64,000 nt of DNA from Porphyrobacter sp. (GTDB taxonomy: Bacteria > Pseudomonadota > Alphaproteobacteria > Sphingomonadales > Sphingomonadaceae), in the NCBI GenBank assembly GCA_027531395.1, contig JAPZRO010000004.1, positions 310,001 to 374,000 on the forward strand, read 5' to 3'. The notes beneath the pieces are model-generated. The model worked only from the letters and a program-made list of their open reading frames with translations, was not told the origin of the DNA and made no database searches. Shown here piece after piece: positions 1 through 64,000 of the stretch. Position 1 is the stretch's first letter; each line of letters starts with the position of its first letter. A program made the translations under genes and the position numbers.

Positions 1-1
1 G

Positions 2-190
2 CGCGAGGCCGGTTCGATCACCGCTGCACAGTTCATCCAGCGCTTCGTCAAGAACGGCACCCCCTGGGCGCACCTCGACATCGCCGGGATGGTGTGGGCC
101 TCGAAGCCCGGTCACACCTGGGACAAGGGCGCGACCGGCTACGGCGTGCGCCTGCTCGACCAGTTCGTCCGGGATGTGGTCGAAGGCTGA
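2..190 (+). CDS. pepA: Leucyl aminopeptidase (M17), C-terminal part
   Basis: Only the last 62 codons are inside the window; the gene enters from the left edge. The product is the catalytic C-terminal end of cytosolic leucyl aminopeptidase (family M17), a two-metal enzyme that removes N-terminal residues from peptides. Recognisable family signatures are WAHLDIAGM followed by [10 protein letters not shown], the usual last conserved block before the terminus. The stop TGA is at 188-190. In proteobacteria pepA commonly precedes holC, as here, with one short gene in between. Identification is by recognition of the conserved end only. Confidence 0.88.
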
Positions 191-196
191 TGCAGC

Positions 197-238
197 GCAT
201 TCTGGGCCTCAAGTAGCGCAGCGGTAGGCCCAGAATGC
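197..238 (+). promoter_or_regulatory. 13-bp perfect hairpin over the DUF2256 start codon
   Basis: GCATTCTGGGCCT (197-209) and AGGCCCAGAATGC (226-238) are perfect reverse complements separated by 16 bases. The ATG of the next gene (235-237) lies in the 3' arm, so in RNA the start codon would be paired. No T-tract follows, so this does not look like an intrinsic terminator. It could block translation initiation, act as a transcript-end structure for pepA, or be a protein-binding dyad. Confidence 0.6.
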
Positions 239-384
239 CGAAAATGCGGAAGAAGTCGGATCTGCCGACCAAGACCTGCCTGTCCTGTGGGCTGCCCTTC
301 ACATGGCGCAAGAAGTGGGAGCGCGACTGGGACAATGTGAAGTATTGTTCCGATCGCTGCCGGAGGTCTAAACCCGCGCCATGA
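235..384 (+). CDS. DUF2256 zinc-ribbon-like mini-protein
   Basis: A 49-residue basic protein with the DUF2256 pattern: SDLPTKTC, Cxx[11 protein letters not shown], then YCSDRC. The CxxC plus CSDRC cysteines look like a small treble-clef or zinc-ribbon site. Its function is not established. The TGA overlaps the ATG of holC (ATGA), suggesting translational coupling. Start is 235 or the second ATG at 244; no clear Shine-Dalgarno is seen and the first ATG is inside a hairpin. From memory, DUF2256 genes are often next to FeS-type photolyase/cryptochrome genes; here such a gene is in the same window near 26 kb but not adjacent. Confidence 0.8.
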
Positions 385-815
385 AATTGGATTTCTGGCA
401 GGTCTCGCGCGATCCGGTCGAAAAGGTCGTGGTCCTGATCGCTCGGCGGGTGCTGGGCGAGGGCGAGCGGGTGCTGGTCGTCGCCGCCGATCCCGCACAG
501 CGCGCCGCGATTGCCCGCGAATTGTGGCAGGCGGGCCCCGAGGCCTTCCTTGCCAATGGCGAGGCCGATGCCCCCGGGGCGGAGCGTCAGCCGATCGTCC
601 TCTCCGCCGATTGCGCTGCGCCCAACGGGGCAAGCCATGTGATCCTTGCCGACGGAATCTTCCGCGAGACCGAAGGGTTTGCCCGCGCATTCCTGTTGTT
701 CCAGCCGGATGCGGCTCCGGCCGCGCGGGCCGCATGGCGCGCGCAGGATGGCCGCGCCGATATCGAGCGCGCCTATTTCGAACAGCAGGACGGGCGCTGG
801 GTGAAGAAGGCCTGA
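381..815 (+). CDS. holC: DNA polymerase III subunit chi
   Basis: 144 residues, the usual size of chi. Chi belongs to the clamp-loader accessory pair chi-psi and links the polymerase III holoenzyme to single-strand-binding protein on the lagging strand. The N-terminus ([15 protein letters not shown]) and the VVAADPAQ region followed by the [10 protein letters not shown] strand match the family. It overlaps the preceding mini-gene by four bases. Its position just after pepA is the common proteobacterial arrangement and supports the call. Confidence 0.88.
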
Positions 816-879
816 GGGCTTGCCGCGCGCGCCGCGATGGGGGATGCTGGCCCGCATCACGGATCGAGGGGAGACGGAC

Positions 880-1389
880 ATGCGCAAGATGGCACTGGTG
901 ATTGCAGGCAGCGCGGCGTTGTCGCTGGCGGGTTGCGGCTCGGAAACCTCGGGCGAATTCACCACCGAGGATGGCGAGAACGCCGAATACACCGTCGACG
1001 AGGACAGCGGCGAGACATCGATGACGATCGAGGGCAAGGACGGCACGGCCACCATGCGCTCGGGCGCTGATGTGCCGGTGACGCTGCCTGCCGGGTTCAG
1101 CCTCTATCCTGGCTCCAAGGTGGTCACCAACACTGTGGTCAACCAGCCCGACGGGCAGGGGACGATGGTGATGTTCGAGACCGATGCGGCGGCCGACAAG
1201 GTGATCGCCCATTTCCGCGAGCAGGCCAAGGCGGCCGGGTTCGACATCCAGCTCGAAATGAACACCAACGGCACGCAGATGATCGGCGGCGAGAGCAAGG
1301 ACGGCTCGACCCTGTCGGTCACCACCAGCCCCGGCGGCGAGAGCGGCACCACCGGCCAGCTGATCATCGGCAGCAACAAGGGCGGCTGA
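880..1389 (+). CDS. Putative lipoprotein of unknown function
   Basis: 169 residues. The start at 880 was chosen over an upstream in-frame start at 820 because GAGGGGAG lies just before it and because it gives a clean lipoprotein signal: basic MRK, a hydrophobic stretch, then LAGC with Cys19 as the lipidation site. The mature part begins with an acidic, Glu/Asp/Thr-rich linker, followed by a compact domain ([33 protein letters not shown]) and a Ser/Gly-rich end. The middle resembles small sphingomonad periplasmic proteins with a PAGF-YPG motif, but I cannot assign a function. It is probably monocistronic. Confidence 0.8.
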
Positions 1390-1525
1390 GCGCGTCCTCA
1401 GGCTGGCTCCGCACCGCGTCTGCGTGCGCGTCTCTTGGCGCGTGCGCGGGCTTGCCATTTTGCAGCGCAGCATCTACGGGGCGCGGCCAATATCCCCCAT
1501 AAAAGACGTTCACAGGAGCATTATC

Positions 1526-1948
1526 ATGGCGGTCACCCGCACCTTTTCGATCATCAAGCCCGACGCCACCCGTCGCAACCTGACCGGCGCGGTCACCAAG
1601 ATGCTGGAAGAAGCCGGCCTGCGCGTCGTCGCCTCCAAGCGCATCCACATGACCCGCGAGCAGGCCGAAGGCTTCTACGCGGTGCACAAGGAGCGCCCCT
1701 TCTTCGGTGAACTCGTCGAATTCATGATGAGCGAGCCGGTGGTGGTGCAGGTGCTCGAAGGCGAAGACGCCGTCGCTCGCAACCGCGAAGTGATGGGCGC
1801 GACCAACCCCGCCGACGCTGCCCCCGGCACCATCCGCAAGGAGCTCGCCCTGTCGATCGGCGAGAACACCGTCCACGGTTCGGACAGTGAAGAGAACGCC
1901 GCGATCGAAATCGCCTTCTTCTTCAAGCCGGAAGAAATCGTCGGCTGA
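1526..1948 (+). CDS. ndk: Nucleoside diphosphate kinase
   Basis: 140 residues, full length. It transfers the gamma phosphate from ATP to nucleoside diphosphates through a phospho-histidine. The N-terminal TFSIIKPDA and the active-site NTVHGSDS with His117 at the canonical position are present, as are the Lys (KPD) and Arg residues of the nucleotide site. The start at 1526 rather than the longer frame from 1424 is fixed by AGGAG at 1514-1518, seven bases upstream, and by family length. A strong terminator follows. Confidence 0.97.
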
Positions 1949-1970
1949 TTTTTCAGCTTTGACGCGATGC

Positions 1971-2000
1971 AAAGGGCCGTCCCGAAAGGGGCGGCCCTTT
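1971..2000 (+). terminator. Intrinsic terminator after ndk
   Basis: AAAGGGCCG-T-CCC, GAAA tetraloop, GGG-G-CGGCCCTTT, followed by TTGCTTT. The stem is continuous except for one T-G pair. The A-rich left arm mirrors the T-rich right arm, so it could also stop the converging sulfotransferase transcript from the other side. Confidence 0.85.
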
Positions 2001-2007
2001 TGCTTTG

Positions 2008-3210
2008 TCAGGCCTTCGCAAAGCGGGCGAGTTGTTCACGGTGAGCATGGTGGTGCCCGCCTTCGCTCGCAGCCATGGTGCGGCGCATCGCTGCCAAGGC
2101 CTGCGGAGTGAGCGTCAGCCCGAGATCGGCATAGACGCGGCCTATTGCGCCCTCCCAGTCGGCGTTCAGCTCATCGAACGAAGCCCGCGCCACAGGCCCC
2201 TGCCAGCCTTCCAGCGCTGCGGCGATCCGCGCATCGCGTAGAGCGATCTTGTGCCGCCAGCGCGCCTCGATGGTAGCAAGGTCGCAAGCGTCGGACTGCA
2301 CCGCCATCTGGTTCGCCGCAAGGCTCACCGCGCTCCGCAGCACGGCCTCATGCTCGCGCTCCGCCAGCACCAGCCGGGCATCGGGGAACAGCGCAAGGAT
2401 CGTGTCGAGATCCTCGGCAAATGCTGGAACCTTCATCACCCGCGGTTTGTCGGCTAGGTCGCGCGTGGTGGCGTCAGTCTGGAGGATGCGCTTCAGCTCT
2501 CGATAGATCGGCGCAGGATCACGCGCCTCGCTCCATGCCGAATAGGACGGGATGTGCCACTGGCTCTCGTAAATCGAATGGTGAAGCGCGGCGGAAATCC
2601 ACGCCAGCTCCTCCTCGACCGCCGTCGGGGCCATCGGGTGGATCGACTGCATCCACGGATTGAGCAGGCCAAGCATCGCCAGTTCGAAGGCGCTCGCCAG
2701 CCGGTTGAGGCCGAGGCGGGACGGCACCGGATGATAGGCGTCGCAATAGCGCGTGTGCGAGAAGGCCGGATCGGCGGCGAGCAGCTTGTGGATGCGCGTG
2801 GTGCCGCTACGCATATGGCCGATGACGATGATTGGCGGGGCGAGGTAGGTGTCTAGCAGCGCGGACTGCGCGTCCCACAGCGCGCCGAGCGCCAGACGGT
2901 TCTTCACCAGCCGCGACAATTGCCCCCAGGCCATGGTGCGGCCGAGCGGATTGAGATCGGCTTCGGCTTCCACCGCCGCGATGATCCGCGTGAAGCGCTC
3001 GCGGAAATCGGCCACGTCCTCGGGGCTGCGTCCACCATGTTCGGCGGCTTCGGCCTGCGCGCCGAAGGGCTTGGCCGCGAAGGTCCAGAGCGCTTGTGGA
3101 TCGAGATCGGGCGGGGGTAGCCAACCCTTGTCCCACGCGCGCCCGAGAAAATCGCTCGTCCGCTGCGCCAGAGCTCCCCGCGCAAGCGGATGGGTGCGCA
3201 CAGGAGCCAT
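2008..3210 (-). CDS. Sulfotransferase-family protein
   Basis: 400 residues. It carries the PAPS-binding loop IVIGHMRSGTT (residues 128-138, the 5'-phosphosulfate loop) typical of the sulfotransferase superfamily, a region RVMKVPAF, then AREHEAV and SAVSLAANQMA that fit the 3'-phosphate site. Such proteins move a sulfuryl group from PAPS to an acceptor; the acceptor here cannot be read from sequence. The ATG at 3210 overlaps the stop of the upstream purN fusion by one base, so it is probably the last gene of the purM-purN transcript. The His-rich end (GGHHHAHREQ) is notable. Confidence 0.85.
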   Translation of the reverse strand: MAPVRTHPLARGALAQRTSDFLGRAWDKGWLPPPDLDPQALWTFAAKPFGAQAEAAEHGGRSPEDVADFRERFTRIIAAVEAEADLNPLGRTMAWGQLSRLVKNRLALGALWDAQSALLDTYLAPPIIVIGHMRSGTTRIHKLLAADPAFSHTRYCDAYHPVPSRLGLNRLASAFELAMLGLLNPWMQSIHPMAPTAVEEELAWISAALHHSIYESQWHIPSYSAWSEARDPAPIYRELKRILQTDATTRDLADKPRVMKVPAFAEDLDTILALFPDARLVLAEREHEAVLRSAVSLAANQMAVQSDACDLATIEARWRHKIALRDARIAAALEGWQGPVARASFDELNADWEGAIGRVYADLGLTLTPQALAAMRRTMAASEGGHHHAHREQLARFAKA

Positions 3211-4175
3211 CAGAACTCGTCCGCGATATCCATGAAGCGTGTGAGGCGCTTGGGCGCGACAGAGCGCCAGCTGCGCTGGAGCCACTGACCGACCTCGTCC
3301 CAGTCGACCCCCGGCCGGTTGAGGATGATCCCCACCCAGCCGCTCGCGCCGTAATAGGCGGGCTTGAAATAGACCTCTGGCTGGCTCTCGACCAGATTGA
3401 GCAGCTCGTCCATCCCGCCGGTCCGTGCCAGCAGCGCTATATGCTGCGTGCCGTGGTGCTGATCGGCGAAATAGGCGAAATACTTGCCGGTCTTCTCTCC
3501 GCCGACGCGAAAGCCCGGGCTGCCGTGGCTCTCGCGCTCGTCGGTTTCGGGGAGCGCGAGGGCGAGGGCGCGCACCCGCGCCAGCAATGCCGCCGGATCC
3601 CGCCAGCGTGACACGTAATCGGCCACGGCGCGGGGGTAGAGCTGGTGCTCAGCGAGCTTCACCCGTTCGGCGAGGCTCTCCGGCGTGTCGCCCGGGATGA
3701 TCGGCACCGCGATCTGCGCCAGCACTTCGCCTGCGTCGAGTTCCGGCGTCACCAGATGGACGCTCGTGCCCCCATGGCTATCCCCCGCCGCGATCGCTCG
3801 GGCGTGGGTGTCGAGGCCCTTGTAGAGCGGCAACAGCGAGGGGTGGATATTGAGCATCTGCCCGGCCCAGCGCTCCACGAAGCCGTCCGAGAGAATGCGC
3901 ATATAGCCCGCCAGAACGATGTATTCGGCGCCGGCCTCCAGCACCGCGGCCTCCATCGCGGCGTCATGCGCCTCGCGGGTCATCCCCTTGTGCGGCAGGG
4001 CGAAGGTCGCGATGCCTTCCGCCTGCGCCAGCGCGAGGCCGGCGGCGGCAGGATCATTGCTGGCGACCAGCACCACCTCGTAAGGGCAGTCCGCGATCCG
4101 GCTGGCATAGACCAGCGCGGCCATGTTTGTCCCCGCGCCGGAGATGAGGACGGCGATGCGGGCCTTTTCAGCCAA
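3210..4175 (-). CDS. purN: Phosphoribosylglycinamide formyltransferase fused to a YjbR/MmcQ-like domain
   Basis: 321 residues from a TTG start at 4175 that overlaps the purM stop; no ATG fits the N-terminus ([11 protein letters not shown]). Residues 1-190 are PurN, which formylates GAR in purine synthesis: GAGTN at 13-17, the catalytic block NIHPSLLP with Asn109 and His111, GTSVHLV, and Asp147 in ELDAGEV. Residues about 192-315 are a second domain resembling YjbR/MmcQ (DUF419, CyaY-like fold): [39 protein letters not shown]. Typical PurN ends near residue 190-215, so this is a fusion. No frame break is visible at the junction. Confidence 0.9.
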
Positions 4176-5286
4176 GATGCGTCGCGCTCCAGTCGCCCTT
4201 GGCCGACCAGGTCTCGATGCTGCCGCGCACGGTGCAGCCCTTCTCGCCCGCCTCGATCCGGCCGACCGGGAAGACGGTCTCGCCCGCCGCTTCAAGCTTC
4301 GCGGTGACTTCGGCCACGTTCGCCTCGTTCACGGCAAGCACCATGCCGACGCCGCAGTTGAAGGTGCGGGCCATCTCCTCGGGCTCGATGTTCCCCTGCG
4401 CCTGAAGGAAGGCCATCAGGCGCGGCTGTAGCCACAGGTCGGCATCGACATGGGCGTGGGCACCCACGGGCAGGATGCGCGGGATGTTCTCCAGGAGGCC
4501 CCCGCCGGTGATGTGGGCGAGGGCGTTGATCAGCCCAGCGCGGATCAGCGGCAGCAGGCTGGCGACATAGATGCGGGTCGGCGCGATTAGCGCGTCGATC
4601 AGCAGCTGGTCCTGATCGAACAGGGCGGGGCGGTTCAGTTTCCAGCACTTGTCCGCCGCCAGCCTGCGCACCAGCGAATAGCCGTTGGAATGGACGCCGG
4701 AGGACGCCAGGCCCAGCAGCACATGGCCGGGCGCGACCTTGTCGCCAGTGAGCTGCTCGCCGCGCTCGACCGCACCGACGCAGAAGCCCGCGAGGTCATA
4801 GTCGCCGGGCGCATACATCCCCGGCATCTCCGCCGTCTCGCCGCCGATCAGCGCGCAGCCGGCGATCTTGCAGCCCTCGGCGATCCCCGCGATCACGCGC
4901 TCGGCGACGCCGTTCTCGAGCTTGCCGGTAGCGAAATAATCGAGGAAGAACAGTGGCTCTGCGCCCTGCACGATCAGATCGTTGACGCACATGGCGACCA
5001 GATCGATGCCGACCGTGTCATGCCGGTCATGCTCGATCGCAAGCTTGAGCTTGGTGCCCACGCCATCATTGGCGGCGACCAGCAGCGGATCATTGTAGCC
5101 GGCCGCCTTGGGATCGAAGAACCCACCGAAGCCGCCCAACTCGCTGGTCGCGCCCGGGCGCGCAGTGGCTTTCGCCAGCGGGGCGATGGCTTTCACCAGC
5201 GCGTTGCCCGCTGCGATCGACACGCCCGCGTCGGCATAGGTGTAGCCCGAGCCTTGCGGCTTGCTCTCGTTTGTCCCCGAAGTCAT
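4168..5286 (-). CDS. purM: Phosphoribosylformylglycinamidine cyclo-ligase (AIR synthetase)
   Basis: 372 residues from the ATG at 5286 (another ATG lies at 5298; longer upstream frame is not conserved-looking). PurM closes FGAM to AIR with ATP in purine synthesis. Visible signatures are SYTYADAGV-like [40 protein letters not shown] and the glycine-rich [13 protein letters not shown]. It is transcribed together with purN, whose TTG start overlaps its stop. It is divergent from the DUF2066-like gene at 5355. Confidence 0.96.
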
Positions 5287-5354
5287 GCGCAGTCCCATAG
5301 CCTTTCGCGCTTGGAATTCCACCCGCCTTTGGGCAAAGGGAGCGGGCTTTCCCC

Positions 5355-6644
5355 ATGCGCGCGACGCTTTCCCTTTCCGGCCCGGCTGCGGCCCCTTCGC
5401 AAGCGCTGAAGCGCTGGCTTGGCGGTGCGACGCTTGCGCTCGCGCTGCTCGGAGGCGGCTATGCGCTGATGGCGCAGGTTGCAGGCGAGCGCGGGATCGC
5501 ACCCACCGCCGCGAGCGCCGATATCGAGGTCAAGGGCATCAGCGTGGATGTCACCGCCGACAGCGCCGAGGAAGCCCGCGCCAAGGGCTGGCGCGAGGCG
5601 CAGCGCAAGGCCTGGGCGAAGATCAATGGCCCGCAGCTGTCCGACGGCCAGCTCGACGGCCTCGTCTCGGCGATCGTGATCGAGCGCGAGCGGCTCGGCC
5701 CCAAGCGCTATATCGCCACGCTCGGCGTGGTGTTCGATCGCCAGCGGGCGAGCGGTTATCTCGGCGGAGCGCAGCAGGCCGCGCGTTCGGCGCCGCTGCT
5801 GTTGATCCCGGTCGAGGTGAGCGGCGGGGCCTACACTACCTTCGAACAGCGCAACGCCTGGCAGCGCGCCTGGGCCGAGTTCAATCCGGGCAGCAGCCGC
5901 ATCAACTATGTCCGCCCGAGCGGGGCGGGGGGCGATTCGCTGCTGATCAATTTCGGCCAGACCGCAAGGCACAGCCGCGTCTGGTGGCGCAGCACGCTCG
6001 ACCAGTATGGCGCCTCGGACGCGCTGATGGCCTTCGCGCGGCTCGATCACCAGTTCCCCGGCGGGCCGGTAAGCGGCACCTTCACTGCGCGCTATGGCCC
6101 GGACAGCCGTCCGCTTGAAAGCTTCACTCTCAAGGCGGCCGGACCGGACGAGCTGCCCGCGATGCTCGCCAAAGCGGTCGAGCGGATGGATGCCATCTTC
6201 ACCGCCGCGCTCGCCAGCGGCAAGCTCAAGCCCGATCCGACCCTGCGGCTGGGCGGCACCGGCGAGATCGATCCCGCGATTGCCCGCCTGATCGAGATCG
6301 GCCGTGCGGCGCGGGCGCGCTCGGCAGCGGACGCGGCGGCAGCGGCCGGGGTGGCTCCGGTGATCGCGGCCCAGCCCGTCACCGGGATCGAGCCGGGCGA
6401 GGTGGCGGTGCGCAGCATCGTCGTCCAGTTCGCCACGCCCGACGCCGGGGCCTTCGACGGCGCGCTCGGCGCCGTGCGCGGGACAGCCGGCGTGCGCGGC
6501 GTGGGCGTGACCAGCACCGCGATCGGTGGCACCTCGGTGATGAGCGTGAGCTTTGCAGGGTCCCTCGAGGAACTCGCCGCCGCGCTCGAAGCGCGCGGAT
6601 TTGCGGTGCGGCGGGGGGCTAACGCGCTCGCCATCAGCCGTTGA
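5355..6644 (+). CDS. DUF2066-like exported or membrane-anchored protein
   Basis: 429 residues, function unknown. A hydrophobic segment at residues 22-42 could be a signal peptide or anchor. The early domain ([24 protein letters not shown]) looks like the DUF2066 module, which begins with such residue-renaming repeats, followed by a beta-rich middle ([23 protein letters not shown]). The last about 70 residues ([25 protein letters not shown]) resemble a ferredoxin-like fold. From memory, purN-purM facing DUF2066 and hda is also seen in Pseudomonas, so the order here is an old linkage. Confidence 0.7.
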
Positions 6645-6655
6645 GGGCCGCGCGT

Positions 6656-7315
6656 ATGAGCCGCCCGTCCCCGTCCCAGATCGCTCTGCCGCTGTCGGCG
6701 CGGACCTCCGCCGAAGCGCAGCGCATCATCGTCGGCGCGGCCAATGCCCATGTGATCGAGGCGCTCCAGGAACCGGCGCGGTGGCCGTTCCACGTCGCCG
6801 TGCTCACCGGCCCGCCGCGCTCGGGAAAGTCGCTGTTGGCGCGCTGGGCGCAGGGGCTGGCGGGGGGTGATAGCCTCGAAGTGATCGACGATGCCGAGAC
6901 CATGGACGAGACCGAGCTGTTCCACCGCTGGAACGCGGTGCAGCAGGGCGGATCGCGGGAAGGCGCGGCGCTGCTGATTGTCGCCAATGCCGACGAAGAG
7001 CATGGCGGCTGGCATATCGCCTTGCCCGATCTCGCCTCGCGTATCGGCGGTTCGCTCCAGCTGGAAATCGGCGCGCCCGATGATGCCTTTGCCGCCGATC
7101 TGATCCACGCCCATGCCGAGGCGCGCGGCCTCAGCCTGCCCGAGGGCGCGGCGGAGTATCTCGTCCCGCGCACCACCCGCAGCTTTGCGGCGATCGAGAC
7201 GCTGGTGGCGACAATCGACCGGATCTCCCTTGAACGTCAGGCACCTGCCACCATGTCAGTGTGGCGCGCCGCGCTCGAGGCTCTGCACGGGCCGGAGCAG
7301 AGCCGACTGTTCTGA
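6656..7315 (+). CDS. hda: DnaA-homologue Hda-like regulator of replication initiation
   Basis: 219 residues, AAA+ family. The start at 6656 places the motif QIALPL at residues 8-13, which matches the beta-clamp-binding motif of Hda. A P-loop GPPRSGKS follows at 52-59, then a Walker-B-like region LEVIDDAETM. Hda bound to the sliding clamp stimulates ATP hydrolysis by DnaA (RIDA) and so limits re-initiation. The protein lacks the DNA-binding domain IV of DnaA, as expected for Hda. It follows the DUF2066-like gene by 11 bases and is probably cotranscribed. Confidence 0.88.
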   Translation: MSRPSPSQIALPLSARTSAEAQRIIVGAANAHVIEALQEPARWPFHVAVLTGPPRSGKSLLARWAQGLAGGDSLEVIDDAETMDETELFHRWNAVQQGGSREGAALLIVANADEEHGGWHIALPDLASRIGGSLQLEIGAPDDAFAADLIHAHAEARGLSLPEGAAEYLVPRTTRSFAAIETLVATIDRISLERQAPATMSVWRAALEALHGPEQSRLF

Positions 7316-7360
7316 TTATCGCGAGTTGCATCGCGCGGTGTTTGGTGGGAATTTGAGGCC

Positions 7361-8092
7361 ATGTTCGAGCGCCTGATCAGCTATCTTGACTCGGTCCGTG
7401 CGCGTGACCCTGCACCGCGTTCGCGCTGGGAAATCCTGCTCTATCCGGGTGTGTGGGCGCTGGGCTTCCACCGCATCGCGCACTGGCTGTTCGAGGCGAA
7501 GCTCTATTTCCTCGCGCGTTTCGTGAACCACCTCTCGCGCCTTTTGACCGCGATCGACATCCATCCGGGTGCAAGCATCGGGAAAAACTTCTTCATCGAC
7601 CACGGCTTCACCGTGATCGGCGAGACCGCCGAGATCGGCGACAATGTGACGATCTACCAATGCGTCACGCTGGGCGGCACCAATCCGACGAATGGCAAGG
7701 GCGGCAAGCGCCACCCGACGCTGCGTGACAATGTCATCATCGGCTCGGGCGCGCAGATCATCGGCCCGATCGTGGTCGGCGAGCGCGCACGGGTGGGGGC
7801 CAATGCGGTCGTGACCGAGGATGTGCCGGCGGGCGCGACGATGATCGGGCTCAAGGCCCGTTCGACGCTGGTGCCGGCGGAGGAGTGGATCAAGGAATTC
7901 ATCCCCTACGGCACGCCCTGCGACGATCCGCCGTGTGACGAACAGGGTCGGCCACGCCGCGACTGCGTGGAAAAGCTCGAAAGCGAAGTTGTCGCCCTGC
8001 GCGAGGAACTCGCCGAGATGAAGGCGCTGTTGGCCGAGCGTGCGCCGCCGGTCACCGCCGTGCGACGGCGCAAGAGCGGGACCGAAGATTGA
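7361..8092 (+). CDS. cysE: Serine O-acetyltransferase
   Basis: 243 residues. It acetylates serine with acetyl-CoA as the first step of cysteine synthesis. The left-handed beta-helix hexapeptide repeats are clear: IDIHPGASIGKNFFIDHG, VIGETAEIGDNVTIYQ, VTLGGT, KGGKRHPTLRDNVIIGSG. This is the shorter EpsC-like type without the long N-terminal helical domain of E. coli CysE. The C-terminal tail (residues about 200-243) is a charged predicted coiled coil (EKLESEVVALREELAEMKALL) beyond the enzyme core. GAGG precedes the ATG at 7361. Confidence 0.93.
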   Translation: MFERLISYLDSVRARDPAPRSRWEILLYPGVWALGFHRIAHWLFEAKLYFLARFVNHLSRLLTAIDIHPGASIGKNFFIDHGFTVIGETAEIGDNVTIYQCVTLGGTNPTNGKGGKRHPTLRDNVIIGSGAQIIGPIVVGERARVGANAVVTEDVPAGATMIGLKARSTLVPAEEWIKEFIPYGTPCDDPPCDEQGRPRRDCVEKLESEVVALREELAEMKALLAERAPPVTAVRRRKSGTED

Positions 8093-8457
8093 AGAATACG
8101 GGACAAATCCCCGGAATTGCCGGACAGGTGGTGGCATTCCCGGGGCGCGGGGCAGATCAGGTCGGGTTCGAACGCGCCGAGCTGATGCGCATCCTCGATC
8201 TCTACGGACGGATGGTCGCCGCCGGGGAATGGCGCGACTACGCGATGGATTTCGATCGCCACGCCGCCACCTTCGCCGCCTTCCGGCGCGCCGCCGAACG
8301 CCCGCAAGCGCGGCTAGAGAAGCGCCCGGCGCTCCGGTCGAAGCAGGGAATGTGGACGCTGTTCGGCGAACACGGCCAAGTTCTGAAGCGCGGCCACGAC
8401 CTCGCAGGGGTGCTTGCCCCGATGGAGCGGCGGCTCCTGAAGGCTGTTGACGACTAG
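8089..8457 (+). CDS. DUF2794 family protein
   Basis: 122 residues starting at a TTG that overlaps the cysE stop. The core FERAELMRILDLYGRMVAAGEWRDYAMDF is the DUF2794 signature, a small alphaproteobacterial family with no known function. The second half is basic (RAAERPQARLEKRPALRSKQGMW). The TTG start is uncertain; GTG codons near 8128 are alternatives. Overlap with cysE implies cotranscription. Confidence 0.78.
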   Translation: MKNTGQIPGIAGQVVAFPGRGADQVGFERAELMRILDLYGRMVAAGEWRDYAMDFDRHAATFAAFRRAAERPQARLEKRPALRSKQGMWTLFGEHGQVLKRGHDLAGVLAPMERRLLKAVDD

Positions 8458-8472
8458 GCGGCAGGAACCGCT

Positions 8473-8865
8473 TCAGCGCCGCCGATATAGAAAGGCGGCG
8501 GTGACGATCGAGGGCATGATCAGGCCCTTGAGGTAGGAAAGCGGGTGGCGGCCGATGGTGAAGTCCGCCTCCACCATGCCGAAATGCGCCCAATAGTGGG
8601 TCGCGATCAGGCTGCCGATGCTCAGCCACATGCTCCAAAGCGCAAAGCGCTTCCCCAGAGCCACGAGGGCGAGGCTCGCGATGATCCCTACACGCAGGGC
8701 TGCCTGCACGCCGTTGTAGAGCGGATCGCCGGTCAAGCCCTGACCGCGCGCGAACTCGGCCAGCATCGTGATGTGGTAGAAGATGAACAGGCTTGCCAGC
8801 GCGATGATGATCAGGCGCTGGACCGGATGCGGCGGATTGCGGGGCGGGGCGGTAACACTGTTCAT
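8473..8865 (-). CDS. Small integral membrane protein, unknown
   Basis: 130 residues. Start at 8865 is favoured by GAGAGG eight bases upstream; an in-frame ATG lies at 8886. Four hydrophobic segments are visible: RLIIIALASLFIFYHITML (about 17-36), VGIIASLALVALG, WSMWLSIGSLIATHYW, and LIMPSIVTAAFLY near the end, so it is probably a four-helix inner-membrane protein. I do not recognise the family. The upstream region holds a good -35 and a long inverted repeat, so its expression is likely controlled on its own. Confidence 0.7.
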   Translation of the reverse strand: MNSVTAPPRNPPHPVQRLIIIALASLFIFYHITMLAEFARGQGLTGDPLYNGVQAALRVGIIASLALVALGKRFALWSMWLSIGSLIATHYWAHFGMVEADFTIGRHPLSYLKGLIMPSIVTAAFLYRRR

Positions 8866-8902
8866 TGGCCGCGCCTCTCGCTGCATCGCCTGATGACTGC
8901 GG

Positions 8903-8935
8903 AGGCTACATGAGTGTATTGCTGTGTCAATACAC
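8903..8935 (-). promoter_or_regulatory. Promoter with operator-like 22-bp inverted repeat
   Basis: On the minus strand TTGACA (8930-8925), a 16-base spacer and TAGCCT (8908-8903) form a candidate sigma-70-type promoter for the gene starting at 8865. The inverted repeat GTGTATTG-N6-CAATACAC (8914-8935, perfect 8-bp arms) covers the -35 and most of the spacer, a typical repressor position. Its size resembles TetR-type operators, but the regulator is not identifiable here. Confidence 0.55.
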
Positions 8936-8963
8936 CAAATGGCTTGGCCGGTGCACTGTCAGC

Positions 8964-9000
8964 AAAAAGGGGCTCCGCCGCGATGTTGCGGCGAAGCCCC
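8964..9000 (-). terminator. Intrinsic terminator of the SDR gene
   Basis: Read on the minus strand: GGGGCTTCGCCGC, a six-base loop, GCGGCGGAGCCCC, then TTTTT. It sits 23 bases after the SDR stop. Confidence 0.92.
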
Positions 9001-9022
9001 TGTCTGCAATTGCTGTGGTCAA

Positions 9023-9952
9023 TTATCCCCGCGCGCTGGTCGGGCCGGTGCCGGTGACCTTCTGCATCGCCTTGAGGATATTGCCCGACTGCTCGCTGCC
9101 CGACTGCGGGGCGATCAGGTTGGTGAAGGAGTTGATCTCCTCCCAGCGTGCAGCGAAGCCTTCGACGGTGCGCTCGGCTTCCGGCAGCCACACGGCGTCG
9201 TTCATCACCGTCCACGACGAGTGGAAGCCGCCCGCACCCGCGCCGACGATGGCGTTGGTCGGCGCGTCTTCCGAAACGAGGAACAGCGCGGCCGGCACCA
9301 CGTTCTCGGGCGCGAACAGCTTGAAGGCTTCCTCGGGGAAGAGGTCTTCGGTCATGCGGGTGCCCGCGACCGGCGAGAGCGTGTTGACGCGGACGTTGTA
9401 CTTCGCGCCTTCGAGCGCCAGCGTCTTGGTGAGGCCGGCAAGGCCGAGCTTGGCCGCGCCGTAGTTCGCCTGGCCGAAATTGCCGAACAGGCCGGTCGAC
9501 GAGGCGGTCATGAGGATGCGGCCATAGCCCTGCTCGCGGAAGGTTTCCCACGCGGCCTTGGTGGCGAAGGCCGAGCCGGTGAGGTGGACCTTGACGACGA
9601 ATTCGAAGTCGGCCGGCTCCATCTTGGCGAAGGTCTTGTCGCGCAGCACGCCCGCGTTGTTGATCAGCACATGGACGCCGCCCCACTTCTGCTTGGCGTC
9701 GGCGATCATCTTTTCCATCTGCTCGTATTCGGTGACCGAAGCGCCGTTGGCCATCGCCTCGCCGCCCATGGCCTCGATTTCGGCGACGACCTGCGCGGCG
9801 GCGTCCGAGGTGCCGGTGCCGTCGCGCGAGCCGCCGAGGTCGTTGACGACGACCTTCGCACCGCGGCGCGCGAGTTCGAGCGCGTATGCCTTGCCGAGCC
9901 CGCCGCCTGCACCGGTGACGATGGCGACCTTGTCCTTGAAGTTGATGGTCAT
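9023..9952 (-). CDS. Short-chain dehydrogenase, hydroxyacyl-CoA dehydrogenase (MFE-2) type
   Basis: 309 residues. The Rossmann nucleotide site TGAGGGLG is at residues 14-21, followed by [20 protein letters not shown] and the catalytic S...YGAAK block ([20 protein letters not shown]). The [13 protein letters not shown] insertion is characteristic of the (3R)-hydroxyacyl-CoA dehydrogenase part of multifunctional enzyme type 2, so an acyl-CoA substrate is likely. AGGAGAA precedes the ATG. A perfect dyad lies 33-48 bases upstream, suggesting repressor control, and a strong terminator follows; the gene is probably a single transcription unit. Confidence 0.9.
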
Positions 9953-9984
9953 GCGTGTTCTCCTGTGGTTGCGTCGCGGCGCGC

Positions 9985-10000
9985 TTTACGCCTGCGTAAA
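9985..10000 (-). promoter_or_regulatory. Operator-like dyad upstream of the SDR gene
   Basis: TTTACGC-CT-GCGTAAA, perfect 7-bp arms. It lies 33-48 bases before the SDR start codon, where a promoter is expected. Likely a homodimeric repressor site, possibly of the TetR type; the regulator is unknown. Confidence 0.55.
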
Positions 10001-10077
10001 CTGGAATGCGGCGCGCTGCGTGGCACTTTCATGAGCGCCTTGCAACAGCCGAACTGACAGGGACGCTTGCCGTAGGG

Positions 10078-10773
10078 TCAGATGGTGGCCCGCAGGCTCT
10101 CCAGCGCGGGAATCAGGGCGTCGAACGAATCGATCACCGCGTCCGCGCCGAGCTCGTGTGGGGGGCGGTCGCAATAGCCATAGGCCGCCGCGACCACCGG
10201 AACGCCTGCGGCCTTGGCAGCGCGCACGTCGTAGGTCGAATCGCCGATGAACACGAAGCGCCCCGATCCCGTCACCTCGCGGGCCTTGAGCACGGGCGCG
10301 GGGTGGGGCTTGGCGAGGAACTGGCCGTCCTCGCCCTTGCCCATCGAATCCCCGCCGATCACGGTCTCGAAGGCATCGATCAGATCAAGCTGGGTGAGGA
10401 CGTTGCGGGCGAAGGCCTCGAACTTGTTGGTCACGACCACCATGCGCACGCCCTGCGCCGCCAGCGTGGCCAAGGCCTCGCGCACGCCGGGGTAGGGGAC
10501 GGTGTGGACCGCGTTGTTCTGTTCGTAGAAGCCGAGCATCGCCTTGTAGAGCCGCTTGAACTCGTCCTCGGGCAGCCCGCCCTGCGCCTCGACCGCGCGG
10601 GCGAGCATGATCTTGGCCCCGCCGCCGATCAGGTCCTTGCTCGTCTCCACCGACACCTCGGTAAAGCCGCCGAGCACCAGCGCATGGTTCACCGCCGCGC
10701 CAAGATCGCGGAAGGTATCGAGCAGGGTGCCGTCGAGGTCGAAACCGATGGCATCGAAAGGGATCGTGGTCAT
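10078..10773 (-). CDS. gph: Phosphoglycolate phosphatase, HAD superfamily
   Basis: 231 residues. HAD motif I FDLDGTLLDT (residues 10-19) gives the nucleophile Asp; motif II is VVTNK, motif III lies near LAKPHP, and motif IV is FIGDSTYDVRAAKAAGV. The cap type and length match Gph/NagD-like small phosphatases that salvage 2-phosphoglycolate formed by DNA-end repair or oxygenase side reactions. Substrate is inferred from family resemblance only. It is divergent from glmU, 75 bases apart. No clear Shine-Dalgarno precedes its ATG. Confidence 0.82.
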   Translation of the reverse strand: MTTIPFDAIGFDLDGTLLDTFRDLGAAVNHALVLGGFTEVSVETSKDLIGGGAKIMLARAVEAQGGLPEDEFKRLYKAMLGFYEQNNAVHTVPYPGVREALATLAAQGVRMVVVTNKFEAFARNVLTQLDLIDAFETVIGGDSMGKGEDGQFLAKPHPAPVLKAREVTGSGRFVFIGDSTYDVRAAKAAGVPVVAAAYGYCDRPPHELGADAVIDSFDALIPALESLRATI

Positions 10774-10812
10774 GGGGGGCGGTTGGCGGATGCTACATCA
10801 AACCGCAAGCAT

Positions 10813-10841
10813 TTGCTGGCAGGCGCGGGTTTGCTTACAGG
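10813..10841 (+). promoter_or_regulatory. Possible promoter of glmU
   Basis: TTGCTG (10813-10818), 17 bases, TACAGG (10836-10841). The -10 ends seven bases before the ATG at 10849, so if used, the mRNA would be leaderless. The match to consensus is weak. Confidence 0.3.
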
Positions 10842-10848
10842 GGCTTTC

Positions 10849-12219
10849 ATGACTGACACGACCACTCCCTTCGCCGCCATCATCCTTGCCGCGGGCAAGG
10901 GCACCCGCATGAAGAGCGACACCCACAAGGTGCTGCACAAGATCGCCGGGCGCGCGATGCTCGAACACCTGATGGCGAGTGTTGCGCAGCTCGGGCCGGA
11001 GCGGCTGGCGGTGGTCGTGGGTGCGGGGCGCGAGCAGATCGAAGCGGCGGTGGGAGACCGCGCCGAGACCTGCCTGCAGGAACCCCAGCTCGGCACCGGA
11101 CACGCCGTCCAGCAGGCCGAGAACGCGCTGGCGGGTTTTGCCGGCGATGTGCTGGTGCTCTACGGCGACGTGCCCTTCGTGAAGGCTTCGACGATGCGCG
11201 CGATGCTCGAGCGGCTCCACGCCGCCGATAGCCCCGCCGCCGTGGTGCTCGGTTTCGAGCCGGAAGATCCGCTCGCCTATGGAAGAGTGATCGCCGACGA
11301 TGCGGGCACGATCCTCAAGATGGTCGAATACAAGGATGCCGACGAAGGCGAGCGCGCCTGCCACCTGTGCAATTCGGGGCTGCTGGCCGCGCGCGCTGAA
11401 GATCTCTTCGCGCTGCTCGCCCGTGTCGGCAACGACAACGCCCAAGGCGAATATTACCTCCCCGACATCGTCAACATCGCGATTGCCGACGGGCGCGCTT
11501 GCGCGGTGATCGTCGCCGAGAGCGCCGACGAGGTGGCAGGCATCAACTCGCGCGCCGAACTGGCGCAGGCCGAGGCCCGCTGGCAGGCCGCCCGCCGTCT
11601 TCAGGCGATGGAGGAGGGCGCGACCCTGATCGCGCCCGAGACCGTGTTCTTCGCCTACGACACGGTGCTGGGCCGCGACGTCACGATCGAACCCAATGTC
11701 TTCTTCGGCCCCGGCGTGACTGTCGCGGACAATGTCCTGATCCGCGCCAATTCGCATATCGAAGGCGCGCGCCTCGCAAGCGGGGTCAAGGTCGGCCCCT
11801 TTGCCCGCCTGCGCCCCGGCACGGTGCTGGAGGAAGGCAGCTTCATCGGCAACTTCGTCGAGGTGAAGAACGCGGTGATGGCGCCGGGCGCCAAGGCGAG
11901 CCACCTCACCTATCTGGGTGATGCCACCATCGGTGCAGGCGCGAATATCGGCGCGGGCACGATCACCTGCAATTACGACGGCTACTTCAAGTACAAGACC
12001 GTGATCGGGCCGGGGGCCTTCATCGGCTCGAACTCGGCGCTGGTCGCGCCCGTCACCATCGGCGCGGATGCTATTGTCGCAGCGGGCTCCACCGTCAGCC
12101 GCGATGTTGCGCCCGGAGAGCTGCGCATGGTGCGCGCCGAGCAGCTGGTGAAGGACGGTTGGGCCGACCGCTTCCACGACGCCATGAAAAAGAAGAAAGC
12201 CGCGGAGAAGAAGGGATGA
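10849..12219 (+). CDS. glmU: Bifunctional GlmU: GlcNAc-1-P uridyltransferase / glucosamine-1-P acetyltransferase
   Basis: 456 residues, full length. It makes UDP-GlcNAc for peptidoglycan and LPS. The N-terminal pyrophosphorylase has LAAGKGTRMKSDTHKVLHKIAG (split signature) and YGDVPFVKASTM; the C-terminal half is a left-handed beta-helix with hexapeptide repeats (NVFFGPGVTVADNVLIRANSHIEGA, AGANIGAGTITCNYDG). The start at 10849 is chosen because it places the nucleotide motif at the usual residues; an open frame extends upstream only by chance. The Lys-rich end overlaps the next ATG (ATGA). Confidence 0.97.
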   Translation: MTDTTTPFAAIILAAGKGTRMKSDTHKVLHKIAGRAMLEHLMASVAQLGPERLAVVVGAGREQIEAAVGDRAETCLQEPQLGTGHAVQQAENALAGFAGDVLVLYGDVPFVKASTMRAMLERLHAADSPAAVVLGFEPEDPLAYGRVIADDAGTILKMVEYKDADEGERACHLCNSGLLAARAEDLFALLARVGNDNAQGEYYLPDIVNIAIADGRACAVIVAESADEVAGINSRAELAQAEARWQAARRLQAMEEGATLIAPETVFFAYDTVLGRDVTIEPNVFFGPGVTVADNVLIRANSHIEGARLASGVKVGPFARLRPGTVLEEGSFIGNFVEVKNAVMAPGAKASHLTYLGDATIGAGANIGAGTITCNYDGYFKYKTVIGPGAFIGSNSALVAPVTIGADAIVAAGSTVSRDVAPGELRMVRAEQLVKDGWADRFHDAMKKKKAAEKKG

Positions 12220-12491
12220 GCAACGACCTCGCCCCGCTCACCTGCTGGCTGTGCGACCGGCCGATGGGCGATATCGTCCAGTGGCATCACCCGGTGCCCA
12301 AGGCCAAGAAGGGCAAGGTAAAGGTGGCGGTGCACCCGATCTGCCACAAGACGATCCATGCCAACTTCACCAACAATGAGCTCGCGCGCATCGGCGACGA
12401 TGCCGGGGTGATCCGGGGCAACCCGGCCATCGCCAAGTTCGTCGCATGGATCGCGAACAAGCCCGCCGATTTCGACGCGCCTACCCGCTAG
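12216..12491 (+). CDS. Small HNH-nuclease-like protein
   Basis: 91 residues. CWLCDRP near the start and WHHPVPKAKKGK, VHPICHKTIHANFTNNEL resemble a compact HNH/treble-clef fold: a CxxC, the doubled His, then a second CH pair. Related proteins are often annotated as HNH endonucleases; I cannot say whether it cuts DNA. Its ATG overlaps the glmU stop by four bases, so it is cotranscribed and probably translationally coupled. AAGAAGGG serves as ribosome-binding site inside glmU. Confidence 0.75.
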   Translation: MSNDLAPLTCWLCDRPMGDIVQWHHPVPKAKKGKVKVAVHPICHKTIHANFTNNELARIGDDAGVIRGNPAIAKFVAWIANKPADFDAPTR

Positions 12492-12507
12492 TTCGGGGCG
12501 TTCCCTC

Positions 12508-12747
12508 TCATGCGTCCTGCCGCGCTGCCTCGCCGCCGCTGGCGATGTAGTCGGCTTCCCACTGCTCGAACTCGCTGCGGCTCAGCAGGTAGCGTTCGCG
12601 CGCTTCGTGGAAGCTGATCGCGCGGTCGCGCACGGCGCGCACCACCTCGTCCTTGCGCGCCTTTGACCAGTGCACCCGGTGATTGCGGGGCAGGGCGTAG
12701 TAGCTCTTGATCGCATCGGCGATCGAAACGTTGCTGGGGTAGGCCAT
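12508..12747 (-). CDS. DUF1153-like small DNA-binding protein
   Basis: 79 residues; AGGAGT lies eight bases before the ATG at 12747. The central segment VHWSKARKDEVVRAVRDRAISFHEARERYLLSRSEFEQWE is arranged like DUF1153: a basic start, a first helix, then a helix-turn-helix with the conserved F/L..W near the end. DUF1153 includes SciP, the Caulobacter inhibitor of CtrA-dependent transcription. The protein here is divergent and shorter at the N-terminus, so it may be a paralogue rather than SciP itself. Confidence 0.65.
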   Translation of the reverse strand: MAYPSNVSIADAIKSYYALPRNHRVHWSKARKDEVVRAVRDRAISFHEARERYLLSRSEFEQWEADYIASGGEAARQDA

Positions 12748-12934
12748 CGGTCATACTCCTCGTCGCTAGTCATCGCCCCCGATGGGCCAAGTGTTGACGG
12801 GCAGACTTAACGAGTGGCTGCGAGACAGGGTTAACCGGGCGTTGACACTCCGCCCCGTGCGCCGCTTGCGACGAGCCGAGGGCAAAGTGTCGGGCTGCTT
12901 TACAGGTGGCCGGGGTTGCTCTTGTTATCTAACG

Positions 12935-12968
12935 AAAAAAGGGGCGGCTCCCGCGCGGGAACCGCCCC
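12935..12968 (-). terminator. Intrinsic terminator of the prolyl oligopeptidase gene
   Basis: On the minus strand GGGGCGGTTCCCGCGCGGGAGCCGCCCC folds into a near-perfect stem and is followed by TTTTTT (12940-12935). It lies about 30 bases after the stop. Confidence 0.93.
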
Positions 12969-12997
12969 TGTCTGGCGATGCTGTGAAACGCTTTGGG

Positions 12998-15151
12998 CTA
13001 TTCGCCCGAGGTTGCCTTGGGCGCGTCCATCAGCCGCTGCATGAGGTAAATGAACTGCAGCGCCTGGAGCTTGGCGCGCTGGTCATTGTCGACCCCGCCG
13101 GAGTGGCCGCCGGTGGTGTCCTCGAAGTAGTAATAAGGCTGGCCCAGCTCCTTGAGCCGCGCCGCACCTTTGCGCGCATGGGCAGGGTGGGTGCGGTCAT
13201 CGGCGGTGGAGGCCCACAGGAAGGGCGAGGGGTAATCCACGCCCGGCACGATCTTCTGGTAGGGCGAGTAGCCCTCGATCCACGCGCGCTGTTCGGGGAT
13301 GCGCGGATCGCCATATTCGCCGATCCACGAGGCCCCGCGGCCGATCAGGTGATAGCGCAGCATGTCGAACAGCGGGATCTGCACGATCGCCGCGCCGAAC
13401 AGGTCGGGACGCTGAGTGAAGGCCGTGCCGACCAGTAGCCCGCCCTGCGAGCCGCCCTGGATGCCGAGGTGCTCGGGAGAGGTGAAGCCGCGCTTCACCA
13501 GATCCTCGGCCACGGCGATGAAGTCGTCCCAGGTCCGCTGCTTGTTCTCGCGGATCGCGGTCTGGTGCCACTGCGGCCCGAACTCGCCGCCGCCGCGCAT
13601 GTTGGCGAGCACATAGGCGCCGCCCTTCTCGAGCCACAGCTTGCCGGTCGAGCCGAGATAGGCGGGCAGGCGCGGCACCTGGAAGCCGCCATAGCCGGTC
13701 AGCAGTGTGGCGGTGGAACCGTCGGCCTTCATCCCCTTGGGCTTGACGATGAAGTAGGGGATCTTGGTCCCGTCCTTGCTCACCGCCTCGTGCTGTTCGA
13801 CCTCCATGCCCTCGGGCGTGAAATAGGCCGGCGAGGTCTTGAGCACCGCCGGCGGAGCGGTGCCGTCGCTGTAGTAGAGCGTGGTCGGCTCGAGGAAGCC
13901 GCTCACGGTGTACATGATCTGGTCGGTCTCGTCCGAGGAGCTGGCGATGCCGAGCGTCGCATTGTCGGGCAGGGGCACCTGCTTCGACACCCAGGCGCCG
14001 TTCTCGAAATTGAACTGCAGCACCTTGCCGACGACATTGTCGAGCAGTGTCACGAACAGCGAGGAGCCGGTGATCGCGCCGCCCTGCTTGGTCTGGCGCG
14101 GGCCCGGAGCCCAGACGAGCGTCTTCTTCGCGCCGTTGGGGTTGGCCTTCCACTCCTCCAGGTCCATCGCGATCAGGCTGTCGGCGGGGAAGGTCTGGCC
14201 GTCGACGGTCCAGTCGACATCGGTCGAGATCAGGATGTGCCCGTCGACGATCCCGTAGGGCGAGGCCTTGGTGGGAATGTCGAGCTGCAGCCACGCGCCG
14301 TCGTTCCAGACATAGATCAGCCGTTCGTGGAAGCTGATGCCGCGATAGGCGGTGCGGGCATGGATCGTGCCGGTGTTGTCGCGCAGCAGCCCGGCGCCCG
14401 AGGACACGTCGGTCCGATCGCCGCGGAAGATCTCGGGCGCGTCGGCGATTGCAGTGCCGCGCTTCCATTCGCGGGTGGTGAAGGGATATTCGCTCTCGGT
14501 GAGCGTGCCTTCGCCAAAGCCGCGGCTGACCAGCAGGGTATTCTCGTCAACCCACTCCACGCCGCCCTGGCTCTTGGCATCGAGCACGAAGCCGCCTTCG
14601 ACGAAGGACTTCGTCACCATGTCGAACTCGCGCATGATGGTGGCATCCTCGCCGCCATCGGAGAGCGCGATCATGCACTTGTTGAGCGCCGGCGGCAGGC
14701 AGGACGAGCCCTGATACACCCACTCCTTGCCCTCCGCCTTGGCCAGCGCGTCGATGTCGAGCACGACTTCCCATTCGGGGCTGGCGGTGCGGTAGCTTTC
14801 GAGGGTCGTGCGGCGCAGCACGCCCTTGGGGTTCGTCTTGTCCTGCCAGAAATTGTACAGGCCATCGGGGCGGAACGAGACGAAGGGGATGCGGTCGTTG
14901 CTGTCGAAGATCGCCAGCGCCTCGGCCTTCAACTGGGCATAGCGCGGGTCGGCTTCGAACGCCGCCAGCGTGCGCTCGTTTTCCTTGGCGACCCAGTCGA
15001 GCGCCTCGGGCGAGCGGGCCTGCTCGAGCCAGATATAGGGATCCTGCTCGGGGCCGGGGACCCCGTCGACCGGGGCGTCCTGCGCGGCTGCGCCAGTGGT
15101 GGACAGGGCCGTCATTGCGAGTGCCAGTGCGAAAGTGGAGACAAGTTTCAA
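12998..15151 (-). CDS. Secreted prolyl oligopeptidase (S9A family)
   Basis: 717 residues from a TTG at 15151, preceded by AGGAGAGGAC; this start gives a clean signal peptide (KLVSTFALALAMTALSTTGAAA then QDAP). The long N-terminal beta-propeller follows DPYIWLEQARSPEALDWV, and the C-terminal alpha/beta-hydrolase domain has the Ser nucleophile in GGSQGG, the Asp in STADDRTHPAHARKG and the His in TGGHSGG. It cleaves short peptides after proline or related residues, here in the periplasm or outside. A longer ATG-initiated frame from 15223 lacks a good ribosome site. Confidence 0.9.
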   Translation of the reverse strand: MKLVSTFALALAMTALSTTGAAAQDAPVDGVPGPEQDPYIWLEQARSPEALDWVAKENERTLAAFEADPRYAQLKAEALAIFDSNDRIPFVSFRPDGLYNFWQDKTNPKGVLRRTTLESYRTASPEWEVVLDIDALAKAEGKEWVYQGSSCLPPALNKCMIALSDGGEDATIMREFDMVTKSFVEGGFVLDAKSQGGVEWVDENTLLVSRGFGEGTLTESEYPFTTREWKRGTAIADAPEIFRGDRTDVSSGAGLLRDNTGTIHARTAYRGISFHERLIYVWNDGAWLQLDIPTKASPYGIVDGHILISTDVDWTVDGQTFPADSLIAMDLEEWKANPNGAKKTLVWAPGPRQTKQGGAITGSSLFVTLLDNVVGKVLQFNFENGAWVSKQVPLPDNATLGIASSSDETDQIMYTVSGFLEPTTLYYSDGTAPPAVLKTSPAYFTPEGMEVEQHEAVSKDGTKIPYFIVKPKGMKADGSTATLLTGYGGFQVPRLPAYLGSTGKLWLEKGGAYVLANMRGGGEFGPQWHQTAIRENKQRTWDDFIAVAEDLVKRGFTSPEHLGIQGGSQGGLLVGTAFTQRPDLFGAAIVQIPLFDMLRYHLIGRGASWIGEYGDPRIPEQRAWIEGYSPYQKIVPGVDYPSPFLWASTADDRTHPAHARKGAARLKELGQPYYYFEDTTGGHSGGVDNDQRAKLQALQFIYLMQRLMDAPKATSGE

Positions 15152-15223
15152 GCGTCCTCTCCTCAGGGGAATGCAGGGCGCTGTTTTGACCGGAGAGGCG
15201 AGGAAAGGGAAGGGGATAGACAC

Positions 15224-15250
15224 AAAAAGGGCGAGCCATTGGCCCGCCCT
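15224..15250 (-). terminator. Intrinsic terminator of the atp operon
   Basis: Minus strand GGGCGGGCC-AAT-GGCTCGCCC followed by TTTTT (15228-15224). It lies about 30 bases after the atpC stop. Confidence 0.88.
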
Positions 15251-15281
15251 GATTGGTTGTCAGTCGCATGAAGCGGAAGGC

Positions 15282-15539
15282 TTATCCCTCGACGTGCTCC
15301 GCGAGCACGGTGAGGCCCTTCTCGTTCACCTCGGCAAAGCCGCCGCGCACCTGAATGATCTCGGGTGCGGCACCCGCGCTGGCATAGACCTGCACCGCGC
15401 CGTCTCGGATGGTGCTCATGAAAGGCGCATGGCCCTCGAGCACGCCGAATTCACCCTCGGTGCCGGGGACGACCACCATGTGGACGTCCTCGGACCGCAC
15501 GAGCTTGGCCGGGGTGACGAGTTCGAAGTGGAGGGGCAT
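15282..15539 (-). CDS. atpC: F1 ATP synthase epsilon subunit, short form
   Basis: 85 residues. The beta-sandwich domain is complete ([40 protein letters not shown]... given here only by its ends), ending with the GGFAEV strand. The C-terminal helical hairpin of about 45 residues found in E. coli epsilon, which inhibits ATP hydrolysis, is absent. In alphaproteobacteria short epsilon forms are known and a separate zeta inhibitor (DUF1476) can take that role; no zeta gene is in this window. It is the last gene of the operon, seven bases after atpD. Confidence 0.93.
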
Positions 15540-15545
15540 GGTGCC

Positions 15546-17009
<1,464 letters not shown>

Positions 17010-17020
17010 CTAGCCTTCGT

Positions 17021-17890
17021 TTAGAGCGCTTCTGCGCCCGCAATGATTTCGATGAGTTCGGTGGTGATCGCGGCCTGGCGGCTGCGGTTGTACTGGATGG
17101 TGAGCTTCTGGATCAGCTCGCCCGCGTTGCGCGTGGCGTTGTCCATCGCGGTCATCGAGGCACCCTGTTCGGAAGCCTCACGCTCGAGCAGCGCGCCGAA
17201 CAGCTGGGTGCGCACGTAGCGCGGCAGCAGTTCTTCGAGGATCTCTTCCTCGCCCGGCTCGTAATCGACCACGGCATCGCTCGCCGCGGCTTCAGCCGGA
17301 GCGGGGACGGGGATCAGCTGGGTAGCGGTCGGATCCTGAGCCAGCGCCGACTTGAAGGTCGGGTAGATCAGGTGCGCGACATCGAACTTGCCGGCGTCGA
17401 ACATCGCGATCAGCTCGTTCGCGATGCTTTCTGCCTCGGCAAAGCCCGGGGTCTTGACCGTGCTGGTGTCGAAGCCTGCGCCGATCTGGTTCGGGAACTC
17501 GCGCTTGAGCGGCGCGCGGCCCTTCTTGCCGACGAGGTAGAATTCGACCGACTTGCCCGCCGCCTGCAACTCGCGCGCCTTGGCCTTGGCGGCCTTGACG
17601 AGGTTCGAGTTGAGACCGCCGCACAGGCCCTTGTCGGTGTTGACCACCACGAGGAGGTTGCGCTGGTCGGAGCCGGTGCCGGCCAGCAGGCGAGGGGCGG
17701 CATCGCCCGACACCTTGCCCGCCAGCGAGGCCATCACCGCGGCAAGGCGCGTCGCATAGGGACGCGCCGCCTCCGCCGCGCTCTGGGCACGGCGCAGCTT
17801 GGCCGCCGCGACCATCTGCTTGGCCTTGGTGATCTTCTGGGTCGACTTGACCGAGTTGATCCGGCCCTTGAGTTCCTTGAGTGAGGGCAC
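17021..17890 (-). CDS. atpG: F1 ATP synthase gamma subunit
   Basis: 289 residues, the central rotor shaft. Both terminal coiled-coil helices are evident: [33 protein letters not shown] at the N-terminus (residues 4-36) and [30 protein letters not shown] near the C-terminus, the latter containing the family signature. The Rossmann-like globular part lies between. It sits between atpA and atpD in the conserved order. Confidence 0.97.
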
Positions 17891-17902
17891 GTCAGGGCGT
17901 CC

Positions 17903-19444
<1,542 letters not shown>

Positions 19445-19999
19445 TTAAGCCTGCATGGCTTTGGCGAGCGAGTTGAGACGGGTGCGGATCGAGGCATCAA
19501 TGCGCTGCGAACCGATGGTGACGACAAGGCCGCCGAGAAGGTCGGGATCGACCGAGGCGGTGAGCATGACAGTGCGCCCTTCGCGCGCCGTCAGCTTGTT
19601 CTTGAGCGCGGTCAGCTGGGTAGCCGACAGCGGGTGGGCGCTGGTGACGGTGGCCGACACCTCGCCGCGCTGGGCAGCAGCGATCGCCTTGAAGGCGGAA
19701 ATGATCGCGGGCAGCTTAGCCAGACGGCGGTTGGCGGCGAGCACGCCGAGGAAATTGGTGGTCAGCGGCGACAGCTTCAGCTTCTTCGCCACTGCGGCCA
19801 TGACCTTGCCCTGCACGTCACGCGCAAGTTCGGGGTTGGTGGTCAGCGCCGCCAGATCGGCCGATTCGCCGAGAGCAGCCGCCAGCTTCTCGAGATCGCT
19901 CTCGACAGCGGTGACCGTCCCGTTCTCGCTGGCGAGATCGAACAGGGCCGAAGCATAGCGTCCAGCCAGGCTGGCCTTGATACCGGCGGAAATATCCAC
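19445..19999 (-). CDS. atpH: F1 ATP synthase delta subunit
   Basis: 184 residues from a GTG at 19999. This start was preferred to a longer frame (to 20065) because the family begins close to [14 protein letters not shown] and because GAGAGGA lies upstream. Delta forms the peripheral stalk joint between F1 and the b subunits. Signature regions are AGRYASALF at the N-terminus and the C-terminal [21 protein letters not shown]. It is the first gene of atpHAGDC. The F0 genes are not in this window, which is normal for alphaproteobacteria. Confidence 0.93.
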
Positions 20000-20164
20000 G
20001 CGCGTGCAGTCCTCTCGGAAAACTCGTAAGGGGTCTTGCTTGGGCTTTGGAGGCGGAGCGCGCACAAGGGCACCCCGTCAAAGTTGGCGCGCGCCTAGCA
20101 ACAGATTCCCGTTCCTGCAAGCCGTCGGGGGTAGTAATTGTGCAGGTGCGAATTGGGAGTGCCG

Positions 20165-20299
20165 TCAGGGTCTGGTGAAACCCGTCTCTTCACGCGCTGC
20201 CTCGGACGCCTGCCAGTCGAGATAGCGCAAGCCCATGCGCCCGCCTGCCAGCAGCGCCAGCACGCCTGCGATCAGCACCAGCCAGCGCCTGCGGCTCAT
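20165..20299 (-). CDS. 44-residue single-pass membrane protein
   Basis: A short gene whose ATG overlaps the stop of the upstream protease gene (ATGA). The peptide begins MSRRRWLVLIAGVLALLAGG, a basic start and one transmembrane helix, followed by an amphipathic tail (RYLDWQASEAAREETG). No family is recognised. The overlap and good codon use suggest it is real and made together with the protease, perhaps as a partner in the membrane. Confidence 0.55.
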   Translation of the reverse strand: MSRRRWLVLIAGVLALLAGGRMGLRYLDWQASEAAREETGFTRP

Positions 20300-21876
20300 G
20301 GCGTCACCCGCTTCGCCTTGCAGCCATAGACCAGCCGCTCGTTGGGTGCCTCGGGCAGCAGCGCAAGGAGCGCGGATTGCTGTTCGCCGAGCTTGCGCGC
20401 GGCATCGCTCACCCCGCAGGCCGGAGGTGAATATTGCGCGCGGGTTTCGAGCACCTTGTCCATCGCCTCCTGACCCAGCAGGTAGCGGTCGGTGCGGAAG
20501 GCGCGGGTGTCGGGATCGTAGCGGTTGACCGCGACCGCTGCCTCGTCCTCCAGCACCAGCACCCGGCTCCATTCGCCGCCTGCCGAAAGCCCGTACTGGG
20601 TGCGGGTGTTGACGCAGCCGTCGGCGGCCCAGTCGAAGGCGACATCGTCGGTGCGGGCGGTGGTGACGCGGCTGCGTTCGGCCACCAGCGTGCAGATCAG
20701 CGCGCCCTCGGCGGCCGTGTCGCCACCCGGCGCGGTGCTCTCAGCGCCGTCATCCCCGCCGAGCGCGGCGGCGACCTTTTCCTCGATCGCGGCAAGGCCG
20801 GGGCGGGTGAACCACAATGTCAACGCCCCGATCACGGCGACACCTGAGAAAGCGGCGGCCATGCCGGCGCGCTTGCGGGTCTCGGGATCGCGCCGCCACA
20901 CCACCGCAGCATAGCCGCTGCCGATCGCCGCCAGCAGCGCGAGCAGGGCGAGGGCCATCGCGTTCTCGCGCGCGTCGAGCACTTCCATCTGCGCTGCCAG
21001 CCGCGCCTGTTCGCGCGCCTCGCCATCGGCCTGCGCGCGGATCGCCAGCCGCTCGCGCGCGGCGGCCTGCTCGGCCTCGAGCCGCTGGCGTTCCTCGGCA
21101 TTGAGGTCGGCGATCGAGCGGCAGGGCAGGGCGTTGACCACCGGCTTCACTCCGTTGCCCTCGAGGAAGGGCAGCAATTCGCGCAAGGAGACCGCGAAGT
21201 AGAACTCCGCATCCCCGCCATTGGCATCGGCGCTGAAGCTATTGACCCCGATCACCCGTCCGCAGGGATCGAGCAGCGGCCCGCCCGAATTGCCGCGCGC
21301 GATGGGGGCGGTGTGGAGGATCGTGTCGAATTGCCGCGAAGGCCGCTCGCCTGACAGGAAGCCACGCGATTTGACCGCCGGCTGCGGGCGGAAAACATCC
21401 GCGATATCAAGTCCCTGCGCCAGATCGACATTCATCGGATAGCCCACCGCCGAAACCTCGCCGCCGGTGCCGCCCGCGCCGGATGCCAGCGCCAGCGGCG
21501 GCAGGCGCAGCGAGCCCTTGGCGATTTCAAGCAGCGCCAGATCGTTGCGCGGGCTGATCGCGATCACCCGGGCAAAGGCCCCGCCTTCGCCCTCGGACGG
21601 CACGATCCCGATCCGCAGCGTATCGTCCTGGCTCGCCTCGCTCACCACATGGGCATTGGTGACGATCCGCGTGGGGCTGACCGCAAACCCGGTGCCGTGG
21701 CTGATAGGGACGGGCTGGCCGTCGCGCTCGCCGATCAGCACCACCCGCACCACCCCGCGCGCGGCCGCGTCGATATCGGCAGGGTCGGCCGCGGCAGGGG
21801 CGGCCAGCACAAGAAGCAGCATGACGCCCGCAGCGAGCCGCAACCACAAGTTGATGATTTCGCTGGTCACGGACAT
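20296..21876 (-). CDS. Membrane-anchored trypsin-like serine protease with C-terminal domain
   Basis: 526 residues from ATG 21876. A hydrophobic N-terminus (LRLAAGVMLLLVLAAPAAA) is a signal peptide. A chymotrypsin-fold S1 domain follows with the full triad: His in NAHVVSEA, Asp in PRNDLALLEI and Ser in ARGNSGGPLL. No PDZ domain is seen, unlike DegP. Then comes a charged coiled coil (EERQRLEAEQAAARERL to LDAREN), two hydrophobic segments (MALALLALLAAIGSGYAAVVW and AAAFSGVAVIGALTLWF), and a cysteine-containing C-terminal domain with strands such as VTTARTDDVAFDWAADGC. The order is protease, coiled coil, two helices, extra domain. Substrates unknown. Confidence 0.82.
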   Translation of the reverse strand: MSVTSEIINLWLRLAAGVMLLLVLAAPAAADPADIDAAARGVVRVVLIGERDGQPVPISHGTGFAVSPTRIVTNAHVVSEASQDDTLRIGIVPSEGEGGAFARVIAISPRNDLALLEIAKGSLRLPPLALASGAGGTGGEVSAVGYPMNVDLAQGLDIADVFRPQPAVKSRGFLSGERPSRQFDTILHTAPIARGNSGGPLLDPCGRVIGVNSFSADANGGDAEFYFAVSLRELLPFLEGNGVKPVVNALPCRSIADLNAEERQRLEAEQAAARERLAIRAQADGEAREQARLAAQMEVLDARENAMALALLALLAAIGSGYAAVVWRRDPETRKRAGMAAAFSGVAVIGALTLWFTRPGLAAIEEKVAAALGGDDGAESTAPGGDTAAEGALICTLVAERSRVTTARTDDVAFDWAADGCVNTRTQYGLSAGGEWSRVLVLEDEAAVAVNRYDPDTRAFRTDRYLLGQEAMDKVLETRAQYSPPACGVSDAARKLGEQQSALLALLPEAPNERLVYGCKAKRVTP

Positions 21877-21962
21877 GCGATAGAGGCCTTGAAGACAAAC
21901 CGGTAACCGCACTTGGCACCTCGTCACACGCGGATCAACCTTGCAGGGGAAGGCAGAAGGCA

Positions 21963-22625
21963 ATGGCGAAGTGGTTCACTCTGGCGGTTTTGGGGGCGAC
22001 AGTAACGGCGCTACCCCTGGCCTCGGCGGCTGAGGCGCAGGATGTCAGGAGCACCGGCTTTACCGTGGCCGACAAGAACTTCACCGTCGCCGTTCCCGAG
22101 GGCTATTGCCTGCCCGAGGGTGCTGACAAGGCGCTGGCCGAGGCCTTCGCCAATATCGACTCGCTCAATTTCACCCATGCCAACCTGCGCAGCTGCACCA
22201 ATCCCGAGGTCGACTATTCGATCGTCAAATCCGAGCGCAACGCCCAGCCGATCGGCATCCCCAAGGCGATGTTCATCGCGCTGGCCGCCAAGCAGCTGGA
22301 AAGCGAACTCGGCCAGCAGCAGCTCGCTCAGGGGATCGACTCGGGGAGCGTAGACGTGGCCAAGGGCACCGGCGAGGCGATTACGATCAACAGCGGCAGC
22401 GCGCGCGCCGGAGGGTTTGACGACGACTGCGTCTATATCCTTGGCACGGTTGTCGTTGCGGCGGGCACGGAACAGGTGACGACCAACTTTGCCACCTGCC
22501 TGACGCTGGCGGGCCAGCGGGTTTTCGCGGTGCACTCCTATGCCGATGCGGGGAGCGACGTTTCCTTTGATGCGCTCAAGGCACGCAGCCGCGCGATCGG
22601 TGCCAGCATAGCGCCCACGGCCTGA
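21963..22625 (+). CDS. Exported protein of unknown function
   Basis: 220 residues with a signal peptide (KWFTLAVLGATVTALPLASAAEA, cleavage before QDV). The mature protein has a few cysteines (GYCLPEG, LRSCTNP, DDDCVYI, FATCLTL) that could form two disulfides. I do not recognise the family. It is divergent from the protease gene, 86 bases apart, with GGCAGAAGG as ribosome site. Confidence 0.72.
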   Translation: MAKWFTLAVLGATVTALPLASAAEAQDVRSTGFTVADKNFTVAVPEGYCLPEGADKALAEAFANIDSLNFTHANLRSCTNPEVDYSIVKSERNAQPIGIPKAMFIALAAKQLESELGQQQLAQGIDSGSVDVAKGTGEAITINSGSARAGGFDDDCVYILGTVVVAAGTEQVTTNFATCLTLAGQRVFAVHSYADAGSDVSFDALKARSRAIGASIAPTA

Positions 22626-22705
22626 TCCGACATTGAGCGCAAGCTTCCCGGGTGCCGGCGGGCAGCTGCGGGCCTATCCGGAGCGGGTCAATCGGAGGGA
22701 CCGTG

Positions 22706-23197
22706 ATGGATTATGTGATCGAGGGCCTCGACCCCGCCCCTTTCGCCCCGCTTTTCGGGCTCGGCGATGCCGACCTCGCCGCGCGCGGCGCGGTGCGCGT
22801 GATCGCCGATGAAACGCCTGGATACCCCTGCCGCGTGAGTCTCGAGGATGCCGCCCCCGGCACGGCGCTGCTGTTGATCAACCACGTCAGCCGCCCGGCA
22901 GAAGGACCTTACCGCACCGCCCACGCGATCTTCGTGAGCGAGCGCGCAATGGCACCGGCGCGCTTCGTCAATGCGCTCCCGCCGGTGTTCGGCCCCCGGG
23001 TGCTTTCCTTGCGCGGGTTCGACGCAGAGGGCATGATGGTGGACGCGCTTCTCAGCCGGCCTGGCGAGGCCGAAGCGGGCTTGCAGCATTTGCTGGCGCA
23101 GGAGCGGATCGTCGAGGCCGACGTCCACAACGCCGTGCGCGGGTGCTTTGCGGCGCGGGCGCGGCGGATCGGGGGTGTTTCACGTGAAACATTATGA
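22706..23197 (+). CDS. DUF1203 family protein
   Basis: 163 residues; the start at 22706 follows GGAGGGA. The sequence YPCRVSLEDAAPGTALLLINHVSRPAEGPYRTAHAIFVSE is the DUF1203 pattern, a small family of unknown function. Its last codons (VSRETL) are encoded by the parS palindrome, and it overlaps the ada start by 14 bases in another frame. Confidence 0.82.
   Translation: MDYVIEGLDPAPFAPLFGLGDADLAARGAVRVIADETPGYPCRVSLEDAAPGTALLLINHVSRPAEGPYRTAHAIFVSERAMAPARFVNALPPVFGPRVLSLRGFDAEGMMVDALLSRPGEAEAGLQHLLAQERIVEADVHNAVRGCFAARARRIGGVSRETL
23176..23191. promoter_or_regulatory. parS centromere site (ParB binding)
   Basis: TGTTTCACGTGAAACA is a perfect 16-bp palindrome and matches the widely conserved chromosomal parS consensus for ParB (TGTTNCACGTGAAACA type). 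ParB loads here, spreads and recruits SMC condensin during origin segregation. The site overlaps the end of the DUF1203 gene and includes the GTG start codon of ada. Confidence 0.88.
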
Positions 23198-24218
23198 GAA
23201 CATCACCGACGATGCCCGCTGGCAGGCGATGCTGGCCAAGGACCGGCGCTTCGACGGGGCCTTCGTGACCGGCGTCCATTCGACCGGGATCTACTGCCGT
23301 CCCTCCTGCCCCGCGCGGGCACCCTTGCGCAAGAACGTGCGCTTCTATGCGACCGCGCGGGATGCCGAGGCGGCGGGGCTGAGGCCGTGCAAGCGCTGTT
23401 CGCCAAACACGCAGAGCGCCGAGGAGGCCTGCGTGCTCGCCGCCATCGCCGCGATCCGCGACCGGGGAGCGATGACGCTCGACGAACTCTCGGACCTCAC
23501 CGGTTATGCCCCCACGCACTTCCAGCGCCTGTTCAAACGCACCGTCGGCCTCTCGCCTGCCGCCTTCGCCCGCGCCTTGCGCGAGGAACGTGTGCGAGAG
23601 GCGCTGGCAAAGGGTCTGAACGTGACCGAAGCCCTTTCGGAAGCGGGCTACGTGGGCACCGGACAATTCTATGCAGAGACGAAAGGCAGGCTGGGCATGA
23701 GCCCGAGTGACTGGAGCAAGGGCGGCGCGGGCCGCGTGGTCAATTGGGCGGTGCTGGAAACCTCGCTGGGGTCGATGCTGGTCGCCGCAACGGACAAGGG
23801 CGTGTGCTGCCTCGCTTTCGGCGAGGGCGAGGCGGAGTTGCAGGCGCGTTTTCCCAAGGCCCAGCTGGTGCCCGCGGGCGAGGACTTCCGCGAGCTTTTC
23901 GCGCAGGTGCTGGCGGCGGTCGAACAGCCGGGGCCAGGCAGCGCCGCGATCCCGCTCGACGTGAAAGGCACCGCCTTCCAGCAGCGCGTCTGGGAAGAAC
24001 TGCGCCGCATCCCGCACGGCGAGACGCGGAGCTATGGCGAGCTGGCGGCGGCGCTCGGCAACCCCAAGGCGAGCCGCGCGGTCGGCGGAGCGAACGGGGC
24101 GAACCACGTCGCGGTGCTGATCCCGTGCCACAGGGTGATCGCAAGCGACGGGACGCTGGGCGGCTATGCCTATGGGCTCGACATCAAGGCGGAGTTGCTC
24201 AGACGCGAGGGGGTGTGA
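23184..24218 (+). CDS. ada: Bifunctional Ada: methylphosphotriester-DNA/O6-methylguanine methyltransferase and activator
   Basis: 344 residues from a GTG at 23184. With this start the zinc cysteines fall at 38, 42, 69 and 72 (TGIYCRPSCPAR ... PCKRC), exactly the E. coli Ada numbering, which supports the start. An AraC-type helix-turn-helix follows (LSDLTGYAPTHFQRLFKRTVGLSPAAF), then the O6-alkylguanine transferase domain with the acceptor Cys315 in IPCHRV. It repairs alkylated DNA and, when methylated, activates its own regulon. The start codon lies inside a parS site, and the gene overlaps the DUF1203 gene. Confidence 0.93.
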   Translation: MKHYENITDDARWQAMLAKDRRFDGAFVTGVHSTGIYCRPSCPARAPLRKNVRFYATARDAEAAGLRPCKRCSPNTQSAEEACVLAAIAAIRDRGAMTLDELSDLTGYAPTHFQRLFKRTVGLSPAAFARALREERVREALAKGLNVTEALSEAGYVGTGQFYAETKGRLGMSPSDWSKGGAGRVVNWAVLETSLGSMLVAATDKGVCCLAFGEGEAELQARFPKAQLVPAGEDFRELFAQVLAAVEQPGPGSAAIPLDVKGTAFQQRVWEELRRIPHGETRSYGELAAALGNPKASRAVGGANGANHVAVLIPCHRVIASDGTLGGYAYGLDIKAELLRREGV

Positions 24219-24226
24219 GGCAATTC

Positions 24227-24255
24227 TTGCTTACGCCTTTTTCATGCTCTAGTTT
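24227..24255 (+). promoter_or_regulatory. Candidate promoter giving a leaderless mRNA
   Basis: TTGCTT (24227-24232), 17 bases, TAGTTT (24250-24255), then six bases to the GTG at 24262. No Shine-Dalgarno is present between them. Confidence 0.4.
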
Positions 24256-24261
24256 GATTTC

Positions 24262-24678
24262 GTGACTGTTTTGAACCGCTTCCGGCCCTATTTCCTGCTT
24301 ATCGCAGCTCTGCCTGCTCTGGCTGCGGTTCATCTTCTTGGTCCGATCGGCTGGCAGGGCGGAGTCCTTCTGATCCTTTACGGCAGCTGGATCGGCGATA
24401 TTCACGGCAGGCTCAATCCGCGCCCCGATCTGCCCGAGGATCCGCAGCCGTGGTTGCCTTGGAACAGGCTCGGCGCGGGCGAGAAGCTCGAATATCTCCT
24501 GCCGACCTTGCTCATGATCGCCTTGGGAGCGCTTGGGACCACGGCGATACTGCTCGCCGGTGGGACGGGAATCAAGCACTGGCTGACGCTGGCTTGCTGG
24601 CTTGCCTTCGTCGCCATGGGGGCCTGGGATCTGCGCCGCAGATGGCTCCGCCGCTGGGGCGCGCTGGAAAGCGAATAA
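24262..24678 (+). CDS. Small membrane protein, unknown
   Basis: 138 residues from a GTG. Hydrophobic stretches are FLLIAALPALAAVHLLGPIGW, GGVLLILYGSWIG, LLPTLLMIALGALGTTAILLAGG and WLTLACWLAFVAMGAW, giving three or four membrane helices. A Pro-rich loop (NPRPDLPEDPQPWLP) lies between the second and third. The family is not recognised. It has no Shine-Dalgarno but has a promoter ending six bases before the start codon. Confidence 0.65.
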   Translation: MTVLNRFRPYFLLIAALPALAAVHLLGPIGWQGGVLLILYGSWIGDIHGRLNPRPDLPEDPQPWLPWNRLGAGEKLEYLLPTLLMIALGALGTTAILLAGGTGIKHWLTLACWLAFVAMGAWDLRRRWLRRWGALESE

Positions 24679-24687
24679 GCCAGCGAG

Positions 24688-24709
24688 GCCCCGGCTCGGG
24701 GGCCGGGGC
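24688..24709. other. GC-rich hairpin between convergent genes
   Basis: GCCCCGGC-TCGGGG-GCCGGGGC, perfect 8-bp arms. It lies between the small membrane gene and the converging GST gene. There is no T-tract on either side, so termination is only a possibility. Confidence 0.45.
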
Positions 24710-24716
24710 GACGAAG

Positions 24717-25345
24717 TTAGTCCAGCTTCGGCGGCATCCCCGGTTCGCACTTGGCCATCGCGCGCTGGTAGGCTTCGCGTTCGCCGATGCGCTTCAGGTA
24801 GGCCTTCAAGTTCGGCAGGTGGTCAATGCTCATCCCGCTCATCGCGCGGCTGGTGGTGAGCTGGAAGCCCATCATGATGTCCGCGGTGGTCAGCTGCGAT
24901 CCGCCGAAATAGTCCGCCTCGCCCAGCCGCTTTTCGACGATCGCCCAGCCTTTCGCGACGCGGTCGGCCACGAAGGGCGGGAGTTCGGTCGCGCCCATGA
25001 ACTGCGCCACCAGCGCCATCATCCCATTGGTCATGAAGGTCGCGTTGGCCCAGTGGTAGTAGAACAGGTGGTCGGCGAAATCGGGATGATCCGCGCCCGG
25101 CACCAGCGGCGTGCCGGGGGCATATTTCGCGACGATATAGTCCATGATCGCCCCGCTCTCGCCCAGCACCAGGTCGCCATCGGTGATCACCGGCGCGATG
25201 CCCATCGGGTGCAGCGCCTTGTATTCGTCGGGCGCCAGGCGGTTGTCGGTGCGGCGGGTGTAGAGCTTGAGATTGTAGTCGATCCCCAGCTCCTCGGCGA
25301 GCCAGACGATGCGTTCGGATTGCGACAGGCGCAGGTGGTGGATGG

Positions 25346-25352
<7 letters not shown>
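24717..25352 (-). CDS. Glutathione S-transferase family protein
   Basis: 211 residues. N-terminal thioredoxin-like domain (LTIHHLRLSQSERIVWLAEELGIDYNLKLY) with the GSH-contact ESGAI motif in LGESGAIMDYI, and a helical C-terminal domain with the LTTADIMM N-capping motif. The active residue is probably Ser11 or the nearby Ser. The ATG is seven bases inside the end of the upstream photolyase-related gene, so the two are cotranscribed. Detoxification or peroxide handling next to a light-repair enzyme is plausible but inferred. Confidence 0.9.
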
Positions 25353-26932
<1,580 letters not shown>

Positions 26933-26958
26933 ACGCGAGGCACCCCCTTTCGGTTTCG

Positions 26959-29124
26959 TCAGACGAAGGAATAGGGGTCGATATCCACCCCCACGCGCAC
27001 CCCGGGGGCGAAGTTCACGGCCGCGATCCAGTCCCGCAGCACCGCCTGCAGATTGGCGCTGCGCTTCGCATTCACCAGAAAGCGGTAGCGATAGCGCCCG
27101 CGCAGCAGCGCCAGCGGGGCAGGGGCGGGGCCGAGGATCTGGACATCGGCAAGGCGCGGGCGGACATCGCCCAGCCGCACTGCCGCCTCGCGCGCTTCCT
27201 TCTCGTCTTCGGAGGAGAGAATGATCGCCGCCCAGCGCCCGAACGGCGGAGCGTTGGCATCGCGGCGGGCGGCGGTTTCGGCGGCGTAGAACCCGTCGCG
27301 GTCGTTGTTGGCCAGCGCCGCGATCACCGGCGCATCGGGGTGGCGGGTCTGGATCAGCACCTCGCCCGGCTTGGCCCCGCGCCCCGCGCGCCCCGCGACC
27401 TGCGCGACCTGCGAATAGGTGCGCTCGGCCGCGCGCAGATCGCCGCCTTCAAGGCCGAGATCGGCATCGACCACGCCGACCAGCGTGAGCTCGGGAAAAT
27501 GGAAGCCCTTGGTGACGAGCTGCGTGCCGATGATGATGTCGATCGCGCCCGCTTCTGCCGCCGCGATGAACTGCGCCGCCCTTTCGGGAGTGTTGAGCGT
27601 GTCCGACGTCGCCAGCGCGATGCGCGCCTCGGGGAACAGGTCGCGCACCTCGTCGGCGATGCGCTCGACCCCGGGACCGCAAGCGACGAGGCAGTCGCTC
27701 TCGCCGCATTCGGGGCAGGCCTCGGGCACGCGCGTCTCGAACCCGCAATGGTGGCAGGCGAGGCGCGATGACAGGCGGTGCTCGACCAGCCACGCGCTGC
27801 AACTCGGGCATTTGAAGCGGTGCCCGCAATTCCTGCAAAGCGTCAGCGGGGCATAGCCGCGGCGGTTGAGGAACAGCAGCGACTGTTCGCCCTTGGCGAG
27901 CCGGTCGCGTAGGCCCTCGATCAAGGGCCCCGCGAGCCAGCGGCCGCTGCCGGGCTTTTCTTCCGTCAGGTTGATCAGCGCTACCTGCGGCAGGCTGGCC
28001 CCGCCGAAGCGGGCGGGCAGATCGAGCTTCTCGTAGATGCCCTGCGCCGCCATGTGCAGGCTTTCGAGCGCAGGGGTGGCGCTCGCCAGCACCACCGGCA
28101 CACCTTCGAACCTTGCGCGCATCACGGAAACATCGCGGGCGTTGTAGCGCACCCCGTCATCCTGCTTGAAGCTGACCTCGTGCGCCTCGTCGACCACGAT
28201 CAGGCCGAGGTTGGCATAGGGCAGGAACAGCGCCGAACGCGCGCCGACCACCACCTGCGCCGATCCGTCCGCAATCGCCCGCCATGCGCGGCGGCGCTCG
28301 GTCGATTTCAGCGAGGAATGCCACAGCACCGGCGCCGCGCCGAAGCGGGCGGCAAAGCGCGCAAGGAAATTCTCGGTCAGCGCGATTTCGGGCAGCAGGA
28401 CCAGCACCTGCCGGCCCATCCGCAAGGCTGCGGCGACGGGCTCGAAATAGGTCTCGGTCTTGCCGGACCCGGTCACCCCGTCGAGCAGGAAGGGCGCAAA
28501 GGCGCGCGCTTCAACCGCCGCCACCAGCCGCGTGGCGACGGCCGATTGTTCGGGCGAGAGGTCGGGCGGGGCATGGTCGGGATCGGCGGGCGGGTAAGGC
28601 CGGTCGATGTTTACGGTCACCGGCTCGATCACGCCCTGATTGACGAGCCCGCGCAGCACGCCCTCGGAGACCCCGGCGATCCCCGCCAGCTCGCGCATCG
28701 TGCCCTGTTCGCCCTCCAGCGCCTCGATCGCGGCGAGGCGCTGGGCAGTCATGCGTTCGGGGGTGCCGCCCGACAGGCGGTATTCGGTCATGGTCGCCGG
28801 CCCGCCCAGCGCGCCGCCGCTGGCCAGCGCCATCCGCGCCACGCTGGCGAGCGGGGCGCAGTAATAGTCGGCGGTCCACTCGATCAGGCGTCGCAAGGGC
28901 GCAGGAAGCGGCGGCACAGGCACCACTTCGAGAATCGGGCGCAGCCGCTCGAAGGCGATTTCCTCGCCTGGCAGGCGGCCTTCGTCCCACACGATCCCCG
29001 TTACCTTGCGCGGGCCCAGCGGCGCGATCACCACGCTCCCGGCAGGCGCGCTCACCCCCTCGGGCAGCCGGTAATCGAGCGGGCCCAATGCGGCATTGAG
29101 GACAAGCAGGCGGATGCGGTTCAT
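26959..29124 (-). CDS. priA: Primosomal protein N' (replication restart helicase)
   Basis: 721 residues from ATG 29124; the open frame further upstream is antisense to the next gene and not PriA. Walker A is GVTGSGKTE, the DEAH box is VDEAHE, and the zinc-binding cysteines form CxxCxx...CPSC, CHHC, CPEC in the usual insert of the helicase core. PriA reloads the replisome at stalled forks. A TATAAC box ends six bases before the ATG, and no Shine-Dalgarno is evident, so translation may be leaderless. It leads the priA-photolyase-GST unit. Confidence 0.97.
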   Translation of the reverse strand: MNRIRLLVLNAALGPLDYRLPEGVSAPAGSVVIAPLGPRKVTGIVWDEGRLPGEEIAFERLRPILEVVPVPPLPAPLRRLIEWTADYYCAPLASVARMALASGGALGGPATMTEYRLSGGTPERMTAQRLAAIEALEGEQGTMRELAGIAGVSEGVLRGLVNQGVIEPVTVNIDRPYPPADPDHAPPDLSPEQSAVATRLVAAVEARAFAPFLLDGVTGSGKTETYFEPVAAALRMGRQVLVLLPEIALTENFLARFAARFGAAPVLWHSSLKSTERRRAWRAIADGSAQVVVGARSALFLPYANLGLIVVDEAHEVSFKQDDGVRYNARDVSVMRARFEGVPVVLASATPALESLHMAAQGIYEKLDLPARFGGASLPQVALINLTEEKPGSGRWLAGPLIEGLRDRLAKGEQSLLFLNRRGYAPLTLCRNCGHRFKCPSCSAWLVEHRLSSRLACHHCGFETRVPEACPECGESDCLVACGPGVERIADEVRDLFPEARIALATSDTLNTPERAAQFIAAAEAGAIDIIIGTQLVTKGFHFPELTLVGVVDADLGLEGGDLRAAERTYSQVAQVAGRAGRGAKPGEVLIQTRHPDAPVIAALANNDRDGFYAAETAARRDANAPPFGRWAAIILSSEDEKEAREAAVRLGDVRPRLADVQILGPAPAPLALLRGRYRYRFLVNAKRSANLQAVLRDWIAAVNFAPGVRVGVDIDPYSFV

Positions 29125-29130
29125 CGTAGG

Positions 29131-29136
29131 GTTATA
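29131..29136 (-). promoter_or_regulatory. -10 box close to the priA start codon
   Basis: TATAAC on the minus strand, six bases (CCTACG) before the ATG. No good -35 at 16-18 bases; TTGCCC lies 20 bases upstream. Confidence 0.35.
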
Positions 29137-29179
29137 TGGAGAGCGGCATGAGCATCGGGCAAGTATGGAGACAGTGCCA

Positions 29180-29872
29180 ATGACCGAGTTTCTTGCTCCC
29201 ACCCGCCGCTCGCTCCTCGCCGGGTTCGCCGGTGCGGGCGCGCTGGTGCTGTTGCCCGGCTGCGCCAGCACCGGCCCGGCCTTCACCATGGAGGAAGCGA
29301 TCCGCCGGATGCTGCTGCTCGCCAGCGAGAACGCCTTCGCCCGCCTGACCGCGCCGGGAGGTTTCTGGGACGAACAGGTCGCGCGCATCGGCCTCGACCA
29401 GTTTCTGGGCACGCGCGGCAATACCCTGTCGCGCATCCTCACCTCGCAGCTGTTCAAGGACCGGCTCGAGGAACGCTTCGCCAGTTTCGCGATCGACGCG
29501 AGCTTCCGCGCCGCGCCGGTGGTGACCGATGCGGTCGAGGTGATCGGCTTTGCCAACGCGGTCGAACTGGTGCGCGGCGGGCCGAGCGCGGCGAGCGATT
29601 TCCTGCGGCTCGAACTCGGCACCGCGCTGATCGATGCGATGGTGCCGGAACTGGGTGAGGCGATCCGGCTGGCCGAAGACCCACTGGTGGGCGAGGCGCT
29701 GGGCGCTCTCACCGGGGTCAGGGTCAGCGAGGTCGCCAGCCGCATCGGACGCGAGGTCGATGATGCGATCTGGGGCGAGATCGCGCGCGAGGAAGCCGCC
29801 ATCCGCCGCGATCCGGGCGCCACCCGCGATCCGGTGCTGATCGCGGTGTTCGGCGGGCTGGGGCGGGTCTAG
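29180..29872 (+). CDS. DUF4197 family lipoprotein
   Basis: 230 residues. The start at 29180 is preferred because GGAG lies nine bases upstream; an in-frame ATG is at 29165. PTRRSLLAGFAGAGALVLLPGCAS carries a twin-Arg-like RR followed by a lipobox LPGC, so it may be a Tat-exported lipoprotein. The rest, with ASENAFARLTAPGGFWD and the hallmark DFLR plus DDAIWGEIAREEAAIRRDPGATRD, matches DUF4197, whose function is unknown. It converges on the DUF2490 gene, with the two stop codons sharing CTAG. Confidence 0.8.
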   Translation: MTEFLAPTRRSLLAGFAGAGALVLLPGCASTGPAFTMEEAIRRMLLLASENAFARLTAPGGFWDEQVARIGLDQFLGTRGNTLSRILTSQLFKDRLEERFASFAIDASFRAAPVVTDAVEVIGFANAVELVRGGPSAASDFLRLELGTALIDAMVPELGEAIRLAEDPLVGEALGALTGVRVSEVASRIGREVDDAIWGEIAREEAAIRRDPGATRDPVLIAVFGGLGRV

Positions 29873-30525
29873 AAGCTCCAGTTGAGCGTCAGCTGCGGTA
29901 CGTGGCTGATGGCGTCCGGACGGCCATCGCGCGGCGTGATCTGGAGCATGTAGCTGGGTGCGATTTCGAGCCGGTCGCTGACCTGATAGGCGAGGCCCAC
30001 GATGTTGCGAACCTGCTCGGTTCCGCGCCGCCCGCCATCGCGCCGTGACTGGACGATCCCGAACCATTCCGCCGATCCGAACACTTCGACCTGCGAAGCG
30101 ACGGGTTGGGTATATTGCACCCGCTGGCGAATGCGCAGTTCGACCTGGTCGGCCCCGTCGAACCAGCGCTGTTCGAACCGGGTGCGCAGGTCGAGGCCCT
30201 TGCTGGCATAACGGAATTGCTGGTGCGGGCGGTACTCGCTGACGCCGCCAGTCTGGAACAGCGACATTCCCCCACCGATTCGCACCTCGTCATCAAGCGC
30301 CTTCTCGACGCTCAACCGGAAGGTCTGCTGATCGGCGCCGAATTCGGGGTCGCGCCAGCGGTAGGAAGCGTCCACAGTCAGGAAGACATCGTCGTCAAGC
30401 TTGCCCCGGGCAAAGCCGACCAGCCAGAATTGCGTGTCTTCCGGGTTGGCATGCGCACTCGACGGTTGCCAAGCCGCGCAACCGGCGGCAAGCAGCATCG
30501 CAAATCGCATCGGCTGGCGCGTCAT
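29869..30525 (-). CDS. DUF2490 family outer-membrane-like protein
   Basis: 218 residues from ATG 30525 (a GTG at 30534 is possible). A signal peptide ([19 protein letters not shown]) is followed by alternating beta-strands with aromatic ends: [63 protein letters not shown], and a terminal LTLNWSF. Ending in Phe is typical of outer-membrane barrels. This matches DUF2490. Function unknown. Its stop overlaps that of the converging DUF4197 gene. Confidence 0.8.
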
Positions 30526-30585
30526 GCCTGCCACCTAGTCCCCGCGCCCCTGCGCTGGCTATCGCAAATTTACTGGAGTGACCCC

Positions 30586-31239
30586 ATGAAATTCTTTGCC
30601 GACACTGCTGAGATCGACGCGATCAAGGATCTCGCCGCCACCGGCCTGCTCGACGGGGTGACGACCAACCCCTCGCTGATCGCCAAGTCGGGCCGCGACT
30701 TCATGGAAGTGACCAAGGAAATCTGCGCGATCGTCGACGGCCCGGTCAGCGCCGAAGTGGTGGCGCTCGATCACGCTACAATGATGAAAGAGGCCGAAGT
30801 GCTGCGCAAGATCGCGGACAATGTCTGCATCAAGGTGCCGCTGACGGTCGACGGCCTCAAGACCTGCAAGGCGCTCACCGGCGAAGGCACGATGGTGAAC
30901 GTGACCCTGTGTTTCTCGGCCAACCAGGCGCTGCTCGCGGCCAAGGCCGGCGCGACCTTCATCTCGCCCTTCGTCGGGCGGCATGACGACAACGGCTTCG
31001 ACGGGATGGACCTGATCGAGGACATCCGCCTGATCTACGACAACTACAACTTCGCCACCGAAATCCTCGTCGCGAGCGTGCGTCACACCACCCACGTCCT
31101 GCAGGCCGCCAAGATCGGCGCGGACGTGATGACCGCGCCGCCCAAGGTGATCCACGACCTGTTCAAGCACGTGCTGACCGACAAGGGCATCGAGGGCTTC
31201 CTCGCCGACTGGGCCAAGACCGGACAGAGCATCCTCTGA
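30586..31239 (+). CDS. Transaldolase, small (fructose-6-phosphate aldolase-like) type
   Basis: 217 residues, the size of the single-domain transaldolase subfamily. It is a Schiff-base TIM barrel: [24 protein letters not shown], and the catalytic Lys83 in [10 protein letters not shown]. Members act as transaldolases of the pentose phosphate pathway or as fructose-6-phosphate aldolases; sequence alone does not decide. GGAG precedes the ATG at 30586. Confidence 0.93.
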
Positions 31240-31308
31240 CGCGCGGCTGCGGGGCCTGATGAATTTGCGGCTTCCCCGGGCCAATCTCGTTGCTAAAGAA
31301 AACGGATA

Positions 31309-33147
31309 ATGGCTGACCAGTCCCCGCTCGATCTGTTCAAGCAGGCGCTCACCGGCGCGTCGCGGGCGATTGCGCGCGATCCCGAGGTCGAGGTCGCGTG
31401 GAGCGCCGATGTGCCCGGCGCGGCGGGCAACCGTTTCCGCGTGCCGCTGCCGGGGCGCGATCTGCCCGCCGATCAGGTGACCGAGGCGCGCGGCTTTGCG
31501 GATTCCTTTGCGCTCAAGCTGCGCCACCACGACGCCGCGCTCCACGCCCGCTCCGCGCCGCCCGAACCCATCGCGCGCGCCTGCTATGACGCGATCGAGC
31601 AGGTGCGTTACGAGGCACTGGGCGCCAACCGGTTCGGCGGGATCAAGGCCAATCTCGACGCAGCGACCGAGATGCGTACCGCGTCCGACAAGATCGTGCG
31701 CGCGCAGAATTCCTCCGAAGTGCCGCTCCAGACCGCGCTCGCGCTGCTGGTGCGCGAGGCGCTGACCGGCGAGGCGGTGCCGGAAAAGGCCCGCGGCGGG
31801 ATCGAGCTTGTGCGCGATTTCCTCGAGGAGAAGGTCGGCGGCGACTTTGCCGGCCTTGCCGAGAAGATCGGCGATCAGGAAGCCTTCCAGAAGCTCGCGC
31901 TCGACATGCTGCGCGAGCTCGATCTCACCCGGCCCACCGATGCGCCCGAGGACGGCGAATCCGACGAGCCCGATGACGAGGACGGCCCTGACGACAGCGA
32001 GGGCGAGGACGAGAACCAGGGCGAGGGCGATCCGCAGGCGGCCGAAATGGCCGGCGACATGGCCGAAGGCGAGGGCGAGGGGCAGGAATCCTCGGACACC
32101 CAGACCGACAGCGAGATGTCGGAAGGCGAACCGGGCGACGACAGCGATGCCTCCAACGCGCCGGTGCGCCCCAACCGTCCGCAGGCCGAAGTCCCCGCGA
32201 GCGTCGATTACAAGGCCTTCACCACCCGCTTCGACGAGGAAGTCGCCGCGCCCGACCTGTGCGACGCCGAGGAGCTCGACCGGCTGCGCGCCTATCTCGA
32301 CAGCCAGCTCACCGGGCTTCAGGGCGTCGTGACGCGGCTCGCGAACCGGCTCCAGCGCCGTCTGATGGCGCAGCAGAACCGCAGCTGGGACTTCGATCAG
32401 GAAGAAGGCGTGCTCGATGCCGCGCGGCTGGCCCGCGTAATCATCTCGCCCGGTACCGCGCTCAGCTACAAGGTCGAGCGCGATGTCGAGTTCAAGGACA
32501 CGATCGTCACGCTCTTGATCGACAATTCGGGCTCGATGAGGGGCCGTCCGATCTCCATCGCCGCGATCAGTGCCGACATTCTGGCGAGGACGCTCGAACG
32601 CTGCGGGGTCAAGACCGAAATCCTCGGCTTCACCACACGCGCGTGGAAGGGCGGGCAGAGCCGCGAGGCATGGCTCGCCGATGGCAAGCCCGCCAATCCG
32701 GGCCGCCTCAACGATCTCAGACACATCATCTACAAGCAGGCCGACGAGCCGTGGCGCCGCGCGCGCCGCAATCTCGGGCTGATGATGCGCGAGGGGCTGC
32801 TCAAGGAAAACATCGACGGCGAGGCGCTGATCTGGGCCCATTCCCGCCTGCTCTACCGCCCCGAGGAACGCCGCATCCTGATGGTGATCAGCGATGGCGC
32901 GCCGGTGGACGATTCGACCCTGTCGGTGAACTCGGCAGGCTATCTCGAAGCGCACCTGCGCAGCGTGATCGAGTGGATCGAGAAGGTCTCGCCGGTGCAG
33001 CTGGTCGCCATCGGGATCGGGCACGATGTGACGCGCTACTATCGCCGCGCGGTCACGATCATGGATGTGGAGCAACTCGGCGGCACGATCATGGAACAGC
33101 TCGCCGAGCTGTTCGAGGATGAGAAAGGCGTGAAGGGGCGGCGGTGA
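31309..33147 (+). CDS. cobT: Cobaltochelatase subunit CobT (VWA protein)
   Basis: 612 residues. CobT pairs with the AAA+ protein CobS to drive CobN in aerobic cobalt insertion for vitamin B12. The N-terminal part is helical, the middle (residues about 215-290) is a very acidic Glu/Asp/Gly linker, and the C-terminal von Willebrand A domain carries the metal-ion site DNSGSMRG and ISDGAPVDD. Length and layout match CobT. The partner cobS, often adjacent, is not in this window. Confidence 0.92.
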
Positions 33148-33602
33148 CTCTTCCTAGAGGTTTCAGTCCATTTGCGGTGCAGCTTCCAGAAACGATCACG
33201 TCGTTCGGCTGGCATATCACTTCCGTTCAGGCAGGCCCCGAAAGGTGCTCCATTCGCCTTCTTGCCGAAGAGGCCGTTCCCCAAACGACCAATCTTATCG
33301 GTTACCCACCTCGCCGAATTGAGATCGTGGTCGACCGCATTATCAGTTTTCGGGCCACGGACGAAGGCGACCTACTGCACTATTGGGGCGTTCGGACTGC
33401 CGAGGGGGTCAATCCAAAGACCTCCATCTACAAGATCGAGGAAAGTGCATTTCTCGATGAAATCCGCTCAGCGAGCCCTGTGCCTTGGTGCGATGAATTT
33501 ATCCATCTGATGGTAGCAGGCGAGGATCTCTGTGTTGAAATCATCACTGTTCCCGAAACGGTTGTTCGGGTGGTCGAATTGGAAGATAGGAAACTGAACT
33601 GA
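33144..33602 (+). CDS. Unknown protein with lower GC than its neighbours
   Basis: 152 residues from a GTG that overlaps the cobT stop (GTGA). Codons such as CTT, GTT, ACC/ACG mixed with AAT and GAA, and stretches like GTTACCCACCTCG, give a visibly lower GC content than the flanking genes, which suggests acquisition by transfer. No motif is recognised. It appears as a two-part beta-rich protein ([34 protein letters not shown]). The stop TGA ends exactly before the nitroreductase ATG. Could be an immunity-type protein, but there is no evidence of a toxin. Confidence 0.65.
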
Positions 33603-34264
33603 TGAACGTCACTGAAGCCGTCACGACCCGCCGCTCGATCCGGGCCTTTCTCGACAAGCCGGTCGATCTCGACACCATCACCCGTGTGATGGACAAGGCG
33701 CGCTGGGCGGCCTCGGGCTGCAATTACCAGCCGTGGGAAGCCAGCATCGTCACCGGCCAGCCGCTCAAGGACCTGCAGGCGAAGATTACCACCTCCGCGC
33801 CGCAGGCGGCTGAGTATGACTGGGCCGCGCCCGGCACCGAGGAAGCCTACAAGAAGCGCCTCGACGGCGTGTCGGCCGGCATGTTCGGCGCGATGGGCAT
33901 CGCCCGCGACGATGGTGCGGGGCGCATGGCGGCGATGATGAAGAACGCGGTCAGCTTCGATGCGCCCGCGGTGCTGTTTGTCTATTTCCCGCGCCTGATG
34001 AAGGAAGCCCAGTGGTCGGACACCGGCATGTGGCTCCAGACGGTCGCGCTGCTGCTGCGCGAGGAGGGGCTGGATTCCTGCTTCCAGGAATACATGGCGC
34101 TCTATGCCAACGTGATCCGCGACTTCCTCGGCCTCGATCACGAACGCTATATGTTCTTCTGCGGCATGGCGATCGGCTACCGCGATCCCGACGCCCCGGT
34201 GAACAATTTCGAGCGCGAGCGCGTGCCGCTGGATCAGCAGGTCAAGTTCATCGGGTTCGAGTGA
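33602..34264 (+). CDS. Nitroreductase family FMN oxidoreductase
   Basis: 220 residues. The FMN-site signature RRSIRAFLDKPVD at the N-terminus, AASGCNYQPWEA (FMN phosphate and ring contacts) and the C-terminal GMAIGYRDPDAPVNNFERERV are typical of the NfsB/FRP-like nitroreductase fold. It reduces nitro or quinone compounds with NAD(P)H; the natural substrate is unknown. Its ATG follows the preceding TGA by one base. Confidence 0.92.
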   Translation: MNVTEAVTTRRSIRAFLDKPVDLDTITRVMDKARWAASGCNYQPWEASIVTGQPLKDLQAKITTSAPQAAEYDWAAPGTEEAYKKRLDGVSAGMFGAMGIARDDGAGRMAAMMKNAVSFDAPAVLFVYFPRLMKEAQWSDTGMWLQTVALLLREEGLDSCFQEYMALYANVIRDFLGLDHERYMFFCGMAIGYRDPDAPVNNFERERVPLDQQVKFIGFE

Positions 34265-34308
34265 GGCGGCTTGCGCTCGGGTGATGGATTGGGGCAAAGG
34301 CCCCGCCC

Positions 34309-35772
34309 ATGACCGACGCGCCGCTCAAACTGTTCAACTCGCTCACCCGTTCGCTCGAGGTGTTCGAGCCCATCCACCCGGGCGAGGCGCGCGTCTACAC
34401 CTGCGGGCCGACGGTCTATAACTACCCGCATATCGGCAACATGCGTGCTTACGTGTTTGCCGATGTGCTGGGGCGCACGATGACGTGGAAGGGCTTGAAG
34501 CTCACCCACGTCATCAACATCACCGATGTGGGCCACCTCACCGACGATGCCGACGCGGGCGAGGACAAGATGGAGAAGATGGCTGCGGAGAAAGCGCAGT
34601 CGATCTGGGACATCGCCGAGCATTACAAGCAGGCCTATTGGGCCGATGTCCGCGCGCTCAACATCCGCCAGCCGGCGCAGTGGACGGTCGCGACCGACTA
34701 CGTCCCGCAGATGATCGAATTCGCGAAGGGGATCGCGGAGAAGCACTGCTACGAGCTCGAAAGCGGGCTCTATTTCGACGTTTCGACCGTCGCCGATTAT
34801 GGCCGCCTCGCCCGCGCGAACACCGAGGAAGGCGAGGGCCGGATCGAGGCGGTCGAGGGCAAGCGCAACGCCGCCGACTTTGCGATCTGGCGCAAGACTC
34901 CGCCGGGCGAGAGTCGCCAGATGGAGTGGGACTCGCCCTGGGGCAGGGGCGCGCCGGGGTGGCATCTCGAATGCTCGGTGATGAGCGGCGAGGTGCTCGG
35001 TTTCCCCTTCGACATCCACACTGGCGGGATCGACCACCGCGAGATCCACCACCCCAACGAGATCGCGCAGAACCAGGCGCATTGCTGCACGAATGGTCTC
35101 GACGATCCGCGCAATTCCGGCGCGCGCATCTGGATGCACAACAACTTCCTCGTCGAGCGATCGGGGAAGATGTCGAAGTCCTCGGGCGAGTTCCTGCGGC
35201 TGCAATTGCTGATCGACAAGGGCTACCACCCGCTGGCCTACCGGCTAATGTGCTTGCAGGCGCATTACCGCTCCGAGCTTGAGTTCAGCTGGGATGGGCT
35301 GGGCGCGGCGCTGACGCGATTGAAGCGGATGGTGATGGCTTGGGAGCGGCTATTGCAAACGCCGCCGAAAGACGCAGGCTCGCCTACTGCTATCGAGCAA
35401 ATTCTGTCCGGCCACAACGACAGGTTCGACGGGGCAATATCAGAAGATTTGAATACGGCGGTTGCTCTCACCGTGTTTGAAGAGCTTCTAGCAGCCAAGA
35501 AGATATCGTCTGATTACCGCTTGGAATTGCTTCGCAAGTTCGATGCGGTTTTGGGGTTTGGTTTCGACGGTTTGACCCGTGCCGATCTGCGCATTCGGCC
35601 TAAGGCCGCGACGATAGGCGAAGAGCAAGTCGAGCAAGCGATCGCCTTCCGCAAGGAGCTTCGCGCGCAGCAGAACTACCCAGCGCTCGACCGTCAGCGC
35701 GATGAACTTGCCGCGGCCGGCATCGAAGTGATGGACGGCGATCCGCTGGGGTGGGAGTGGAAGCTGGCTTGA
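34309..35772 (+). CDS. cysS: Cysteinyl-tRNA synthetase
   Basis: 487 residues. The HIGH motif is NYPHIGNMRAY and the KMSKS loop is KMSKSSGEF; zinc ligands are the first Cys in TCGPTVYN, the Cys in HLECSVM and the His/Glu pair in THT GGIDHREIHHPNE (written with a gap here). The N-terminal catalytic domain has the high GC of the region, but from about 35340 to 35660 the code has many TTG, GAA, AAG, TTT and CTA codons. The change falls in the anticodon-binding domain and looks like a recombined segment. Confidence 0.96.
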   Translation: MTDAPLKLFNSLTRSLEVFEPIHPGEARVYTCGPTVYNYPHIGNMRAYVFADVLGRTMTWKGLKLTHVINITDVGHLTDDADAGEDKMEKMAAEKAQSIWDIAEHYKQAYWADVRALNIRQPAQWTVATDYVPQMIEFAKGIAEKHCYELESGLYFDVSTVADYGRLARANTEEGEGRIEAVEGKRNAADFAIWRKTPPGESRQMEWDSPWGRGAPGWHLECSVMSGEVLGFPFDIHTGGIDHREIHHPNEIAQNQAHCCTNGLDDPRNSGARIWMHNNFLVERSGKMSKSSGEFLRLQLLIDKGYHPLAYRLMCLQAHYRSELEFSWDGLGAALTRLKRMVMAWERLLQTPPKDAGSPTAIEQILSGHNDRFDGAISEDLNTAVALTVFEELLAAKKISSDYRLELLRKFDAVLGFGFDGLTRADLRIRPKAATIGEEQVEQAIAFRKELRAQQNYPALDRQRDELAAAGIEVMDGDPLGWEWKLA

Positions 35773-35812
35773 CGCTTATGTAGCACTCGCTACAAAGGTT
35801 GCATGATGCAAC
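35769..35812 (+). promoter_or_regulatory. Leaderless promoter with two inverted repeats
   Basis: TTGACG (35769-35774), 16 bases, TACAAA (35791-35796), then six bases to the ATG at 35803. Inside the spacer and -10 is TGTAGC-ACTC-GCTACA (35779-35794); across the transcription start and start codons is GTTGCAT-G-ATGCAAC (35798-35812). Both have perfect arms. The -35 overlaps the end of cysS. Confidence 0.6.
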
Positions 35813-36159
35813 CTGTCCTCTGGCTCGTCCTCGCCGCCATCCACGCCATGCCCGCGCTCGCGCTGTTCCGGCCGGCGACGCTGACGAGCCTCTACCGCAT
35901 CCAGCCGGACAATCCGCTGTTCCTGCTGATGCACCACCGCGCGGGGCTGTTCTTCGGCGTCTTCGTCGCCTGCATTTTCGCCGCCTTCGTGCCCGAGGGA
36001 CGGCGGCTGGCGGTGCTGGTCGTCGGGATCAGCATGGTGAGCTTCCTGCTGCTCTATTGGCAGGCCGGCAACCCCGCACCCTTGCGCAAGATCGCGCAGG
36101 TCGATCTGCTGGGGCTACCTGTTCTGGCAGGGGTGGCGTGGCTCGCATTCCGGCAGTAA
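35803..36159 (+). CDS. Small membrane protein, unknown
   Basis: 118 residues, possibly starting at the second ATG (35806). Four hydrophobic segments: LWLVLAAIHAMPALALF, GLFFGVFVACIFAAFV, RLAVLVVGISMVSFLLLYW and VDLLGLPVLAGVAWLAF. The type resembles small four-helix membrane proteins of unknown role. No Shine-Dalgarno is seen; the start codon sits at the predicted transcription start. The two dyads suggest tight control by at least one repressor. Confidence 0.7.
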   Translation: MMQPVLWLVLAAIHAMPALALFRPATLTSLYRIQPDNPLFLLMHHRAGLFFGVFVACIFAAFVPEGRRLAVLVVGISMVSFLLLYWQAGNPAPLRKIAQVDLLGLPVLAGVAWLAFRQ

Positions 36160-36170
36160 CCCTTCTGCCT

Positions 36171-37109
36171 ATGACCATTCTCGCCATCTCTGGCCTGATC
36201 CGCCCGATGCTCGAAAGCCGTCTGCCTGAGGGCCTCGACGTGCGCTGGTTCATGTCGCACGAGGAGGCGATTGAAGCCGTGGCCGAGGCCGAAATCGGCT
36301 GGTTCGACATGAACGATCAGGCCGCCATGGCCGAAACCCTGCGCGCGGCGAAGAAACTGAAGTGGCTCAATTCAATCTATGCCGGGCTCGATTTCCTCCC
36401 CATGGACGTGCTGATCGAACGCGGGATCACTGTCACCAACGGGGCGGGGATCAACGCCATCACAATCGCCGAATATGTCGTCATGGGGATGCTCAACATC
36501 GCCAAGGGCTACCGCGAGGTTGTGCGCGCGCAGGAGCGGCACGAATGGCTGTTCGATTCGCCCGGCAAGCGCGAGCTGGCGGGATCGAAGGCGCTGCTGC
36601 TGGGCTATGGCGCGATCGGCAAGCTGATCCAGCCGCGGCTCGAATCCTTCGATGTCGAGGTCAGCGTGGTGCGGCGTTCGGGCGGCCCGAACACCCTCGG
36701 CCCCGGCGAATGGCGCGCGCGGCTTGGCGAGTTCGACTGGGTGATTCTCGCCGTCCCCGCCACGTCCGAGACCGAAGGCATGATCGGCGCGGCTGAGCTG
36801 GCGGCGATGAAGTCCGATGCCGTGATCGTGAACATCGCGCGCGGCTCGGTGATCGACCAGCCTGCGCTGGTCGAGGCCCTCCAAGCCCGCGCCATCGGCG
36901 GGGCCTTTCTCGATGTTACCACGCCTGAGCCACTGCCTGCCGATCACCCGCTCTGGAGCCTCGATAACGCGCATATCTCGATGCACCTGTCGGGCCGCGC
37001 GCAGTCGAAGATGTTCATCCGATCGGGTGATCGCTTCCTCGACAATCTCGGCAAATATCTGCGCGGAGAGCCGGTCGCCCCGGTGTTCGATCCAAGGCTG
37101 GGCTACTGA
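36171..37109 (+). CDS. D-2-hydroxyacid dehydrogenase (NAD-dependent)
   Basis: 312 residues from ATG 36171; longer frames upstream overlap the preceding gene and are not conserved-looking. The Rossmann signature is GYGAIG, and the catalytic Arg, Glu and His are in NIARGSVID, TPEPLP and HISMHLSG. This family reduces 2-oxoacids or oxidises D-2-hydroxyacids. The TPP enzyme and aldehyde dehydrogenase that follow may use the same class of compounds. A terminator lies after the gene. Confidence 0.9.
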   Translation: MTILAISGLIRPMLESRLPEGLDVRWFMSHEEAIEAVAEAEIGWFDMNDQAAMAETLRAAKKLKWLNSIYAGLDFLPMDVLIERGITVTNGAGINAITIAEYVVMGMLNIAKGYREVVRAQERHEWLFDSPGKRELAGSKALLLGYGAIGKLIQPRLESFDVEVSVVRRSGGPNTLGPGEWRARLGEFDWVILAVPATSETEGMIGAAELAAMKSDAVIVNIARGSVIDQPALVEALQARAIGGAFLDVTTPEPLPADHPLWSLDNAHISMHLSGRAQSKMFIRSGDRFLDNLGKYLRGEPVAPVFDPRLGY

Positions 37110-37117
37110 ATCTTTCC

Positions 37118-37142
37118 AGCGCCTTGCGGCTTGGCGCTTTTC
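37118..37142 (+). terminator. Intrinsic terminator after the hydroxyacid dehydrogenase
   Basis: AGCGCC-TTGCGGCTT-GGCGCT followed by TTTTC. Short stem (6 bp) but with a T-run and right after the stop. Confidence 0.65.
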
Positions 37143-37193
37143 TGCAATACTCGCCTTGCAGACTCCGCCATCACGGCGCGGTCATAATGCCGG

Positions 37194-37217
37194 GCTATCC
37201 GCATGGGGGCGGATAGC
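37194..37217 (+). promoter_or_regulatory. 9-bp-arm hairpin in the leader of the TPP enzyme gene
   Basis: GCTATCCGC-ATGGGG-GCGGATAGC, perfect arms, about 60 bases upstream of the ATG at 37277. A CATAAT box lies just before it (37183-37188) without a well-placed -35. Either an operator or an RNA element. Confidence 0.45.
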
Positions 37218-37276
37218 AAGGGGCCGGCGAGGGTGCCTTGGCGCGCCCGTAATGCAGTTGGGGGGAATTGCGAAAC

Positions 37277-38935
37277 ATGAGCGATACCAAGAAAGCCTCG
37301 GACGTCTTTGTCGAGTGCCTCGAAGCGGAAGGCTGCGAGTATATCTTCGGGGTTCCGGGGGAAGAGAACCTCGATTTCCTCGACTCGCTCAGCCGGTCGA
37401 AGCAGATCAAGCTGATCCTCACCCGCCACGAACAAGGCGCCGGCTTCATGGCCGCGACCTATGGCCGCCATACCGGCAAGACCGGCGTGTGCGTCGCCAC
37501 GCTCGGGCCGGGCGCGACCAATTTCGTCACCTCGGCGGCCTATGCCCAGCTCGGCGGGATGCCGGTGCTGATGATCACCGGGCAGAAGCCGATCAAGAAG
37601 TCCAAGCAGGGCCGCTTCCAGATCGTCGACATCGTCTCGCTGATGAAGCCGATCACCAAATACGCGATCCAGATCGCCGCCGGTGACAACATCCCCAGCC
37701 GCGTGCGCGAGGCCTATCGTCTGGCCGAGGAGGAAAAGCCCGGCGCCACCCTGATCGAGCTGCCCGAGGATATCGCCGAAGAGCCCACCACCGACTGGAA
37801 GCCGCTGCCCAAGAGCATTGCGCGCCGTCCCTCGGCCGAGCCCAAGGCGGTGCGTGCTGCAGTCAAGGCGATCGAGAACGCCAAGAACCCGGTGCTCGTC
37901 ATCGGCGCGGGCGCCAACCGCAAGCTGTGCGGGCGGATGCTCGAACAATTCGTCGAGAAGACTGGCATCCCCTTCCTCACCACCCAGATGGGCAAGGGCG
38001 TGATCGACGAGCGTCACCCCAAGTTCCTCGGCTGCGCGGCGCTCTCGGCGGGCGACTTCGTGCACCGTGCGGTGGAGGATGCCGACTGCATCATCAATGT
38101 CGGCCACGATGTGATCGAAAAGCCGCCCTTCTTCATGAAGGACAACGGCGTCACCGTGATCCACGTCTCGACCCGCACCGCGGAAGTCGATCCGGTCTAT
38201 TTCCCGCAGATCGAGGTGATCGGCGATATCGCCAACGCGATCTGGCAGATGAAAGAAGACATCAGCCCCAACCGCAGCTGGGATTTCGAGCACATGCTGG
38301 CCTATCACAAGGCCGAGGTTGAGCACACGAGCAAGCTCGCCGCTGATACCCGCTTCCCGATCTTCCCGCCGCACCTTGTCCAGCAGGTGCGCGATGCGAT
38401 GCCCCATGACGGGATCATCTGCCTCGACAACGGGGTCTACAAGATCTGGTTCGCGCGCGGCTACACCGCCTATCTGCCCAACACCGTGCTGCTCGACAAC
38501 GCGCTGGCGACGATGGGCGCGGGCCTGCCGAGCGCGATGATGAGCGCGATGCTCTATCCCGAGCGCAAGGTGATGGCGATCTGCGGCGACGGCGGGTTCA
38601 TGATGAACTCGCAGGAGATGGAGACCGCAGTGCGGCTCGGCCTCAATCTCACCGTGCTGATCCTGCGCGACGATGCCTACGGGATGATCCGCTGGAAGCA
38701 GGCCAACATGGGCTTCGTCGATTTCGGCCTGACCTATGGCAACCCGGACTATGTCAAATATGCCGAAAGCTACGGCGCGATCGGCCACCGTGTGACTTCG
38801 TCCGATCACCTGCGCGAACTGCTCGCCCATTGCCGCGACACGCCGGGCGTGCATCTGATCGACTGCCCGGTCGACTACACCGAGAACGACCAGATCCTGA
38901 ACAAGGACATCAAGCGGCTTTCGAAGGAGCTGTGA
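37277..38935 (+). CDS. Thiamine-diphosphate enzyme of the acetolactate synthase (large subunit) family
   Basis: 552 residues from ATG 37277. The TPP glutamate is in TRHEQGAGFMAATYGR; the Mg/TPP motif is CGDGGFMMNSQEMETAVRLGLN, ending with LRDDAYGMIRWKQ instead of the NN...YG of biosynthetic enzymes. No ilvH regulatory subunit follows. This points to a catabolic AlsS-like or decarboxylase role rather than branched amino acid synthesis; the product is not determined. It is followed 27 bases later by an aldehyde dehydrogenase, which may act on the aldehyde formed. Confidence 0.85.
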   Translation: MSDTKKASDVFVECLEAEGCEYIFGVPGEENLDFLDSLSRSKQIKLILTRHEQGAGFMAATYGRHTGKTGVCVATLGPGATNFVTSAAYAQLGGMPVLMITGQKPIKKSKQGRFQIVDIVSLMKPITKYAIQIAAGDNIPSRVREAYRLAEEEKPGATLIELPEDIAEEPTTDWKPLPKSIARRPSAEPKAVRAAVKAIENAKNPVLVIGAGANRKLCGRMLEQFVEKTGIPFLTTQMGKGVIDERHPKFLGCAALSAGDFVHRAVEDADCIINVGHDVIEKPPFFMKDNGVTVIHVSTRTAEVDPVYFPQIEVIGDIANAIWQMKEDISPNRSWDFEHMLAYHKAEVEHTSKLAADTRFPIFPPHLVQQVRDAMPHDGIICLDNGVYKIWFARGYTAYLPNTVLLDNALATMGAGLPSAMMSAMLYPERKVMAICGDGGFMMNSQEMETAVRLGLNLTVLILRDDAYGMIRWKQANMGFVDFGLTYGNPDYVKYAESYGAIGHRVTSSDHLRELLAHCRDTPGVHLIDCPVDYTENDQILNKDIKRLSKEL

Positions 38936-38962
38936 TCACCGGCGAGGGTAAGGACATCTGCC

Positions 38963-40339
38963 ATGCATGAAGTGGTCAATCCCTTCGACCTGTCGGTGAT
39001 CGGTTCCGTGCCGACGCATGACTGGGACGCGGTGGATGCGGCGCTCGACCGCGCCCACCGCCTCGCCCGCGACCGCAGCCAGTGGAAGAAGCCGCACCAG
39101 CGCGCGGCGATCCTGCACAGGGCGATGGAGATCATGCGCGCGCGGCGCGATCACCTTGCCTTCCAGATCGCCAACGAAGGCGGCAAGCCGCTGATCGACG
39201 CGCGGGTCGAGGTCGACCGGGCGATCAACGGGATGGAGCTGTGCATCCACGAGATCGGGTCGCTCAGAGGCACCGAGATCCCGATGGGGCTGACCGCGGC
39301 GGGCGATGGCCGGCTGGCCTGGACCACGCGCGAGCCGATCGGCGTGGTGGTGGCGGTCTCGGCCTTCAACCATCCGCTCAACCTGATCGTCCATCAGGTC
39401 GCGCCGGCCGTGGCGGTGGGCTGTCCGGTGATCGTCAAGCCCTCGGCGGACACCCCGCTGTCGTGCTTCGAATTCGTGTCGATCCTGCACGAGGCGGGGC
39501 TGGAGCCCGGCTGGGCGCAGGCGGTGCAGCCGCCGCGCGACGTGTCTGAGCGCATGGTCAGCGACAGCCGCGTCGCCTTCTTCAGCTTCATCGGCTCGGC
39601 CGGGGTGGGCTGGTCGCTGCGGAGCAAGCTCGCCCCCGGCACGCGCTGCGCGCTGGAGCATGGCGGGGTCGCGCCGGTGATCGTCGATCCCAGCGCCAAC
39701 CTTGATCTGGCGGTGCCCAGCATTGCCAAGGGCGGGTTCTACCATTCGGGGCAGGTGTGCGTTTCGGTGCAGCGGGTGTTCGCCCATGCCTCAATCGTGG
39801 ACGAGCTGTCCGCGCGGCTGGCGGCGGCGGCGACCGCCTTGAAGGTCGGCAACGCGATCCACGAGGATACTGAATGCGGCCCGCTGATCCGTCCCAAGGA
39901 GGTCGAGCGGGTGGCCAAGTGGATCGACGAGGCCCGCAGCGGCGGGGCGCAAATCCTGAGCGGCGGCGAGAAGCTGTCGGACACCACCTATGCGCCGACC
40001 GTGCTGCTCAACCCGCTGGTGGACGCCACGATCTCGCGCAACGAGGTGTTCGGCCCGGCGGTCTGCGTCTATTCCTATAGCGACGTCGACGCAGCGATCG
40101 CGCAGGCCAATTCGCTCGATGTGGCGTTCCAGGCGGCGATCTTCACCAATGATCTGGCGAGCGCGATGCACACCTATCGCAACATCGATGCCTCGGCCGT
40201 GATGGTGAACGACCACACCGCCTTCCGCACCGACTGGATGCCCTTTGCGGGCCTGCGCACCTCGGGGCACGGGGTTGGCGGCATTCCCTATACCTGCCAC
40301 GAGATGACCATCGAGAAGATGATCGTGATCAGGGGGTAG
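38963..40339 (+). CDS. Aldehyde dehydrogenase family protein
   Basis: 458 residues. The general base Glu is in LEHGGVAPVIV, the nucleophilic Cys in YHSGQVCVSVQRV, and the NAD-site region is SFIGSAGVGW. It oxidises aldehydes to acids or CoA-independent acids with NAD(P). Directly after the TPP enzyme and on the same strand, so a shared pathway is likely. The preceding D-2-hydroxyacid dehydrogenase could supply the 2-oxoacid. Confidence 0.9.
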   Translation: MHEVVNPFDLSVIGSVPTHDWDAVDAALDRAHRLARDRSQWKKPHQRAAILHRAMEIMRARRDHLAFQIANEGGKPLIDARVEVDRAINGMELCIHEIGSLRGTEIPMGLTAAGDGRLAWTTREPIGVVVAVSAFNHPLNLIVHQVAPAVAVGCPVIVKPSADTPLSCFEFVSILHEAGLEPGWAQAVQPPRDVSERMVSDSRVAFFSFIGSAGVGWSLRSKLAPGTRCALEHGGVAPVIVDPSANLDLAVPSIAKGGFYHSGQVCVSVQRVFAHASIVDELSARLAAAATALKVGNAIHEDTECGPLIRPKEVERVAKWIDEARSGGAQILSGGEKLSDTTYAPTVLLNPLVDATISRNEVFGPAVCVYSYSDVDAAIAQANSLDVAFQAAIFTNDLASAMHTYRNIDASAVMVNDHTAFRTDWMPFAGLRTSGHGVGGIPYTCHEMTIEKMIVIRG

Positions 40340-40346
40340 AGGGGAG

Positions 40347-40368
40347 GGAGGGGCTCCTTCACCCCTCC
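40347..40368. terminator. Hairpin between convergent genes
   Basis: GGAGGGG-CTCCTTCA-CCCCTCC, perfect 7-bp arms, spanning the end of the minus-strand gene. No T-run, so terminator function is uncertain. Confidence 0.35.
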
Positions 40369-40769
40369 TCCAGCAGCAGCAGCACGGCGGTGACTTCCAG
40401 CCGCTCCATCGCGCCGAAGCGGTGATCGACCTTGGTGATCGTCGCATCTGCGACCAGCTGGCCGGGCAGGGCGAATTCGTGATCGGGCAGGCGCTCGATC
40501 AGCTCCTCGCCGCCCGCGACCGCCTCGGGCCCGCAGAATTCCAGCACCACCTCGTGCCGCGTGCCCGAAAAGGTAATCGAGGCCCAGGCCTTCTCGTCAT
40601 GGGTGATCAGCGTGCCATGCCCCTGCGCCAGCGCCTTGAGCGCGGCCCGCACGCGATCGGCCGTGGTGCGACGCGGACGGAAGGCGGCAGCGAGCGATTT
40701 GACCTCGATATCATCCAGATCGGCGAAGGCGTGGGCGAAGGGATCGCGGTGGCTCTCGGTCAGCATCAT
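40359..40769 (-). CDS. Unknown protein, coupled to a small HTH-like gene
   Basis: 136 residues. Two adjacent ATGs (40769, 40766); the first is six bases after AAGGAG, which is inside the upstream gene, whose TGA overlaps it. The sequence ends with strands LEVTAVLLLLEEG and contains GHGTLITHDEKAWASITFSGTRHEVVLEF, an alpha/beta pattern of a small domain. I do not recognise it. It lies downstream of a small DNA-binding-like gene and faces away from an S24 repressor, so a regulatory link is possible. Confidence 0.68.
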   Translation of the reverse strand: MMLTESHRDPFAHAFADLDDIEVKSLAAAFRPRRTTADRVRAALKALAQGHGTLITHDEKAWASITFSGTRHEVVLEFCGPEAVAGGEELIERLPDHEFALPGQLVADATITKVDHRFGAMERLEVTAVLLLLEEG

Positions 40770-40969
40770 GCCATCTCCTTCATTTCGGCCGCTGCGCGGT
40801 CGGCATAGCCCTGCATCCAGGCGCGGGTGCGCAGCTCGGTGTCGCGGCGGGGGGTGCGCCCCATGCGCAGATCGAGCACGAAGCGCGGATCATGGGCAGC
40901 GAGCCGCCCGAACTTGGTGGCGGGCAGATTGTGCGTCCGCAGGAAGGATTCGATGGTCCGAAGCAGCAT
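40766..40969 (-). CDS. Small helix-turn-helix-like protein
   Basis: 67 residues from ATG 40969. RTIESFLRTHNLPATKFGRLAAHDPRFVLDLRMGRTPR looks like a compact helix-turn-helix: a helix, a turn at NLPATKFGR, and a second basic helix. It has no other domain. It is divergent from the S24 repressor gene, 124 bases away, and its stop overlaps the start of the next gene (coupling). Regulatory target unknown. Confidence 0.62.
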   Translation of the reverse strand: MLLRTIESFLRTHNLPATKFGRLAAHDPRFVLDLRMGRTPRRDTELRTRAWMQGYADRAAAEMKEMA

Positions 40970-41050
40970 GGTAGTGCGTCCCTGTTGGTTGCCGTGTCGA
41001 AAGTGATGCACCGGGCGACTCGCTCGATGTTCCTGAAATGTTTCACTTGA

Positions 41051-41087
41051 TTTCCTACTTGTCTAGGAAAAATCCTACGTGTAGGAT
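41051..41087 (+). promoter_or_regulatory. Leaderless promoter of the S24 repressor with two operators
   Basis: -35 TTGTCT (41059-41064), 17 bases, -10 TAGGAT (41082-41087), six bases to the ATG at 41094. Operator 1 TTTCCTA-N6-TAGGAAA (41051-41070) covers the -35; operator 2 ATCCTAC-GT-GTAGGAT (41072-41087) covers the -10. Both have perfect 7-bp arms sharing the TCCTA core, which suggests binding by the encoded protein (autorepression). A half-site ATCCTACGT also occurs inside the gene near 41336. Confidence 0.7.
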
Positions 41088-41093
41088 GTTTTC

Positions 41094-41774
41094 ATGGTTA
41101 TCGACCCGCAAAACTCCGCCCAAAGCCTCACCGGACCGCGCGCGCGGCTGCTCGCGCTGTCGCAGGACAAGGGGGTGAGCCTTGCCGCCCTGTCCGAGCT
41201 GTTGGGACGCAATCCGTCCTATCTCCAGCAATTCATTCGCAAAGGCTCGCCTCGCAAGCTGGAGGAGCAGGACCGCGCCACCCTCGCGCGGTTCTTCGGC
41301 GTGGGCGAGGAGGAGCTCCGCGAGACGAAGGAAAAATCCTACGTAAAGCCCCCTAAGCGCGAATCGGGCGCATGGGTGGAGGTTCCGCGGCTCGATCTCG
41401 GCGCGTCAGCCGGGCCGGGTGCCATGTTGCCGGGTGGGGAGGCGGCGTTCGACACCTTCCGCTTCTCGCGCCGCTGGCTCGCCGAGCAAGGCCTCGAAAG
41501 CGCGCAGCTCTCCGCCATCCGGGTCGAGGGGGATTCGATGGAGCCGCTGCTCAATGATGGCGACGAGATTCTCGTCGACCGCAGCCCCCGCCCGTTCCGC
41601 GACGGCATCCACGTGGTGCGCCTCGGCGACACCCTGATGGTCAAGCGCGTGGCGAGCGCCGGGGCAGGGCGGATCGCGCTGCTCTCGCAGAACCTCGCCT
41701 ACCCCCCGGTCGAGGTCGCGGCCGAGGAGGTCGCGATCATCGGGCGGGTTGTGTGGAAGGGGGGGAAGATTTAA
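41094..41774 (+). CDS. S24 (LexA/CI-type) self-cleaving-type repressor
   Basis: 226 residues. N-terminal helix-turn-helix at residues about 27-48 (GVSLAALSELLGRNPSYLQQFIR), a hinge with the possible cleavage bond Ala106-Gly107, and the S24 peptidase domain with Ser148 (VEGDSMEPL) and Lys184 (LMVKRV), the LexA catalytic dyad. It is not LexA itself: the DNA-binding part is XRE/CI-like. Such repressors are inactivated by RecA-stimulated cleavage. Two palindromes cover its promoter. No phage genes surround it, so it is a stand-alone regulator. Confidence 0.88.
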   Translation: MVIDPQNSAQSLTGPRARLLALSQDKGVSLAALSELLGRNPSYLQQFIRKGSPRKLEEQDRATLARFFGVGEEELRETKEKSYVKPPKRESGAWVEVPRLDLGASAGPGAMLPGGEAAFDTFRFSRRWLAEQGLESAQLSAIRVEGDSMEPLLNDGDEILVDRSPRPFRDGIHVVRLGDTLMVKRVASAGAGRIALLSQNLAYPPVEVAAEEVAIIGRVVWKGGKI

Positions 41775-41784
41775 GCCCGCCTTC

Positions 41785-42450
41785 ATGACTGAACAAACCA
41801 CGCTCCCCATGCGCGCCGCGATCATTCCGGTGACGCCGCTTCAGCAGAACTGCTCGCTGATCTGGTGCACTAAGACGATGAAGGGCGCGCTGGTCGATCC
41901 CGGCGGGGATCTCGACCGGCTCAAGGAGGCTGTCGCCAAGGCTGGCGTGACGCTCGAAAAGCTGCTCGTCACCCACGGGCATCTCGACCATTGCGGGCAG
42001 ACCGGGATGCTGGCGGACGAGCTGGGCCTGCCGATCGAAGGCCCGCACGAGGATGACCGCTTCTGGATCGACCAGCTCGATGATGACGGCCCGCGCTGGG
42101 GGATGGTCGCCAAGAGCTTCACGCCGACCCGCTGGCTCAAGCACGGCGACACGGTGACGGTGGGCGAATTGACGCTCGATGTGATCCACTGCCCCGGCCA
42201 CACCCCCGGCCACGTGGTGTTCTACCATGCCCCCAGCCGCTTCGCGATTGTCGGCGACGTGCTGTTCCAGGGCAGCATCGGCCGCACCGATTTCCCGCGC
42301 GGCAATCATCAGGACCTGATCGACTCGATCACCCAGCGCCTCTGGCCATTGGGCGAGGACGTGATGTTCATCCCCGGCCACGGCCCGACGAGCACCTTCG
42401 GCCGCGAGCGCAAGACCAATGCGTTTGTCTCGGACTATGCGTTGTCCTGA
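41785..42450 (+). CDS. Metallo-beta-lactamase fold hydrolase (glyoxalase II-like)
   Basis: 221 residues from ATG 41785. The metal motif THGHLDH, the later CPGHTPGH and VGDVLF, and the end IPGHGPT give the full set of ligands. The size and order resemble YcbL-type glyoxalase II proteins that hydrolyse thioesters such as S-lactoylglutathione; the substrate is not proven. It starts 11 bases after the repressor gene on the same strand. Confidence 0.9.
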   Translation: MTEQTTLPMRAAIIPVTPLQQNCSLIWCTKTMKGALVDPGGDLDRLKEAVAKAGVTLEKLLVTHGHLDHCGQTGMLADELGLPIEGPHEDDRFWIDQLDDDGPRWGMVAKSFTPTRWLKHGDTVTVGELTLDVIHCPGHTPGHVVFYHAPSRFAIVGDVLFQGSIGRTDFPRGNHQDLIDSITQRLWPLGEDVMFIPGHGPTSTFGRERKTNAFVSDYALS

Positions 42451-42461
42451 CCGTCAAAGTG

Positions 42462-42496
42462 CCTCCCCATCCCGGATCACGTCCGGGACGGGGAGG
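42462..42496. repeat. Intergenic 14-bp-arm hairpin, REP-like
   Basis: CCTCCCC-A-TCCCGGA, TCACG loop, TCCGGGA-C-GGGGAGG; arms pair over 14 positions with a single A-C mismatch. It lies between convergent genes, without a T-run. Such CCCGGA..TCCGGG elements often recur in genomes of this group, but I see only one copy here. Confidence 0.5.
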
Positions 42497-42507
42497 GACT
42501 TGAAGCG

Positions 42508-42903
42508 CTAAAACACCCCCGCCGCCACCAGCGCCGCGACCACGGCGAGACCCAGCTGGGTCAGCATCGTCACAAGCGTGCCGACCATCCGGCCCCAGCC
42601 CCAGTTGCCGCCGTCCATGCCGAAGCCGTGCAGCACCCGGCCGATGAAATAGGCCGCCGCCACATAGGCGAGCCAGAAGCTGCCTGCGCCCGCCAGCTCG
42701 ATCGCCGCGATCAGCACCAGCACGAAGGCGGTGTTCTCGACATAGTTCAGCTGCGCACGCATCCGGCGCTGAAGGGCGTCGCTCCCGCCGTCGCCAACAG
42801 AGATGCCGAGCGCGCGGCGGACCGCGCCGATGCGGATCGACAGCCAGATGTTGAGTACGGCAGCAGCCGCCGCGGCGGCGAGCGTTACAGGAAGCACGGT
42901 CAT
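42508..42903 (-). CDS. MAPEG family membrane protein
   Basis: 131 residues with four hydrophobic segments. LNYVENTAFVLVLIAAIELAG contains the MAPEG signature pattern, and GRVLHGFGM and the first helix with NIWLSIRIGAVRRALG also fit. MAPEG proteins include membrane glutathione S-transferases and related eicosanoid-type enzymes; bacterial members are of uncertain role. GAGGGGAT precedes the start. Confidence 0.88.
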   Translation of the reverse strand: MTVLPVTLAAAAAAAVLNIWLSIRIGAVRRALGISVGDGGSDALQRRMRAQLNYVENTAFVLVLIAAIELAGAGSFWLAYVAAAYFIGRVLHGFGMDGGNWGWGRMVGTLVTMLTQLGLAVVAALVAAGVF

Positions 42904-42956
42904 TGTATGGGATCCCCTCGTTCGTCTGCGCTCTGACTAGGCTGGCCCGAGTCGGG

Positions 42957-42984
42957 TTGCAACGCGCGAATTTTCCGCTATAGC
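42957..42984 (+). promoter_or_regulatory. Candidate promoter of rpmF-plsX-fabH
   Basis: TTGCAA (42957-42962), 16 bases, TATAGC (42979-42984). It would give a leader of about 140 bases before rpmF. Confidence 0.55.
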
Positions 42985-43128
42985 GCCCGCCTTCCCGCCG
43001 CTGCTGGCCAAGGAAAGCACGCACTTGCTTGTTGCTTGTGCGCCAGCGCTCCTTGCCGTAAGGGCGGCCTTCGAGAATCGCAGGCGCCGATGGCGCGCAC
43101 GTTGTTTATTTGAGGAATTGGTGCCGCC

Positions 43129-43305
43129 ATGGCTGTCCCCAAGAGAAAAGTATCGCCTTCCCGTCGTGGCATGCGTCGTTCGCACGATGCCCTCAAGGTC
43201 GAGGCGTTCCACGAATGCCCGAACTGCGGTGAGCTGAAGCGCCCGCACAACATCTGCGGCCACTGTGGCCACTACAACGGGCGTCAGGTTGTCGCCGTCG
43301 GCTGA
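43129..43305 (+). CDS. rpmF: Ribosomal protein L32
   Basis: 58 residues; [20 protein letters not shown] is the canonical N-terminus and [18 protein letters not shown] carries the zinc-ribbon cysteines. L32 is a large-subunit protein. It precedes plsX and fabH, a linkage found in most bacteria that connects ribosome and membrane-lipid synthesis. It has a good upstream TGAGG at 43111-43115. Confidence 0.97.
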
Positions 43306-43343
43306 TCGCCGGTGGCCTTCACGATAGACCGGAGAGAAGCACC

Positions 43344-44435
43344 ATGAGCCTGCCGCGTATCGCTGTCGATGCGATGGGCGGTGATGAAGGCGTGCGCGTG
43401 ATGGTCGAAGGCGCGGCGCTCGCCCGCCGCCGCCATGACGAGTTCAAGTTCCTGCTGGTGGGCGACGAGCCGCGCATCGCGGCCGCGCTCGACAATCACC
43501 CGAATCTGCGCAGTGCTTCCGAAATCCTTCATTGCGAAGACGTGGTGGGCGGCGACGAGCTGCCGAGCCGCGCGATCCGCCGCGCCAAGACCACCAGCAT
43601 GGGGCTCGCCGTCAACGCGGTGAAGACCGGTGATGCCGGTGCTGCGGTCAGCGCGGGCAATACCGGCGCGCTGATGGCGATGAGCAAGATCGCGCTGCGC
43701 ACGATGCCGGGGATCGATCGCCCTGCGCTCGCAGCGATCATGCCGACCTTGCAGGAACATGACGTGGTGATGCTCGATCTCGGCGCCAATACCGAGGCCG
43801 ACGCGCGCAATCTGGTCCAGTTCGCGGTGATGGGCGCGGCCTATTCGCGCATCGTCAACGGCTTCGACAAGCCGGTGGTGCGGCTGCTCAACATCGGCAC
43901 CGAGGAAATCAAGGGCACCGAGGAGCTGCGCGACGCCGCTGCCATGCTCACCGCTGCCTCGGCCAATGGCGAGGGCCGGCTGGCGCTACGTTTCGACGGC
44001 TTCGTCGAGAGCGACAAGATCAACCGCGGCGAGACCCATGTGGTCGTCACTGACGGTTTCTCCGGCAACATCGCGCTGAAAGCGATCGAGGGCTCGGCGC
44101 GCTTCGTCACCGATCTGCTGCGGCAGGCCTTCACCTCCTCGCTGCGTTCGAAGATCGGCTTTCTGGTCTCGCGCCCGGCGACCGAGCTGCTCAAGCACCA
44201 TCTCGATCCCAACAACCACAATGGCGCGGTGTTCCTGGGCCTCAACGGCGTGGTGGTGAAGAGCCACGGCAGCGCCAATGCCAAGGGAGTCGCCAATGCG
44301 GTGGCGGTGGCCGCGCGCCTGCTCGAAAACAAGCTGACCGAGCGGATCGCGCATGACCTTGCCGAGCTCGGACAGGAAGCCTTCTCGCACGGCGGCAATG
44401 GCCGCAGCGCCAAGGGCAGCGAGGGCGCGGCGTGA
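43344..44435 (+). CDS. plsX: Phosphate acyltransferase
   Basis: 363 residues. PlsX converts acyl-ACP to acyl-phosphate, the first step of phosphatidic acid synthesis with PlsY. Signatures: [11 protein letters not shown] at the N-terminus, [31 protein letters not shown] and [23 protein letters not shown] precedes the ATG at 43344. The C-terminal tail is rich in Ser/Gly. Confidence 0.97.
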
Positions 44436-45406
44436 CCGGATCGCGGCTGCTCGGCACCGGATCGGCGCTTCCGCGTCAGGTGGTGACCAATGCCCAGCTC
44501 GCGGAGTGGGTCGATACCTCGGACGAATGGATCGTCGAGCGCACCGGCATCCGCCAGCGCCACATTGCGGGCGAGGGCGAGACTACGGCGACGCTCGCGA
44601 CGGCCGCTGCCCGGGCAGCTCTGGCCGATGCCGGGGTCGATGCATCGAGCATCGGGCTGATCATCCTCGCCACCGCCACACCCGACAACACCTTCCCCGC
44701 CACCGCCACCAAGGTGCAGGACGCGCTGGGCTGCAATGGCGGCATCGCATTCGACGTCGCGGCGGTGTGTTCGGGCTTCCTCTATGCGCTCAGCGTGGCC
44801 GATTCGCTGTTGCGCACCGGCATGGCCAAGCGCGCGCTGGTGATCGGTGCGGAAACCTTCAGCCGGATTCTCGACTGGGAAGACCGCACCACCTGCGTGC
44901 TGTTCGGAGACGGGGCCGGCGCTGTGGTGCTGGAAGCGCCGTCGGCCGACAATGCCGGCAAGGATGCGCCCGGGATCATCGGAAGCAAGCTCCACGCCGA
45001 TGGCGCGCAGCATGATCTGCTCTATGTCGATGGCGGCCCGTCGAGCACGCAGACGGTCGGCCATGTGCGCATGCGCGGGCCCGAAGTGTTCCGCCATGCG
45101 GTGGTCAACCTCTCCGATGTGCTCAAGGAAGTGCTTGCCGATACAGGCTTTTCCGCCAGCGACATCGACTGGGTGGTGCCGCATCAGGCCAATGCCAGGA
45201 TCCTTGATGCGACCGCGCGCAAGCTCGGGATTACGCCGGACAAGGTGATCGTCACGGTCGATCGCCACGCCAACACCTCGGCCGCCTCGGTGCCGCTCGC
45301 GCTCGATGTCGCGCGCAAGGACGGGCGGATCAAGGCGGGCGATCTGGTGATGCTGGAGGCCATGGGCGGCGGCTTTACCTGGGGCGCAAGCCTGATACGC
45401 ATGTGA
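44432..45406 (+). CDS. fabH: 3-oxoacyl-ACP synthase III
   Basis: 324 residues from a GTG overlapping the plsX stop (GTGA). FabH starts fatty-acid synthesis by condensing acetyl-CoA with malonyl-ACP. The triad is Cys113 ([11 protein letters not shown]), His in VPHQAN and Asn in HANTSAAS. The N-terminal [14 protein letters not shown] is typical. Translational coupling to plsX is likely. Confidence 0.97.
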
Positions 45407-45476
45407 TCGCGGCGCGATTTGCGCAGGGTTTCGCTAACACAATTGCTGAAAACTCATGCTTACCCCGTCCATCGCA

Positions 45477-45504
45477 TTGCAAATGCGGCGGAAAATAGTA
45501 AGCT
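45477..45504 (+). promoter_or_regulatory. Candidate promoter of ihfA
   Basis: TTGCAA (45477-45482), 16 bases, TAAGCT (45499-45504), about 40 bases upstream of the ihfA ATG. The -10 is weak. Confidence 0.35.
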
Positions 45505-45543
45505 TTAGGTCTTCGATGGGTCGCGCCACGAAGGAGAAAGCGC

Positions 45544-45843
45544 ATGATGCGTTCGGTAGGCACACTCACCCGCGCCGATCTGGCGGAAACGATCAACCGC
45601 AAGATGGGCCTGAGCCGGGCGGATTCGCTCGAGATGGTCGAAGCGATCCTCGGCAAGATGAGCGATGCGCTCGCCAAGGGCGAGAACGTCAAGATCTCCG
45701 GTTTCGGCAGCTTCGTGCTGCGCGACAAGAACGAGCGGATCGGCCGCAATCCCAAGACCGGGATCGAAGTGCCGATCACGCCGCGGCGGGTGATGACCTT
45801 CCGGGCCAGCCAGCTGCTCAAGGAACGTATCACCAAGGGGTGA
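45544..45843 (+). CDS. ihfA: Integration host factor alpha subunit
   Basis: 99 residues. HU/IHF fold: [22 protein letters not shown], the [21 protein letters not shown] arm with the DNA-bending Pro region ([14 protein letters not shown]). IHF-alpha features are the long N-terminus and the NPKTG arm. GGAG at 45531 fits as ribosome site. It precedes a MerR-family regulator, a linkage common in proteobacteria (often with pheT or other genes upstream, not here). Confidence 0.93.
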
Positions 45844-45868
45844 TCGACAGCACGAAAGGTGAGGGCTG

Positions 45869-46300
45869 ATGGCCGGGTTCGATGACGGGAAAGATGAAGG
45901 CGCGCTGCGCACCATCGGCGAAGTCAGCGAGGCGCTCGGCATCAAGCCCCACGTGCTGCGCTACTGGGAAGCGCAATTCCCGCTGCTGAAGCCGCTCAAG
46001 CGCTCGGGCGGGCGGCGCTACTACCGCGCCAGCGACGTCGCCGTGGTCGAGACGATCGACCGGCTGGTCAACCGCGAGGGCTATACCCTGAAGGGTGCCG
46101 AAGCGGTGCTGCGCGCCGCGGCCAAGTCCGGCCATGACCGACGCCACGAAGACCGCCGCGCCGGCGATCGCCGCGCCGCCGCCGATCAGGGCGAGACACC
46201 GGGCGTGCGCCTGATGGTGAGCGAAGGGCCCGACATGGCCGAGGTGATCGCGGGCCTGAAGGCCGTGCGCGCAAGGCTCGCGGCGGCGCTCGAGGCCTGA
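45869..46300 (+). CDS. MerR-family transcriptional regulator
   Basis: 143 residues. N-terminal winged helix: LRTIGEVSEALGIKPHVLRYWEAQFP and RRYYRASDVAVVETIDRLV. The C-terminal part (residues about 85-143) is charged and has no effector cysteines. This IhfA-adjacent MerR type is common; its target is unknown. Start at 45869 follows GAGGGC in the short gap after ihfA. Confidence 0.9.
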   Translation: MAGFDDGKDEGALRTIGEVSEALGIKPHVLRYWEAQFPLLKPLKRSGGRRYYRASDVAVVETIDRLVNREGYTLKGAEAVLRAAAKSGHDRRHEDRRAGDRRAAADQGETPGVRLMVSEGPDMAEVIAGLKAVRARLAAALEA

Positions 46301-46307
46301 GGCACGC

Positions 46308-49300
46308 CTACTCCGCCGCCATCAGCGCGGCCTCGCCCAGATCGACGCTGACGAGGCGCGAGACGCCTTTTTCCGCCATCGTCACCCCGAACAGGCGGTG
46401 CATCCGGCTCATCGTCACCGCGTTGTGGGTGACGATCAGGTAGCGCGTGGTGGTGGTGCGGACCATCGAATCGAGCAGGTCGCAGAACCGTTCGACGTTG
46501 GCGTCGTCGAGCGGTGCGTCGACTTCGTCGAGCACGCAGATCGGCGCGGGGTTGGTGAGGAACAGCGCGAAGATCAGCGCCGTGGCCGTCAGCGCCTGCT
46601 CGCCGCCTGACAGAAGCGAGAGGGATTGCAGCCGCTTGCCCGGCGGCTGGGCGTAGATCTCGAGCCCCGCCTCCAGCGGATCGTCGCTGTCGACCAGCGC
46701 GAGGTGCGCCTGCCCGCCCTCAAACAGGCGGGTGAAGAGCACGCGGAAATGGCCGTCCACTTCCTCGAAGGCGGCGCGCAGGCGCTCGCGGCCTTCGCGG
46801 TTGAGGCTGCCGATCGATCCGCGCAGCCGCGCGATGGCTTCAACCAGCTCGGCCTGTTCCTGCGCGCTGGAACCATGTTCGCCCTCGATCCGCGCGAGTT
46901 CATCGGCGGCTACGAGGTTCACCGGCCCGATCCGTTCGCGCGCCGCAGTGAGGCGTTCGAGCTCCTCGGATTCGCTGCTGGCGGCGTGGATGTCCTCCTC
47001 GGTGAAGCCGAAGCGTTCACCCAGCAGCGGGGGCGGGCACTGGAAGCGCTCGCCGGAAATGCGCGCGAGTTCGGCGCGGCGCGATTCCTCGTTCTCTGCG
47101 CGGGCGGCAAGGCTGGCGCGGCCCTCGCGCGCCTGGGCGAGGGCTTCGGTGCGGGTCGCAAGCTCACTGTCGGCGGCGCGGCTGCGCAAATCGGCCTCGC
47201 GCATCGCGGCTTCGGCTTCGGCGAGTTCGGCTGCCAGCCGCGTGCGGGTGGCCTCGCCCGCCTCGATCTCGGCGGTGAGTGCGGCGGGCTTGCCAGCATG
47301 GACCGCGCGCTCCTCGGCGATCTCGGCCAGGCGGCGGGCGGCTTCGGCCATGCGCCGCTCGGCATCGGAGGAGCGCGCCTTCCAGCCGCTCTGCTCGGCC
47401 TGCTGCGCGGCGAGCCGCTCGCGCGCCACAGCGAGCGCCTGATCCTGCGCGGCAAGCTGGGCGAGCGCGGCCTGTACCGCAGCGCGCGCGGCTTCGTTCT
47501 TCGCCTGCGAGGCTTCGAGCGCGGCGCGCCCCGCATCGCGCGCGGGCAGGCGCGCGCGGGCTTCCTCGGCGGCGGCGAGATCGGCCTTCGCGCCCGCCAG
47601 CTGCGCCTCGACTTCGCCCGCACTCGCCGCCAGTTCCGCGAGGCGCGCGGCGAGGCGTTCCTTCGCCGCTTCGGCCTGATCGAGCCGTCGAAGCGCCTGC
47701 CGCTCGGTCTCGATCGCTCCGGCGATGGCACGCTCCTGTGCCACCAGTGCGGTCTGCAAGGCGGAAAGTTCTTCGCGCACCGCCTTGTCGGCCGCCTCGG
47801 CAGCGGCGAGGGCATCGCGCAAGGGCGGGAGCGCGGCTTCGAGTTCGGCAAAGCGGTTGGCGGCTTCGAGCTGCGCGGCCTCCGCCGCCCCTTCGCCGCG
47901 CGCGATGAAGCCGTCCCAGCGTCGCAGGTGCCCGGCGCGGGTCACCAGCCATTCGCCCGGCGCGAGCGTCCGGCCATCGTCGGCCTCGACGCAATGCACC
48001 AGCGCTAGTCGCGCGGCAAGTTGCGCCGGGCAATCCTTGAGGTGGGCGAGCAGGCTGTCGGCGACGGCGGCGGGGGCGGATTTGGTGCCGGTCCAGAAGC
48101 GCCCGTCCTGCGGACTGGCGGGCGCGCCGAGCGGCGATTTGCCGTCGCGCCCGAGCACCGCGGCGAGCGCGCGTTCGTAGCCCGGCGCGACGCTGACCTT
48201 GTCGAGCGCGGTCGCCAGCCCCTGCCGCCCGGCCTCGCGCTTGGCACGCGCCTCGCGGTCACGGGCCAGCGCGGTGTGTTCGCGCTCGATCCCGGCGAGT
48301 TCGGCGCGCGCGGTGGCGAGCCGCGCCGAAGCCTCGTCGCGCGCGGTCTGCAAGTCGCCCTTGCGCGCCTGATCGGCGGCGAGCCTTTCGCGCAGTGCGG
48401 CGACCTCGCCCGCTGCAGCCTCGGCAGCGTGCTTGGCGGCGAGGACTTCGGCCTCGGCATCGCCGCTTGCGGCAAGTTCGGCGCGGGTGCGGGTGAGCCG
48501 CGCCATCTCCGCCTCGACCCGCGCGAGGCGGCTTTGCGCCTGTTCCACCGCCGCTTCGGCGACGCGCCATTCGGCCTCGACCCCGGCATGATCGGCGGTC
48601 GCCTTGGCGAGCGCGAGTTCGGCCGCGCGGCTGGCGCGTTCGGCATCTTCGGCGCGGTTGGCGAGGGCAGGGCGGGCGGCTTCGGCCTCGGCCACGGCGG
48701 TGCGGCTGGCGGCGACCTCGGCATCGAGCCGGGCGAGCGCCTCGACCGCGCTGCTGGTTAGCCGGTCGGCATCGGCGCGGTCTTCTTCCAGCCGGGTCTG
48801 CTGGCGGGTGAGATCGGCGAGGCGCGTCTCGGCGGCTTCGAGCTTTTCGGCGAGCGCGGCCATGCGATGGCCGTGGGCGCTGGCATCATCGCGCCGGTCG
48901 GCCAGTTCGTCGCGCGCTTCGGTAAGCGCCTGCACCGCCTCGCCCTGCGCCTTCTGCGCCTCGGCGACCCGCGCCTGCGCCTCGGCGACAGCGGCATTGG
49001 CGCTTTCCGCGGCGGCACGCGCTTCCTTGGCGGCAAAGGCGGCTTCGCGCCAGCGGGCGAACAGCAGACGGGCTTCGGCGCTCTGGATCTTGTGGGTGAG
49101 CTCGGTGTAGCGCTCGGCCTGCTTGGCCTGACGTTTCAGCGAGGCGATCTGCGCGTCGAGCCCGGCCATCAGGTCTTCGAGCCGGGCAAGGTTGGCCTCC
49201 GCCCCGCGCAGCTTGCTCTCGGCATCCTTGCGGCGCACGTGGAGGCCGGCGATCCCGGCGGCTTCCTCGAGCATGGCGCGACGTTCGGCCGGGCGGGCGG

Positions 49301-49733
49301 CGATCACTGCGGCGATCTTGCCCTGGCTGACGAGGGCAGGGGAGTGCGCGCCGGTGGCGGCATCGGCGAAGGTCAGCGCGACGTCCTTGGCGCGCACGTC
49401 GCGGCCGTTGACGCGGTAGGCTGACCCAGCGCCGCGTTCGATCCGGCGGGTGACGACCAGTTCCTCGCCGCCGTCATCCTCGGCGTGGAGCACGACTTCG
49501 GCAAAGTCGCGCGGGGGCCGCGTGGAGGTGCCCGCGAAGATCACGTCCTCCATTCCCCCTGAGCGCAGCGACTTGGCCGAGGTTTCCCCCATGACCCAGC
49601 GGATCGCTTCGAGCAGGTTGGATTTGCCGCAGCCGTTGGGGCCGACGACGCCCGTCAGTCCGGGTTCGATGCGCAGTTCAGCCGGCTCGACGAAGCTCTT
49701 GAATCCGCTGAGCTTGAGCCGGTGAATCTGCAT
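46308..49733 (-). CDS. smc: Chromosome condensin Smc
   Basis: 1141 residues. Walker A GPNGCGKSN near the N-terminus, long Ala/Glu/Arg-rich coiled coils (about 165-480 and 650-900) around a central hinge, and C-terminal signature LLSGGEQALTATALIFAL with Walker B CVLDEVDAPLDD. Smc organises chromosomes and is loaded by ParB at parS. A parS site is present 23 kb to the left. No scpA or scpB gene is in the window. Confidence 0.97.
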   Translation of the reverse strand: MQIHRLKLSGFKSFVEPAELRIEPGLTGVVGPNGCGKSNLLEAIRWVMGETSAKSLRSGGMEDVIFAGTSTRPPRDFAEVVLHAEDDGGEELVVTRRIERGAGSAYRVNGRDVRAKDVALTFADAATGAHSPALVSQGKIAAVIAARPAERRAMLEEAAGIAGLHVRRKDAESKLRGAEANLARLEDLMAGLDAQIASLKRQAKQAERYTELTHKIQSAEARLLFARWREAAFAAKEARAAAESANAAVAEAQARVAEAQKAQGEAVQALTEARDELADRRDDASAHGHRMAALAEKLEAAETRLADLTRQQTRLEEDRADADRLTSSAVEALARLDAEVAASRTAVAEAEAARPALANRAEDAERASRAAELALAKATADHAGVEAEWRVAEAAVEQAQSRLARVEAEMARLTRTRAELAASGDAEAEVLAAKHAAEAAAGEVAALRERLAADQARKGDLQTARDEASARLATARAELAGIEREHTALARDREARAKREAGRQGLATALDKVSVAPGYERALAAVLGRDGKSPLGAPASPQDGRFWTGTKSAPAAVADSLLAHLKDCPAQLAARLALVHCVEADDGRTLAPGEWLVTRAGHLRRWDGFIARGEGAAEAAQLEAANRFAELEAALPPLRDALAAAEAADKAVREELSALQTALVAQERAIAGAIETERQALRRLDQAEAAKERLAARLAELAASAGEVEAQLAGAKADLAAAEEARARLPARDAGRAALEASQAKNEAARAAVQAALAQLAAQDQALAVARERLAAQQAEQSGWKARSSDAERRMAEAARRLAEIAEERAVHAGKPAALTAEIEAGEATRTRLAAELAEAEAAMREADLRSRAADSELATRTEALAQAREGRASLAARAENEESRRAELARISGERFQCPPPLLGERFGFTEEDIHAASSESEELERLTAARERIGPVNLVAADELARIEGEHGSSAQEQAELVEAIARLRGSIGSLNREGRERLRAAFEEVDGHFRVLFTRLFEGGQAHLALVDSDDPLEAGLEIYAQPPGKRLQSLSLLSGGEQALTATALIFALFLTNPAPICVLDEVDAPLDDANVERFCDLLDSMVRTTTTRYLIVTHNAVTMSRMHRLFGVTMAEKGVSRLVSVDLGEAALMAAE

Positions 49734-49760
49734 CGGGCCGGTGCCTCGCCCCGCCGACCG

Positions 49761-50507
49761 TCAGCGCGCGCCGGCGCGCTGGAGGATCGGTTCGAGCGTT
49801 TCCCAGGTGTTGACGTCGAGCTTCTTGCCGTTGAGCACGAAGGTCGGCGTGCCGGTGACGCCGACTTCCTGCGCCTGGGCTTCGGAGGCCTTGACCATCG
49901 CGTCGATGTTGGCGGTGTCGGTCAGGCAGGTGCGGGCCTGATCGGCGCTGAGGCCGCGCGCGGCGAAGAAGTCGAGCAGGCCGGTGACTTCGGCGACCTT
50001 GGCGAAGCGCTGTTCGGGCGGGAGAGCACCCGCCGCCTGCACCGCTGCCGGGTTGCCCTGCAGGCCGGTGAAGACCGCTTCAAGGTTCTGCCACACCTCG
50101 TCCGAGAGCGGCTGCATCTGCTCCTTGGCGCCGCACTGCGCCATGGTGGCGATCACGATGTCGAAGGGATTGAGGAAGATCTCGCGCTGTTCGAAGCTGA
50201 CGACACCGCTGGCGACATACTTGCTCTTGAGCGGCTGCTTGCCGGTGACCGAGAAGGTCGCGCAGTGGCCGCAGGTGTGCGAGGCAAACTCGATCAGCTT
50301 GAGCGGCGCATCGGGGTTGCCGAGCAGGAAGCCGCCTTCGGGAGTGACGGTGACGGTCTCGGTCCAGCTCGTCCCCGGGGGGGCGGTGACCGCGGGCAAG
50401 GCCTCGCCTTCGGCCACTTCGCCGGGGGCAGCATCATCGCCGCACGCAGCGAGTGCCAGCGGGGCAGCGGCCAGCAGGCCGAACGCGAACAGACGGGTGA
50501 GTTTCAT
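49761..50507 (-). CDS. DsbA-family thioredoxin-like lipoprotein
   Basis: 248 residues from ATG 50507. MKLTRLFAFGLLAAAPLALAAC gives a lipoprotein signal with Cys22. The thioredoxin-fold domain has SHTCGHCATF with the CxxC pair in the position of DsbA, and the cis-Pro in TGTPTFVLNG. It is likely a periplasmic lipid-anchored thiol oxidoreductase. It lies directly next to another DsbA-like gene and smc; this arrangement is common in alphaproteobacteria. Partner DsbB is not visible. Confidence 0.86.
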   Translation of the reverse strand: MKLTRLFAFGLLAAAPLALAACGDDAAPGEVAEGEALPAVTAPPGTSWTETVTVTPEGGFLLGNPDAPLKLIEFASHTCGHCATFSVTGKQPLKSKYVASGVVSFEQREIFLNPFDIVIATMAQCGAKEQMQPLSDEVWQNLEAVFTGLQGNPAAVQAAGALPPEQRFAKVAEVTGLLDFFAARGLSADQARTCLTDTANIDAMVKASEAQAQEVGVTGTPTFVLNGKKLDVNTWETLEPILQRAGAR

Positions 50508-50605
50508 CGTCAGGGAATCCTCAGGGAATAGTCGATTGCGAAGGATAGCCGCCCGCCTGCCGGTGCAGCAAGTGGCGTGCACTAGGGCTGTGAACAAATC
50601 CGGGA

Positions 50606-51361
50606 TCAGGGTGTGGCGGCTGCGCCCCCGTCGGCAGCGGCGAAGCGCGCCGAGAGCACCGGATAGAGTGCCTCCCAGCTGTGCACCTCGGCCAGCAGCT
50701 TGTTGTCGAGCGCGAAGCTAGGGGTGGCATTGACCCCGAAATCGGTGAAATCGGCCTCGCCATTGTCGATCAGCTTCTTGGCCGCGGCATCGTTCATGAT
50801 GCAGGCATTGACCTCGGTGATCGAATGGCCGCGTTGCACCATCATGTCGGTCCAGCCGAGCGCGCTGGCGGCGTTCATGCGGCTGGTCTTGTCGGCGCGG
50901 GCCCAGATCTGCTGCTGGCTCTGCGGAGCGTTCTGGGCCTTGGCCATCCACTGGCGCTGGCCATACATGAAAGCGCGGTGGCGTTCCTTGAACCCGGCCG
51001 GGTCGCCGCACTGCACCAGCAGCGAGATGGTGAGATCAAGCGCGTTGCGGATCACCGGACGCACTTCCACCGCCATCTTGCCGGGCAGCAGCAGCGTCAT
51101 GTCCATCGCCGGCTCGCCCTGGATGGTGAAGTTGGCGCAGTGGCCGCAGGTGTAGCTGACGAACTCGATCAGCCGGGTTTCGGCCTTGGGGTTGCCGATC
51201 AGGTGGCCGCGCTCGGTCCGCTCGACCGCCGCGCTCCAATTGCCCTGCGGATCGACGCCCTTGAAGGCGCTGCCGGGATTGGCGAGGTCCTGCTGCGCGC
51301 CCGCGGGCACGGCGAAGGCCGCGAGCGCGGCACCGAAAAGGAAGAGCGGACGCAAGGTCAT
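50606..51361 (-). CDS. DsbA-family periplasmic thioredoxin-like protein
   Basis: 251 residues. MTLRPLFLFGAALAAFAVPAGAQ is a signal peptide. The active site YTCGHCANF has the CxxC pair; the cis-Pro region is NATPSFALDN. Similar to the neighbour but with a cleavable signal and no lipobox, so the two may act in different envelope layers. GACAGGACC precedes the start. The C-terminal tail is Ala-rich. Confidence 0.86.
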   Translation of the reverse strand: MTLRPLFLFGAALAAFAVPAGAQQDLANPGSAFKGVDPQGNWSAAVERTERGHLIGNPKAETRLIEFVSYTCGHCANFTIQGEPAMDMTLLLPGKMAVEVRPVIRNALDLTISLLVQCGDPAGFKERHRAFMYGQRQWMAKAQNAPQSQQQIWARADKTSRMNAASALGWTDMMVQRGHSITEVNACIMNDAAAKKLIDNGEADFTDFGVNATPSFALDNKLLAEVHSWEALYPVLSARFAAADGGAAATP

Positions 51362-51372
51362 GGCGGGTCCTG

Positions 51373-51906
51373 TCAGGTCTTGGGGGTTTCTTGCTCGCCG
51401 AGGCTGCGGGCGAGGGATTCGAGCACGGTGCGAAGTTCCGGATCGCCGATGTCGCGCAAGCTGTCGCCCAGTTCAAGCGGGATCGGCTTGAGCGATGGCG
51501 GAGGCTTGGCGGGTTTGTCGGCCTGTGCCGGGGTGACCGCGCCCTGCCGCAGCTTGACCCGCGCCACCGCCTTGTAGCCGAAGAAGCGGTTCACCCGCTC
51601 GATGATCTCCGGGATGACCTGCTGGATCAGCGGGGCGTGGGCGGGGACGACCACCAGTTGGAGGATGCCCTCGGCCTTCTCGCCCGGAGGGAAGCGGATC
51701 GCCTCGGGGCTGCACACGCGGGCATGAGCCGGGCCTACGATCTCGGGCCAGCGGGTGACGACCGAGGACTGCACGAAGCCGAAGCGGCGGAAGGCGGTGC
51801 GGCCGATCTCGGGCATGAGATCGCCGATCGGGCGCACACCTTGCCCGCGCGGGCGAGTATAGGGCTTCGGCGCGGATTTACCGGAGGATTTCTTGTCGCT
51901 TCCCAT
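51373..51906 (-). CDS. DUF721 family protein (DciA-like)
   Basis: 177 residues from ATG 51906 (an in-frame ATG lies at 51921). The core GRTAFRRFGFVQSSVVTRWPEIVGPAHARVCSPEAIRFP matches DUF721; the family includes DciA, the ancestral loader-type partner of the DnaB helicase. The rest is a KH-like half (ILQLVVVPAHAPLIQQVIPEIIERVNRFFGYKAV) and a Pro-rich tail. It is beside mutY and the DsbA-like genes, as is usual in this group. Confidence 0.82.
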   Translation of the reverse strand: MGSDKKSSGKSAPKPYTRPRGQGVRPIGDLMPEIGRTAFRRFGFVQSSVVTRWPEIVGPAHARVCSPEAIRFPPGEKAEGILQLVVVPAHAPLIQQVIPEIIERVNRFFGYKAVARVKLRQGAVTPAQADKPAKPPPSLKPIPLELGDSLRDIGDPELRTVLESLARSLGEQETPKT

Positions 51907-51935
51907 GTGTCCGCCCGCCATGCCATAGGCGGCGC

Positions 51936-52973
51936 GTGACTGCCAGTATCTCCGACACGCTCCTCGCCTGGTATGATGCCCATGCGCGCGAATTGCCGTG
52001 GCGCAACCCGCCGGGCCGCGCGCTGCCGGATGATCCCGCATGGCCCTACCGCGTGTGGCTGTCCGAGGTCATGCTCCAGCAGACCACGGTGGCGGCGGTA
52101 AAGCCCTATTTTGCGAAGTTCACGACGCTCTGGCCGACGGTCGAGGCGCTGGCTGCCGCGCCCGAGGACGAGGTCATGGCCGCCTGGGCAGGGCTCGGCT
52201 ACTATTCGCGCGCGCGCAATCTGATGAAGTGCGCCCGCGCCGTGGCGGAACGTGGCGGCTTCCCGTCGACCGAGGCCGAGCTGCGCGCCTTGCCTGGCCT
52301 TGGCGACTACACTTCCGCCGCCGTCGCCGCGATCGCATTCGGCCGGCGCGCGGTGGTGGTCGATGCCAATGTCGAGCGGGTGGTGGCTCGCCTGTTCGCG
52401 ATCGAAGAACCGCTGCCGGCGGCGAGGAAGGCGATCCGCGCGGCGGCGCAAGGCATCACGCCGCAGACCCGCGCAGGCGACTATGCGCAGGCCATGATGG
52501 ACCTCGGCGCGCAGACCTGCACGACGCGCGATCCGCGCTGCCTGCTGTGCCCCCTGCGCGAGGCCTGCGCTGCGCGCGCTGCTGGTGATCCCGAGCGATT
52601 GCCGGTCAAGCCCGCGAAGAAAGTCGTGCCCGAGCGGCGTGGCACCGCCTTCTGGATCACGCGCGGGCAAGGGGCCGAGGTATGGCTGGTCACGCGTCCG
52701 GACAAAGGGATGCTGGGCGGGATGCGTGCGCTGCCCGATGACGGTTGGAGCGCGCAGGGCGATGGCTCGGGCGCGGTGCCGCTGGCGGGCGAATGGCGCA
52801 GCCTCGGGGCGGTACGACACGGGTTCACCCATGCCCACCTGACGCTTGAGGTGAAGGCGCTGGAAACCGGCGCGGCAGTGCCGGGCGAGGGCCAGTGGTG
52901 GCCGGTCAGCCGGATTGCGGAAGCGGGGCTTGCGACCCTGTTCGCCAAGGCCGCGGCGCTCGCGCTGGTCTAG
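51936..52973 (+). CDS. mutY: A/G-specific adenine glycosylase
   Basis: 345 residues from a GTG at 51936. It removes A mispaired with 8-oxoG. The catalytic Glu44 is in WLSEVMLQQT, the helix-hairpin-helix is LPGLGDYTS followed by Asp143 (VVVDANVERV), and the 4Fe-4S ligands are Cys195, 202, 205 and 211 with the canonical 6-2-5 spacing. The C-terminal Nudix-like domain begins near 225. The GTG start is divergent from DUF721 by about 30 bases. The stop codon overlaps that of the converging small gene. Confidence 0.96.
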   Translation: MTASISDTLLAWYDAHARELPWRNPPGRALPDDPAWPYRVWLSEVMLQQTTVAAVKPYFAKFTTLWPTVEALAAAPEDEVMAAWAGLGYYSRARNLMKCARAVAERGGFPSTEAELRALPGLGDYTSAAVAAIAFGRRAVVVDANVERVVARLFAIEEPLPAARKAIRAAAQGITPQTRAGDYAQAMMDLGAQTCTTRDPRCLLCPLREACAARAAGDPERLPVKPAKKVVPERRGTAFWITRGQGAEVWLVTRPDKGMLGGMRALPDDGWSAQGDGSGAVPLAGEWRSLGAVRHGFTHAHLTLEVKALETGAAVPGEGQWWPVSRIAEAGLATLFAKAAALALV

Positions 52974-53191
52974 AGAATCCCGCCGCCCAGCGTCAGACGC
53001 ACCGCCGCTATCAGCAGCACGATCAGGCAGAAATTGCGTCCGCCGTCCTTCGAAGACAGCGCGCCGAGGATCACACCGATCACGATTACCGGCAGGGCAA
53101 TCCAGTTGGCCGCTCCGAGCAGGGGCAACTGCGCGGGAATGACGATCACGAGGCTTACGAGGCCGAACAGATAGGCAAGGGCGTTGAGCAT
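52970..53191 (-). CDS. Small membrane protein, unknown
   Basis: 73 residues with three hydrophobic segments (LFGLVSLVIVIPAQL, WIALPVIVIGVILGAL, FCLIVLLIAAVRLTLG). The family is not recognised. The promoter -10 lies right in front of the start codon, without a Shine-Dalgarno. The stop CTA overlaps the mutY TAG. Confidence 0.62.
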   Translation of the reverse strand: MLNALAYLFGLVSLVIVIPAQLPLLGAANWIALPVIVIGVILGALSSKDGGRNFCLIVLLIAAVRLTLGGGIL

Positions 53192-53226
53192 GTGTCTTAT
53201 ATGAATAGGACACCGACGATTTGCAA
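53192..53226 (-). promoter_or_regulatory. Leaderless promoter with inverted repeat at the start codon
   Basis: On the minus strand TTGCAA (53226-53221), 17 bases, CATATA or TATAAG (within 53203-53196), then four to six bases to the ATG. GTGTCTTAT-ATGA-ATAGGACAC (53192-53213, 8 of 9 pairs) covers the -10 and ends exactly at the start codon. Confidence 0.55.
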
Positions 53227-53307
53227 GCCCGCAGGGGCTAGCGGCGATTGACCCTCGCGCCCGCGTGCCGCAGATACGCTCGCGCAAGCCATCGGAGAAT
53301 CCGCCTC

Positions 53308-54624
53308 ATGCCGACCCACGCCCTCGATCTGCCCTCGCTTTCGCGTCGCTCGCTGTTCCGCCACAGCGCCCTGCTGGCGGGAGGTGCCGCGCTCTCGGGA
53401 CTGCCTTTCGGGCGCGCGCTGCTCGCTCATGATGTGGCCGAAAGCTGGCCCAATGTCGCGGCGCTGGCCGACAAATATGTTTCGGGCCGCAAGGTCGCCA
53501 ATCTGCTCGTGACCTTCGGCTGGGGGCAGGAGGCTCACGCCCACAAGGTCGGCGGCGGAACGCTCTCGCTCGCCAAGCCCACCCCGGTCGACGAGAACTC
53601 GCTCTACCGCATCTATTCGATGTCGAAGCCGATCACCGGCATGGCGATCATGATGCTGATTGACGAGGGCAAGCTCGGTCTCGACATGCCGCTGCACGAG
53701 GTCTTGCCCGCCTTCCGCGACATGCGGGTGCTGGTCGATCCCGAAGGCCCGCTGGAGAACACCGTCCCCGCCGAGCGGCCGATCACCATCCGCCAGCTGC
53801 TCACCCACACTGCCGGGCTGGGTTACCAGATCATCAGCAAGGGTCCGCTGCTCAAGGCCTATAACGATCTCGGGCTGGTCGGCGGGCGGGTCAGCCGGAT
53901 GCCGATTCCGGGCTTCCCCAACGTCACCCCCGCACCCGGGCTCGAGGCCTGGGCCGATCGCCTCGCGGGCCTGCCGCTGATGTATCAGCCGGCGACCAAG
54001 TGGAGCTATTCGTGCAGCATCGACCTGCTCGGGCGGGTGGTCGAGGTGGCCAGCGGCATGGAATTCGAGGCCTTCCTCAAGAGCCGCATCTTCGAGCCCT
54101 GCGGCATGAACAGCACGTGGATGCAGGTGCCGCAGAGCGAGGCCTATCGCCTGACCGACAATTACGGGATCCTCGGCGGCAATGCCTTCCCGCTCGATCC
54201 GGGGCAGGCCTCGGTCTATCTCGATCCGCCCGAAGTGCCGGCGGGCGGCGGGGGCCTCGTTTCGAGCCCCAAGGATTACGACCGCTTCCTGCGGATGCTG
54301 CTCGGCTACGGAATGCTCGACGGCGTGCGGGTGATGAGCGAGGAGGCGGTGCGGGTCGGCACCTCCGATCTGCTGCCCAAGACGGTCGACACCAAGGGCA
54401 GCTGGATGGAAGGGCAGGGCCACGGCGCGGGCGGGCGCTCGGTCGGCCAGACCTTCGGCTGGGGCGGGGCGGCAGGCACGCTCGCGGCGGTCGATTTCGG
54501 CCTCAAGCTGCGCTCGACCCTGTTCACGCAGTACATGCCCTCGGAGGCCTATCCGATCCGCGACGAATTCCTCGCCGCGATGGAGGCCGACATGGCCACC
54601 AAGCGCGCGCAGAAGGCGGCGTGA
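53308..54624 (+). CDS. Exported serine hydrolase, beta-lactamase/esterase family
   Basis: 438 residues. Starts at 53308; a twin-Arg signal SRRSLFRHSALLAGGAALSG is visible. The SxxK motif is YSMSKPITG; the Tyr motif is SYSCS rather than the usual YxN; the third motif is not obvious (perhaps the GWGGAAG region, GQTFGWGGAAG). It is close to class C/EstB-type esterases, and the altered second motif suggests esterase rather than beta-lactamase activity. It overlaps nudC by one base (TGATG). Confidence 0.87.
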   Translation: MPTHALDLPSLSRRSLFRHSALLAGGAALSGLPFGRALLAHDVAESWPNVAALADKYVSGRKVANLLVTFGWGQEAHAHKVGGGTLSLAKPTPVDENSLYRIYSMSKPITGMAIMMLIDEGKLGLDMPLHEVLPAFRDMRVLVDPEGPLENTVPAERPITIRQLLTHTAGLGYQIISKGPLLKAYNDLGLVGGRVSRMPIPGFPNVTPAPGLEAWADRLAGLPLMYQPATKWSYSCSIDLLGRVVEVASGMEFEAFLKSRIFEPCGMNSTWMQVPQSEAYRLTDNYGILGGNAFPLDPGQASVYLDPPEVPAGGGGLVSSPKDYDRFLRMLLGYGMLDGVRVMSEEAVRVGTSDLLPKTVDTKGSWMEGQGHGAGGRSVGQTFGWGGAAGTLAAVDFGLKLRSTLFTQYMPSEAYPIRDEFLAAMEADMATKRAQKAA

Positions 54625-55520
54625 TGCACCATCCCGCTGTTCCCGCGCCGCTGATGGCCTTTGCCGGCTCGCCGATCGACCGGGCCGACCATATCAGGGT
54701 CGACGACAATGCGCTCGCCGGCCTGATGGACTGGCGCGCCAAGGTGCTGGTGATGGACGGCCTGCTGCCCGGGGTCGACGACATGGGCGGCCTCGTCTGG
54801 GGCAGTCTCGCCGACGTGCCGCCCGATGCCGAGCTGGTGTTTCTCGGGCTGATGGACGGCAATGCCTGCTTTGCTCCTGTTCCGACCGAGGGTGCGGAGG
54901 GCCCCGCCTATGCCATGCCGCGTGCATGGCAGATCATGCAGCAGCTCGCCCCCGCTGACCTTGCGATCTACGGCGGGGCGCGCAGTCTCGTCGACTGGCA
55001 CGCGCGGCACCGCTTCTGCGCGCGCTGCGGGGCGGGGACGAAGCTGGTCAAGGGCGGCTGGCAGCGGCATTGCGACAATTGCGGCGCGGACCATTTCCCG
55101 CGCACCGATCCGGTGACGATCATGCTGGTCGAGCATGAGGACCGTCTGCTGCTCGGCCGCCAGCCGCGCTTTCCGCCGAAGATGTATTCCGCACTCGCCG
55201 GTTTCGTCGAACCGGGCGAGACCATCGAGGAAGCTGTCGCGCGCGAGATTCACGAGGAGGCGGGGGTGCGCGTGCGCGACGTGCGCTACATCGCAAGCCA
55301 GCCCTGGCCCTTCCCGAGCCAGCTGATGATCGGCTGCACCAGCGTGGCCGATGATCCGACGCTCAATATCGATACCACCGAACTCGAAGACGCGCGCTGG
55401 TTCACCCGCGCCGAGCTGGAGGAAGCGCGCGCGGCGGGCGAGGCGGGCACCGACCTGCTCTACTTCCCGCGCCCCTTCGCCATCGCGCATCACCTGATCG
55501 CCTGGTGGCTCGACAAATGA
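54624..55520 (+). CDS. nudC: NAD(+)/NADH pyrophosphatase
   Basis: 298 residues. Zinc ribbon with Cys132, 135, 150 and 153, the Nudix box GFVEPGETIEEAVAREIHEEAGV (residues 193-215, with the REUxEE core) and the NADH-specific SQPWPFP motif. It hydrolyses NADH and decaps NAD-capped RNA. The ATG overlaps the upstream stop, and the stop TGA overlaps the next ATG, so three genes are coupled. Confidence 0.96.
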   Translation: MHHPAVPAPLMAFAGSPIDRADHIRVDDNALAGLMDWRAKVLVMDGLLPGVDDMGGLVWGSLADVPPDAELVFLGLMDGNACFAPVPTEGAEGPAYAMPRAWQIMQQLAPADLAIYGGARSLVDWHARHRFCARCGAGTKLVKGGWQRHCDNCGADHFPRTDPVTIMLVEHEDRLLLGRQPRFPPKMYSALAGFVEPGETIEEAVAREIHEEAGVRVRDVRYIASQPWPFPSQLMIGCTSVADDPTLNIDTTELEDARWFTRAELEEARAAGEAGTDLLYFPRPFAIAHHLIAWWLDK

Positions 55521-56215
55521 CCGACACGCTCACCTCCGAGCACCTCACCATCGACATCTATTCCGATGTCATGTGCCCGTGGTGCCTGATCGGCTATGGC
55601 CAGCTGACCAAGGCGCTGGGCGAGCTGGAGGGCGAGATCGCCGCGGAAATCCGCTGGCGGCCGTTCGAATTGAACCCCGACATGCCCCGCGAAGGCGAGG
55701 AGCAGGAGGCGCATCTCCAGCGCAAATACCGCCGCCCGGCTGAAGAGGGTGCACGCATTCGCGGGCAGATGAAGACCATTGCCGAAGGGGCGGGCGTATC
55801 GCTCTCCTTTGAGGGGGAGGGTGAGGCACCGCCGGCGATGATGTGGAACACCCGCGATTGCCACAAGCTCCTGGCTTTCGCGCTCGAACAGGCGGGTGCT
55901 GCGGTGCAGACGCAGTTGAAGCTTGCGCTGTTCGCAGCCCATTTCAACCAGCGCCGCAACCTTTCGGATCGGGCGGTGCTGCTCGATATCGCCGCTGCCG
56001 CCGGCCTGCACCGCGAGGCGGCCAAGGCCGCGCTTGATGATCCCGAGCTCGAGGCGCGTGTGATTGCCGAAGAGCAGCAGGCATGGGACCTCAACATCAC
56101 CGGGGTTCCGGCGATGATCGTCAACAACCGCTTCATGATCCCCGGCGCGCAAGCACCCGAGGTCTACGTCAACGCGCTAAGGCGGGTGGCAGCAAAAAGC
56201 CGGGAAGCGCGCTGA
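55517..56215 (+). CDS. DsbA-family FrnE-like oxidoreductase
   Basis: 232 residues from ATG 55517. DVMCPWCLIGYG has the CPWC active site at residues 20-23, typical of the cytosolic FrnE/HCCA isomerase subgroup. No signal peptide. The later cis-Pro region is ITGVPAMIVNNRF. It is likely a cytoplasmic thiol oxidoreductase; its role is not known. The terminator of the converging TonB receptor overlaps its last codons. Confidence 0.9.
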   Translation: MTDTLTSEHLTIDIYSDVMCPWCLIGYGQLTKALGELEGEIAAEIRWRPFELNPDMPREGEEQEAHLQRKYRRPAEEGARIRGQMKTIAEGAGVSLSFEGEGEAPPAMMWNTRDCHKLLAFALEQAGAAVQTQLKLALFAAHFNQRRNLSDRAVLLDIAAAAGLHREAAKAALDDPELEARVIAEEQQAWDLNITGVPAMIVNNRFMIPGAQAPEVYVNALRRVAAKSREAR

Positions 56216-56226
56216 CGCTCCCCGGC
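56194..56226 (-). terminator. Intrinsic terminator of the TonB receptor gene
   Basis: Minus strand GCCGGGGAGCG-TCAGCG-CGCTTCCCGGC (one G-U pair) followed by TTTTT. It overlaps the stop codon of the converging FrnE gene. Confidence 0.85.
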
Positions 56227-56252
56227 CCCTGCCAAGCCATTGGCGCTTTGGC

Positions 56253-59200
56253 TTACATCGTCCAGCGCAGTCCGAGGAACACCGACCGGCCGACCGGGCT
56301 GGTCGGATAGGCGCGCTCGGTGATGAAGGGCTTCACGTTCGAGATGTTGTTGACCCCGCCGAACACCTGCATCCCGTAATCGGTGAAGTTGTACGATGCT
56401 GTGACGCTGTGCGTCCAGGTCTCGCCGGTGATCCCGGCGTCGCCGAACTGCGCCTCGAAGGTCTCGATTTCGACCCCGCGCAGCGCCATCTCGCCGAGAT
56501 AGGTGACGGTGTAGTCGAGATTGAAGTCGCCGATCCCGTAGCTCGCCGTTGCCCGGCCCGACCATTCGGGGCGCTGCAATTCGCCCAGCTCCGGATCGAT
56601 GCGCGACAGGTCGGTCGGATCGAAGAAGAAATCGATCTTGTCGACCCACGATGCGGTTGCTGCCAGGCCGAGACGGTGATCGCCGATGGTGGTGGTGTAG
56701 GACAGCGAGGCATCGACCCCGGCGGTCTCGATCCGGACGAAGTTGATGGTCGTCAGATTGAGCGAGGTGAAACCGAGGAACTGCGCCGAGCTCGGATCGC
56801 GGTTGCGGGTGAAGCTGTTGCAGAAGTCGTTCGGGAAGGTCGAGCTATCATAGCAGTTGTCGACCACATCCTGCGCCGCGACCGTGCTGATCGCGTCGTC
56901 GATCTGGATGTGGTAGTAATCCGCCGTGATCGCCAGCCCGGGAATGAAGCGCGGCTGCAGCACCACACCGACGGTGTAGGTGTCGGCGGTTTCCTCGCGC
57001 AGATCGGGATTGCCCGCGATAGTGCCTGCAAAGCGGGCGCTGAGCGGATCGGCGAAGCCGGCCGGGATGCCGTCGGCGCGGCAGTTGTTGATGCGGTTCT
57101 GGACGTTGGGATCACCGGCAGCCACCAGCGCGTCGATCTCGGCCTGGTCGCAGGGATCGAACGGGCGGAAGAAGGCAGCCTGCGGCGGCGCGAAGAGTTC
57201 CGAGATGTTCGGCGCCCGCACCGCGCGCGAGTAGGTGCCGCGCACGCGGATGTCCTCGATCGGCGACCAGAAGCCGTTGATCGCGTAGGTGAACACCCCG
57301 CCGACCGTGCTGTAGTCCGAATAGCGGCCCGCAAGTTCGAGGCGCAGTTCGTCGAAGAAAGGCACATCCTCGATAAGCGTGGTGCCGAGTTCGCCGAACA
57401 GTTCGACCACGTCGTACTTGCCGCCCGAATTCTGGAAGAACCCGTCGGGCGGGGTGGCAAGCGAGGTCTGCGAGAAGCCCTGTCCGTTGAAGCCCGGCGC
57501 ATCGCCGACGAACTGGCCGGCGGTGCCGTCGACCGTGGTCACCGGCAGGATGCCGCGCACCAGCGGGTCGAAGATCGAGCGGCTCTTCTCCTTGCGATAC
57601 TCCGCACCCACGGCGAACTGGATGCTGTCATAGGGTAGGTTGAAGAAGGCCGAGGTGTCGCCGCTGACCAGCGCGTGAAGCTCGAGCTGATCGGTGCGGA
57701 AGGTGTTGATGGTGGTGGTGGTGATGAAGTCCACCGCCTCCTGGCTGATCGAGCCGACCCCGAACAGGTTGGCCGGTCGGCACTCGCCCTGGCCGGGGAC
57801 GAAGGTGAGATAGCCGAACTCGCCGGTCGGGATGCCGAACACCGTGGCGGGCGAACGCACCGCGGGGTTGATCTCGCTGCGGCACACCGGGTTGCCGCGC
57901 GCATCCCGGGTCACGTCGATCGCGGCGAGGAAGCGGTCGTAGAGCACGTTGTTGCGGTTGATCGCCTTGAGATCATACCGGCCCCAGTTGCCCGAGACAT
58001 CGAAGGTGATCTCGTCCGACAGGTTGCCCTTGAACCCGCCGACGAAGCGGAAGGTCTCGGAGATGTTGGTGTCGATGTTCGGGCCGAGATCGGTCGGATC
58101 GCGGGTGATGAACAGGCCGCCCGCCGCATCCGAGATCGGGCGCAGCACATCGGGGATGAAGGGGTTGTCCGGCGCGACAGTCAGCAGGTCGTAGAACGAG
58201 TTCTGGTTGGTGCCGAAGGTGGTTTCCTGGCGGAAATACTTGCCCTCGAAATAGACGTTCAGACTGTCGCTGATGTCGTAATCTGCGAGCACGTTGATGC
58301 CGTAGCGCTCGGTCTTGGGGATCAGGTAGCCGCTGTTGTCGAAGATGTTGCCTTCGCCGCCGAAGGCGTTGAAGTTCCCGGCGATCAGGCCGTCCTCATC
58401 GAGCACTTCGATCCCGTTGGCGGTGGCGATGTAGCAGCCGCCGAGCGCGCCGAAGCCGTTGTAGTCGAACAGGCCGTTGAAGCCGGTGAAGCTTTCAAGG
58501 CAGTCGCTGCGCCCGTCGCGGTCGATGTCCGAGTTGGGATCGGCGAAGTCGGCCGGGATGATCACGCCGCCGGCCGAGGTGATCTGGAAGCCGTATTGGG
58601 AGCCGATCGCGCGGGTGGGGGCATTGAGCGCACGGTCGATCAGCGCCTGTTCGGCAGCGGTCGGCGTGGTGCCGGTCGGGAAGATCTGGTTGTAGCGCGT
58701 CGTGCCGGGCAGGGGGATCACGAAGCCGTAAGGATAGCGGCCGCGCGAGATATTGAAGAAGTTGCTGAAATTGGGCGTGTTCGTGCCGAGATCGCCGCGC
58801 TGGAAGCGCAGCGCCGGGTTGGGGCCGTCGTCGGCAATGTTGCCGTTGCGGAATTGCGCGCGGTCGCCGAAGCGCAGGCCGTTGTCGTAGCTGTAGTCGC
58901 CCACCAGCGTGATGTTGCCGCGCCCTTCGGCGAAGTTCTTGCCGAACTTGATGTAGCCGTCGAAATTGCCGGCATCGCCTTCGGTCGAGAGGCCGCCGGT
59001 CGCGCCGAGCTCGAGCCCTTCGAATTCGCGGTCGAGCACGAAGTTGACGACGCCCGTGACAGCGTCCGCGCCATAGACCGCCGAAGCGCCGCCGGTGAGG
59101 ACTTCGACCTGCTTGATCAGCGAAGAGGGGATCGAGTTGATGTCGACCACCGAGGTTTCGGCGACACCCGCGACATGGCGACGGCCGTTGACCAGCACCA

Positions 59201-59621
59201 GCGTGCGTTCCGCGCCCAGGCCGCGCAGGTTGAGCGTGGCCGCGCCGACCGCGCCGCCGCCGCCGGTCTCGCTGGGCGCGATCGACTGGGCCGAACTGAC
59301 CGAGGCGGACAAGGCAGGAATGGTGCGCAGCGCGTCGGCCACTTCCTGCTCGCCGCGGAAAGAGTCGGCGGTGATGCTGACGACGGGGGAAGGGGAATCG
59401 AGATTGGAGTCGCGGCGCAGGCGCGAGCCGGTGACGACGATGGCTTCTTCGCCCGGGGCTTCGGCGGCGGCGGCGGCGCTGGTAGCGAGCACTTCGGGCT
59501 CGGCCTGGGCGACGGCGTCATCGGCTGCAGTCGCTGCGGCGGGCGAGAAAGCGGCCAGACCGGTCATCAGGGTGGTGGAAAGGAGGGTGCGACGGATCAG
59601 TTTGTTCTTGGAGATGTTCAT
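56253..59621 (-). CDS. TonB-dependent receptor (large)
   Basis: 1122 residues from ATG 59621. A signal peptide (LLSTTLMTGLAAFSPAAATA) precedes an Ala-rich region, the plug domain with EEAIVVTGSRLRRDSNLDSPSPV, TLNLRGLGAERTLVLVNGRR and TGGASAVYGADAVTGVVNFVLDREFEG, and a long barrel ending with VFLGLRWTM. It imports a large substrate across the outer membrane with TonB energy. It is of the TonB-dependent oar-like/glycan-like size class common in sphingomonads; the ligand is unknown. A terminator follows. Confidence 0.95.
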   Translation of the reverse strand: MNISKNKLIRRTLLSTTLMTGLAAFSPAAATAADDAVAQAEPEVLATSAAAAAEAPGEEAIVVTGSRLRRDSNLDSPSPVVSITADSFRGEQEVADALRTIPALSASVSSAQSIAPSETGGGGAVGAATLNLRGLGAERTLVLVNGRRHVAGVAETSVVDINSIPSSLIKQVEVLTGGASAVYGADAVTGVVNFVLDREFEGLELGATGGLSTEGDAGNFDGYIKFGKNFAEGRGNITLVGDYSYDNGLRFGDRAQFRNGNIADDGPNPALRFQRGDLGTNTPNFSNFFNISRGRYPYGFVIPLPGTTRYNQIFPTGTTPTAAEQALIDRALNAPTRAIGSQYGFQITSAGGVIIPADFADPNSDIDRDGRSDCLESFTGFNGLFDYNGFGALGGCYIATANGIEVLDEDGLIAGNFNAFGGEGNIFDNSGYLIPKTERYGINVLADYDISDSLNVYFEGKYFRQETTFGTNQNSFYDLLTVAPDNPFIPDVLRPISDAAGGLFITRDPTDLGPNIDTNISETFRFVGGFKGNLSDEITFDVSGNWGRYDLKAINRNNVLYDRFLAAIDVTRDARGNPVCRSEINPAVRSPATVFGIPTGEFGYLTFVPGQGECRPANLFGVGSISQEAVDFITTTTINTFRTDQLELHALVSGDTSAFFNLPYDSIQFAVGAEYRKEKSRSIFDPLVRGILPVTTVDGTAGQFVGDAPGFNGQGFSQTSLATPPDGFFQNSGGKYDVVELFGELGTTLIEDVPFFDELRLELAGRYSDYSTVGGVFTYAINGFWSPIEDIRVRGTYSRAVRAPNISELFAPPQAAFFRPFDPCDQAEIDALVAAGDPNVQNRINNCRADGIPAGFADPLSARFAGTIAGNPDLREETADTYTVGVVLQPRFIPGLAITADYYHIQIDDAISTVAAQDVVDNCYDSSTFPNDFCNSFTRNRDPSSAQFLGFTSLNLTTINFVRIETAGVDASLSYTTTIGDHRLGLAATASWVDKIDFFFDPTDLSRIDPELGELQRPEWSGRATASYGIGDFNLDYTVTYLGEMALRGVEIETFEAQFGDAGITGETWTHSVTASYNFTDYGMQVFGGVNNISNVKPFITERAYPTSPVGRSVFLGLRWTM

Positions 59622-59624
59622 CAA

Positions 59625-59898
59625 GGCCCCCGGAAAATGGGTTTAATGTTCCTCCCCTGCAATTGACCGTCCCGCGTCTCGCGCGCGGATCCGTCCAAAT
59701 CGTTTGCACACTTCCCCTGAGGTGCATGCCGATAGTTGGAGTGATGTGGCTTTGATGAAAGGCACGCCATGCGCCATTTGACTTATATGGATCGCACTAG
59801 CGCCAGAGCCTTGATTGTAACAAAATCACGCAATCATTCGGCCTTTGATACAAAGGCTTGGCTCTGGTCACAGTTTTTCTACGAGGCATACTTGCGCG
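59625..59898. other. Longest gap: low-GC upstream region with a dyad
   Basis: This 274-base gap lies between the TonB receptor start and the converging end of the small membrane gene. It is lower in GC than the rest. It holds GCCTTTG-ATA-CAAAGGC (59841-59857, perfect 7-bp arms), which may be an operator for the receptor or the end structure of the upstream gene. No clear promoter is seen and I find no gene. Confidence 0.4.
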
Positions 59899-60591
59899 TC
59901 AGGTTGTGCCTGAACAAAGCTCCGCTGCCGAATCTGCGCTCTCCGACTCGGTTGTCGCGGAAGCAAGCGCGGCGCGCAGGGTGCGCTTGAGCAGCCAGGG
60001 TTCGAGCACCCGGCCGACGAGGAACAGCACGAAGAAGATGCCCGCCAGCACATAGGCGGGGGTCGTCTTGAACTTTTCCTTGTCCTTCATCTCGTCCTTT
60101 TTCTTGGACGGATCCTCGGGCTCGGGCGCGCCGAGCATCTTGTCGAGCGGATGGAGCTCCGCCTTGGGTCTCGCCTTGTCGCCTTCCTTGTCCTTGCCCG
60201 CCGCTTTCGCTTCGGCCTGCTCGGCTTCCATCGCGGCCTTTTCCCACGCGTTGGCGACGGTCATGATCTGCGCGAAGGCGAGGAACAGCAGCGGGGCGAG
60301 GAACACCATGAGCAGTGCCTTGCTCTTCACGCTGAATACCAGCTTCGCGGCACCGTCCTGCTGTTGTGCGACGCGGAGGGTGCCGCTCGTGAAGGTGGCG
60401 AGCTTGTCCTGCGCGGCAGGATTGTGCTTCGCATAAGTCAGGGTGTCGCCCTCCACCGCATAGGTGGTGCCGGGCGTCTGGAACAGCGGATCGAGCCGGG
60501 CAAAGGCCTCGGCCGGGGTCAGCGGCTCGTCGAGCGGCACTTCGCCTTCGGCGCGCCAGATCCGTTCGATATAGGGCAGGGCAAGCCTCAT
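59899..60591 (-). CDS. Membrane protein of unknown function
   Basis: 230 residues from ATG 60591. Two transmembrane helices are clear: ALLMVFLAPLLFLAFAQIMTVA (about 94-115) and AYVLAGIFFVLFLVGRVLEPWLL (about 180-202). The loop between is highly charged (EKAAMEAEQAEAKAAGKDKEGDKA, DPSKKKDEMKDKEKFKT). The N-terminal domain (RLALPYIERIWRAEGEVPLDEPLTPAEAFARLDPLF) is cytosolic or periplasmic. I do not recognise the family. It follows the sterol-desaturase-like gene by 28 bases and is probably cotranscribed with it. Confidence 0.7.
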   Translation of the reverse strand: MRLALPYIERIWRAEGEVPLDEPLTPAEAFARLDPLFQTPGTTYAVEGDTLTYAKHNPAAQDKLATFTSGTLRVAQQQDGAAKLVFSVKSKALLMVFLAPLLFLAFAQIMTVANAWEKAAMEAEQAEAKAAGKDKEGDKARPKAELHPLDKMLGAPEPEDPSKKKDEMKDKEKFKTTPAYVLAGIFFVLFLVGRVLEPWLLKRTLRAALASATTESESADSAAELCSGTT

Positions 60592-60619
60592 GCCGTCTGC
60601 TCCGATGCGAGCGTCCGCT

Positions 60620-61627
60620 TCACTCCGCGGGTTCCGGCTGGTGCGCTGCACCGGCAGGGATGGCGAAGCGCCGGTTGAGCCATGCGCGGAAGGTCTTGTA
60701 GCCCTCGGTGAAGGGGTAATGCATGGTCTCGGTGATATCCATCCGGCGACCGCCTTCCATACCGAGCAGCTCGGCCTCGCCATCGACGCAGGTGCCGAAG
60801 ATGCGGTCCCAGATGATCCAGGTGCCCGAGTAATTGCTGCGGGTCGCCTCGTAGTCCTGCGAGTGGTGGACCGAGTGATGCTCCACCGTGTTGAAGATGA
60901 AGCGCCACCAGCGCGGGGTGTTGAAGCGCACGTTGATGTGCTGGTAGGTCGAGACGGCCATCCCGATCGCGCCCGCCAGCAGGAAGGCACGCGGCAGGAA
61001 GTCGAAGAACCCGCCGATCCCCAGCCCGATAAGGAACAGCTCGACCGGGTTGCCAACCGCGCCTTTGTTGATGTTGAGCTGGGTGATGTAGTGGTGCGGC
61101 GCGTGGGTGAGCCACAGCGGGTACCAGTTGTGCATCCCGCGATGCATCCAGTATTGGCCGAAGTCGAAGATCATCGAGATCAGTATCGCCTGCAGCAGCA
61201 GCGGCAGACCGGTGAACCAGCTGAACTTCTCCCAGTCGAAGGCGTTCTGCACCGCCTCGATCATCACGCCGTCGCCGATATAGGCATCGACCATACGCAG
61301 GATCGTGTAGCCGAGACCGACATAGAACAGGTCGGTGGAGAATTCCTTCCAGGTCAGCTGCCAGCTGCGGTAGCGCGGATTGACCCATTCCAGCCCGAGC
61401 AGAAGCACCTTGAAGCCGAGGCCGATGGCAATGCCGATCGAGGCCAGCGCCCATTCGTTGGGGGCGTAGTACCAGAAGGCGATCAGGCCGAAGAGGACGG
61501 CGGGCTGGAAGTACGTGAAGAAGAACTGCTTGAATGGCCCGCCTTCGACCTTGCCGATGTTTTCCCAGCCGACCGTCACCGGCGCGTCAGCCCCGATGAT
61601 CCGCTTACCTACTTGCACTCCGGCCAT
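60620..61627 (-). CDS. Sterol desaturase / fatty acid hydroxylase family membrane enzyme
   Basis: 335 residues from ATG 61627 (a GTG at 61639 is possible). The histidine-box pattern of the di-iron family is HRGMH, HAPHH and HSVHHSQ. Several hydrophobic segments (FFFTYFQPAVLFGLIAFWYYA, LASIGIAIGLGFKVLLLGL, FLIGLGIGGFFDFLP) support an integral membrane protein. Family members hydroxylate or desaturate lipids; the substrate could be a carotenoid, sterol-like or fatty acid, not decided here. GGAG at -10 fits as ribosome site. Confidence 0.93.
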   Translation of the reverse strand: MAGVQVGKRIIGADAPVTVGWENIGKVEGGPFKQFFFTYFQPAVLFGLIAFWYYAPNEWALASIGIAIGLGFKVLLLGLEWVNPRYRSWQLTWKEFSTDLFYVGLGYTILRMVDAYIGDGVMIEAVQNAFDWEKFSWFTGLPLLLQAILISMIFDFGQYWMHRGMHNWYPLWLTHAPHHYITQLNINKGAVGNPVELFLIGLGIGGFFDFLPRAFLLAGAIGMAVSTYQHINVRFNTPRWWRFIFNTVEHHSVHHSQDYEATRSNYSGTWIIWDRIFGTCVDGEAELLGMEGGRRMDITETMHYPFTEGYKTFRAWLNRRFAIPAGAAHQPEPAE

Positions 61628-61811
61628 GGCGCACTCCACTCAGCGTCGTCTGTTAACCCGTCTGCCTCGCCAGAGCCGGTGTTCCGGCCTGCTCGAGACA
61701 ATGATCCCCGCCCGATGCTGTCCTGCCTTCCATGGCAAGCTGGGTCGTCCGGGTAAGTGGCCAAATGACGTAGTGGCGACAGCGCTTCACAGGCGCGTGC
61801 CCCAAGCCGCT

Positions 61812-62738
61812 CTATTCCGAGATCATTCGCACCGCGAGCGCGGTTGCCGCGGCGCGGGTTTCGACGCCGAGCTTGCGGAATACCTGCTCCAGATGCTTGT
61901 TCACGGTGCGCGGGGAGATGCCGAGAATCTCGCTCACGGTGCGGTTGGTCTTGCCGTAGCTGACCCATAGCAGCACCTCGGCCTCGCGCCGGGTGAGGGT
62001 GGTCTGCTTGAGCAGCAGATCGACCTTGGAGGCCTCGCCCACTTCGGTGATCTTGAACAGGATCTCGCCCGAGCGGTCGCTTTCGGCCAGCGCCAGTTCC
62101 AGCTCGATCCCGGCCAGCGACAGCGTGAGCGTGCCCGAATGGCCCGGTTCGGCGAGCGCCATCAGCCGCGTCGGGGCAATTCCTTCGGGCAGGCTTGCGC
62201 TGGCGGCATCCCATGCCGGGTCGATCCGCTGGAACAGGCTCTCGGCCTGCGGGGTGCACCAGATCAGCGACCCCGCGCGGTTCACCGCCACCAGACTGCG
62301 ACCCGCCCGCCCGAGCGCCAGCCGAGAGCGGTAGGAGGCGCGGGCATTGGCGAGATGCACCCGCATCCGCGCCAGCAGCTCGTCCACCACCACCGGCTTG
62401 CGGACATAGTCGACCCCGCCGGTCTGCAGCGCCGCGACCACGTGTTCGGGATCGGTCAGCCCGGTCATGAAGATCACCGGGATATGCGCGGTCGCGTGAT
62501 CGCGCTTGATCGCCTGCGTCGTCTCGAGCCCGCTCATCCCCGGCATCAGCGCGTCCATCAGGATGAGATCGGGCGCGGCCTCGCCCAGCAGTTCGAGCGT
62601 CGCCTCGCCGCTGCGCGCGATCAGCACGTCCATGCCCTCGGCTTCGAGCGTGTCGACGAGGAAGCTCAGCGAATCCGGATTGTCGTCGACCACCAGGATG
62701 CAGTCGCGTGCGCCGGTGTTGCGATCGCGGCCCGTCAT
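61812..62738 (-). CDS. LuxR-type response regulator
   Basis: 308 residues. ATG 62738 overlaps the histidine-kinase stop (ATGA). The receiver domain has DDNPD and the phosphoacceptor Asp in DLILMDALMPG, with Lys in RKPVVVDEL. A middle PAS-like stretch (SLVAVNRAGSLIWCTPQAESLFQRI) follows, and the LuxR helix-turn-helix ends the protein (LTRREAEVLLWVSYGKTNRTVSEILGISPRTVNKHLEQVFRKLGV). It is likely the partner of the kinase upstream. The extra middle domain is unusual for a simple NarL/FixJ regulator. Confidence 0.93.
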   Translation of the reverse strand: MTGRDRNTGARDCILVVDDNPDSLSFLVDTLEAEGMDVLIARSGEATLELLGEAAPDLILMDALMPGMSGLETTQAIKRDHATAHIPVIFMTGLTDPEHVVAALQTGGVDYVRKPVVVDELLARMRVHLANARASYRSRLALGRAGRSLVAVNRAGSLIWCTPQAESLFQRIDPAWDAASASLPEGIAPTRLMALAEPGHSGTLTLSLAGIELELALAESDRSGEILFKITEVGEASKVDLLLKQTTLTRREAEVLLWVSYGKTNRTVSEILGISPRTVNKHLEQVFRKLGVETRAAATALAVRMISE

Positions 62739-64000
62739 TGTTCCCCTCCCGCTGTAGCGAGCGCAGCCAGCGCCTTGAGATCGAAGGCGTCGAGGTGCGA
62801 GCGCATCCGTTCGGCCAGCGCCGCGGTATCCGGCCCCAACGCGGCGAGCGCGTCGATCCGCGCCTCGATCGCGCGCACGTGCCCGATCCGCACCAGCCGC
62901 GCGATTTCGGCAAGGTGCGGCTGGGCCTCGGCGGCAAGCAGCACGGGTAGCGGCGTCCCCTCTCCTGCCGTGCCTCGCGCCTGCGCCCATTCCAGTCCCA
63001 GCGCCTCGCTGATCACGCCGAGCAGGTGGTCGAAGGCGAAGGGCTTGGTGACGAAGCCGTCGGCCGACGGGCCGCCGGGCTGGTCCGGTCCCGAGTCCGG
63101 AAGCTCGCCCGAAAGCATTACGATCCTGAGGGCAGCACCGTGGCGGCGGCGCAGGGTGGCGGCGATCTCCCAGCCGCTGATGCCGGGCATCGACACGTCG
63201 AGCAGCACCAGATCGGGCTGCGCGCTGGCCGCCAGCGCCAGCCCTTCCTCGCCCCCCGCCGCCGTCAGCACGGCAAAGCCGCGCGGTTCCAGCAGAGCGC
63301 GCAGCGCTGCGCGATGGGCCGGGTCGTCGTCGATCAGCAGCAGCCGCCGCTCGCGCCCGAGGTAGAAGCCGGCATCCTCGTGCCCGGGCCAATCGGCCGG
63401 TGGGGAGAGCGGCTGCGACAGCATCAGCCGGACGATGAAGCGCGAGCCTTCGTCCGGCTTGCTCTCGATCCGCAACTCGCCGCCCATGATGTGCACCAGC
63501 GCCTGCGTGATCGCGAGGCCGAGGCCGATCCCGGCGCGCTCGGTTGCAGACCCGCCGCGCTCGAAGGGCAGCAGGATGCGCTCGATATCGGCCGGCGCGA
63601 TGCCGATGCCGCTGTCGGCCACCTCGAAGGTCGCCAGCTCGTTGCGGTAATGCACCTTCAGCGCGACCTCGCCGTGATCGGTGAACTTGATCGCGTTCGA
63701 GAGCAAATTGATCAGCACCTGCCGCAGCCGCTTGGGATCGGTGCGGACATATTCGGGCAGGGTCGGCGGCAGGTCGAGCCGCAGCGCCAGCCCCTTCATC
63801 GCCGCCTGCGGTTCGAACATCGCGGCGACCTGTTCGAGGAAGGCGGGAAAGCGGATCGTGTCGCGCGCCAGCTTCAATGAACCGCTTTCGACCTGCGCGA
63901 TATCGAGCAGGCCCTCGACCAGATTGGAGAGATGCTCGGCGCTGCGGCGGATCACCTTGCCAGCCTGCACCCCGTCACGCCCGTCACCGCGTTCGAGCAG
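62735..64000 (-). CDS. Hybrid sensor histidine kinase, partial
   Basis: The last 421 codons; the gene continues beyond the right edge, so the sensor part and the phospho-His are not visible. Seen: the end of the dimerisation helix (EHLSNLVEGLLDIAQVESG), the catalytic ATPase (NLLSNAIKFTDHG, DSGIGIAPADIE, GIGLGLAITQAL) and a receiver domain (LLIDDDPAH, LVLLDVSMPGISG, KPFAFDHLLG), then a C-terminal helical tail. The order kinase-receiver is a hybrid kinase. It is followed by the LuxR regulator, overlapping its start. Confidence 0.93.
   Translation of the reverse strand: MLERGDGRDGVQAGKVIRRSAEHLSNLVEGLLDIAQVESGSLKLARDTIRFPAFLEQVAAMFEPQAAMKGLALRLDLPPTLPEYVRTDPKRLRQVLINLLSNAIKFTDHGEVALKVHYRNELATFEVADSGIGIAPADIERILLPFERGGSATERAGIGLGLAITQALVHIMGGELRIESKPDEGSRFIVRLMLSQPLSPPADWPGHEDAGFYLGRERRLLLIDDDPAHRAALRALLEPRGFAVLTAAGGEEGLALAASAQPDLVLLDVSMPGISGWEIAATLRRRHGAALRIVMLSGELPDSGPDQPGGPSADGFVTKPFAFDHLLGVISEALGLEWAQARGTAGEGTPLPVLLAAEAQPHLAEIARLVRIGHVRAIEARIDALAALGPDTAALAERMRSHLDAFDLKALAALATAGGEQ

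Follow-up and report, generated by a model that had tools for sequence, protein, structure and literature searches.

Organization of the Locus and of the Repressor

The window, i.e., the whole stretch of 64,000 nucleotides that was analyzed, contains at 41094–41774 of the forward strand a gene for an S24 (LexA/CI-like) repressor of 226 residues, identified from the ORF list and Pfam. Two small genes lie divergent from it on the reverse strand. The first of them (40766–40969) encodes a helix-turn-helix (HTH) protein of 67 residues, designated HTH81, and the second (40359–40769) encodes DUF136, a tail-terminator-like protein of 136 residues that is a homolog of the PF11367 proteins; the stop codon of HTH81 and the start codon of DUF136 overlap as ATGA. 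A preliminary description of this DNA had reported two coupled divergent small genes, one of them HTH-like, as well as an S24 protein with the Ser148/Lys184 dyad. Both genes are present, and both residues are found at these positions.

Starting from the N terminus, the repressor consists of an HTH domain, recognized by a weak Pfam match, a linker, and the S24 autoprotease domain, which matches Peptidase_S24 (PF00717, Pfam) with an E-value of 7.3e-20 and a score of 71.2 bits, compared to the curated cut-off of 23.3. The candidate scissile bond is Ala106-Gly107, and these two residues, together with Ser148 and Lys184 of the dyad, are invariant in all 17 aligned proteins, which come from several families. 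Ser105 is invariant in the same 17 proteins and is replaced by alanine in some other loci (e.g., L234 and L235). The protein can be placed by its sequence in the broad family of CI/LexA-type repressors and is predicted to work like one; its self-cleavage is probable. As the ATG of its gene is only 7 nt past a -10-like hexamer, the mRNA of the repressor may be leaderless.

The repressor has the same protease domain as LexA, and an alphaproteobacterial SOS box is located beside its gene, but identity with LexA itself was rejected, since the score with the LexA equivalog model TIGR00498 is 25.2 bits, far below the cut-off of 110.95, and the operator is different. PF00717 has two matches in the 3.2-Mb genome, the repressor and a second, separate S24 protein that we read as LexA on account of its ORF and of an SOS box in front of its gene.

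Promoter Region and Operator Half-Sites

Conservation of the individual sites was compared in 141 loci, which are neither a random sample nor independent by descent; 80 of them are the best 80 of 585 relatives, and 60 (L326–L385) were picked to represent deeper lineages, some of them for holding the site O1 described below.

Four half-sites are present in front of the repressor gene, TCCTA at 41053 (h1), TAGGA at 41064 (h2), TCCTA at 41073 (h3), and TAGGA at 41082 (h4). The promoter assigned to the repressor by eye (41059–41087, forward strand) consists of the -35 element TTGTCT, a 17-nt spacer, and the -10 element TAGGAT, and the one assigned in the same manner to HTH81-DUF136 (41037–41065, reverse strand) of the -35 element TAGACA, a 17-nt spacer, and a weak -10 element, AACATT, situated within the LexA-type box. 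A scan for consensus promoters and terminators reported none at all, neither of these two promoters included. Half-sites h1 and h2 surround the -35 region and form O1, TCCTACTTGTCTAGGA (41053–41068), while h3 and h4 (41073–41086) cover the putative -10 element of the repressor promoter. Both of these dyads had been noticed previously, with their different spacings (N6 and N2) considered to be unusual for a single dimer. The dyad found between them, TAGGA-AAAA-TCCTA (h2-h3, 41064–41077), removes this puzzle, and the two oddly spaced dyads are not retained as the binding unit.

We favor h2-h3, i.e., TAGGA-N4-TCCTA, as the predicted recognition unit over the pairing of h1 with h2 and of h3 with h4, because, unlike these pairings, it reappears in other settings. 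It is exact in L101 and L111 and has one mismatch in L102, L109, and L110, all from other families of the order; in the paralogs found in conjugative elements it is present with a spacing of N4 in L096 and of N5 in L093 and L095; and it appears again within the repressor gene and, in other lineages, upstream of O1. At the promoter, the h2-h3 dyad retains at least eight of its ten positions in 112 of the 141 loci and is exact in 53. Against a simple story based on h2-h3 stands the observation that h1 and the CTTGTC spacer vary even less, with h1 perfect in 127/141 loci and clearly lost in 8, and with CTTGTCTAGGA present in 121/141, including seven named loci in which h1 is broken. The constant spacer would fit two -35 elements arranged back to back, TTGTCT in the forward and TAGACA in the reverse direction.

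The exact 16-mer of O1 is present in 250 of 397 genomes of the family, representing 70 of 96 genera, and never more than once per genome row, compared to a single occurrence of the reversed control of TCCTACTTGTCTAGGA in all 397 genomes. Within the 3.2-Mb genome of the window, exact TCCTA-N(2-8)-TAGGA is limited to two places, both of them inside a 34-bp stretch at the locus, compared to 14 places for the reversed control; the pattern is thus rare rather than enriched. It had been proposed that a genome scan for the TCCTAC core would define a regulon, but the exact pattern is confined to the repressor locus. A regulon defined by the operator was rejected on these grounds, and also because ATCCTACNNGTAGGAT, searched with up to three mismatches, gave 15 forward matches, the same number as its control. 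Similarly, TCCTACNNGTAGGA is exact at one place in the window, at the locus, and its 12 matches with up to three mismatches in the window do not differ significantly from the 8.5 expected, while TAGGANNNNTCCTA with one mismatch is rarer in the genome than its control (10 vs. 51).

LexA-Type Box and Upstream S24 Dyad

A LexA-type SOS box with one mismatch, GTTC-N7-GTTT (41029–41043), is located 24 nt upstream of O1; GTTC-N7-GTTC is the published LexA motif of alphaproteobacteria (PMC8565304, PMC7987155). A box with at most one mismatch is present upstream of O1 in 60/141 loci, compared to 2.76 expected from shuffles, and the exact motif in 45/141, compared to 0.22. Its position is fixed, being -24 in 51 of the 60 loci. 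Another group of 32 loci (0.61 expected) carries instead an S24 dyad upstream of O1, at -28 or -29 in 29 of them. The two sites are found together in one locus only (L300), so that the dyad stands in for a missing box in 31 loci, and 50 of the 141 loci have neither. Either site overlies the putative -10 element of the divergent promoter, and control of this element seems to switch between LexA and the S24 repressor from lineage to lineage. In a tree of the 141 proteins, membership in the group with a LexA box requires 15 changes, with at least eight of them on well-supported branches, and membership in the group with an S24 dyad 12, with at least five such changes. An independent-pairs test of the replacement of one site by the other was not significant, the number of pairs being too small.

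Exact GTTC-N7-GTTC is not enriched in the genome as a whole, with 56 occurrences compared to 58 for the control. Among 15 such stretches picked by hand from this genome, seven precede repair-type ORFs (L114–L116, L118–L120, and L125), recognized from their sequence as uvrA, a radical-SAM repair-like gene, imuA, an mmcB-like gene, radA, lexA, and recA.

The apparent alternation of LexA and S24 sites on one promoter supports control by DNA damage. The responsiveness to DNA damage that had been put forward at the outset gains ground as a prediction, resting on the conserved cleavage residues and on the fixed position, over the putative divergent promoter, of either a LexA box or an S24 operator in 91/141 loci.

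Another signal can be considered in place of DNA damage. S24 domains can answer other cues, and the repressor might be autoregulated without being cleaved in a RecA-dependent manner, the LexA boxes doing no more than placing the divergent pair under SOS control in certain lineages. The limitation of the LexA box to 60 of the loci would agree with such an arrangement, as would a conserved GANTC site (GACTC, 41017–41021), which suggests an input from the cell cycle. GANTC is found between 60 and 25 nt upstream of O1 in 130/141 loci, compared to 28.9 expected, and is the motif methylated by CcrM (PMC7987155). Invariance of the Ala-Gly pair, the serine, and the lysine in the 17 aligned proteins, as well as the replacement of the LexA box by an S24 dyad, argue against this explanation, which we consider to be rather unlikely.

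Intragenic Site

Sixteen nucleotides of the promoter operator, AGGAAAAATCCTACGT, are copied exactly inside the S24 gene at 41329–41344. The corresponding dyad, AAGGA-AAAA-TCCTA (41328–41341), encodes Glu-Lys-Ser-Tyr in the linker that precedes the protease domain. Neither this copy, nor the LexA-type box, nor the conservation throughout the family had been part of the preliminary description.

The motif [EDGVA][KNI]SY was identified in frame in the linker by a script in 64 of 81 genes, namely those of the window and of the 80 named loci (the best 80 of 585 relatives), which is a lower bound, as at least three of the 17 misses (L234, L235, and L259) hold the intragenic motif. The serine codon in this motif is TCC in 64/64 genes, compared to 17.6% of the other serine codons in the same genes. 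Lysine in the preceding position is encoded by AAA in 30 genes and by AAG in none, and asparagine by AAT in 25 and by AAC in one, while the codon before the motif is AAG, GAG, or CAG in 54. Other conserved serines have mixed codons, with the exception of Ser148, which is encoded by TCG in 67/80. The residues themselves vary (Glu or Asp; Lys, Asn, or Ile; and Gln, Lys, or Glu in front of them), whereas AGGA and TCCTA are constant. Such a usage of TCC indicates selection acting on the DNA, and the site is probably an operator located within the coding sequence.

It could also be argued that the motif is maintained for the sake of the linker peptide or of the mRNA. The peptide [ED][KNI]SY is indeed conserved, and the intragenic dyad, defined by eight of ten matching positions and by three of four A/T in the middle, is present in 76 of the 141 loci and fails this definition in 65. 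This explanation is nevertheless very unlikely, as the residues change while the two half-sites persist, the choice of the serine codon has no exceptions, the window carries an exact copy of the promoter operator, and Rfam has no match at the locus.

The distance between the promoter dyad and the probable intragenic operator is 237–321, with 22 distinct values that show no helical phasing (R 0.12 for 10.5 bp). Since phasing is absent, DNA looping between the two sites is not supported and was rejected as a specific mechanism; the intragenic site might equally well act as a roadblock or by titration of the repressor.

Divergent Genes HTH81 and DUF136

A small HTH gene divergent from the S24 repressor, which is the arrangement of the c and ner genes in Mu, is present in 138/141 loci. 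The predicted structure of HTH81 is a four-helix HTH with a mean pLDDT of 88.6, and its fold matches POU-type, phage, or C-protein HTH domains, with the best Z of 8.6; a sequence search of the PDB gave no match for this protein. The fold is a generic HTH in a common arrangement. HTH81 is most likely a counter-regulator of the Ner/Cro type.

DUF136 was detected with tblastn in 131/141 loci, and a profile recovered it in four of nine retested loci among the remaining ones. In its predicted structure, the pLDDT of the blocks from residue 31 on is at least 87. The best fold match in the PDB is 6tba_4A, a chain of a virion of a gene transfer agent (GTA), with an E-value of 1.9e-4 and a TM-score of 0.50, followed by tail, neck, and tail-terminator proteins that include lambda gpU. 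Collagenase chains and others are interspersed among them, so the rank of the fold matches is not proof by itself. Comparison of profiles with hhalign gave a probability of 94.7% and an E-value of 5.6e-8 against a set of five neighbors of S24 genes from other families, four of which themselves match PF11367. The Pfam profile of PF11367 (Tail_completion_gp17) does not match the DUF136 of the window, and its homology to PF11367 proteins is based on profile comparison and fold together. The earlier statement that phage genes are absent from the locus has to be revised accordingly, as DUF136 is a homolog of tail terminators. PADLOC matched neither DUF136 nor HTH81.

A match to PF11367 lies near an S24 match in 9 of 24 genomes selected at the level of the order (G042, G044, G047, G048, G050, G053, G055, G058, and G060), which indicates that the pairing of a repressor with a tail terminator predates the family. 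DUF136 is most likely a domesticated tail terminator; that it acts on tails of phages or of GTA-like particles can be proposed only tentatively, any particular target of this output being a guess.

Conservation and Genomic Neighborhood

Of 249 family genomes that are at least 90% complete, 239 contain a homolog of the repressor (E ≤ 0.001), as do 88 of 91 genera; as paralogs and weak S24 matches are included, the ortholog is present in at most 239. Within the genus, the ortholog (at least 71% identity) was found in 31 of 37 genomes, that of the window included, and was not found in G002, G008, G013, G014, G023, and G032; two of these assemblies, G013 and G023, have a completeness of 74% and 72%, respectively. 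G002 retains the ends of the S24 and DUF136 genes side by side and G008 a fragment of DUF136, suggesting that the module can be lost, while G032 has transposase-like ORFs at the position expected for the repressor.

In the 80 named loci (the best 80 of 585 relatives), HTH81 accompanies the repressor in 80/80, DUF136 in 79/80, and a metallo-hydrolase gene in 75/80, some of the contigs ending early. The closest named relative at the repressor gene among these is Erythrobacter dokdonensis, with 88% identity, and from the named loci the family was taken to be Sphingomonadaceae. The neighbors of the locus in the window, identified by Pfam, are an aldehyde dehydrogenase and a gene with the metallo-beta-lactamase fold, and beyond them are ORFs read as rpmF, plsX, fabH, and ihfA. 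The genome has no match to the HK97 capsid (PF05065) and none to PF11367. A CI repressor of a prophage in place was rejected in view of the lack of a PF05065 match and of these housekeeping-type neighbors. The repressor thus stands alone, as had been described, with no integrated element seen around it, and the locus appears to be inherited vertically with the chromosome.

Relatives in Conjugative-Element-Like Regions, Plasmids, and Phages

Paralogs of the repressor with 45–51% identity and with an HTH81 of their own divergent from them are found in L093–L098 (L100 ends there). In all six of them an exact LexA box runs into a TCCTA or TTCTTA-TAGGA stretch. The paralogs in L093, L095, L097, and L100 adjoin ORFs read as TraG, TraH, or a MobF-type relaxase, and no conjugation-type ORFs were seen beside the one in L098. 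SetR of the SXT-type ICEs is likewise an S24 repressor of conjugative elements, but the copy in the window is located on the chromosome, and conjugation genes were not seen in its surroundings. Homologs on plasmids reach 47% identity. The c repressors of the Mu-like phages DMS3, MP22 (both 38% identical), and RcapMu (33%) are also S24 repressors, although their neighbors and presumably their operators are different; the locus in the window contains no phage and is chromosomal across the family.

Such relatives, together with the fragments in G002 and G008, might suggest that a former immunity region of a prophage or conjugative element is decaying here and no longer has any function. We regard this as extremely unlikely, considering that O1 is identical in 70 of 96 genera, that the intragenic site is under constraint at the level of codons, and that synteny extends over many genera.

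Comparison with RogA

The nearest described regulator that we found is RogA (PMC9632790, PMC11150451, PMC13236601). According to PMC9632790, RogA of Caulobacter crescentus (CCNA_00080) is a repressor of gafYZ that consists of an HTH and an S24 domain, the promoter of gafYZ carries GGAA-N4-TTCC inverted repeats, and RogA lacks the catalytic residues required for cleavage. Both RogA, as it is presented there, and the repressor in the window are chromosomal HTH + S24 repressors of alphaproteobacteria tied to phage-like genes, and their half-sites are similar, with the spacing in the RogA operator longer by 2 bp. They differ in that the repressor of the window keeps the cleavage residues, so the loss of catalytic residues that characterizes the RogA family does not extend to it, and in that its predicted targets are its own gene and HTH81-DUF136 in place of gafYZ. 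An intragenic operator and alternation with LexA, both seen in loci of the type found in the window, were not encountered in the portions of the RogA descriptions available.

A regulator of the RogA type would have as its main task the holding down of GTA or prophage activators elsewhere, with the divergent pair being only a local target. Besides the properties of RogA itself, such a role would be in keeping with the resemblance of the half-sites to GGA-N4-TCC and of DUF136 to a GTA tail protein, as well as with the presence of an HK97 capsid gene next to a PF11367 gene in some genomes of the genus (e.g., G001). It appears fairly improbable, as the module is kept in the genome of the window despite the lack of both an HK97 capsid and a PF11367 match, the catalytic residues missing from RogA are invariant here, the dyads are spaced differently, and a scan for the exact pattern TCCTA-N(2-8)-TAGGA finds it only at the locus itself.

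Proposed Mechanism of Regulation

The reading that we prefer, with moderate confidence, is that of an SOS switch that belongs to the chromosome and is inherited vertically. In undamaged cells, a dimer of the S24 protein would occupy TAGGA-N4-TCCTA and the half-sites next to it at the repressor promoter, and would also bind the operator within the repressor gene. It would shut this promoter and, by way of the -35 region common to both, the divergent promoter of HTH81-DUF136. In many lineages, an S24 operator placed over the divergent -10 element would add to the repression of this pair, whereas that element would be held by LexA in Erythrobacter and a number of further lineages. Upon DNA damage, activated RecA would promote self-cleavage of LexA and of the S24 protein, leading to the expression of HTH81-DUF136. 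The order of the genes, their conservation, the operator-like sites, the LexA boxes, the selection on the intragenic site, and the homology to tail terminators can be seen in the sequences, while binding, cleavage, promoters, and induction are all inferred. Among the observations that count against this scheme are the mismatch in the LexA box of the window, the 50 loci that have neither site, the lack of genome-wide enrichment of exact GTTC-N7-GTTC, the loss of the module in some genomes of the genus, and the failure of PF11367 to match the DUF136 of the window.

No description of the locus was found in the titles and initial parts of abstracts of the open-access papers retrieved, and what is new is the combination of conservation throughout the family, an intragenic site selected at the level of codons, alternating LexA and S24 sites, and a lone tail part as the output. 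If the SOS switch is real, a repressor of the phage type would have been turned into a core regulator of the host, with a nearly invariant operator across a bacterial family, and the choice of codons would be set by regulation through an operator inside a coding sequence. Alternation of LexA and S24 sites would be a natural swap of repressors, making the evolution of SOS control directly testable, and the regulated gene would be a single domesticated part of a tail.

We can speculate further that the SOS switch serves throughout the family as an anti-phage or anti-GTA device, in which the released tail terminator caps or poisons tails, although we find this unlikely. DNA damage or the induction of a prophage would make LexA and the S24 repressor release DUF136 against induced or incoming phages, and prophages would counter it by insertion between the promoter and DUF136. 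Homologs of the S24 repressor with 44–47% identity are present in 13 loci on viral contigs from IMG/VR (L411 and L412 being near-copies), of which 11 end less than 1 kb from the repressor and nine are on contigs of 38–42 kb. HTH81 is present in 8/13 of these loci, and DUF136 was found in 0/13 within up to 10 kb, profile search included. By eye, 10/13 have the S24 dyad, 3/13 a LexA box, and 0/13 both; as it was the S24 gene that led to these contigs, the counts are no proof of a preference for the target. In all six of the viral-contig loci examined (L407/L487, L409, L411, L412/L492, L415/L495, and L418/L498), phage-type ORFs are located on the side of HTH81. In G174, a prophage directly adjoins the repressor; it includes a major head protein assigned to phrog_1005 as well as B-like and transposase-like ORFs recognized by eye.

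Start of the Repressor mRNA and Its Operators

In the window, the -10-like hexamer TAGGAT ends only 6 nt ahead of the ATG of the S24 repressor gene (41082-41094), and this short spacing in the sequence suggests that the repressor mRNA may be leaderless. In relatives, L250 and L259 among them, the repressor starts later and is preceded by a purine-rich, Shine-Dalgarno-like stretch, and members of the family may have switched between a leaderless and a led start. The intragenic dyad of the repressor gene is lost in three Novosphingobium-like loci (L281, L295, and L298), which carry instead a TAGGA-N4-TCCT-like dyad upstream of O1, the dyad at the repressor promoter.

Rearrangements and Neighboring Genes

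The gap between the divergent repressor and HTH81 genes in one genome (G031:C1:2811918-2813774) is about 1.9 kb, differing from that in relatives, and represents an insertion. At L103 (G032:C103), the operator region is broken by transposase-like ORFs, with the HTH81-DUF136 pair kept; the repressor gene was not found in this draft genome. Elsewhere the S24/HTH81 locus (L565 in G174, and the viral-contig loci L407-L419 and L487-L499) is abutted by prophages, several of them Mu-like, in some cases with the HTH81 start close to the prophage and with similar phage ends (L409 and L416). The locus is possibly an insertion hot spot for prophages, or breakage of the operon might be selected for.

In other families, an unnamed gene of 130-180 aa often lies between the repressor and the tail terminator (L099, L101, L109, and L110), with no confident Pfam match in these four loci, and a Lys/Ala-rich gene is found near the module (L099, L109, L110, and L111). 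In G029, a region resembling a conjugative element carries a Zorya type I defense set (ZorA, ZorB, and ZorC, assigned by PADLOC; L097:837-4929) immediately behind the HTH81 paralog.
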